The notes below the pieces were generated by a model. The model was given only the letters and a program-made list of their open reading frames with translations. It was not told the DNA's origin and ran no database searches. From NCBI GenBank assembly GCA_014323935.1, contig JACOND010000019.1:1-35687 (forward strand): a DNA stretch of 35,687 nucleotides. Reading direction: 5' to 3'. Below are positions 1 to 35,687 of the stretch, in pieces. A program made the position numbers and the translations under genes. Each line of letters opens with the position of its first letter. The first letter of the stretch is position 1. The stretch comes from Bdellovibrionales bacterium. GTDB lineage: Bacteria; Bdellovibrionota; Bdellovibrionia; Bdellovibrionales; UBA1609.

Positions 1-2
1 AG

Positions 3-221
3 ATATGGGGAGCAACTGAAAAGCTTCTTATAGAAGAAGGGATATTAACAAGAGGAGGACTTATGCAAGATGTAATAGGAGTTATAAAAGAGGAAGGACG
101 TCAAGAAGGCATGCAAAAAACTGCCTTAAATCTGTTGAAAGAAAAAGTAGAGATTGCTTTTATTTCTAAGATTACAGGTTTTTCTAAAGAAGAAATTGAA
201 AAATTAAAAAAGAATTCTTAA
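3..221 (+). pseudogene. C-terminal part of an Rpn-family recombination-promoting nuclease/putative transposase (cut by window edge)
   Basis: The frame is open from base 3 to a TAA at 219-221, giving about 72 residues. The tail contains a Lys/Glu/Gln-rich stretch (EEGRQEG) followed by LLKEKVEIAFISKITGFS and KEEIEKLKK. This is the characteristic C-terminal signature of Rpn/COG5464 proteins, a PD-(D/E)XK nuclease family that is often multicopy in host-associated bacteria. The catalytic N-terminal part would lie to the left of the window, so I cannot tell whether the gene is intact. Decayed related pieces follow immediately, which suggests a locus in decay. Confidence 0.6.
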
Positions 222-267
222 AAAATCTAATCTTCTACTTTATGGAACCATAAGGTTTTTAATTTGG

Positions 268-399
268 ATAGAAGAAGGTATAAAGCAAGACAAGCAGAAA
301 AAAGGGAACAGGTTTTTAAGTTACTGGAGTTAGGTGTTGACAATTATAAAAGTAACAGGTTTCTCAAAAATTAAGATTCTTAAACTAAAAAAGAAATAA
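268..399 (+). pseudogene. Second, frameshifted Rpn C-terminal remnant
   Basis: The region reads as pieces of the same C-terminal signature in two frames. One frame gives KLLELGVD (about 314-340). After a one-base shift, another gives IIKVTGFSKIKILKLKKK and a TAA at 397-399. The motif order (LLELGVD, then IKVTGFS, then KILKLKK) matches the tail of the gene that ends at 221, so this looks like a paralogue broken by frameshift. No intact reading frame remains. Confidence 0.55.
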
Positions 400-922
400 A
401 AGGCTCGATAGAACAGCGTTTTCTTAAATGACTGTTGATCAAGTAAAAAATAATTCTACATTACTTCTTCCCACCTGGATAGACACTTTGTAATTCAAGA
501 ATTTAAAGGGGGATGTTTAAAAGTGGGTTTTTCAGAATCCTAATGTGAAAGACATTATCCTTATGTTTTTATCAAAATATTTGAAAAAAGAAAGTAAGCT
601 AGTGTTGAAGCCCTACAATTTGAAGAAGACTATAAAAAGACTAGAAGAGGCTGAAGAAAATTATGAAGATGCTAAAATGGAAAAGTAATTATAAAAAGGC
701 AAATAAAGAATAGGAATAGATTCGATTTAGATGATGCCTAACTATGAAGAGGTAGAAAAGGATTTTAAAGATAATCTAAAAGAATATAAAGATTTTTTTG
801 AAATTTAGAAAGTAATTAAATTATAATAAAAAGAGTAGACTCACCAAGCTTGTCTTAATAAACTAAGATTATGTTAACTCGAATTCACATCTCATTTTAT
901 TAAAATTATGTCTTAAATACTT
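400..922. other. Gene-poor stretch with decayed coding traces, upstream of bioB
   Basis: No sustained reading frame is present. Short charged, helix-like snippets occur on the plus strand, such as RLEEAEENYEDAKMEK ending near 688 and EEVEKDFKDNLKEYKDFFEI ending near 808. They resemble a broken coiled-coil tail, possibly from the same Rpn-type locus, but I cannot assign them. No convincing BirA operator (TTGTAAACC-type dyad) is visible before bioB. Confidence 0.35.
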
Positions 923-1885
923 ATGTCCTCTTTTAAAAATAAAAACGAAATTAAAAAGATTTATTTTAAACCTCTAATAGATTTAGTAGAACAGTCTCAC
1001 AGTATTCATAAAAAACACTTTAAAACTCATCTTATTCAAGCTAGTAAACTTTTATCTATTAAAACCGGAGCTTGTCCAGAGGACTGTGCCTATTGCTCTC
1101 AGTCTTCAAGATATGAAACTAAAATTCAAAAAGAAAAACTCCTGGATTTACAAACTGTGATTTTTAAAGCCAAAAAAGCTAAGGAAGAAGGAGCGACTCG
1201 TTTTTGTTTAGGTGCAAGTTGGCGGGAAGTTAAAGACAACCGTCCCTTTGAGAATGTCTTAGAAATGGTAAAGGAGATTAAAAAGCTTCATATGGAGGTG
1301 TGTTGCACTTTAGGGATGTTGAGTTTAAATCAAGCAAAAAAACTTAAAAAAGCAGGATTAGACGCTTATAACCATAATTTAGATACCTCTCCAGAATTTT
1401 ATCCTAAAATTATAAGTACCCGGTCATACCAAGATCGTTTAAATACTTTAAAAAACGTCCGGCAAGCAGGTTTAACGATCTGCACAGGGGGTATTTTAGG
1501 CTTAGGAGAAAGCCATGAAGACCGCTGTTCTTTTATTCAACAGCTCTGTTTCATTAATCCTCCCCCAGAAAGTATCACCATTAACACTTTAATTCCCATA
1601 AAAGGAACTCCTCTTGAAAATCAAAAAGCTATTTCCGTTTTAGACGTCGTAAGAGTGATTGCAGTTTGTAGAATACTTATGCCTCATTCTATGATTCGCT
1701 TAAGTGCAGGACGAAGTCAACAAAGTCTCACCGAGCAGTTTATGTGTTTTTATGCAGGGGCTAACTCCCTATTTATTGGAAATAAACTCTTAACAGCTGA
1801 TAATCCTGAGCTAAGTACAGATCATAACATGTTAGAAAGTTTGGGCTTAAAAATGAAAGCTCAAAAAGAAAGCTTGAAGGTTTAG
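923..1885 (+). CDS. bioB: Biotin synthase BioB
   Basis: A radical-SAM enzyme that inserts sulfur into dethiobiotin in the last step of biotin synthesis. At 320 residues it is a normal length. The CxxxCxxC cluster motif is complete (C51, C55, C58 in the string GACPEDCAYCSQ). The residues expected to hold the second iron-sulfur cluster are present: C95 (FCLGASW), C127/C128, C187 (ICTGG) and Arg259 (IRLSAGR). YNHNLDT and YAGANSLFIG are also typical. It stands alone, with no other bio gene in the window, so the organism either scavenges dethiobiotin or keeps the rest elsewhere. It converges on obg with only 6 bp between the stop codons. No strong Shine-Dalgarno precedes the start. Confidence 0.97.
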   Translation: MSSFKNKNEIKKIYFKPLIDLVEQSHSIHKKHFKTHLIQASKLLSIKTGACPEDCAYCSQSSRYETKIQKEKLLDLQTVIFKAKKAKEEGATRFCLGASWREVKDNRPFENVLEMVKEIKKLHMEVCCTLGMLSLNQAKKLKKAGLDAYNHNLDTSPEFYPKIISTRSYQDRLNTLKNVRQAGLTICTGGILGLGESHEDRCSFIQQLCFINPPPESITINTLIPIKGTPLENQKAISVLDVVRVIAVCRILMPHSMIRLSAGRSQQSLTEQFMCFYAGANSLFIGNKLLTADNPELSTDHNMLESLGLKMKAQKESLKV

Positions 1886-1891
1886 CTTTTT

Positions 1892-2905
1892 TTATGAAAT
1901 TGAAAGCTCTTTGAGTAAAACTTGTAAAAGCTCTTGAATTCCTTTTTTTGTTTTATTTGATATAAAAAATATTTTTTTATTTTTTATAGTCTTGATTTTT
2001 TGAATCTCTGATTTTCTTTGCTTAAATTGTCTTTTATCATCTACTTTAGTTATAATGTAAAAAATTTTTTTACTTTTTAATTTGTCAAAATAATTTTCTG
2101 GATATGTTTTATCAAAAATTGTTATTTCTTTTTCTATATCTTTTAAATCCTCTAAAAGAGAGTCTGAATGACTGTCTAAAAAGTGAAGTAAAATCTGAGC
2201 TCTTTGTAAACTTCTTAAAAAAGCTAAACCTTTGAAAATACTTTTACAAGCTCCTTGTTCTAGACCAGGTATATCCATAATAAAACAACTTTCAGATGTT
2301 AGATTTAACTGTCCTATATGAGGAACTAAAGTCGTATAAGGATAAGAGGCGACTTTAGATTTAGCTCTTGTAACCAAATTAAAAAAAGAAGATTTCCCTG
2401 TATTCACTTTTCCTATAATAGCTATATCAATTAAAGGCTTTTCTTCTAAAATGACAGTTTGACTTTTTCCTTTTTGTCCCTTCTGAAAATGCCTAGGAGC
2501 TTGATTTAAACTGTTTTTAAAAAAAGCATTCCCTCGTCCCCCTTTAGCTCCCGTCAAAAACACTTCTTGTTTAACTTTATTAAAATCTATCAATATTTGA
2601 TTTTCAATGTTTTTAACAGTTGTTCCCATAGGAACTGTAATAATAAGATCTTTTCCTTTTTTTCCTTGTTTGAGTTGTTTACCTCCCTCTTTTCCTGATT
2701 CCGCTTTATATTTTTTCTTTTTTCTCAAATGTTCAAAACCTCTTAAGTTCAAAGAAGATTGAAAAATAATAGACCCACCTTGTCCTCCATCTCCTCCATC
2801 AGGTCCTCCTCTTGGATTTTTCCTCGTTCGATGAAAACTTAACATTCCCTTTCCTCCTGAACCACTTACACATTGTAAAATAATTTGATCCTTATATTTA
2901 AACAT
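1892..2905 (-). CDS. obg: Obg/CgtA family GTPase
   Basis: An essential GTPase that associates with the 50S ribosomal subunit. The glycine-rich Obg fold is at residues 1-155 (RGGPDGGDGGQGG). The G domain follows: G1 GKVNTGKSS (165-173), G2 around YPYTT (188-192), G3 DIPGLEQGA (211-219) and G4 TKVD (286-289). FLRSLQRAQILLHFLD matches the family's helix after G3. Length is 337, with no C-terminal OCT domain. Oddities: G4 reads TKVD where NKxD is usual, and G1 has GKVNTGKSS instead of GxPNAGKST. A good AGGAGA ribosome site lies just upstream (about 2910-2916). It is not next to rplU/rpmA (about 15 kb away), unlike many bacteria. Confidence 0.95.
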   Translation of the reverse strand: MFKYKDQIILQCVSGSGGKGMLSFHRTRKNPRGGPDGGDGGQGGSIIFQSSLNLRGFEHLRKKKKYKAESGKEGGKQLKQGKKGKDLIITVPMGTTVKNIENQILIDFNKVKQEVFLTGAKGGRGNAFFKNSLNQAPRHFQKGQKGKSQTVILEEKPLIDIAIIGKVNTGKSSFFNLVTRAKSKVASYPYTTLVPHIGQLNLTSESCFIMDIPGLEQGACKSIFKGLAFLRSLQRAQILLHFLDSHSDSLLEDLKDIEKEITIFDKTYPENYFDKLKSKKIFYIITKVDDKRQFKQRKSEIQKIKTIKNKKIFFISNKTKKGIQELLQVLLKELSIS

Positions 2906-3439
2906 TGTTTCTCCTGAAATAAAGATTCTTTTTTTATATCATAAGAATATCTCATGGAAAATCAAAACTTTGTCATTCCCTCCTTTTTTATCCTTAATCT
3001 CAAAATAAAAAAAGGACTTATTCTTAATTCTAAGATCTGATTTTTATTCATCTTTCAAAACTTAAACTTATTTCCATTCTTCTATAAAGATGTGAATTCT
3101 TTTCAAATATGATTTTTGATAGATCAACTGTATTTTAAAGGGCATCCTGAATTAAAGAATTTAAAAAACCAAGGGAGCTTATTTAACTCCCTAAAAGTAA
3201 ATAAAAAATCTTTAATCCGAGCTATTATAAAAAACATTCTTACATTAAAAATTAGGAGAACTTTTTGATAAACAAAAGAAATAGAAGACATTTTTTCTAG
3301 TTAATAGAAAATTCGACAGATTTAGTAGATCAGACCTTAAAAGAACTAAGAGATCAGAAGCTTTAAAATAAGATTACAAAGCTTCAATTTGAGAGATGTT
3401 CTTATAACTTTATATTAATTCTATTTTAAATTTCATAAT
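2906..3439. other. Intergenic region upstream of obg, no gene seen
   Basis: AT-rich DNA with no reading frame I can support. It contains the obg leader (2906-2940), a minus-strand terminator hairpin (3163-3192) and a short plus-strand trace (IENSTDLVDQTLKELRDQK, about 3306-3362) that may be a gene relic. The degraded copy of obg begins at about 3440. Confidence 0.4.
3163..3192 (-). terminator. Rho-independent terminator, leftward
   Basis: AGGGAG (3172-3177) and CTCCCT (3187-3192) form a 6-bp stem with a 9-base loop. On the minus strand the stem is followed after TTGG by six T (3168 down to 3163). It would end leftward transcription from the CCA-enzyme gene or the degraded obg copy before obg. 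Confidence 0.5.
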
Positions 3440-3577
3440 TTCTATGTCTTTTTAAGACTCTAATAAGAGAGTCTGAGTGACTGTCTAAAAAGTGAAGTAA
3501 AATCTGAACTCTTTGTAAACTTCTTAAAAAAACGAAAGTTTTATATTTTCACAAGCTCTCCTTTTTCTAAACTAGGT
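3440..3577 (-). pseudogene. Degraded partial copy of obg
   Basis: This stretch aligns almost base for base with 2133-2270 inside obg, the codons for about residues 213-258 (helix after G3, FLRSLQRAQILLHFLDSHSDS). The two share long exact blocks such as GTCTAAAAAGTGAAGTAAAA and TCTTTGTAAACTTCTTAAAA. Scattered substitutions and small indels break the frame. It is in the same orientation as obg and about 1.3 kb from the matching part, ending just before the CCA-enzyme stop codon. It is best read as the remnant of a second obg copy or a partial tandem duplication. Confidence 0.8.
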
Positions 3578-3589
3578 GCTAATCAGAGC

Positions 3590-4858
3590 TTACTTTATTT
3601 CTAAGATATGAGGAACTTTTTTGAGGAGCTGAGTTTTATTCATCTTCAAATTCTCCAACTGAAAATAATAGATTTTTTCTAAAGCTTTAGAAAAGTTTTT
3701 CTTTTTTATAGAAATTTTCATTTTCAATAAATCTTTTCCTGTAACTAAAGAAGGAGGAAGTTTCCCTTGAGTTATCCTTTTTTTAAACTCTTTGAGATAA
3801 ATTGGCAGAGTTTTTTTCTTTTCTATTTTTAAAGACTCTTCCATCTCTTTTGAATTTAAGACAATTTGAGTCAGTTCATAAACTTCCTGATGCTTCTCAT
3901 TAAAAGCAAGAATTTTACTTCCTAAAGATTGTTTTTCATCTAGTAAAATTTTAACAGATTTAAAATATTTTAAGCTCTCTTTTTGTTGAGAAGCAGAAAG
4001 ATATTTTTTTAAAAAGATTGAAAACTTTTTTTCCTCTCCATACAAATGAGATAATAAAATAGACCAATAAAAAGCTATGTTTTCAGGACCTAAAAGACTT
4101 TGTTGATAGTTTAAAAGAATTCTTTTTATCTGATTAAAGTTTAATTCTGGAAAAAGGAGTTCAAATAAACCATATTCTTTTAAATAATTAAGACTTTCTT
4201 TTATTGGTTTATGAGAAAACATTTTATTTAATTCTTTTTTTATTCTCTCTTGAGAAATGTTTTTTATATTATCTCTCAGTTCAAAAATAGCTGGTTTTAT
4301 ACTACTATCTAAATCAAAATTCAATTGACAAGCCAGTCTTAAAGCTCTTAAGATTCTTAGGTAATCTTCTTTAAATCGATCTTTAGCCTTTCCTATAGTT
4401 ATTATTTTTTTTGCTTTCAAATCTCTAAGTCCCTTAACAAGATCAATCAATTTATCTTGATTGAGATCATAGTATAAAGCATTGATTGTAAAATCTCTTC
4501 TTTTAGAATCTTCTTCTAAATTACTGTATTCAATAAACTGAGGTCTTCGTCCATCACTCAAAGAAGAGTCTTTTCTAAGAGTTACAATTTCTAAGGAGCT
4601 TTTATTTTTTAAAGGAATAGTAATCACTCCATATTTTTTAAAAGTATCTATGGCATAAGGAAATAATTTCATAATCTCATCTGGAGAGGCTGAAGAGCTT
4701 AAATCAATTTCATAAATGGGCCTATTTAACAAAGCCTCTCTAATAGCTCCTCCTACTATAAAGACTTGAAAGTTGTTTTGAGAAATTTTTTGAATCACAT
4801 TTTTCACTTCGGACCAATGAGAATTTTTTTCTAAGTGTCTTTTAATAGTAAGTGTCAT
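3590..4858 (-). CDS. CCA tRNA nucleotidyltransferase / poly(A) polymerase family protein
   Basis: A class II polymerase-beta-like nucleotidyltransferase that adds CCA (or A tails) to RNA 3' ends. At 422 residues it fits both CCA enzymes and PcnB. Motifs: VGGAIREALL (35-44, GG...R), the metal site as EID (50-52), RRDFTINAL (120-128) and RFKEDYLRILRALRLA (161-176). The rest is helical and poorly conserved. The family metal site is normally DxD, so the Glu at residue 50 is conservative but unusual. The tRNA-Leu in this window already encodes CCA, so a repair or tailing role is possible. I cannot separate CCA activity from poly(A) activity by reading. Confidence 0.85.
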   Translation of the reverse strand: MTLTIKRHLEKNSHWSEVKNVIQKISQNNFQVFIVGGAIREALLNRPIYEIDLSSSASPDEIMKLFPYAIDTFKKYGVITIPLKNKSSLEIVTLRKDSSLSDGRRPQFIEYSNLEEDSKRRDFTINALYYDLNQDKLIDLVKGLRDLKAKKIITIGKAKDRFKEDYLRILRALRLACQLNFDLDSSIKPAIFELRDNIKNISQERIKKELNKMFSHKPIKESLNYLKEYGLFELLFPELNFNQIKRILLNYQQSLLGPENIAFYWSILLSHLYGEEKKFSIFLKKYLSASQQKESLKYFKSVKILLDEKQSLGSKILAFNEKHQEVYELTQIVLNSKEMEESLKIEKKKTLPIYLKEFKKRITQGKLPPSLVTGKDLLKMKISIKKKNFSKALEKIYYFQLENLKMNKTQLLKKVPHILEIK

Positions 4859-4977
4859 TCTAAAGTTAGAATACTTTTTTTTTGAAAGGAATCAAATTTT
4901 ATGTCCTTTCGTTTTTTTAAATAATTCTTATTTTAAAAGCATTTGATTTCCTAAAAGCCTTATGCTAAGGCTAAAAA

Positions 4978-5811
4978 ATGCTTCTTTTAGATGGAAAAAA
5001 GTTAAGCGAAAAGATACTTCAAGATATTCATAACGAGTTACAAAGCTATAAAAAGGACTTGATTCCCTGCTTAGCGGTTTGTCTCATAGGAGAAGATTTA
5101 GCAAGTCACATTTATGTAGAAAATAAAATAAAAGCCTGTCAGAAAGCAGGTTTAAAATCTGTTTTAAAAAAATTTCCTTCCGATTGCTCCAAACAGGAGC
5201 TTAAAAAGGAAATTTTAAGTTTGAATCAAGATCCAAAGATACATGGCATTTTAGTACAACTTCCTTTACCTCCAAATTTTTCTAAACAAGAAATTTTATC
5301 TTGGTTAGAACCTAAAAAAGATGTCGATGGATTAACTTTAGAAAACAAAGCTCTTTTATGGTCAGGAAACCCTCGAGTGATTCCTTGTACTCCTAAAGGG
5401 ATTCTTACCCTTTTAAAAGCTTATAATGTTGCTATAAAAGGTCAATATGCTGTTGTCATTGGACGAAGTGAAATTGTAGGCTTACCTCTATTTCAACAAC
5501 TTATATCCCATCATTCAACGGTCACATTGTGTCACTCTTATACTAAAAATCTTTCTGTTTTCTGTCAAAAAGCAGATCTTGTATTTGTTTGTTCTGGACA
5601 AAGACATTTACTATCTCAAAAAGATTTTAAAAAAGGAGCTGTTGTTGTAGATGTAGGCATTCACCGGAGAGATAAGAAATTATATGGAGACGTTGATCCG
5701 AGAGGACTTGAAAATCATTTGTCAGCTTTTACTCCTGTTCCAGGAGGGGTAGGACCTATGACAATAGCAAGTCTTCTTGAAAATACAGTTCAATTAGCAA
5801 AAAAATTATAA
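4978..5811 (+). CDS. folD: Bifunctional methylenetetrahydrofolate dehydrogenase/cyclohydrolase FolD
   Basis: Interconverts methylene-, methenyl- and formyl-tetrahydrofolate, supplying one-carbon units to purine (purH) and glycine (gcvT/gcvH) metabolism. At 277 residues it is slightly short but complete. The active-site pair Tyr46 and Lys50 lies in SHIYVENKIKAC. Other signatures are GILVQLPLPPNF, KKDVDGLT, PCTPKGI, VIGRSEIVGLPL (nucleotide site), ADLVFVCSG, VVDVGIHR, GDVDP and the C-terminal TPVPGGVGPMT. Its TAA at 5809-5811 directly abuts the ATG of the permease gene, so the three genes are probably one transcript. Confidence 0.97.
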   Translation: MLLLDGKKLSEKILQDIHNELQSYKKDLIPCLAVCLIGEDLASHIYVENKIKACQKAGLKSVLKKFPSDCSKQELKKEILSLNQDPKIHGILVQLPLPPNFSKQEILSWLEPKKDVDGLTLENKALLWSGNPRVIPCTPKGILTLLKAYNVAIKGQYAVVIGRSEIVGLPLFQQLISHHSTVTLCHSYTKNLSVFCQKADLVFVCSGQRHLLSQKDFKKGAVVVDVGIHRRDKKLYGDVDPRGLENHLSAFTPVPGGVGPMTIASLLENTVQLAKKL

Positions 5812-6624
5812 ATGATTATGATTTATAAAAACTTTTTGAAATGGCAAACTTCTGTTCAGGTTTTTTTATCTCGCAGTTTAATTTATAAAGCAAATTTTCT
5901 TGCAATCTTGATAATTCCTGTCTTTGTTTTTTTTGCCATCCAATACAGTCTTTGGCATTCTATTTATTCCTCAAATCCAGAAAAAGAGATTCAAGGTTAT
6001 ACTTTATCCCGTATGATAGAATACCAATTTTGGGTTTTTATTTTTAATCTCTTTGTAAGATCTTACTTTTTTAGTGAGAATATTTCCTCTCATATTCGTT
6101 TAGGAAAAATATCTTCTTTTTTACTTTATCCTTTCCATTTTATTGCTTATCAATTCAGTTCTTTTATATCGGATAAAATCATACAATTTACAATAGCTTC
6201 TTTTTGTTTTTTGATAATAGTTTCTATGGGCTTAGTACAAACACCTTCAATTCTTGATATTTTAAAGTTTTTATCCTTTATTTTTTTAATTACTTTATAT
6301 TGGTTTTTTGCTCAAATAATATTGGGCTTTTTTTCTTTTTGGTTAGAGGAAACTTGGAGTTTAAATACTGCTGTTAGATTTATTTCAGCCTTTTTATCTG
6401 GCTCTATATTACCTTTAGAATTTTTTCCAAAATTTTTAACAGATTTGCTACTTTGGACTCCTTTCCCTTATCTTGCTTATTTTCCAGTTCAAATTTTAAC
6501 AGGTCAAGGGGGTGATTTTTTTAACTCTTTATTCATCTTATTATTTTGGGTGATTTTTCTATTTTTTCTTTCTATAAAAATATGGAAAAAAGGATTAAAT
6601 CTTTATACGGGAACAGGAATGTAA
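5812..6624 (+). CDS. ABC-2 type transporter permease (first of a pair)
   Basis: A 270-residue integral membrane protein with about six hydrophobic segments (near residues 28-48, 70-85, 120-145, 150-172, 190-205 and 232-255). The cytoplasmic N-terminus and the pattern YQFWVFIFNLFVRSYF...SSHIRLGKISSFLLYP, with SGSILPLEFFP, match ABC-2 permeases of the COG4587/COG3694 pair type, whose substrates are unknown. The ATG follows the folD stop without a gap, and a second in-frame ATG lies at 5818. No clear Shine-Dalgarno is present, so translation may be coupled to folD. The ATP-binding subunit that normally accompanies this pair is absent nearby. Confidence 0.8.
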   Translation: MIMIYKNFLKWQTSVQVFLSRSLIYKANFLAILIIPVFVFFAIQYSLWHSIYSSNPEKEIQGYTLSRMIEYQFWVFIFNLFVRSYFFSENISSHIRLGKISSFLLYPFHFIAYQFSSFISDKIIQFTIASFCFLIIVSMGLVQTPSILDILKFLSFIFLITLYWFFAQIILGFFSFWLEETWSLNTAVRFISAFLSGSILPLEFFPKFLTDLLLWTPFPYLAYFPVQILTGQGGDFFNSLFILLFWVIFLFFLSIKIWKKGLNLYTGTGM

Positions 6625-6634
6625 AAAGAATTTC

Positions 6635-7411
6635 ATGAGACAGTATCTTCAAATCTATAAAGAATTTTTTTTAATAAGTTTAGCAGAAGAGCTTAGTTTC
6701 CGTTTGAATTTTTTACTTCAATCTCTTATGAATATTTCTTTTTTAGGAGTTTACTTTTTAAGTTCTTTTTTTATTTTTGATCATGTTAGTCTTATTGGTT
6801 TATGGACAAAAGAACAATTTTTATTTTTTTTATCTTTTGCTTTAGTGATAGATCAAATTCATTATCTTTTATTTAGTTTTAATTTTTGGGTTTTTAGTGA
6901 AAATATAAGAACTGGTTATTTTGATTTTATTTTATTAAAACCAGTCTCTAGTTTTTTCATTGTTTTTTTCAAGGAAGTAGCAATAACTGGTATTTTAACT
7001 GTCATTCTCACTCTTCCTATTCTCATTCATTTTGGTTTAAAGTTAGAGCTTAGTTTTTGGATATGGCTTTCTTTACCTGTTTGTCTTTTTTTTGCACTGG
7101 CTCTTCTCCTTGGTCTTGAAGTGATAATTTCTTTATTAAATTTTCTAACAGTAGAAGGAATGGGAGTAAATCAAATGCGTCTTCAAATCCAACAGTTAAC
7201 TCGTTGGCCTGATTTTATCTATAAAAAAAATATAAAATGGTTTTTATTTCCTTTTTTAGCAATCACTTCAATCCCTGTTCATTCCATGTTAGATAGGAGC
7301 TATTGGTTTTATTTTATAGGAATGATGCTTGGAGTTTTCATCCTTTGGACTCTCATTCTTTTTTGGCTTTGGCCGAAAGGAACTAGATACTATGAATCCG
7401 CTTCGAGTTAA
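6635..7411 (+). CDS. ABC-2 type transporter permease (second of a pair)
   Basis: A 258-residue polytopic protein that starts 10 bp after the previous permease. Features typical of the COG3694-like partner are an early amphipathic helix (LQIYKEFFLISLAEELSFR), the ENIRTGYFDFILLKPVSS motif at about residues 88-106, and about six membrane segments. Together with the preceding gene it would form the heterodimeric membrane part of an ABC exporter. Its ATPase is not in this window and must be encoded elsewhere or lost. Confidence 0.8.
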   Translation: MRQYLQIYKEFFLISLAEELSFRLNFLLQSLMNISFLGVYFLSSFFIFDHVSLIGLWTKEQFLFFLSFALVIDQIHYLLFSFNFWVFSENIRTGYFDFILLKPVSSFFIVFFKEVAITGILTVILTLPILIHFGLKLELSFWIWLSLPVCLFFALALLLGLEVIISLLNFLTVEGMGVNQMRLQIQQLTRWPDFIYKKNIKWFLFPFLAITSIPVHSMLDRSYWFYFIGMMLGVFILWTLILFWLWPKGTRYYESASS

Positions 7412-7448
7412 TTTAATAGTCCTAAAAACTTCTTTTAGATGGTTAGAC

Positions 7449-8876
7449 TTATTTTAAAAAACAACTTAAGGGAAGACGAACAATAGCTTTGACTCCTTTT
7501 TTTCCAGGGTTAGAAATCAATTCAATCTCTCCTTGATTCGCTACAACAATAGATTGAACTAAATTTAAGCCCTCTCCTAATTGAGATTTTGTAGAGTGAT
7601 ACATCTGAAAAGCTTTTTCAGTATCTTCTAACCCTATCCCATAATCTTTTATCATTAATACAAGAAAGTTTTTTTCTTTTTTAACAGAAATGTCAATTTT
7701 TTGCTTTTCTCTTGTCCCCATGGATTCAATAGCATTTAAAAGAAGTTCATTGATTATAGTTTTAAAAAATCTTTTAAATCCAAAGAGTTTAACATCTGTT
7801 TGAAAATCTTCTTTAATCACTAATTTAGGATAACGAGATTTAAATTTTTTTATTTCTTTTTTTAAAAACTCTTGAAGACGGGACTCTTTTTCTTCTTCAA
7901 GGTTTTCTTTTTTTGACAACTCATTTAAAAGTTCCTCTCGGTTTCTGTAAAAAAAAAGAAGAGGATTTTTAGACGGAGATTTTGGAAAACGGTTGAATTC
8001 AGAAAAAGAAATAAAGGCTGTTTTTAAAAAAGAATAGGCTTGAACAATAAAAGAGAATTTTGAGTAAAAAAGAAAAAGGGAAGAAAATAAAAAAGCTAAA
8101 AGAAAAAAGAAAAGAACATAATATTGTTTTCCTGATATAAAAAGAAATTCAAAAAAATTAAAAGAAATCTCTTTTTTAATCACAAACAAAAGGTTCGTTC
8201 CTTCCCACTCTTGTAAATAATAAAAAATCTGTTTTTTTTGTCTCTTAGACTTAAGAGTAATATGTTTAGAAGAAGATTCTTTAAGAAAAAAATCTATAAA
8301 TTTAGAGATATTTTTCTTACTTAAATCTTGTGGTTTCATAGTATAAAAAAATTTATCTTGGTTCTTATTAAAAGTAGAAAAAGATATATTTTGTTTTTTT
8401 TGTTGTAAATTTTTAAAAAAAGAAGGATTTAAAAAAGTAAGGATTATTTGAGATTCCTCTTTTTTTATAAGAATGACGTGTGTTTTATTTTTCCACTTTA
8501 TTTTTTCAAAATAAAAGATCTTTGGAGATAAAAATAACTTTTTGTCATTTATATTTAAAATTTCTAAAAGATCTTGATCCTCTTCCTCTTGAGGATAAAC
8601 TTTTGAATTTAATTTTGTATCATATACAAGAATTTTAGAGATATCCGTAGAGAGCTGTTGTTGCTTTAAACTAGAGTTCATATCATCTTCTAAAAAAACT
8701 AGCTTTTTATTAAGAAAATTAATATGAATCAAAGCTTCTAATTTAATACTATTTTTAAAAGCTTTTCGTTTTTCTTTAACTTGATTGATTTGAGCTATGC
8801 CAAAACCTATAATAAAAAGAATAAAAAATGAAGTTAAAAGACTAAATAAAATATTAAAATAAAATTTAAAACCCAT
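7449..8876 (-). CDS. Membrane sensor histidine-kinase-like protein without a visible phosphoacceptor His
   Basis: 475 residues. TM1 is at about 8-28, an extracytoplasmic sensor region at 30-245, TM2 at about 252-272, a linker at 275-365 and an HATPase_c domain at 370-470. ATP-site boxes: N box INELLLNAIES (375-385, N381), G1 KDYGIGLE (410-417, D411), F/G2 box MYHSTKSQLGEGLNLV (425-440). The linker where the HisKA dimerisation/H-box should sit contains no histidine at all from residue 206 to 426. It could be a degenerate or partner-dependent kinase or an ATP-binding sensor of another kind. No response regulator is adjacent. It is convergent with the permease pair. Confidence 0.8.
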   Translation of the reverse strand: MGFKFYFNILFSLLTSFFILFIIGFGIAQINQVKEKRKAFKNSIKLEALIHINFLNKKLVFLEDDMNSSLKQQQLSTDISKILVYDTKLNSKVYPQEEEDQDLLEILNINDKKLFLSPKIFYFEKIKWKNKTHVILIKKEESQIILTFLNPSFFKNLQQKKQNISFSTFNKNQDKFFYTMKPQDLSKKNISKFIDFFLKESSSKHITLKSKRQKKQIFYYLQEWEGTNLLFVIKKEISFNFFEFLFISGKQYYVLFFFLLAFLFSSLFLFYSKFSFIVQAYSFLKTAFISFSEFNRFPKSPSKNPLLFFYRNREELLNELSKKENLEEEKESRLQEFLKKEIKKFKSRYPKLVIKEDFQTDVKLFGFKRFFKTIINELLLNAIESMGTREKQKIDISVKKEKNFLVLMIKDYGIGLEDTEKAFQMYHSTKSQLGEGLNLVQSIVVANQGEIELISNPGKKGVKAIVRLPLSCFLK

Positions 8877-9110
8877 ACGAATTATGACTTGATTGAAATT
8901 AGAAAAATCTATTTCAACTCCTTTTTATATCTATTAAAATAAAATTTAATCAAGTTTTATTTTTAAAAACTTATTTAAAAATTTTGAAAGAAGTGAGGTT
9001 TTGACATTTTGTGTAAATTGAAAAAAAATAGAATTTTTCTATTGAGGGGAAGGCTCTGTTAGATTTTTTATCTATTGACACAAATATCTTATAAAGTAAC
9101 ACTTTAAAAA

Positions 9111-10073
9111 ATGCGTTATTTTATAAAAAAAGTAATCAATAAAGTTAAGGATTTACAGATTTTTAAAAAAAAATCTTTTGTTTTTCTCTATAAGAGTGTT
9201 ATTTATAACATGACTTTTGTTGGTAGTTTAATTTTTTTTAATCAAAGCTTAGAAAGCTTTTTTCAAAAAAATCCTTTATCTACTTCTAGTTTCCTCGGTT
9301 TTTCAATACAAGAACCTATTAAAAACACGGGGTTTATTTTTGGTTTTCAGCTCAAAGAGATGTCTTTATTTCTTCACATGATTTTAGTCGCTATTTGTTT
9401 ATTATTTTCCTTTTATTATTTTATTTTTATTCTATTTAGCTCTCGTAAAGAAAAAACTCTTTTACAAATTTCAATAAGTTTTTTATTTGCCGGTTGGTTA
9501 AGCAATTTTCTAAACAAACTCTCACAACTCTATGTTTTAGACTACATAAAATGGGAGATATTTAGATCTATTACAATTTACTTTAATTTAGCTGATATGT
9601 TTCAAACTGTTGGCTGGTTCCTTTTAATTTTACAAATTATTTATTTTAGAAAACAAATTTGGAGAGAGTATGAAAGAAGAAAAAAATTATTGGTTTTAAA
9701 AAAACTGCAGTATCAATTTTTAGCTTATTGCTCTTTCATTTTCGTATTGTTATCTGTATTTTTCATTTTATTGATTCAAAAAATATTGACTGTTCTTGAA
9801 CTGTCTAACAATCCTTTAATTAAAGAAATATCTCACTCTTTTTTAGTTGCTTACTTTTTTTCTTTATTTTTTCTTTATTTCTTCTTCGGTTTATTTTTTA
9901 TCTACATATCTAATAAAATTTATGGTCCTATTTACGCCTTTGAAAGATATATAAGAGAAATACTTGAAGGGAAAAATACTGAAAAAGATTTTCATTTAAG
10001 AAAGGGAGATCAATTTAAACATTTAGAAAAATTAGCTAAAGATATAAAAAAGAAACTCAGCAGTTCATCTTAG
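9111..10073 (+). CDS. LspA-like (signal peptidase II fold) membrane domain fused to a HAMP-like domain
   Basis: 320 residues. Residues 30-180 follow the signal peptidase II layout: IKNTGFIFGF (70-79, like the NxGaaF motif), a membrane span, AGWLSNFLNKLSQLYVLDYI (127-146, like GalGNliDRl..g.VvDfi) and FNLADMFQTVGW (158-169, like FNlADs.i.vG). The second catalytic aspartate is present (D162), but the first is Asn135. Two further membrane spans (about 203-225 and 245-265) lead into a HAMP-like tail (265-312: ISNKIYGPIYAFERYI...LRKGDQFKHLEKL). It is therefore probably not a working peptidase; a lipoprotein- or signal-peptide-sensing role is inference. Its 3' part is duplicated twice downstream. 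Confidence 0.7.
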   Translation: MRYFIKKVINKVKDLQIFKKKSFVFLYKSVIYNMTFVGSLIFFNQSLESFFQKNPLSTSSFLGFSIQEPIKNTGFIFGFQLKEMSLFLHMILVAICLLFSFYYFIFILFSSRKEKTLLQISISFLFAGWLSNFLNKLSQLYVLDYIKWEIFRSITIYFNLADMFQTVGWFLLILQIIYFRKQIWREYERRKKLLVLKKLQYQFLAYCSFIFVLLSVFFILLIQKILTVLELSNNPLIKEISHSFLVAYFFSLFFLYFFFGLFFIYISNKIYGPIYAFERYIREILEGKNTEKDFHLRKGDQFKHLEKLAKDIKKKLSSSS

Positions 10074-10193
10074 AAAGGTTTAGCTTTACTAGTGTTTTAT
10101 GTGTTTATTGACATTTAAAAATATCTCTAAACGAAATCTAAAATAAAAGATTTTTTCTTTAAATATGAAATATAAGAAAAACTTTAGTATTTT

Positions 10194-10674
10194 TTACAGC
10201 TCCTCAGCAGGTGTAACTGTGAAAAGAGATACTTCATCTTTTGAATGAGAAAGTTGAATGTTATTTACACCCTTTTTTAAGGGAAAGTAAACAGCTATTA
10301 AATACTGATTTTCTTCTAAACAAGACAGTGCATAATCCTTTCCAGGAATAGCTTTTCTGTTTAATATAATCTCCGTCTTTTTCAACATTGACTTTTACAA
10401 AAGCTTTATTTGTTCCGGTATAACCATATTTATCCAGCTCCTCTTTTGACCAAACTACAGGAACTAAGGGTTCTGAGGAATTTAAAGACAGGGATAAAAC
10501 TTGATTAATATTATAAACCGAATTTTGATCTGCAACAATAGGGCTTTCTTTAGTAGGGTGTTCTCTCCAATCGCAATTTAACTGCTTATAATCACTTTCA
10601 TTAGAATCACTTTCTTTAGATTTATTACAACTTAAAATATTAAAAGCGATGAATAAAAAAACAAGCTGTTTCAT
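10194..10674 (-). pseudogene. Lipoprotein paralogue, copy 1 (frameshifted by internal deletion)
   Basis: The start is MKQLVFLF at 10674 (good GAGGGGAG ribosome site upstream), with a lipobox FNILSC and an NKSKESDSNESD linker. The mature part matches copies 2 and 3 up to EKDGDYI. There about 50 bp present in the other copies (coding WITAKAFITPFQFANE in copy 2) are missing. This puts the rest out of frame; the original ending (CLEENQYLIAVYFPLKKG...VTPAEEL) resumes in another frame and stops at about 10198. The gene is broken. Confidence 0.85.
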
Positions 10675-10704
10675 AAATACTCCCCTCTTTGTAATTGAAT
10701 TCAA

Positions 10705-10733
10705 CTTATTATTTAAAAAAATGAGCTTGTCAA
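10705..10733 (-). promoter_or_regulatory. Promoter of lipoprotein copy 1
   Basis: On the minus strand TTGACA (10733-10728) is followed after 17 bases by AATAAG (10710-10705). The -35 is identical and equally placed in front of all three lipoprotein copies. Confidence 0.6.
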
Positions 10734-10772
10734 ATAAAAAATCAAAATTATTTAAAAAATTAAGAGCTGATA

Positions 10773-10894
10773 TTTTTCAAACTTTTTCTTGGTTCCTTTT
10801 AATTTCACAAATTATTTATTTTAGAAAACAAAATTTTTCAAACTTTTTCTTGGTTCCTTTTAATTTCACAAATTATTTATTTTAGAAAACAAAA
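10773..10894. repeat. 61-bp direct repeat, two perfect tandem copies
   Basis: Copy one is 10773-10833 and copy two is 10834-10894. Each reads TTTTTCAAAC...TTCCTTTTAATTTC...TTTTAGAAAACAAAA. It is an internal duplication inside the LspA-like remnant of unit B; the corresponding parent segment (from about 9598) is single. The near-perfect match suggests a recent slip or recombination. Confidence 0.9.
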
Positions 10895-10961
10895 TTTGGA
10901 GATAATAGAAGAAAGAATTTAATCACTGTAAGATAAAAAACTTATTAAGTAAGTATTTTTT

Positions 10962-11480
10962 TTACAGCTCCTCAGCAGGTGTAACTGTGAAAAGAGATAC
11001 TTCATCTTTTGAATGAGAAAGTTGAATATTGTTTACACCCTTTTTTAAAGGAAAGTAAACAGCTCTTAAATACTGACTTTCTTCTAAACAAGACTGTGGT
11101 GTGTAATTTTTTGCAGGAATAGGTTTTTCGTTTGCAAATTGAAAGGGAGTTATAAAAGCTTTAGCAGTAATCCAAATAATATAATCTCCTTCTTTTTCAA
11201 TATTAACTTTTACAAAACCTTTATTGGTCCCGGTGTAACCAGATTCATCCAGCTCTTCTTTTGACCAAGCTACAGGAACGAGAGCTTCTGAAGAATTTAA
11301 AGACAGGGATAAAACTTGATTAATATTATAAACCGAATTTTGATCTATATTAATAGGGCTTTCTTTACTTGGGTGTTCTCTCCAATCGCAATTTAACTCC
11401 TCATAATCACTTGCCTTAGATTTATTAAAACTTAAAATATTAAAAACGATAAATAAAAAAATAAGAATGAGCTGTTTCAT
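10962..11480 (-). CDS. Exported protein, lipoprotein paralogue copy 2 (lipobox Cys lost)
   Basis: I place the start at the ATG at 11480 (MKQLILIF), preceded by GAGGGTG; the reading frame is also open a little further up to a GTG. About 172 residues. The signal peptide is intact, but the lipobox reads NILSF instead of NILSC, so the protein should not be lipidated. The mature part is full length: LNCDWREHPSKESPI, NSVYNINQVLSLSLNSSE, TGTNKGFVKVNIEKEGDYI and an ending in VTPAEEL. Function is unknown; it may be a small beta-rich periplasmic domain. Confidence 0.7.
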   Translation of the reverse strand: MKQLILIFLFIVFNILSFNKSKASDYEELNCDWREHPSKESPINIDQNSVYNINQVLSLSLNSSEALVPVAWSKEELDESGYTGTNKGFVKVNIEKEGDYIIWITAKAFITPFQFANEKPIPAKNYTPQSCLEESQYLRAVYFPLKKGVNNIQLSHSKDEVSLFTVTPAEEL

Positions 11481-11511
11481 AAACACCCTCTAAATTTTTA
11501 ATTGAATTTAG

Positions 11512-11539
11512 CTTATATTAAAAAAATTTAGCTTGTCAA
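11512..11539 (-). promoter_or_regulatory. Promoter of lipoprotein copy 2
   Basis: TTGACA (11539-11534) and TATAAG (11517-11512) on the minus strand with a 16-base spacer. This is the same promoter as copies 1 and 3. Confidence 0.6.
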
Positions 11540-11569
11540 ATAAAACATCAAAATTATTAAAAAATTAAG

Positions 11570-11868
11570 AGCTGATATTTTTCAAACTTTTGTTTGGTTC
11601 CTTTTAATTTCACAAATTATTTATTTTAGAAAACAAATTTGGAGAGAATAGAAGATAAGAATTTATTGGTTTTTAAAAAAAACTTCAATATCAATTTTTA
11701 GCTTATTGCTCTCTCATTTTCATATTGTTATACGCTTTTAAAAGATATTGTAAGAAATACTTGAAGGGAAAAAGAATTTCATTTAAGAAAAGGGAATCAA
11801 TTTAATCCTTTAGAAAAATTAACTAAAGATATAAAAAAGAAACTCCCAATTCATCTTAAAAACGTTTA
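11570..11868 (+). pseudogene. 3' remnant of the LspA-like/HAMP gene
   Basis: Matches the parent from the FNLADM codons (9591) to past its stop codon (CAGTTCATCTTAG at 10060-10072, here CAATTCATCTTAA). It has an internal deletion joining the counterpart of about 9747 to that of about 9935, which removes the third and fourth membrane spans, plus frameshifts. No start codon region is present. It fills most of the gap between lipoprotein copies 2 and 3. Confidence 0.8.
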
Positions 11869-12017
11869 GCTTTAGGATTTTTTTATGTGTTTTTCTATTT
11901 TTTTTTCCAAACAGCTATAAAAACATCTCTAAAATAATATAACATAAAAAATTTTCTTATAGCGTTATTCATGAAATATAACTTAAGATAAAAAACTTAT
12001 TTAAGTAAGTGTTTTTT

Positions 12018-12530
12018 TTACAGCTCCTCAGCAGGTGTAACTGTTAAAAGAGATACTTCATCTTTTGAATGAGAAAGTTGAATCATATTTAACCCCTTTT
12101 TTAAGGTAAAGGAAACAGCTTTTAAATACTGATTTTCTTCTAAACAAAACTGTTTTGTGTAATTTTTTGAAGGAATAGGTTTTTCGTTTGCAAATTGAAA
12201 GGGAGTTATAAAAGCTTGAGAAGTAAGCCAAATAATATAATCTCCGTCTTTTTCAATATTAATTTTTACAAAACCTTTATTGGTCCCGGTGTAACCAGAT
12301 TCATCCAGCTCTTCTTTTGACCAAGCTACAGGAGCGAGAGCTTCTGAAGAATTTAAAGACAGGGATAAAACTTCATTAATATTATAAACCGAATTTTGAT
12401 CTATATTAATAGGGTTTTCTTTACTAGGGTGTTCTCTCCAATCGCAATTTAACTCCTTATCATCACTTACCTTAGATTTGTTACAACTTAAAATATTAAA
12501 AGCGATAAATAAAAAAACAAGCTGTTTCAT
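12018..12530 (-). CDS. Putative lipoprotein, copy 3 (the intact copy)
   Basis: I start the gene at MKQLVFLF (ATG at 12530) because GGAGG lies 5 bases upstream; a further in-frame ATG at 12542 would make the ribosome site part of the gene. 170 residues. Signal peptide MKQLVFLFIAFNILSC with lipobox LSC; the mature protein begins CNKSKVSDDKELNCDWREHP. The mature part (NSVYNINEVLSLSLNSSEALAPVAWSKEELDESGYTG...PAEEL) has alternating hydrophobic residues suggestive of a beta-sandwich. I do not recognise the family. It is the only copy with both lipobox and frame intact. Confidence 0.8.
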   Translation of the reverse strand: MKQLVFLFIAFNILSCNKSKVSDDKELNCDWREHPSKENPINIDQNSVYNINEVLSLSLNSSEALAPVAWSKEELDESGYTGTNKGFVKINIEKDGDYIIWLTSQAFITPFQFANEKPIPSKNYTKQFCLEENQYLKAVSFTLKKGLNMIQLSHSKDEVSLLTVTPAEEL

Positions 12531-12554
12531 AAATACCTCCATTTTGCAATTTAG

Positions 12555-12583
12555 CTTATATTAAAAAAAATTTAGCTTGTCAA
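12555..12583 (-). promoter_or_regulatory. Promoter of lipoprotein copy 3
   Basis: Consensus TTGACA (12583-12578), 17-base spacer and TATAAG (12560-12555) on the minus strand, about 25 bases before the chosen start codon. It is one of the clearest promoters in the window. Confidence 0.7.
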
Positions 12584-12701
12584 ATAAAACATCAAAATTA
12601 TTAAAAAATTAAGATTTTTATGAAAGCAAGGGCTTTATACAAAAAGCTAAGACTATGATTCTTGCCTAAAATATTGAGTTAAAGGAAACTTTCATAATTT
12701 C

Positions 12702-14435
12702 TTACTTAATAGGAAGGACCTTTAAGTGATAAGGGTATTTATTTAAAGTTTTTTCTCTGTAAAAATTTGCAAGAGACATATCTCCTAACTTATAACTGTT
12801 AAAAGAAACTCCTGCTAAAGCTGAAAGATGATTTCGATCAATTTGTAATAACTTTTTCCAAATAGATAAAGCAGGTTCCCAATACCCTTCTTGTTCTAAA
12901 AAGCGAGCTTTTAATATAAAAGGTAAAACCGTTTCTTTTGTAAGTATATCATAATTGATAACAGAAAAAGAGATTTCTATCTTTTGAGGATTTGTTTGCT
13001 GACTCATAAGAAAATAAGTATAAAGAGAATTATAGAAATTATTCTGAGGTTCTTGTGTTTTAATTGTCTCAATATGGGACTTAGCTTCTTTAAACCGATC
13101 TGTTTTTATAAGACAGATTCCATATAAAGAATTGATAAGATATCTGTTTTCTGTTTGCAACTTAAGAAAATCCTTACAGTAAGGATAAAAGATTTTCCAA
13201 TTCAGTTTGTCTTTAGCAATAAAAAGACTGTAGCTATATTCTTTAATAAAAAAAGGATCTTGATTTAAAATTTTTTTTATAACTGATTCCATATCTTGTA
13301 TTTTGTTTTGTATCATATAGGTATAAGCTAATAAAAAATAGAATTCCTGTTTAAATTCTCTAATAAAAGCGTCATTCATTAAAGAAAGTTCATTAACTAA
13401 GTAGTTTTCTAGTCCCACGAAATCTTTTTGTGATAATAAATTCAAAGCTTTTAAATACCAAAGAACATCTCTTTCAAAATTTCTTTTAAAAAGCTCACCA
13501 ATTTGTTTTATAGATTCTTTATAGTTTCCCGTTTCCCAGTTTAATATAACCAAATTGACTAAAGCCTCATGGACAATATTCTTATCTTTACTTTTTGAGA
13601 CGAGAGTTTGGAATTGTTTTTCTGCTTCAAAGTATTTTTTATAATAAAAGCTAATAAAAGCTTTTAATAAAAAAAACTTATCATTTGCTAAATTGATTTC
13701 TTCCTTGATTTGATTGGCTTTTTCTTTTTCCCCTTTTTTAATTAAAAGGCTAGCAAATAAAATTTTGTCATTTTCATCAAGGTAAGCTTGAGCTTTTTTA
13801 AAAAAAGGAAAAGCTTGATTAAAGTCTCCGTATTCATAAAATAATTTTCCTTCTTTATTTAAATTTGTTAGCAATTCGCGTTTTTTCTTTATAGGAGTAT
13901 AAAAAAGTTGATATAAAACAAAAACTATTAAAAAAAAACTGATAAGTACAAGAAGTTTCCAACTCAAACTGACAAGAAAACCAATTTTCTTTTGCCTTTT
14001 ATCCTCTTTAGTTTTTTCTTTAAAAATAGGAGAGGATTTGTGTTCTTCCTTAAAAGATGGTTCTAAAGATGAGGAAGCTTTTTTTAAAGACGTCTTTGTT
14101 AAAAGATTAAAACTAACTTCATCCGTTTTATCCTTTTGATTTAAGCTAGAAGTGTTAGTTAAGGTTTTATCCTTTGTTGGGTTGTTTTTAGAAATAGAAA
14201 TTTTACTACTCACTTGAGTTAAAAAATTAGTTATGCGAGTTTGTATATTTAAAGATTGGACCGTCTTTTTAAAATCCTTATGATTTTCTAAAGCTATCCA
14301 AATTTTATAGGGTTCTGTGACTTCATCAAAAGCAGAAATTTTACCGGTTTTAATAAGTGTAATAACCTCTTCTTTATTATAAGGACCTAAAATTTCACTC
14401 GAGGAGCGAATAAGAAATTTTTTTTTCAATTCCAT
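12702..14435 (-). CDS. GYF-domain, TPR-repeat membrane protein
   Basis: 577 residues. An N-terminal GYF_2-like domain (about 5-60: FLIRSSSEILGPYNKEEVITLIKTGKI...W) is followed by a Ser/Lys-rich linker (75-145) and one membrane span at about 151-175 (GFLVSLSWKLLVLISFFLIVFVLYQLF). The rest (185-575) is a series of TPR-like helix pairs, for example LFYEYGDFNQAFPFFKKAQAYL. This makes it a membrane-anchored scaffold with its TPR part probably outside the cytoplasm. GYF-TPR proteins of this layout are common in Bdellovibrio-like bacteria (recollection). It starts 11 bp after purH and is likely co-transcribed. Specific function unknown. Confidence 0.75.
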   Translation of the reverse strand: MELKKKFLIRSSSEILGPYNKEEVITLIKTGKISAFDEVTEPYKIWIALENHKDFKKTVQSLNIQTRITNFLTQVSSKISISKNNPTKDKTLTNTSSLNQKDKTDEVSFNLLTKTSLKKASSSLEPSFKEEHKSSPIFKEKTKEDKRQKKIGFLVSLSWKLLVLISFFLIVFVLYQLFYTPIKKKRELLTNLNKEGKLFYEYGDFNQAFPFFKKAQAYLDENDKILFASLLIKKGEKEKANQIKEEINLANDKFFLLKAFISFYYKKYFEAEKQFQTLVSKSKDKNIVHEALVNLVILNWETGNYKESIKQIGELFKRNFERDVLWYLKALNLLSQKDFVGLENYLVNELSLMNDAFIREFKQEFYFLLAYTYMIQNKIQDMESVIKKILNQDPFFIKEYSYSLFIAKDKLNWKIFYPYCKDFLKLQTENRYLINSLYGICLIKTDRFKEAKSHIETIKTQEPQNNFYNSLYTYFLMSQQTNPQKIEISFSVINYDILTKETVLPFILKARFLEQEGYWEPALSIWKKLLQIDRNHLSALAGVSFNSYKLGDMSLANFYREKTLNKYPYHLKVLPIK

Positions 14436-14446
14436 AGTTTAGGATT

Positions 14447-15955
14447 TTAGTGTTTAAAGTGACGTTGTTTTGTTAAAACCATATTTAAACCTAACTCTCT
14501 AGCTTTTTTTAAAATGTCTTTATCTTTAATAGATCCTCCGGGCTGTATAATCCAAGAAACCCCGCCTTTTTTAGCCCATTCTATACTATCTACAAAAGGA
14601 AAAAAAGCCTCACTTGCTAAAATTAAGCTTTTTTCTTTCCCAGGATGAAATTGCTTAATTCGACTCAAAGCTATTTTAACTGAATCTATACGGTTTACCT
14701 GTCCCATTCCCAAGCCTAAAGTCTGTCTATTTTTAACTATAGCTATAGCATTGCTTTTTAAATGAGAACAGATTTTCCAAGAAAAAACAAGATCTTGTTT
14801 TACATTTTCAGTGAGATTTTCATCACTAAAAATTTCCCAATTCTTATCAAAATTTTTTGTGACTTGATCTCTATTTTGTATTAAAAAACCTCCTGAGACT
14901 TCTTTAATAGAATTTTGACCTAAAAAAGGAGATAACATTTCAGGCCACTGTAAAACTCTTAAATTTCTTTTTTTTATAGCAAGCTCTGCTAAGGCCTCAG
15001 AAGTGAAAGAAGGAGCAATTAATCCTTCTAAAAAGATACCCTCGATAAAATCAATACATTTTTTATCTACTTTTTGATTCAAAGCTATAACTCCTCCAAA
15101 AACACTTAAAGGATCGGCTGAAAGAGCTTTTTTAAGAGCTGAGGAGATATCTTTAGATATTCCCACTCCACAAGGATTGCTGTGTTTAACTGCGACAACG
15201 CAAGGGGATTTAAAATCTTTTATAACTTGAACACTCGTATCAAAATCTAGGATATTATTATAAGAAAGTGGCTTTCCTTGAATCACTTTAGCACAGTGAA
15301 TTCCTTTTGAAGAACTGTAAAACCAATTTGCACTTTGATGAGGATTTTCTCCGTATCTTAGTTTTTTAAAAAATTTCCCTTTAAAAGAAAAAGAAGTCGA
15401 TTCTGTTTCTAAGTTTTTAGCTATATCAAGATTGTATTTTGCAAGCTTTTCAAAAACCTTTACAGCCATTTGTTTTCTTAATTTAAGATCATTGTTTTTT
15501 TGAACTTTAGAATAATCCGATATTTCACAAACTGTCATAACTTGAAAATAATTTTTAGCCCCAGCTCTTAATAAACTAGCTCCTCCAATATCAACCCATT
15601 CCATTTTCTCTCTCTCTGGTTTATTTAAAGCCTTCTTTTCAAAAGGATAGAGATTAACGACAAGTAAATCAAAAGCTTTGAGAGATGTTCTTTTCAATAC
15701 GTTTTGATCTTCCTTCACCCAATGACGAGCTAAAATAGGAATAAAAATATGAGGATGAAGAGTTTTAACTCTTCCAGATAAGACTTCAGGATAAGCTGTT
15801 ATATCTTTTACTTTTTCCAATTTGAAACCAGATGATTTTAAAAAATCAGCAGTTCCTCCTGTAGAAACAATGTCCAGTCCTTTTTCCACCAGAGGCTTTA
15901 AAAAATCGACTAAACCAGTTTTGTCATAAACACTAACTAAAGCTCTTTTATACAT
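14447..15955 (-). CDS. purH: Bifunctional AICAR transformylase/IMP cyclohydrolase PurH
   Basis: Catalyses the last two steps of IMP synthesis using 10-formyl-tetrahydrofolate, the product of the FolD route. 502 residues, a little short of the usual 510-530. The N-terminal MGS-like IMP cyclohydrolase domain has VSVYDKTGL, IVSTGGTADFL and LSGRVKTLHPHI. The transformylase part has KLRYGENPHQ, VVAVKHSNPCGVG, FGGVIALN, PGGSIKD and the C-terminal MVLTKQRHFKH. All look intact. Confidence 0.97.
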   Translation of the reverse strand: MYKRALVSVYDKTGLVDFLKPLVEKGLDIVSTGGTADFLKSSGFKLEKVKDITAYPEVLSGRVKTLHPHIFIPILARHWVKEDQNVLKRTSLKAFDLLVVNLYPFEKKALNKPEREKMEWVDIGGASLLRAGAKNYFQVMTVCEISDYSKVQKNNDLKLRKQMAVKVFEKLAKYNLDIAKNLETESTSFSFKGKFFKKLRYGENPHQSANWFYSSSKGIHCAKVIQGKPLSYNNILDFDTSVQVIKDFKSPCVVAVKHSNPCGVGISKDISSALKKALSADPLSVFGGVIALNQKVDKKCIDFIEGIFLEGLIAPSFTSEALAELAIKKRNLRVLQWPEMLSPFLGQNSIKEVSGGFLIQNRDQVTKNFDKNWEIFSDENLTENVKQDLVFSWKICSHLKSNAIAIVKNRQTLGLGMGQVNRIDSVKIALSRIKQFHPGKEKSLILASEAFFPFVDSIEWAKKGGVSWIIQPGGSIKDKDILKKARELGLNMVLTKQRHFKH

Positions 15956-16087
15956 TTTACCACTGTTAAATAATTTTAATAAATGGATTTTAAAAATTCA
16001 TTTCCTTTACTCATATTATAAAAGTCTTTGTTTTTCAAGGATAGAAAACTTATAAAATCAACTTTATAAAATTTTAAAATTATAGTT

Positions 16088-17206
16088 TTATTTATAAATC
16101 CTTTTTACTCTTGAACTTAAAGAGCAAAACAACTCATAAGAAATCGTATCTATATTTTCAGCCTGTTCTTCAGGAGATAAGCTTTGAGAATCAAAAATAA
16201 TAACCTCTTCTCCTAATTGAACCTCTTGATCTTCTTTTTGAAGAGCTATCATAAAAAAATCCATACATATTGTTCCAACGATAGGTCTTTTTTTTCCTCT
16301 AAATAAAACCTTTCTTTTTTTTCCAAAACTCCTCATCAAACCATCAGCATAACCTAAAGAAACTGTAGCTATTGTTGTATCTTGCTCGGCTTTCCAATAG
16401 GCTCCATAAGAAACAGAATCTCCTTTTGAAAGAGTTCTTAAAGCGACAATTTGACTTTTGAGACAAGATGACAAAGTAAGAGCTAAATTATCCCATTTAG
16501 ATAAAGCTTTGGAATCTTTTATCAAAACTTTAGGTTTAATTCCATAAAGAGTGATACCAGGACGAACACCAAGCTTAAAGTTTAATTCATTGACATATTG
16601 GCTAATGATTCCAGAGCTGTTTAAAATATGGTATTTAATGTTTGGAATTTTTTCTTTTAATTCTAAAAAGAGTTGGATTTGTTTAAAGCTTTGACTTTCT
16701 TTATCAGATAACTCTTCTCCAGCTATTAAATGAGAAGCGATTCCTTCTAATTTAATATGAGGATGATCTTTTAAAAAAGCTAATAATTTAGGAAAGTCTT
16801 TAGGGGAAAAACCTAACCTTGAAAAACCTGTATCAAATTTAAGATGGATTCTTATTTTTTTTTTAAGCTCAGCTAAAAGTTTTAGTTCTTTCCAACTACA
16901 ACAAACTAAGATCACATTTTCCTGAAGAGCTTCTAGCAAATCATTTTTATTAAAGAGAGGAGCAAAAATTAAGATATCTATTTTAGAATAGTTTTTACGT
17001 ATCAAACAGGCCTCATCTAGACTGACAACACCGACTTGTTTAATTCCTTCTTCTATAAGAAGCTTTGTCATAGCAAGCATGCCATGTCCATAAGCATCTG
17101 CTTTGACCATAGGACATAAGAATTCTCCCTGAGCCATTTTTTTTAAAAAAGATATATTTTGTTTGATTGCAGATAAATTGACTTCTAAAACAGCCCGGGC
17201 TTTCAT
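16088..17206 (-). CDS. alr: Alanine racemase
   Basis: A PLP enzyme that makes D-alanine for peptidoglycan. 372 residues, normal length. The PLP lysine is K35 in MVKADAYGHG. FDTGFSRLGF, GVRPGITLYG, VSYGAYW (catalytic Tyr region), VSLGYADGL and VGTICMDFF follow in the expected order, and the protein ends SSRVKRIYK. The start ATG at 17206 gives MKARAVLEVNLSAI, the usual N-terminus. It stands alone in its orientation. Confidence 0.96.
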   Translation of the reverse strand: MKARAVLEVNLSAIKQNISFLKKMAQGEFLCPMVKADAYGHGMLAMTKLLIEEGIKQVGVVSLDEACLIRKNYSKIDILIFAPLFNKNDLLEALQENVILVCCSWKELKLLAELKKKIRIHLKFDTGFSRLGFSPKDFPKLLAFLKDHPHIKLEGIASHLIAGEELSDKESQSFKQIQLFLELKEKIPNIKYHILNSSGIISQYVNELNFKLGVRPGITLYGIKPKVLIKDSKALSKWDNLALTLSSCLKSQIVALRTLSKGDSVSYGAYWKAEQDTTIATVSLGYADGLMRSFGKKRKVLFRGKKRPIVGTICMDFFMIALQKEDQEVQLGEEVIIFDSQSLSPEEQAENIDTISYELFCSLSSRVKRIYK

Positions 17207-17363
17207 TTGAAGTTGATTCCATATTAAATATTATAGAATTTCAATTCTTTTTTTTAAAAAACTCTTAGAGAGGGATTGTATAAAAAAACAAATTCTTTCA
17301 AAATGAAATTCCATTCACACACGAATTGACATCATAGACTACAAGCTACAAAATCAAAGAGCT

Positions 17364-18053
17364 ATGAAATTTAATTTCTTTAAAGTTTTGATCTTTTTCT
17401 TTATCCTCAGTTTATTTGGATTCTTTTTTTATTTTGATTTAGATAGTTATATCCAATTTGACACTCTTGTTAAAGAAAAAAATAGATTCTTAAAGCTTTA
17501 TGATTCCTATCCTTTTTATTTTGTTTTAAGCTTTTTGTTTTTTTATATTTTTTATACAACTTTTAGCCTTCCTGGAACTTTTCTTCTAACACTCTTATCG
17601 GGTTTCCTTTTTAAATTTGTCTTAGGAAGCCTTATTGTTATTTTAGGAAGTCTAACGGGAGCCACTTTTTCTTTTTTGATATCTCGTTATATTCTTAAAG
17701 ATTATGTACAAAACAAGTTCAGTTCTCATTTTCTTTCTATAAACAAAGGATTTAAAAAAAATGGTTTGTTTTATTTACTATCTTTAAGATTGATACCGGC
17801 TATTCCTTTTTTTTTAGTTAATATCCTCATGGCAATGACGTCTATTTCTTTAAAACATTATATTCTTGGAAGTTTTTTAGGAATGCTTCCTGCTATTTTT
17901 CTTTATGTGAATGTAGGTCAAAAACTTGCAAACTTAGAATCTGTTTCTGATATTTTATCTTTTCCGATTCTCCTCTCTTTTCTGTTACTCGCTTTTGTTC
18001 CTTGGCTTATGAAATATATTTTGACTCGAGCTTCTAAAACATTAGGAAAATAA
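17364..18053 (+). CDS. TVP38/TMEM64 (VTT domain) family membrane protein
   Basis: 229 residues with an N-terminal span (8-25) and a VTT/SNARE-associated core: FSLPGTFLLTLLSGFLFKFVLG, GSLTGATFSFLISRY, LRLIPAIPFFLVN and a closing GMLPAIFLYVNVGQ. These motifs are diagnostic of the DedA/TVP38 superfamily, which is linked to lipid scrambling and membrane homeostasis. The C-terminus has another span (196-214). Substrate unknown. Confidence 0.88.
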   Translation: MKFNFFKVLIFFFILSLFGFFFYFDLDSYIQFDTLVKEKNRFLKLYDSYPFYFVLSFLFFYIFYTTFSLPGTFLLTLLSGFLFKFVLGSLIVILGSLTGATFSFLISRYILKDYVQNKFSSHFLSINKGFKKNGLFYLLSLRLIPAIPFFLVNILMAMTSISLKHYILGSFLGMLPAIFLYVNVGQKLANLESVSDILSFPILLSFLLLAFVPWLMKYILTRASKTLGK

Positions 18054-18121
18054 AAGAAATTCCTTTAAAACCTATTTAAAAAATATCTATAAAATCACAA
18101 ATTTTCTTAAACAATTTATTT

Positions 18122-18163
18122 AACAAAGCTTTGAAAATCAACTTGACAAGAGCTTTGTTTTTT
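18122..18163 (+). terminator. Inverted repeat with T-run before rplU (terminator or L21 leader)
   Basis: AACAAAGCT (18122-18130) pairs with AGCTTTGTT (18151-18159) across a 20-base loop, and the right arm runs into six T (18158-18163). It lies 70 bp after the TVP38 gene and 30 bp before rplU. It could end the upstream gene or act as an attenuator for rplU-rpmA. A TTGACA within the loop (18144-18149) has no obvious -10. Confidence 0.4.
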
Positions 18164-18192
18164 GCGAAGTTTCTTCTTCTGAAAGGGTATTT

Positions 18193-18663
18193 ATGTTTGC
18201 TATTGTTAAATTAGGAAATCAACAATTTAAAGTAAAGGTCGGTGATTTCATCCGTGTGCCTTTTCAAAAAGCTTCGAAAGGAGAACAGATAGAAATTCCT
18301 GTTCTCGGATTTGGAGACGACAGTCATTTTATTTTTGAGAAATCTCAGTTAAAAAAATCTAAAGTTACAGCTGTTTTATTAAGACAGTCTCTAGCTAAAA
18401 AGGTTCTTGTTTTTAAAAAGAAAAGACGAAAAGGTTATAGAAGAACAAAAGGATATAGACAAAAAGTATCTGAGTTAAAAATTATAGAGCTTTCTTCCCC
18501 GGAGGGAAAGGTTTCTAAGTCGCCCCTTAAAAAAGATAAATCTACTAAAAGTGGTACCGTTCAAAAGCAAAAGCCTTCAAAAAAAGAAAATAAAAAAACT
18601 TTAGAAAATAACAAAAAAAAGTTACAAACTAAATCTAACAAAAAAACTAAAAAAGGAGAATAA
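18193..18663 (+). CDS. rplU: 50S ribosomal protein L21, with lysine-rich C-terminal extension
   Basis: Residues 1-103 are a normal L21 ([18 protein letters not shown]..., then [15 protein letters not shown] near 76-90). The protein then continues for about 53 residues of Lys/Ser/Thr/Asn-rich low-complexity tail, where most L21 proteins end near residue 103. The extension is in frame and ends in its own stop 2 bp before rpmA. Such basic tails on L21 occur in some alphaproteobacteria and others. It is co-transcribed with rpmA. Confidence 0.95.
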
Positions 18664-18665
18664 TC

Positions 18666-18926
18666 ATGGCCTCTAAAAAAGCTTCAGGAAGTACAAGAAA
18701 CGGAAGAGATAGTCAGAGTAAACGTCTAGGAGTTAAGCTTTTTGCTGGACAAAAAGCAAAACCTGGAGCCATCATTGTTCGTCAAAGAGGAACTGTTTTT
18801 ATGCAAGGTAAAAATGTTGGTATGGGACGAGATTTTAGTATCTTTTCTAAAATTGAAGGTTACGTTAAATTTGAAAGATTTAATCGAAATAAAAGTAAAA
18901 TCAGTGTTTATGAATCTCTTCAGTAA
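18666..18926 (+). CDS. rpmA: 50S ribosomal protein L27
   Basis: 86 residues beginning [20 protein letters not shown], with the canonical IIVRQRGT and NVGMGRD. L27 reaches toward the peptidyl-transferase centre with its N-terminus. The usual HKKAGGS is SKKASGS here. It follows rplU after 2 bp with AAAGGAG as the ribosome site at the end of rplU. The third usual member, obg, is about 15 kb away on the other strand. Confidence 0.97.
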
Positions 18927-19055
18927 TTCATAATCTGTAAAATTCTTTAAATCAAGATGGGCAGAAGGTGTAACTTGTCCAAATTATTTCAAAAACAAAC
19001 TGAACTCTTATCTATCTCAAGCTTGCAGAGATAATTTCACAGTTAAGCACTAGCT

Positions 19056-19085
19056 ACTTTAAAACCCAGCTCTTTATTTTAAAGT
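19056..19085. terminator. Perfect 9-bp inverted repeat between rpmA and the HTTM-like gene
   Basis: ACTTTAAAA (19056-19064) and TTTTAAAGT (19077-19085) with a 12-base loop between two convergent genes. No T-run follows in either direction, so its role as a bidirectional terminator is only suggested by position. Confidence 0.3.
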
Positions 19086-19136
19086 TCAACTAACTTATAA
19101 AGTCCTTTAATAAAGTAAAAATAAATTACAACTTTT

Positions 19137-19964
19137 TTATTCAACTATAGATTTTAGTTTTCTAGGAAATTTTATATTCTCTTTATTCAACATAAGCTCT
19201 GTTATAATAAGGAAAAAAATCAAAGCTAAAACGCCGTAAGACCAAATAACATCTAAAGCTATGACAGTTGCAATATGAAACAAAATTGCTAAAAAGCCAT
19301 ATAAAATAAAATAACGACCAACAAGGATAGGTAAAATACAAGAAAGTTGAAAAAGGATTACAAAAAATAAACCCATTCCAAATATTTTAACTCCATAAGT
19401 AAGACCAAAAAGCTCTAAAATAATATTAGAATAATAGGACTCTCCAATAGAATAGGCAATCTGTTCTGAAGCAATATCTGTTAAGGAATGTTTAGAAAAA
19501 ACTTTACGAATTTTCCATATTCCAGAGATAAAGTAAGTACTTAAAATTAAGCTTTGTATGAGACGAATAAGAAACTTATTATATTTTGAATTTAAGGGAG
19601 ATTTTGAAGAAAAAAAACACATGAGACAAGTTGCATATAACCATACATGATGATTATGAAAAATAGTTCCGTAAGACAAATGAATTGAGATCATCATTAA
19701 AAAAAAAGAACAACTCAAAAAATTAATTATTTTTTTATTAAAAGCAGAAGAAGATAAACAAAAAAGCATGGAAATTATAAGAAGGCAAAAATGAAAGATA
19801 TTTAATGTTTTTAGAGAGATTTCATTTAAAGGGATAAAAAGATTTAAAGGCCATGCAAACATGACATAAGTAGGAAAATAAGAGGTTTTAACGAAAAACT
19901 CTATATTTGTAAATAAAATAAAAAATAATAAACTATAAAAACTTTTTTCAAAAATTTGATTCAT
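19137..19964 (-). CDS. HTTM-like polytopic membrane protein
   Basis: 275 residues, almost entirely hydrophobic, with about seven or eight membrane segments. YVMFAWPLNLFIPL near 33-46, conserved histidines (IHLSYGTIFHNHHVW, 98-112) and SLILSTYFISGIWKI (about 137-152) recall HTTM/vitamin K-dependent carboxylase-like membrane domains. It overlaps the preceding gene by 4 bp (ATGA), so the two are translationally coupled. Enzymatic activity cannot be inferred. Confidence 0.55.
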   Translation of the reverse strand: MNQIFEKSFYSLLFFILFTNIEFFVKTSYFPTYVMFAWPLNLFIPLNEISLKTLNIFHFCLLIISMLFCLSSSAFNKKIINFLSCSFFLMMISIHLSYGTIFHNHHVWLYATCLMCFFSSKSPLNSKYNKFLIRLIQSLILSTYFISGIWKIRKVFSKHSLTDIASEQIAYSIGESYYSNIILELFGLTYGVKIFGMGLFFVILFQLSCILPILVGRYFILYGFLAILFHIATVIALDVIWSYGVLALIFFLIITELMLNKENIKFPRKLKSIVE

Positions 19965-20419
19965 AACGGCACTCTATCTTCTATTTTTAAATCTTTTTTT
20001 AAAACAATATGATCCCATAAGGAACCTCTCATTTTTACAAGTAAGATTGTATCCGTTTTACAAATTCGCTTTAAGGGTTCTTTAAAATCAGAAACAATTT
20101 GATTCACATTTTTCATTTGAATCATATGAAAGATTTCCCTCAAAAAAATCTCAGAATGAACATTTTTAATCTGATCTTTTTGATCACGAATTAAAAATGT
20201 TTTCCCCTGATCACATGTAATATCATAAACAAAAGTATAAGGTGAAAAAGAAAACATGTTCCATTGATAAAAAAAGAAAAAATCTCTTTTTTTAAAATAA
20301 GGAAGTACAATATGTGATATTCCCACATAAATTAATATTATAAAAATCCTTAAATAGTTTAATAAATGAGATTTTAAGTTATGATACTTCCTTAATATCC
20401 AAGTTATAAAAGCTTTCAC
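19961..20419 (-). CDS. Small membrane partner of the HTTM-like protein, start on a G10 tract
   Basis: 152 residues from a GTG start at 20419. One membrane span (about 20-42), then a FYQWNMFSFSPY motif (50-61) and a soluble alpha/beta tail; the W.MFS motif is typical of proteins encoded beside HTTM genes (recollection). The GTG's first G is the last base of a run of ten G (20428-20419). A better start, ATG at 20483 with AGGA 8 bases upstream (20495-20492), would read MKIKRKQSFKKSKVMILI into the tract. It joins this frame only if the tract is 9 or 12 long. At 10 it ends at TAA a few codons later. Confidence 0.6.
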   Translation of the reverse strand: MKAFITWILRKYHNLKSHLLNYLRIFIILIYVGISHIVLPYFKKRDFFFFYQWNMFSFSPYTFVYDITCDQGKTFLIRDQKDQIKNVHSEIFLREIFHMIQMKNVNQIVSDFKEPLKRICKTDTILLVKMRGSLWDHIVLKKDLKIEDRVPL

Positions 20420-20428
20420 CCCCCCCCC
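20419..20428 (-). repeat. G10 homopolymer at a start codon (candidate phase-variation tract)
   Basis: Ten consecutive C on the plus strand (G on the coding strand) in a genome where G/C runs are otherwise very short. Its length sets whether the ATG at 20483 is in frame with the membrane protein (n = 9 or 12) or not (n = 10, as seen). Confidence 0.75.
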
Positions 20429-20524
20429 TTATCAATATCATAACCTTAGACTTCTTGAATGATTGTTTTCTTTTTATTTTCATATGATTTATCCTGTCAA
20501 ATCCTTTTTATTTTCTGAGAATCC

Positions 20525-23047
20525 TTAAGAAAAATACTCCTCTTTAGAAAAAGCATCGACTTGAATGGCTTCATATCTCGCTTGAGATGCTTTTTCTAAA
20601 ATGTCTTTATCTTCTTTAGATAAAATCTCCTTTTTTAAAATCTCTTGTTCTTTTAAGCTTAACTCATAAGCTTTATTAATTTTATAAAAATAATCTTCTT
20701 TATCTTTAGAATGATACATGTTATCACATAAATCTTTTTTAAAAGAAGGATTTAAAAATCTTTTTGCTAATTTTTTTCCTAAAGAATCAGAAATCCCTGA
20801 ACCTAAAGGCATGATTTTTAAGGCCCAAATAAAAGGTTTTAAAAATAACCGAATCCAATGAGGATAATTTCTCAAGACAGCTTCCCCTATTTTTTGATTT
20901 TCAAAAAGACAGTACTGTAAGCACCATTCCATTAACACAAGATCTGTTTTTTTATGCCTATGATACCAAATCAAAGCTGAAATCATATACTGTCCCGAAA
21001 GCCAATCGGCAAAACGACCACTCAACTGACCTTTTGTTTTAATACGATCTCCTAAAACTATTAAATTTAAATCACTTAGCAAACTAAAAAGAACAGAACT
21101 CCATCTCAGTTTTTGTATCACTAAGAACTCGTAAAAAAAATCATACGAGTCAAGAGAATTTTTTGTCAAAAAACTTAACAAAGTTTTTCCTTTAAAATAG
21201 AAAAAACCAAGAAAAGAAAGAGTGAGATTTAAAGTAAAGAAAGTAAAAAATCTAATAAAGTGACATATAAAATGATATAAAAAAACAATGATATTTTTAT
21301 GAAATTGTAAAAAGTTTTTATTTTCAAGAGATTGAATCAAAAAATAAGCTTGAGGATGAAGTTTTATTAAACCTTGCCCATAAGTTATAAAAGTACGGGT
21401 TAAAATATTAGAACCTTCCACTGTAATACCTAAAGGTAAAACTTTATACAAAGTTGCAATTTTATTTCTAGGTCCTAAACTTAAACCAGCCCCTCCCATA
21501 ACACTCATTCCTCTTTTAACAACTCTTTGACCTAAATCTGTCAATTGATACTTTGTTAAAGCAGAGACCACAGGAGAAACAATTCCTTGATTTAAAGAAC
21601 TGAGTGTGAAAGTGTGAGTCGCCTTCATAAGATGAGTGATTCCAAAAATAAAAGCTAAAGAGTCTTGAATCCCTTCAAATTGAGCAATAGGACGACCAAA
21701 CTGTCTTCTAATAAGAGAGTAAGTACCCACTAAATAAGAGCACCTTTTAGAAAAAGCCGTTGCTAAAGAAGGTAAGGAAATAGCTCTCCCACTCGACAAA
21801 GACTCAAGGAGCATCTTCCAACCTTTTCCAGCATTTTCTAAACCTCCAAGAATAGATAGTTTTGCTGGGACCACAACATTCTCTCCTTTGATGGGAGCAT
21901 TATAAATAGGGATATCCATAGGATTATGGTAGTAGCCCTTTTGAATACCTTTTAGGTGACTTGGAACTAACACAAGTGTAATTCCTAAATCTACTTTATC
22001 TGATAACAAATGCTCAGGGTCTTTTAACTGAACTGCTAAAGCTATAAGATCTGCTTTAGCTGATAAAGTGATCCAACGTTTATCAAAATTCAACCGTAAT
22101 TTTAATTCTTCCTTATCTTTAAATAAAACGGCCGAAGACTCAATAGAAGAGGCATCACTTCCGGCTTGAGCTTCCGTTAAAGCAAAACAAGGCCAGATTT
22201 TTGCTGAGGCTAAATCCTTTAAATACTTTTCTTTTTGAAACTGAGTTCCATATTTTAGTAAAAGTTTTGCAGGACCTAAAGAGTTAGGAACCATAGTTAA
22301 AATAGAAAGAGGAATATTATGTGAGGCTACTTTTTCGACCACTTTAGCAGAGGCAAAAGGAGAAAAAGCTAAACCTCCCTCTTTTTCTGGGATATTTAAA
22401 CCAAAAATTTTATGTTTTTTTAACATATCCTCTTGCTTTGAATTTAGCTTTTTCTTTTTTAAAAAGTCCCATTCTGAAGAAATAAAACAAAGCTCTTCTA
22501 TTTCTTGGTCTAAAAAATCTTTTTCTCTTTTTGATAAAACCGGAAATTTTTGAGAGAGCAAATCCTTCATTTTTAAACGTCCGGTTAAAAAGTTTTTTTC
22601 AATCCAAGTTTGTTCTACGCTTAAAGCTTCTCTTTCTGTTTTAGAAATCTTAGGAACTTTTTTAAAAAATAAAAGGTTCTTATAAAAAATAAAAGATAAA
22701 GCTAAGCGAAGGATTAAAAGACTTAATAAGAAAAACAAAAATAAAATAAAAAAACCTAAAATATAAGCTGATTCAAAGTTAAAATTTAAAAAATTATTTA
22801 AGACAGGAAAAAATTTGGAGTAAGTCAAGAAAGCTAAAAATAAACTCCAAATCCATAAAGGACTGCGAAAAAAAAAGAGACTTAAAGAAAGAAAAACAAA
22901 TAAAAAATAATTTTCTTTAGAAAAAAAAAGAATAGATTTGTTTGAAAAATCATGTTGAAAAATAAAACCAATAGAAAAAAAGGAAACTATTAAAAAAAAA
23001 CTGAAATAATATATAAAAAAAAATTTTGATATCTTAAAAGAAATCAT
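20525..23047 (-). CDS. fadE: FadE-type membrane acyl-CoA dehydrogenase
   Basis: 840 residues, matching long FadE proteins (about 815) and not the 380-residue acyl-CoA dehydrogenases. The N-terminal 125 residues hold four or so membrane segments. The FAD-dependent core follows: CFALTEAQAGSDAS (287-300), KRWITLSAKADLIALAV, FGRPIAQFEGIQ, GGAGLSLGPRN and VEGSNILTRTFITYGQG (about 547-563). The C-terminal 270 residues match the FadE-specific (DUF1974-like) region. It catalyses the first step of fatty-acid beta-oxidation. No other fad genes are in the window. The HTTM-like pair lies downstream on the same strand. Confidence 0.9.
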   Translation of the reverse strand: MISFKISKFFFIYYFSFFLIVSFFSIGFIFQHDFSNKSILFFSKENYFLFVFLSLSLFFFRSPLWIWSLFLAFLTYSKFFPVLNNFLNFNFESAYILGFFILFLFFLLSLLILRLALSFIFYKNLLFFKKVPKISKTEREALSVEQTWIEKNFLTGRLKMKDLLSQKFPVLSKREKDFLDQEIEELCFISSEWDFLKKKKLNSKQEDMLKKHKIFGLNIPEKEGGLAFSPFASAKVVEKVASHNIPLSILTMVPNSLGPAKLLLKYGTQFQKEKYLKDLASAKIWPCFALTEAQAGSDASSIESSAVLFKDKEELKLRLNFDKRWITLSAKADLIALAVQLKDPEHLLSDKVDLGITLVLVPSHLKGIQKGYYHNPMDIPIYNAPIKGENVVVPAKLSILGGLENAGKGWKMLLESLSSGRAISLPSLATAFSKRCSYLVGTYSLIRRQFGRPIAQFEGIQDSLAFIFGITHLMKATHTFTLSSLNQGIVSPVVSALTKYQLTDLGQRVVKRGMSVMGGAGLSLGPRNKIATLYKVLPLGITVEGSNILTRTFITYGQGLIKLHPQAYFLIQSLENKNFLQFHKNIIVFLYHFICHFIRFFTFFTLNLTLSFLGFFYFKGKTLLSFLTKNSLDSYDFFYEFLVIQKLRWSSVLFSLLSDLNLIVLGDRIKTKGQLSGRFADWLSGQYMISALIWYHRHKKTDLVLMEWCLQYCLFENQKIGEAVLRNYPHWIRLFLKPFIWALKIMPLGSGISDSLGKKLAKRFLNPSFKKDLCDNMYHSKDKEDYFYKINKAYELSLKEQEILKKEILSKEDKDILEKASQARYEAIQVDAFSKEEYFS

Positions 23048-23076
23048 AACATTTCCAAAAGATACATAATTTTTTT

Positions 23077-23628
23077 TTAAAAAATAACATTGCCAGAAAT
23101 GCTAACTGTGTGAGAAAAACCTCTACAGTTTTTCTCCCCTCCCCTATACATAGGAAGCCACTCAAAATTTATGCTTAAAAAAGGAAGAGAAAGATAACTG
23201 AAACCAATTTTTAAAGCTTGAGTATTACTTTCACAATAGAAAGAGGAATTTTTGTCTGTAAGATTCAAAACCATAGGAATGACCGTAGAATAAACTCTAA
23301 AAAATAAAGGAAGTTTATAAGAAAGAAATAAACCTAAAAAAACAGGGGTGACAAAATCAGAGGAATAGGAAAGAGGTTTTTTCCAATCAAAAGGTTTCCA
23401 AATACCCACATTAAAATCCACTCCTGTAGCTAAACCTAAAGAGCTATAACCTAATCTCAAACCTGGCGTAAGGCCGTGAAAAGAGTTCTTGTTTAAAAAG
23501 TTTGCATCCATTAATGTAAAACTATATCCAAGATAAGATTCAAGATGAACCTTAGAAAAACTCAGCTGAGAAAAAAATATCAAAAATATAAATAATTTAG
23601 TTTTGAAAAATTTCATGCTTTCTTTCAA
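23077..23628 (-). CDS. Small outer-membrane beta-barrel protein
   Basis: 183 residues. A Sec signal peptide (about 5-25, ending LSFSK) is followed by alternating hydrophobic strands (HLESYLGYSFTL, LRLGYSSLGLATGVDFNVGIW). The last residue is a phenylalanine in an amphipathic strand (HTVSISGNVIF), which is the usual beta-barrel assembly signal. This looks like an eight-stranded OmpA/OmpW-like barrel of unknown function. It is 29 bp upstream of fadE on the same strand and may share a transcript. The start could be the Met at residue 5. Confidence 0.7.
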   Translation of the reverse strand: MKESMKFFKTKLFIFLIFFSQLSFSKVHLESYLGYSFTLMDANFLNKNSFHGLTPGLRLGYSSLGLATGVDFNVGIWKPFDWKKPLSYSSDFVTPVFLGLFLSYKLPLFFRVYSTVIPMVLNLTDKNSSFYCESNTQALKIGFSYLSLPFLSINFEWLPMYRGGEKNCRGFSHTVSISGNVIF

Positions 23629-23872
23629 TCAAATTTAACTTATAAAGTCAATTTAAGAGAGATATTTCAAACATAAGGATTATAAAAATTAATGGTTAAA
23701 GTATAATCAATTCTTTAACTTTTATCCTACTTTTTTCAAAGTTGTCACATAAAATTTACAGAAACATCTTATTTCTTTTTAATGAAAATCTGCTTTAAGA
23801 TGACAAGAAACTATGATACCCCTTAAACCAGTGCGGTATTTGTTGATGGATAATAAAAACTAGAACTATAAA

Positions 23873-24952
23873 ATGATGAAAAAAACTATTTTATTTGAGA
23901 ATCATAAAAAAAGACAGGCTCGTTTTATTTCCTTTGCAGGATGGCACATGCCTTTTAGCTACAGCAATTCTCATAAAGAGCATCTTCAAGTTCGTAAAAC
24001 AGGAGGTCTTTTTGATGTATCTCATATGGGACAAATTCGAATCAAAGGCAAAGAGAGTCTTTCTTTTTTAGAAAAACTCCTTCCAACTCAGTTGAAATCT
24101 TTAAAAAAAGGACAAGCTCTTTATTCTGTTTTATGTCTTCCCACAGGAGGACTGATAGATGATTTAATTCTCTATGTCTTTTCTGAAGAAAACTATCTTC
24201 TTTGTGTCAACTCTGCTTTTAAAGACAAAGACCTAAAATGGCTGAAATCTCAACACACAACAGAAAATTTACAAATCCAAGATGAAAGCAAGTCCTGGGG
24301 AATCATAGCCCTACAAGGTCCTCTTTCCTTTGAACTCTCTCAAAGAGTTTTCCCTTCTTTAAATTTTCAAAAAATTCAAAGATTTCACTTTGTAGAATGC
24401 GAATCTCTTATAATTTCTCGCACAGGTTATACTGGAGAAGAAGGTTTTGAATTTTATATTCCTTGTGATAAATTACTGTCTTTTTGGGAAAAGTTTACCA
24501 AAAAAGGAAAAGATCTTTTTATCTCTCCTGTGGGCTTAGGAGCTAGAGACACTTTAAGGTTAGAAAAAGCTTATTTACTTTCAGGGCAAGATTTTAATGA
24601 AACTAAAACCCCTTTACAAGCGGGTTTATCTTGGCTTTTAACAAATCCGGAAAATTACATTGGAAAATCCTCTCTTTTAAAACAAAAAGAACAAGGCAGA
24701 TATGAATGTTTAAAAGCTCTCATCATGGAGGAAAACTCTGCTGTTCCTAGATATGGTTACCCCCTCTACTCCTCTTCTGGCTCTAGGATAGGACATATTA
24801 CCAGTGGAGCTAAATCACCTTCTTTAGATAAAATCATTGCTTTAGCTTATTTAAAGGAAGAAGAAAAAACATGTTGGATGAGGGTAAGAGACTCTCAATT
24901 TCAAGCTTTGACTGTAAAAAAACCTTTTTTTAATAAGACAGGAAAAACCTAA
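23873..24952 (+). CDS. gcvT: Aminomethyltransferase, glycine cleavage T protein
   Basis: Transfers the one-carbon unit from the aminomethyl-lipoyl H protein to tetrahydrofolate, giving the methylene-THF used by FolD. 359 residues, normal length. Signatures: FDVSHMGQIRI (45-55 region), PTGGLIDDLILY, IIALQGP, ISRTGYTGEEGFEFY and LGARDTLRLEKAYLLSG, with YIGKSSLLKQK starting the C-terminal domain. I see no glycine-riboswitch core in the 240 bp upstream. It is 107 bp upstream of gcvH. Confidence 0.96.
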   Translation: MMKKTILFENHKKRQARFISFAGWHMPFSYSNSHKEHLQVRKTGGLFDVSHMGQIRIKGKESLSFLEKLLPTQLKSLKKGQALYSVLCLPTGGLIDDLILYVFSEENYLLCVNSAFKDKDLKWLKSQHTTENLQIQDESKSWGIIALQGPLSFELSQRVFPSLNFQKIQRFHFVECESLIISRTGYTGEEGFEFYIPCDKLLSFWEKFTKKGKDLFISPVGLGARDTLRLEKAYLLSGQDFNETKTPLQAGLSWLLTNPENYIGKSSLLKQKEQGRYECLKALIMEENSAVPRYGYPLYSSSGSRIGHITSGAKSPSLDKIIALAYLKEEEKTCWMRVRDSQFQALTVKKPFFNKTGKT

Positions 24953-25059
24953 AATCTTCAAAATAAAACAATTTAGCTCTTTTTTTAACAAATATTTAAG
25001 GATGACAAGAGAGTCATTTTAAGGTAGAAGGTAAAAAAACAAAAAAGGAGATAAGAAAA

Positions 25060-25482
25060 ATGAATGATGAAGTGTCTCGTCATTTAATTGTTCCCCAAGA
25101 CAATTATTACTATACCACAACTCATGAATGGATATGTATGGACGACAAAAACTCTATCACTGTGGGAATCACTTATTACGCTCAAGATAATTTAGGAGAG
25201 ATTGTAAGTTGGAAGTTACCTCAAAAAGGACAGTTTTTTGAAAAGGAACAAGCTTTTGGCTGGGTAGAAAGTAATAAAAGTGTTAATGATCTCTACATGC
25301 CTGTTTCTGGGGAAATTGTTGAAATCAACAACTCTTTAACTCCTAGTCTAATAAGTGATAAGCCAATGGATGAAGGCTGGTTAGTAAGAGTAGAGTTTTC
25401 TAAAGAAAGTGAGCTAGTTTCTCTATTAAATCCCTATGCCTATAAAAAATTAATTGAAGAAGAAATCAAAAGCCTAGAATAA
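25060..25482 (+). CDS. gcvH: Glycine cleavage H protein
   Basis: The lipoyl carrier of the glycine cleavage system. 140 residues. The lipoylated lysine is K73 in WVESNKSVNDLYMPVSGE. The start has TTHEW (20-24) and ITVGITYYAQDNLGEIV, both family signatures. AAGGAG precedes the ATG. The P protein (gcvP), which usually follows, is absent: a tRNA gene and a defence island come next. Confidence 0.96.
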   Translation: MNDEVSRHLIVPQDNYYYTTTHEWICMDDKNSITVGITYYAQDNLGEIVSWKLPQKGQFFEKEQAFGWVESNKSVNDLYMPVSGEIVEINNSLTPSLISDKPMDEGWLVRVEFSKESELVSLLNPYAYKKLIEEEIKSLE

Positions 25483-25486
25483 TTTT

Positions 25487-25572
25487 GCCCGCGTGGCGGA
25501 ACTGGCAGACGCGCTAGACTTAGGATCTAGTGCCTTTTTGGCGTGGGGGTTCAACTCCCTCCGCGGGCACCA
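25487..25572 (+). tRNA. tRNA-Leu, anticodon UAG
   Basis: 86 bases. The acceptor stem GCCCGCG pairs with CGCGGGC (25562-25568), followed by discriminator A and an encoded CCA (25570-25572). The anticodon stem-loop is CTAGA-CTTAGGA-TCTAG, giving anticodon TAG. The long variable arm (TGCCTTTTTGGCG) is typical of leucine tRNAs, and the T arm has GGTTCAACTCC. tRNA 3' ends are common integration sites, and a defence island starts just beyond. Confidence 0.97.
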
Positions 25573-25811
25573 AAGTTTATAATAATCCCTTCTTTCTACA
25601 AAATCCTTTTGAGAACCTCTATCATAGGAATCATTTCCAGGGCCATAAATCCTTTCTCTTCCATAGGAATCTTTATATTTCTCCCCCTAAACGCCCACCA
25701 GACTCAATACTCTTCCTCCACATTTCCTCCCAAAAAAGCTTTTTCCCAAGAATAATCACAAGCTAGAGAAAAATGACTCATAAACAAAATATAAAAAATT
25801 AGTTTCTTCAT
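25573..25811 (-). pseudogene. Decayed small exported/lipoprotein gene abutting the tRNA
   Basis: From the ATG at 25811 the minus strand reads MKKLIFYILFMSHFSLAC, a good signal peptide with an LAC lipobox, then DYSWEKAFLGGN and a TGA at 25706-25704. Further down, two frames away, comes YKDSYGRERIYGPGNDSYDRG and KDFVERRDYYKLW, running open into the tRNA gene. At least two frameshifts separate the pieces, and the natural 3' end is missing where the tRNA begins. The gene is dead. Confidence 0.6.
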
Positions 25812-26006
25812 AACTATTTTTTTATCCCGGCATATTGTTTAAAAATATAAAAGGGAATCAGACAATTCTGTCTAAATTAAGCTATTTTAAAGGTTTTTCC
25901 TAAATTACCTTCAATAAATGAGGTTATTTTGCTTTGCATTATATCTTTAATATTATTAAAAAACCTTCAATATTAAATAAAGTTAGTTTAGTTAATTACT
26001 AGAAAT
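25812..26006. other. AT-rich leader before the CBASS module
   Basis: No gene. A short direct repeat (ACCTTCAATA, near 25908 and 25962) is the only structure noted. I cannot pick a convincing promoter. Confidence 0.3.
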
Positions 26007-26846
26007 GTGAATTTTAAGAAAATTAATTTGAACAAAGAAGAACACAATTTTCATATTCTCTCTATTGATGGGGGTGGAATTAGAAGTATTGTTCCTGCCT
26101 TCATTATTAATTCAATTTTTAGCAAACTTGGAATTGACTTTGGTGAAAAAATCCAAATGCTTGCAGGAACAAGCACTGGCTCAATTATCGTGGCTGGTTT
26201 GGCTTGTGAAATTTCCACAAAAAAAATAATAAAACTCTATAGCAAGGTCTGTGACAAAATTTTAAAAGAAATATTTGAAGAAAGAAAACTTGGTGACATA
26301 GAAAACCCCTTGTTGATTCTATCAATTGATATTGGAAATGGCAATGTCCATATTTTTAAATCAAATGATTCCAAACACTTCACTAGGGATGTCCTTGTTC
26401 GTGATGCTGTCTTAGCTTCATGTAGTACTCCAACTTATTTTAACTCTATTATTGAGTATGCTCTGGGAGGGCTTTGGGCTAATAATCCATCTTTAGTTGC
26501 TTTTATTGAGGCTCAAAAAAGACTGAATGTATCTGCCGACAGTATTAAAATTCTCTCTATAAGTATAGGTCATGTAAAATCATTCTATGGAACTGACTTA
26601 GAAAAAAAGTGGGGATTCTTTTGGGAAAGAGAAAAATTTATAAATTTTATTCTTTCTCTTAAATCTCAATCAATCCACAATTATCTAAAACTCATTATAA
26701 AAGAAGATAACTTGTTGAGATTGAATTTTGAATCTGATCTTCCCTTGCCCTTAGATGAATGTACTTCAAAGCAAGACCTTCTTTTGAAGGCAGATAAACT
26801 TTTTACTTACGAAGGAAAGAATATTCAATTCTTTTTTAATTGCTAG
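26007..26846 (+). CDS. Patatin-like phospholipase (CapV-like CBASS effector), catalytic Asp missing
   Basis: 279 residues with a GTG start; a stop codon lies just upstream in frame and no nearby ATG fits. N-terminal LSIDGGGIRSIVPAFI (18-33) gives the oxyanion-hole glycine motif and GTSTGS (54-59) the Ser56 nucleophile elbow. NGNVHIFKS, ASCSTPTYF and GGLWANNPSLVAFIEAQ (154-170) complete the CapV-type patatin pattern. The block that should read DGG carries ALGG (152-155), so the dyad aspartate is replaced by leucine. Known CapV proteins degrade membrane phospholipids when activated by cyclic nucleotides from the partner CD-NTase, which is encoded 18 bp downstream. This copy is probably inactive or altered. 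Confidence 0.88.
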   Translation: MNFKKINLNKEEHNFHILSIDGGGIRSIVPAFIINSIFSKLGIDFGEKIQMLAGTSTGSIIVAGLACEISTKKIIKLYSKVCDKILKEIFEERKLGDIENPLLILSIDIGNGNVHIFKSNDSKHFTRDVLVRDAVLASCSTPTYFNSIIEYALGGLWANNPSLVAFIEAQKRLNVSADSIKILSISIGHVKSFYGTDLEKKWGFFWEREKFINFILSLKSQSIHNYLKLIIKEDNLLRLNFESDLPLPLDECTSKQDLLLKADKLFTYEGKNIQFFFNC

Positions 26847-26864
26847 TTTAAAGGAGGACATTTT

Positions 26865-27983
26865 ATGATCTATGACAAAAAAAATAATCTCATTATAGAA
26901 CAGATGAGTGAGGAGATTTCTATACCAGGGAGGGCTTATAAAAAAGCTATTAAACACTATGAAGATTTGAGAAACTGGCTCAATCGAAATGAATCATCTT
27001 TAAAAAAATATAAACCTCAAATCTTTGTCCAAGGATCATTTCAACTGGGTACAGCCATAAAACCTTTAAAAAGAAAAAATCAATATGATCTCGATCTCGT
27101 TTGCAAATTAAAGGATAAAATTTCAAAAACAACACACTCTCAAGCTGATCTTAAAGAAATGATAAGAAAAGAACTGAATCTCTATAAAATAAACAGAGGA
27201 ATTGAGAAGAATCTTCAAGAAAAACCCCGATGCTGGAGATTGGAGTATCAAGATGATTTAAATTTCCGTATGGATATTCTTCCTTGTATTCCAGAAAGCG
27301 ATAAAATAAAAAAAGATATACTTCTTTCAATAATAAACTCTGGTGTAAAGGAAGATCTAGCAAGAAGTTCTTCTAATTCGACGGTATCAATTACTTGTGA
27401 GCTAAATTGTAATTATAGATTAATTTCAGATGATTGGAATATTAGCAATCCTGAAGGTTACGTTAAATGGTTTAAAAAAAGGATGAATAGTATAGAAAAA
27501 CAAGTTGATAGCATTCCTTTATTTATAAATAAAACACCTCTACAAAGAGTCATTCAACTCCTAAAAAGACATAGAGATAATATGTTTGCAAATAAAAGAA
27601 AATTAAAACCCATTTCCATAATTTTGACAACTCTTGCTACAAAAGCATATTCTGGGGAACAAGATATTTATTCTGCCTTAAAAAATATTCTTAAGGAGAT
27701 GTGGAATTTTGCTAACCAAGGGACTTCCATATTACCTAACCCTGTCAATCCAAGAGAGAATTTTGCAGATAAGTGGTCTATGCCAGAATATAAAAAATTT
27801 AATCTTAAAAAGAATTTTTGCCTTTGGCTTGAGCAATTACAAAACGATCTTTCTATCATTGAAAATTCAACCCTTTCAGATTTTATTTCAGAACAAGCTT
27901 CTAAAAAATTTGGAATAAACCTTGATGAAAAAATATTGGAAAAAGAATCTAGCTTATCAAATTCACCTTCTTTAAATCTATAG
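26865..27983 (+). CDS. CD-NTase (CBASS cyclic-oligonucleotide synthase)
   Basis: 372 residues. The nucleotidyltransferase core has QGSFQLGT (56-63) for nucleotide binding, YDLDLVC (74-80) with metal ligands D75 and D77, and RMDILPCIPE (135-144) with the third acid D137. The helical C-terminal part has KPISIILTTLA and NPVNPRENFADKW (291-304), both typical of bacterial cGAS/DncV-like enzymes. All catalytic acids look intact. A strong AAAGGAGG ribosome site lies within the 18-bp gap after the patatin gene, so the two form an operon. No Cap2/Cap3 or HORMA/TRIP13 genes follow, which makes this a type I (two-gene) CBASS. I cannot name the clade or the nucleotide product. Confidence 0.9.
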   Translation: MIYDKKNNLIIEQMSEEISIPGRAYKKAIKHYEDLRNWLNRNESSLKKYKPQIFVQGSFQLGTAIKPLKRKNQYDLDLVCKLKDKISKTTHSQADLKEMIRKELNLYKINRGIEKNLQEKPRCWRLEYQDDLNFRMDILPCIPESDKIKKDILLSIINSGVKEDLARSSSNSTVSITCELNCNYRLISDDWNISNPEGYVKWFKKRMNSIEKQVDSIPLFINKTPLQRVIQLLKRHRDNMFANKRKLKPISIILTTLATKAYSGEQDIYSALKNILKEMWNFANQGTSILPNPVNPRENFADKWSMPEYKKFNLKKNFCLWLEQLQNDLSIIENSTLSDFISEQASKKFGINLDEKILEKESSLSNSPSLNL

Positions 27984-28613
27984 ATTCCCAGCCAAAGCAA
28001 CGTAAACTTTGACTTGGCTATCAACTTCTGTAAATATACCTTTAAAGCAATATGAGATTAAAGAAATAATCCTTCAGGAATAATTATTGACAATTCTGAT
28101 CTAAGGCAATTTTTAAGTTATCTCACTCAATACTAATAATTATTTAATTTTAAAAAATGATTTTTAGTTTGTTGCTAAATCTGAAGATAAACTAGAGATT
28201 AAAGAGCGCTTTGAATTGAAATTTTTCTTAGTTTAAAAGTAAAATCCCCTAAAGTTTGTAATAATAAAATTCCAAGATCACTTCTATATGGGAAAGCTTG
28301 CTTATGAGTGACCTAGGCTTTGATTAGAATTAATAGATAAAAAAAAAGAATTGTAAATAAATATCCATGTCCTTTTTCATTTGAAGAAAAATTAGCAAAT
28401 GCAAATTTCGTTTTTCTATTAATGATTTTGTAGAATAGCTTTAAGGAATTGGTTTAAAAAGCCCTATTAAAAATCTTAACTATTAAAATATAAGGTATCT
28501 GAGATAGATTGTCATATGTAAATTGAGCTTGTTTTTAATTTTCTAAATAAATTTTGTATTTAGCTTTTTTATAGACTTATTAGATTTTCTTTTAAAATTA
28601 AAATTTCTATTTT
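27984..28613. other. 630-bp gap after the CD-NTase gene, no gene seen
   Basis: No reading frame of note on either strand. A weak hairpin follows the CD-NTase stop codon (CAAAG 27999-28003 with CTTTG, outer AGC/GCT). Scattered coding-like snippets cannot be assigned. This may be a deletion scar between two defence modules. Confidence 0.4.
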
Positions 28614-29888
28614 TTATACTTTATCCTTTTTCACAAAATTATTTATATCATTTAAATATATTGAGTGTTCTCCAAGCTGATCCTTCCAGTAAATGAGGCT
28701 TATATTACTCTTCAAACTCCCCACATTTTCTAAAAAGTTCTCCCCTATTCCTACCATAGAATCAACGGAAGCTTTAATTTCCTTAGAGTGTTGTTTCAAA
28801 TGCTTTGAGGCGACTTCCATTTCCTTCTTTTTATTTCTTTTCCCACCGAGAAAGGAAGGTATATTTCGTTCCCAAAAATTCATATTATCTATTGTATCAG
28901 AAAGATCTTCAGATAACATTTGTGCTAACTTAGGGTCCTCTTTAATTTTAGTCCAAAGTTTTTTATAATTTTGACATTTTTCTAGAAAATTATTCTCCAA
29001 GAATTTAAGTTGTTCAGGAGAATCTTGAAGAGCAAGCTTAATTTTAAAAAGATCAATCTTAATGTCTAAAATAGAAGAAGCTATAAGAAAAAGAGAATCC
29101 CAGTGTTTTTGTTTCAGACGAGAGATATTTTTATCTATTTTTTCAAATTCATATAATATTTTATATCTTTCAAAAACAGGTCCAATTTTACTTTGAATAT
29201 CAAATAAATTATATCTCATTTCCGGTGTAAACTGTTTAGATATCATAAGTTGATTATCCAAATTATCTAACTGTTTATTTGAAAAGATTATCTTACCTGC
29301 AAAATCTGCTTCCGTTCTTTGAATAATTCGTCTTGTATTTTCATTTAAAATATCTAGTTTTTTATTCACAACATTAAAATGTTTCAAAGAAGTTAATGTC
29401 GTTAATACTTGAAAGACAATAACTGGAAATGCAATATGAACCCCTGCTACCGGTAAGAAGGCTGCTTGCCGAGCAATTCCAGTCGAACCCATCACAGCAC
29501 TTCCTACTCCTTGCCCCATTTTCATAAGAGTAGATGCATCCGCTGTTGCTACAAAAAGGTTTGAGGATAAAGCAGAACTCCCTGCCACAGAAAGACCTGC
29601 TAGACCAACTAAAGAAAGAATGGATTTAGATGAAATAGCTCCTCCAGATTTTGAAAACTGGGAGTCATTTTCATAAATTTTTGAGAATTCTTTAACCAAT
29701 TGATCCTTTCTCTTTCCCTCTATTTGAAATAAAGAAAAGTTTTTGTCCTTCCCGATTTTAAATTCAGTAATCCTAGATTTATTTGTCTTTTTTTTTAAAA
29801 AATTCTTTAAAGTTAAAAAAATATTTATACTTAAGAAAATTATCGGCAGATTTTCTAACAATTTTGAAGTTTTTATAAATTCATACAA
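28614..29888 (-). CDS. Unknown protein with membrane-active Gly/Ala region and long coiled-coil tail
   Basis: 424 residues. One hydrophobic segment lies near the N-terminus (about 12-28). A basic region follows, then a long Gly/Ser/Ala-rich hydrophobic stretch (about 80-168) containing ISSKSILSLVGLAGLSVAGS, MGQGVGSAVMGSTGIA and VAGVHIAFPVIVFQVLTTL. The remaining 250 residues are charged and helical (LDILNENTRRIIQRTEADFAG, then ERYKILYEFEKIDKNISRLK). Glycine-rich hairpins followed by helical bundles occur in pore-forming or membrane-remodelling proteins, but I do not recognise a family. It lies in the defence island on the same strand as the restriction operon, 333 bp downstream of it. Confidence 0.6.
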   Translation of the reverse strand: MYEFIKTSKLLENLPIIFLSINIFLTLKNFLKKKTNKSRITEFKIGKDKNFSLFQIEGKRKDQLVKEFSKIYENDSQFSKSGGAISSKSILSLVGLAGLSVAGSSALSSNLFVATADASTLMKMGQGVGSAVMGSTGIARQAAFLPVAGVHIAFPVIVFQVLTTLTSLKHFNVVNKKLDILNENTRRIIQRTEADFAGKIIFSNKQLDNLDNQLMISKQFTPEMRYNLFDIQSKIGPVFERYKILYEFEKIDKNISRLKQKHWDSLFLIASSILDIKIDLFKIKLALQDSPEQLKFLENNFLEKCQNYKKLWTKIKEDPKLAQMLSEDLSDTIDNMNFWERNIPSFLGGKRNKKKEMEVASKHLKQHSKEIKASVDSMVGIGENFLENVGSLKSNISLIYWKDQLGEHSIYLNDINNFVKKDKV

Positions 29889-30221
29889 AAAGATTTATAG
29901 TGATTAAATTTTTAACCATTCGTGTTTCATTATGAGTCATTTATATATGAAAAATATTGTGCGACCTTTCCAATAATCTTAAGTTCACAAGTAAGCAAGT
30001 ATGCTTTTTATCTTAATTCAATAAATTTTCTATATTTCTGTCTATTTTTTTAATACAACAATCCCCTGTTTTTTATAAGTTGAGTTTTTGTCTATTAACG
30101 ATTTTTTTTGAGTGGGATTTATTTTTTATGAAACATTTATAATGACTGACAAATAAAAAAAAATTGTTATTCTTTTTTTATAGCTTTTGTAATTAATTTT
30201 ATTTTGACGGCTCTATGTTTT
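29889..30221. other. Gap between the restriction gene and the unknown membrane protein
   Basis: Very AT-rich, with no gene. It presumably holds the promoter for the 424-residue protein on the minus strand, but no pair of boxes stands out. Confidence 0.3.
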
Positions 30222-32984
30222 TTATTGTTGTTTCAAAATGTTCTCTATGATTTTATGGACGAGACCACCTGTAGAATCTTGAGAGATTTCAAAATGCCAT
30301 TTTTGTTGCAAATCTTCTGAAACAGCTTTACACCAGTTTCTCATAAAATCCCACTTATGAATATCCCTTTTCTTTTTGATACCTTTAACTTCAAGGATTA
30401 AATGATTCCCATTAGAAAGTTTTATAATAAAGTCAGGAATATAGTTTCTTATTTTTCCTTTTTCATTCATGTATTCAATCCTGAAACCTAAGTGATCATT
30501 TTTCACCCAAGACAACACTTCTTTATTTTTATCTAATTCTCTTGCATGAGTGTATTCCCAAGAGCTATCTACCACGCATTGATTCATGTGTGTTTTTTTG
30601 AAAAGGGCTGTCTTCTTTTTTGTCCACCATTCTTCAATCTCTCCTGTCGATGAAAATTTGAAATGTTCATTGTATACAACAGAGAACTCTTTAATAGAAT
30701 CTTTTTGAATCAAACTAAAAACTTTATTTACTATTTCATTCATCTTTATCATTACAATTAAATCTTTTCTTTCTTTTTCATAAGCTGGTTTTATTTTGAA
30801 TTTGGAGGAGTTTATAAATTTCTCTACTAATTGAAAAATCATCTTAATAGCATAAGGTTTTAAAATTCCTTTTTTCCACTCTGCTTGACTCTTATCATAA
30901 ATCTGAGAGCTTATTTTTAATATTAAGGTTTGCAACCTATCCGGTCTATATTCTTGTTCAAAAAACTCTTGAAGTTTTATTACTTCTATATTTTCATATC
31001 TAGGGCTTCCGTCAATAATAGGAGCTAACTCTTGCATTCTTGGAATACTGGCAACATCAATAGTAAATACAGACATAGCTTTAAAATCAATCTTTAATTT
31101 TGGCCTTAGCTGACAATCTATTCTTTCCACATTAGGCCAAGTTATTTCATACTCAGATTTTTCTTTTTCAGGAAAAATACAATATCTTGGGACTTCTTCT
31201 TTTTTCCCTCTATCACTTCCCTCTTGAGGTAAATAAGCAAAGGGAACTCCTAAAACATTGACATATTCTGATTCAAACATTCCTTCTTCATTGAGTTCAT
31301 AGGACATTCTTCTTAATCCCCTTCCTATGGTCTGCTCACAAAGTAGCTGACTGCTAAAAGCTCTCAAGCCTATAATATGGGTGACTGTCTTACAGTTCCA
31401 GCCTTCAGAGAGCATAGCGACAGAAATAATATGCTGTATATTTTGTCCACTTTTCCCTACTTTTCCTACATTTGAAAGCCTATCTCTTATCTCTTCATCT
31501 TCTTCCATTCCTGAATAAATTTTTAACATGTTTTCTGAAACTTTATTAAAAAATAATTGAGGGGCTGGAATATCCTTATTTTTAAAACTGAATTCTACCC
31601 GGTCCGCTGTTTCTTTTCTATTAACGACTGAAATTAAAACCGGAGGAAAAAATTCCTTTGAGTTCTTACAATTCTTTTTCCAATCCTCATATTTTTTCTT
31701 CCAACTCTGTGTCAGATGTGTATAAGCTATTTTTACAATATCCGGCAAAGACTCCGTTTCCTTTGCTGTTCTATTTAAATCCATTTTGACCTCTTCATTT
31801 TCATAAATATGGTAAAACTTAGGTTTTAAGTTTTTAACATCAGCTGAAGCGTCATCCCCTACCGCAAATTTTGGAGTCTTAACAAGTCCTGACTCAATCG
31901 CATCCGTTAAACCAAAATCACTGACAATCCATTCAAACAAGTTTCTTTCATCTGCAGTTTTCCCTGTCGGAGCATAAGGAGTGGCAGAAAAGTCAAACAC
32001 ATGATTGATTCCAATTTTTCTATTGATTCGATCCAAGCCTTCAATCCATTTTGTTGCTTTTTCTATATCTGCTTTCGTTAAATCATCTGTTCTTTTTATT
32101 TTTAATTCATTTCGGTAACGCCAAGCATGATGAGCTTCATCATTTAAAACAACAATATTTTTTGATACAGCTAAACCTTCTAAAACCTCTTTTACATAAG
32201 CGTAATCACTTTTCACTCCTCTTTTATCTACACCTTTTCTTTTCGCAATCTGCTCTTCTGTTTCCCACTGGAGTTGGTGCCAGTTTTTTATAAGAACAAA
32301 GCCCTGCCTGAATTTTTCAAGCCATTCCTTTGGAATAATTTTATATTCTTTGTAATAATTATTTCCCGGCAAGGTGAGAACTTTCAATCTCTCTCTAACA
32401 GTCAAATTAGGAGCGACAATAAAAATATTTTTTGAAAATCTTGTATCTTTAGGATAAATAACTTTATTAAGAACTTGCCAAGCAATAGTCATAGCCATAA
32501 CGACAGTCTTTCCTGTGCCGGTTGCCATTTTACAACACAGTCTGTTTAAGCTTTCATCTTTTGGAATCTTAAGCCCTTGTTTAAAACTGTCACTAGCTTC
32601 TACAAGAAAAATCAAGGTTTCAATAGCTTCTAACTGGCAAAAAAAGAAATCATATTGTCTCCCTGAATCTTCTGACTTCGTCTTCCAAAATTCAAGGAGT
32701 CTTCTAGTCACTCCTGTCACTCCCGAATAATGATCTGCTTTCCATTTTGCCATTCTGATTCGAATCTCATTAACAAGAGAAATCTCTTTAATTAAGCCAT
32801 ATTCATCATAGGACTTATTTTTAGAACTCGCTATAACATAGCTAGCTGACCTTCGACCTTGTTTCAAAACAAATTCTTTTTTAGTCTTATCAAACTTCCA
32901 ATGTTGATTGGGTTTTTTAAAAGGGGAATTGATAATAAGTTTTTTAATCGGTTTTGGCACTTTTTTAAAATTCTTTATGGACAT
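30222..32984 (-). CDS. Type III-like restriction protein: SF2 helicase plus PD-(D/E)XK nuclease (BPTD_3080/COG3587-like)
   Basis: 920 residues. Walker A ATGTGKT (154-160), DEAH box NDEAHHAW (281-288), motif III FSATPYAP (332-339), SEGWNCKTVTHIIGLRAFSS (526-545) and motif VI QTIGRGLRR (551-559) make a complete SF2 helicase. Near the end, PDF (850-852), a short loop and EVKG (865-868) form a PD-(D/E)XK nuclease site. This matches Res subunits of type III-like systems, which need a Mod methyltransferase partner; none is in view. Its ATG overlaps the PIN gene's stop by 10 bp, so translation is coupled. All motifs look functional. Confidence 0.9.
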   Translation of the reverse strand: MSIKNFKKVPKPIKKLIINSPFKKPNQHWKFDKTKKEFVLKQGRRSASYVIASSKNKSYDEYGLIKEISLVNEIRIRMAKWKADHYSGVTGVTRRLLEFWKTKSEDSGRQYDFFFCQLEAIETLIFLVEASDSFKQGLKIPKDESLNRLCCKMATGTGKTVVMAMTIAWQVLNKVIYPKDTRFSKNIFIVAPNLTVRERLKVLTLPGNNYYKEYKIIPKEWLEKFRQGFVLIKNWHQLQWETEEQIAKRKGVDKRGVKSDYAYVKEVLEGLAVSKNIVVLNDEAHHAWRYRNELKIKRTDDLTKADIEKATKWIEGLDRINRKIGINHVFDFSATPYAPTGKTADERNLFEWIVSDFGLTDAIESGLVKTPKFAVGDDASADVKNLKPKFYHIYENEEVKMDLNRTAKETESLPDIVKIAYTHLTQSWKKKYEDWKKNCKNSKEFFPPVLISVVNRKETADRVEFSFKNKDIPAPQLFFNKVSENMLKIYSGMEEDEEIRDRLSNVGKVGKSGQNIQHIISVAMLSEGWNCKTVTHIIGLRAFSSQLLCEQTIGRGLRRMSYELNEEGMFESEYVNVLGVPFAYLPQEGSDRGKKEEVPRYCIFPEKEKSEYEITWPNVERIDCQLRPKLKIDFKAMSVFTIDVASIPRMQELAPIIDGSPRYENIEVIKLQEFFEQEYRPDRLQTLILKISSQIYDKSQAEWKKGILKPYAIKMIFQLVEKFINSSKFKIKPAYEKERKDLIVMIKMNEIVNKVFSLIQKDSIKEFSVVYNEHFKFSSTGEIEEWWTKKKTALFKKTHMNQCVVDSSWEYTHARELDKNKEVLSWVKNDHLGFRIEYMNEKGKIRNYIPDFIIKLSNGNHLILEVKGIKKKRDIHKWDFMRNWCKAVSEDLQQKWHFEISQDSTGGLVHKIIENILKQQ

Positions 32985-33394
32985 AGGTCTTCAACAAGAA
33001 GATGTTTATGATTTTTTGTTTGATAAATTTTTCCATGAGGAATCATTGTTGTAAAATCCTTATGTAAATTCTTATCTTTAGAACACAGCACTTTTATATT
33101 TCCAGCTTTTGCTAAACCTAATATATGATCATCATTTGATTTCATAATGTATTGTGATTTTCTAATTTTTTTTATTTCTTCTTCGACTTCTTCTTTAAGT
33201 ACAAGTTTAGCTTTTCCAGCTTGTCTATAAGTTTCTAAACTATTTTTATATTTTTTGCTTAGTTCTTTAAACTTTTCATGATTAGAATAAATCAACTTTC
33301 CATTTTTCTTTTCTAACCAATCATGAATAGGGATTATATCATCTTTTTTCTCTAAAAAATCTCCCCATTGATTGTTGTCCAAAATCAAACACAT
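32975..33394 (-). CDS. Small PIN-domain nuclease-like protein
   Basis: 139 residues. The order of acids fits a PIN ribonuclease: D6 in LILDNNQW, E69-E73 in KEEVEEEIKK, D88/D89 in SNDDHILGLA and D107 in KVLCSKDKNLHKDF. The NDDHILxLA...VLCSKD pattern is the family's core. It sits 7 bp after the ATPase gene, with AAGGAT from the ATPase's last codons as a ribosome site, and overlaps the helicase-nuclease gene. PIN genes are usually toxins with a small antitoxin; none is seen, so the ATPase may control it. Family assignment is from motif order only. Confidence 0.7.
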   Translation of the reverse strand: MCLILDNNQWGDFLEKKDDIIPIHDWLEKKNGKLIYSNHEKFKELSKKYKNSLETYRQAGKAKLVLKEEVEEEIKKIRKSQYIMKSNDDHILGLAKAGNIKVLCSKDKNLHKDFTTMIPHGKIYQTKNHKHLLVEDLCP

Positions 33395-33401
33395 GTAAAG
33401 A

Positions 33402-34730
33402 CTAATCCTTAAACCCTAAATAGCGATCTGATTCTTCTAGAAAAAAATCTCTGTAACCTTTAGGTACTCCCTTTAAGTTGCCTTGCTTATCAAAAGATAT
33501 GTTATGAGCTTTCACACCCTTTTCTGTAGGTTCTAAATAAATTAAAGAGACATCATCAGGAGATATGTTCTTTTTTCGAATTTCAATACTAGCTCTATTA
33601 ATTATATGATCACTATGAGTTTCAATTAAAAAAGAATTATCTTGTTTTGTGCTTTCAACAAAAAGAGAAGTTAATTCTGCTTGAGCTTTAGGATGCAAAT
33701 GCACTTCTGGTTGTTGTAATAAAAATTGAAAGGGGCTACTTCCTAATCTAGAATTCTTTGGATAAAATAATCTTACTAAAAGAGGAAGTATTTGGCTGAC
33801 GCCATAACCAATATCCATAATATTGGATTGAAAACCTCTCACTTTAAATTGCAACTGAAAAGGTTCATTCACAGATCCATATTTTTTTACTTCAATATTT
33901 GAAAATAAACCAGAACTTTGTCCAAACTGAACAAGTTTGTCACGGATTGTTTTCCAATCTCCTGTCTTATTACTTAAATTCATAAGAGTCATAGGAATTT
34001 CACTCCCTTCTGAATCTGGATTTACTCTAATGGGATCATAAGTCCTTTTAGGTTTTGAACGAATGGGAGCTAAACTAATTGTATCAATCCATAATTCTCT
34101 TTCAAAGTGACGGATAATTTCAAGGTTTTCTAAAATAATTTCTTTTTTACTTTTTGATAAGTCTGAACTCTTCCTAGTAATAAAATCTAAAAAAGAAAAA
34201 GGACTTTTTATAAAGATATTAAAGATACCTTCATCATTAATGTCTTTTTTTCTATTGATTAACTTTATTAACTTTTTTCCTTCTTTTTTTATCATGAGAT
34301 CTTTCTGACTATTGATTGAATAAATAAAATCGTCCAAACTAATTTTTACCTTTTGAATAAATGGCCCAGACCGGTTCTTTTTGTTTGTAAAGTGAAATTT
34401 ATATTCTAGCTTTTGAACAACTGGCTCTTTTTTGTTTTTTTTTGTTTGACTTAATTCAAACTCACATCCGATCTCAAAAGTTTTAGAATTTCCTTTTAAT
34501 TTCTTGTTAGCAATATCTTGAAAGGACCCCATAAGATAAGGTTCTCTATTAAAGTCTGGAACATGACTAAAAATATGACTAATAGAATTCATAATGATAT
34601 TAAAACACCCCATGACAGTTGTCTTTCCTGTGCTATTTTCTCCTACAAGAAAAGTTAAAGGACGAATATTAAAGTGTTGCTCTTCAGCAAAACAACGAAC
34701 ACCTTTTATTTTTAATTTAATATTTTTCAT
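33402..34730 (-). CDS. AAA/ABC-type ATPase, DUF3696-like (AAA_21/OLD-type ATPase domain)
   Basis: 442 residues. It starts with IKGVRCFAEEQHFNIRPLTFLVGENSTGKTT, giving Walker A at 30-37. The middle has the signature-like GYGVSQILPLLVR (about 305). Walker B is LLQQPEVHLHP (337-347), followed by the switch ETHSDHIINR (371-380). The end (VKAHNISFDKQGNL...GYRDFF) is typical of DUF3696 proteins. Such ATPases act as sensors or sliding clamps that license a partner nuclease in defence systems. It is the first gene of the three-gene operon, with its own promoter and an AAGGA ribosome site. Confidence 0.88.
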   Translation of the reverse strand: MKNIKLKIKGVRCFAEEQHFNIRPLTFLVGENSTGKTTVMGCFNIIMNSISHIFSHVPDFNREPYLMGSFQDIANKKLKGNSKTFEIGCEFELSQTKKNKKEPVVQKLEYKFHFTNKKNRSGPFIQKVKISLDDFIYSINSQKDLMIKKEGKKLIKLINRKKDINDEGIFNIFIKSPFSFLDFITRKSSDLSKSKKEIILENLEIIRHFERELWIDTISLAPIRSKPKRTYDPIRVNPDSEGSEIPMTLMNLSNKTGDWKTIRDKLVQFGQSSGLFSNIEVKKYGSVNEPFQLQFKVRGFQSNIMDIGYGVSQILPLLVRLFYPKNSRLGSSPFQFLLQQPEVHLHPKAQAELTSLFVESTKQDNSFLIETHSDHIINRASIEIRKKNISPDDVSLIYLEPTEKGVKAHNISFDKQGNLKGVPKGYRDFFLEESDRYLGFKD

Positions 34731-34754
34731 TTTATCCTTATTTTGAATTAAGCC

Positions 34755-34763
34755 ATTATAACA
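34755..34763 (-). promoter_or_regulatory. Extended -10 promoter of the ATPase-PIN-helicase operon
   Basis: The minus strand reads TGTTATAAT (34763-34755), a perfect TGnTATAAT extended -10 located 25 bases before the ATPase start codon. The -35 region is weak. AAGGA (34739-34735) follows as the ribosome site. The operon therefore appears to begin here, so a Mod gene further upstream in the same transcript is not required. Confidence 0.6.
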
Positions 34764-34799
34764 TGTAAAGTCAAACAGTGTTAGCTCAAAATTTCACAC

Positions 34800-35687
34800 A
34801 AATTTTATTACCTTTTTTATAAAATGATATGGATTTAAAAACTAGCCCTTTCCTTGTAAAAACAAAGCTCCACAGTTTAATTTAGTGTTTAATGAGCCAT
34901 GTAAGTATATGAAGGTTCCAAATCAACATTACATGCATGCAAGTTCTCATGCTTTTTTACCACAACAGAAAAGTACCAGGCTAATTGAATTGTGTTGTTT
35001 CTTTTATTTTTAAATTTTATTTTAAGGACTTCTTAATGCAGATCAGTATAGGTCTACATTAAAGATCTGGATGCAAATTGGCCCAGCCATGTAGATATAC
35101 AAGCACATGTAAATTAACTACTTAACTATTTCTCTATTTACAGCTAAGTCATTAAAATTATGTATGGGGCATTGATTTTGATTGGCATCTTGCACATGGG
35201 CAGAGAAAATGTAAAGAGCATGAGTTGTTTGGATTGTACTTTGAAGCAGAATGTTTGAACATAAAAGCTTTTAATTGTTTCTTGATGGTAACAATTTGGA
35301 GTTCACAGTTGATGACAGGCAGAGCATTCTATAGACATGGGATCCTCTGTAACCAATATTGCAATAATAGTATCCATGGAGCACCATTTTTCTGTGCCCA
35401 TTTTGCACTCGTATATATGCATAGACTGGAACTGAGCTCCCTAAGTCTTCTGGATCTGCAAATTGTGGTATTAAAAACGTGACCTCTCGGTTCCCGGTTT
35501 TACCAGGTAATCTCCCATTCCCACTCCTGCTTCCCTCCCAGTTTTACCAATACCCTCTCCTTGGTGACAGCAACATTTATTAAAGCTTGCATGTGTTCCT
35601 GCATCTGCTGCATTTGTACTTGAACTGCCTTCTCTCAATGTGCCATCTCCATTTGACAGTGTTCTCTCTCAGCGGCAATCTCACACT
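34800..35687. other. Non-bacterial (animal host-like) sequence at the right end
   Basis: From about 34.8 kb to 35,408 there is not a single CG dinucleotide, although the GC content is higher than in the bacterial part. CpG loss is a mark of methylated animal genomes. No bacterial gene is present. The last 170 bases read on the minus strand as a Gln/Met-rich coiled-coil-like frame (EIAAEREHCQMEMAH, stop, EKAVQVQMQQMQEHMQALI) with a stop inside it, as in decayed eukaryotic mobile-element or gene fragments. The exact join could be anywhere in 34,780-34,860. Confidence 0.7.

Follow-up and report, generated by a model that had tools for sequence, protein, structure and literature searches.

A BPTD_3080-family restriction operon with an embedded ATPase-PIN module in a Bdellovibrionales bacterium, very probably divided between two contigs

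The stretch of DNA analyzed here (the window, 35,687 nucleotides of contig C19 from a Bdellovibrionales genome) carries a locus of an ordinary kind: an OLD-ABC/PIN module embedded in an R-M operon, which is a recognised sort of layered phage defence. On balance, we favor a reading in which restriction acts first and an ATPase-gated RNase provides a second, abortive layer, in a four-gene operon Mod-ATPase-PIN-Res that was split by assembly. An earlier note on this DNA had described the operon as lacking a methyltransferase. This was wrong, because a matching Mod gene is present in the same genome on another contig (C45); its caveat that a Mod gene could simply be out of view was right.

Genes and predicted proteins of the operon

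The three minus-strand genes (Table 1) are as tightly packed as the earlier note had described. Their coordinates, the 7-bp gap between the ATPase and PIN genes, and the 10-bp overlap between the PIN and Res genes were all confirmed exactly. The single extended -10 promoter proposed for them has no support above chance. The site before the ATPase gene has 10/12 matches with the TG and is the top-scoring of the sites upstream of the ATPase, but extended -10 sites occur at chance level in the region (29 sites against 25.1 ± 5.0 expected).

Table 1. Features of the window.
Feature	Position	Strand	Evidence or remarks
OLD-type ABC ATPase (AAA_15/AAA_21), 442 aa, assigned by profile matches	33402..34730	-	Walker A GENSTGKT, QQPEVHLHP, ETHSD
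Predicted PIN-type RNase, 139 aa	32975..33394	-	PF01850 1.8e-4, invariant residues, AF2 model
Type III-like restriction subunit (SF2 helicase + PD-(D/E)XK), BPTD_3080 family, 920 aa	30222..32984	-	NF046055
Extended -10 promoter-like site (weak)	34755..34784	-	25 bp before ATPase start
Foreign-looking non-coding contig tail	34850..35687 (start approximate)		Dinucleotide and GC outlier, single-copy
CBASS-like pair (patatin phospholipase effector, DncV-like CD-NTase)	26007-27983	+	Effector NF041079, 147 bits (below cut-off 200); CD-NTase PADLOC Cyclase 2e-109
Small lipoprotein-like gene, three paralogues in tandem	10261-12542	-	Common N-terminal ILSCNKSK / NCDWREHP

The ATPase matches AAA_15 (8e-19) and AAA_21, both above cut-off, and its closest solved structure is the OLD-family protein 6p74 (profile match, 2e-13). 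By these profiles it is an OLD-type ABC ATPase. Its earlier description as a DUF3696-like AAA ATPase stands as far as the AAA ATPase is concerned; DUF3696 was rejected as a family name because its match is sub-threshold (15.8 bits, cut-off 22).

Pfam PIN (PF01850) scores just below cut-off on the 139-aa protein (22.6 against 23.6), and residues D6, N8, D88, H90, and D107 are invariant across five homologues. An AF2 model built from five locus-derived homologues has a pLDDT of 86.5. In Foldseek, its five best PDB matches are VapC/PIN-type chains (E ~2e-3, TM ~0.5), which supports the PIN identity at the level of fold only. When the PIN family was compared with solved structures by sequence, no significant match emerged; support for the fold therefore comes from the structure model together with the weak Pfam match. 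The Pfam match, invariant residues, and model bear out the PIN-type RNase read earlier, its activity being predicted.

The Res protein matches NCBIfam NF046055 (BPTD_3080 family restriction endonuclease) at 909.9 bits, above the cut-off of 800. D851, E865, and K867 are conserved, and the helicase and PD-(D/E)XK residues are kept across eight relatives, in agreement with the full SF2 helicase with a PD-(D/E)XK site recognized earlier. The literature searched yielded no mention of BPTD_3080. The CBASS-like pair lies ~2.2 kb from the end of Res and together with the Res operon forms a small defence island.

The contig break and the Mod gene

Foreign-looking DNA begins ~120 bp upstream of the ATPase and runs to the contig end (~840 bp). 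It has a TpG/CpA o/e of 1.42 (0.88 ± 0.11 elsewhere), a CpG o/e of 0.17, and a GC of 0.38 (vs. 0.29); it contains no long ORF, and no second copy was found in the genome. All of this supports the join to foreign sequence that had been suspected just upstream of the operon. Because the tail is foreign in composition and single-copy, the true upstream sequence of the operon is missing, and the tail is likely a chimeric join standing where the Mod gene is expected. Its dinucleotide signature is animal-like (CpG-poor, TpG-rich), and it probably derives from the host or a contaminant and was attached during assembly.

Contig C19 contains no Mod gene. The Mod of a related plasmid, used as a query against the same genome, gave one strong match (G000:C45:1592-3730, E 9e-245). 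The gene (G000:C45:1580-3730) carries a DPPYG methylase motif and is cut off by the end of its 3732-base contig. In a genome of the same family (G016:C14), the gene order is intact: 80-aa ORF - Mod - Bro-N gene - Res. Identity to that locus is 74% for Mod and 83% for Res, and the small ORF directly upstream of Mod is 74% identical between the two genomes (L035:1273-1515, L036:4385-4627). From this synteny, C45 and C19 are very probably two parts of one locus; no overlap joins them, and both contigs break at Mod. The 80-aa ORF has no assigned family and is a possible regulator. A second Res-like gene in the genome, partly broken and of another subfamily (L041 = G000:C26:593-3097, ~116 bits), was rejected as the owner of the C45 Mod because this Mod is of the BPTD_3080-linked type.

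The Res alignment was used to scan 84,980 genomes, and the best 80 loci from other genomes, a sample biased toward close relatives of the window Res, were compared. Mod was seen in 67 of these (63 upstream, 4 downstream), 10 are cut within ~2.6 kb upstream of Res and are too short to tell, and three show no Mod. One of these three, the chromosomal locus L106, shows 8.9 kb on each side of Res without a Mod and is a possible true Mod-free case.

The ATPase-PIN pair in other contexts and its closest precedents

Homologues of the ATPase-PIN pair were sought in 389 relatives. Both window genes have homologues side by side in G001 (51% identity for the ATPase and 45% for the PIN) and in G076 (33 and 32%), with no R-M genes nearby in either, and G070 has another ATPase-PIN pair. 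G118, G231, and G301 carry more distant ATPases, and there the next gene encodes a protein of another kind. In viral contigs, including L148 and L149, a PIN-like gene follows 10 of the 14 distinct evaluable ATPases (one, L155/L156, by motif only). On the phage contig L149 (3443-8365), the pair is a cargo module flanked by portal-like and terminase-like genes.

On a plasmid of Planktothrix NIES-204, Mod, ATPase, PIN, and Res follow one another in that order, separated by 11-41 bp. The ATPase encoded there shares 23% identity with that of the window, and the PIN is of a different subtype without detectable similarity. Two related loci (L109 and L114) have the order Mod-x-Res-ATPase-PIN. The pair occurs together with a BPTD_3080 Res in only about three independent cases. 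A Planktothrix-type pair in G016:C44 (L145:2952-7727) is directly beside an apparent ubiquitin-like conjugation operon, whose genes (multi-Ubl, E2-like, E1/JAB-like, DUF6527-like) were named by reading.

End-to-end alignment was obtained for the ATPases of two subtypes (hhalign 2e-42), and the PINs are far more diverse in such comparisons; therefore, one sensor family seems to go with several PIN lineages. The earlier note had treated ATPase and PIN as a unit and had named a PIN gene occurring only as an unrelated drop-in as a finding that would speak against it. The pair instead recurs in several unrelated contexts (G001, G076, and the viral contigs among them), and across these gene neighborhoods it forms a separate, toxin-like two-gene module.

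The closest named precedents are the PADLOC candidate HEC-03 and the OLD-ABC + PIN dyads of BREX. HECs were described alongside candidates found by "guilt-by-embedding" (PMC12988326). Judged by the PADLOC matches obtained here, HEC-03 (Hma-embedded candidate 3) appears to be an ATPase + PIN pair, and the PINs of L114 and L151 match HEC-03A. Like the window pair, it combines an ATPase (HEC-03B) and a PIN-like protein (HEC-03A) embedded in a defence operon. The window ATPase matches HEC-03B (89.6 bits), but it matches NsnB (147 bits) and PDC-M55A (127 bits) better. The window PIN has no HEC-03A match, and the host operon is BPTD_3080 Mod/Res rather than Hma (helicase, m5C methylase, ATPase). A direct link between the window PIN and the HEC-03A PINs was rejected, as hhalign was not significant and only an N-terminal motif is shared; the PINs of L158-L162 did align (1e-5). 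The window PIN had no meaningful match among PADLOC system models, and because its subtype is missed by the models searched, such pairs are probably under-counted. No relatives of the subtype A PIN were found by tblastn in plasmid and phage records.

A 2026 survey of BREX reports pairs of an OLD-ABC ATPase with PIN or another nuclease, which are proposed to be backup suicidal effectors (PMC12839542). As in the window, the PIN dyads place an OLD-type ATPase beside a PIN endoRNase within an operon for DNA-modification defence, and the window pair likewise has an ATPase gene followed directly by a PIN gene in a recurring arrangement. It is embedded in a BPTD_3080 Mod-Res operon, and the likeness holds at the level of OLD-ABC + PIN. 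On its sequence, the window pair is a divergent member of the OLD-ABC/PIN kind.

In PARIS, AriA activates AriB on sensing the anti-restriction protein Ocr (PMC12839542). PARIS shares with the window an OLD-type ATPase sensor and a separate RNase effector, and it is proposed to answer anti-restriction proteins; the effector in the window is PIN, not Toprim. Membership in PARIS was rejected for this reason and for the lack of an AriB match, and membership in Septu because PIN is present instead of the HNH nuclease PtuB. The comparison with these two systems drawn earlier is apt as mechanism but not as membership. Menshen (NsnA-C) includes a DUF262 protein and OLD nuclease partners (PMC10952713); it was also rejected, as the window has only an NsnB-like ATPase, NsnB being the best PADLOC match of this protein. 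PrrC is a precedent for an R-M-embedded suicide RNase (PMC3710099). It is a second-line RNase encoded inside an R-M operon (the type Ic locus PrrI), but it is one protein, an ABC ATPase fused to HEPN, and belongs to a type I system. Compared with other BPTD_3080 type III-like R-M systems, the window has the Res of NF046055 and the usual partner Mod in the genome, but Mod and Res are on separate contigs and an ATPase-PIN module is inserted.

Proposed function and the Mod-Res interval

The window genes would be the downstream part of an operon Mod - ATPase - PIN - Res. Mod and Res would form a type III-like ATP-dependent R-M system (BPTD_3080 family) as the first line, with Mod protecting host DNA. 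The OLD-type ABC ATPase would keep the PIN RNase silent and release it on sensing infection, the probable trigger being a phage that blocks or overwhelms restriction. The freed PIN RNase would cleave tRNA or other RNA, and the infection would be aborted. We infer this coupling to restriction; it is not a requirement, since the pair also occurs where R-M genes are absent. The conserved pair fits the ATPase-gated toxic nuclease of the abortive module suggested earlier, whereas the suggestion that it replaces the Mod control of the restriction protein is refuted.

The main rival to this restriction-first reading is the independence of both modules, with ATPase-PIN as a mobile defence or toxin module, complete in itself, that happens to occupy a slot tolerant of insertions. 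We regard this as possible but doubtful. Pairs stand alone in G001, G076, and phage contigs, and slot cargo is very different in close relatives, such as the Bro-N gene in G016:C14. However, the close packing in the window and the same gene order in the cyanobacterial plasmid, with a different PIN subtype, suggest selection for co-expression. It is improbable that the four proteins form one machine, in which the ATPase serves the restriction complex as an accessory subunit (for translocation or the choice of target) and the substrate of PIN is nucleic acid that restriction has released; (Mod)-ATPase-PIN-Res order is found in two distant loci, but most BPTD_3080 loci are without ATPase or PIN, and ATPase-PIN exists without Res. 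The Mod-free three-gene system of the earlier note agrees with the absence of Mod from the contig, but it is highly improbable given the cognate Mod on C45, the Mod directly before ATPase-PIN-Res in NIES-204, and the census, in which Mod regularly adjoins Res, the very finding the note had said would refute it.

In all loci examined, the Mod-Res gap is <150 bp in 39/72 and at least 400 bp in 31/72, and the interval often holds toxin- or Abi-like modules. Fillers include a VapC-like PIN (L050), an M78 protease with a DUF4411 PIN (L052, L072), an OLD-type ATPase with a DUF4276-like protein (L076, L083; L076 is PADLOC HEC-01), MNT-HepT (L060, L101), a TIR effector (L100), SIR2 on the opposite strand (L062), a TrlF-like protein (L054), DUF3800 (L005, L045, L102, L118), and Bro-N/DinD-like genes (L036, L113). 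Family scans covered those of L036, L052, L062, L076, L100, L101, and L102; the remaining names come from sequence reading or, for L005, from the annotation of the record. Tentatively, the interval may be a slot reserved for exchangeable cassettes, namely suicide modules (candidates are ATPase-PIN, ATPase-Toprim, HEPN-MNT, TIR, DUF4411 PIN, and SIR2) that are kept as fail-safes and fire once restriction is blocked. Where the cassette is ATPase-PIN, a single ATPase family might drive several unrelated-looking PIN subtypes.

These results remove a false lead, in that the locus reflects a contig break and not a methyltransferase-free restriction system. They also provide a clear case in which an R-M operon encloses a suicide-type ATPase-PIN module, and they show that, in one widespread R-M family, the Mod-Res gap rewards a search for backup effectors.
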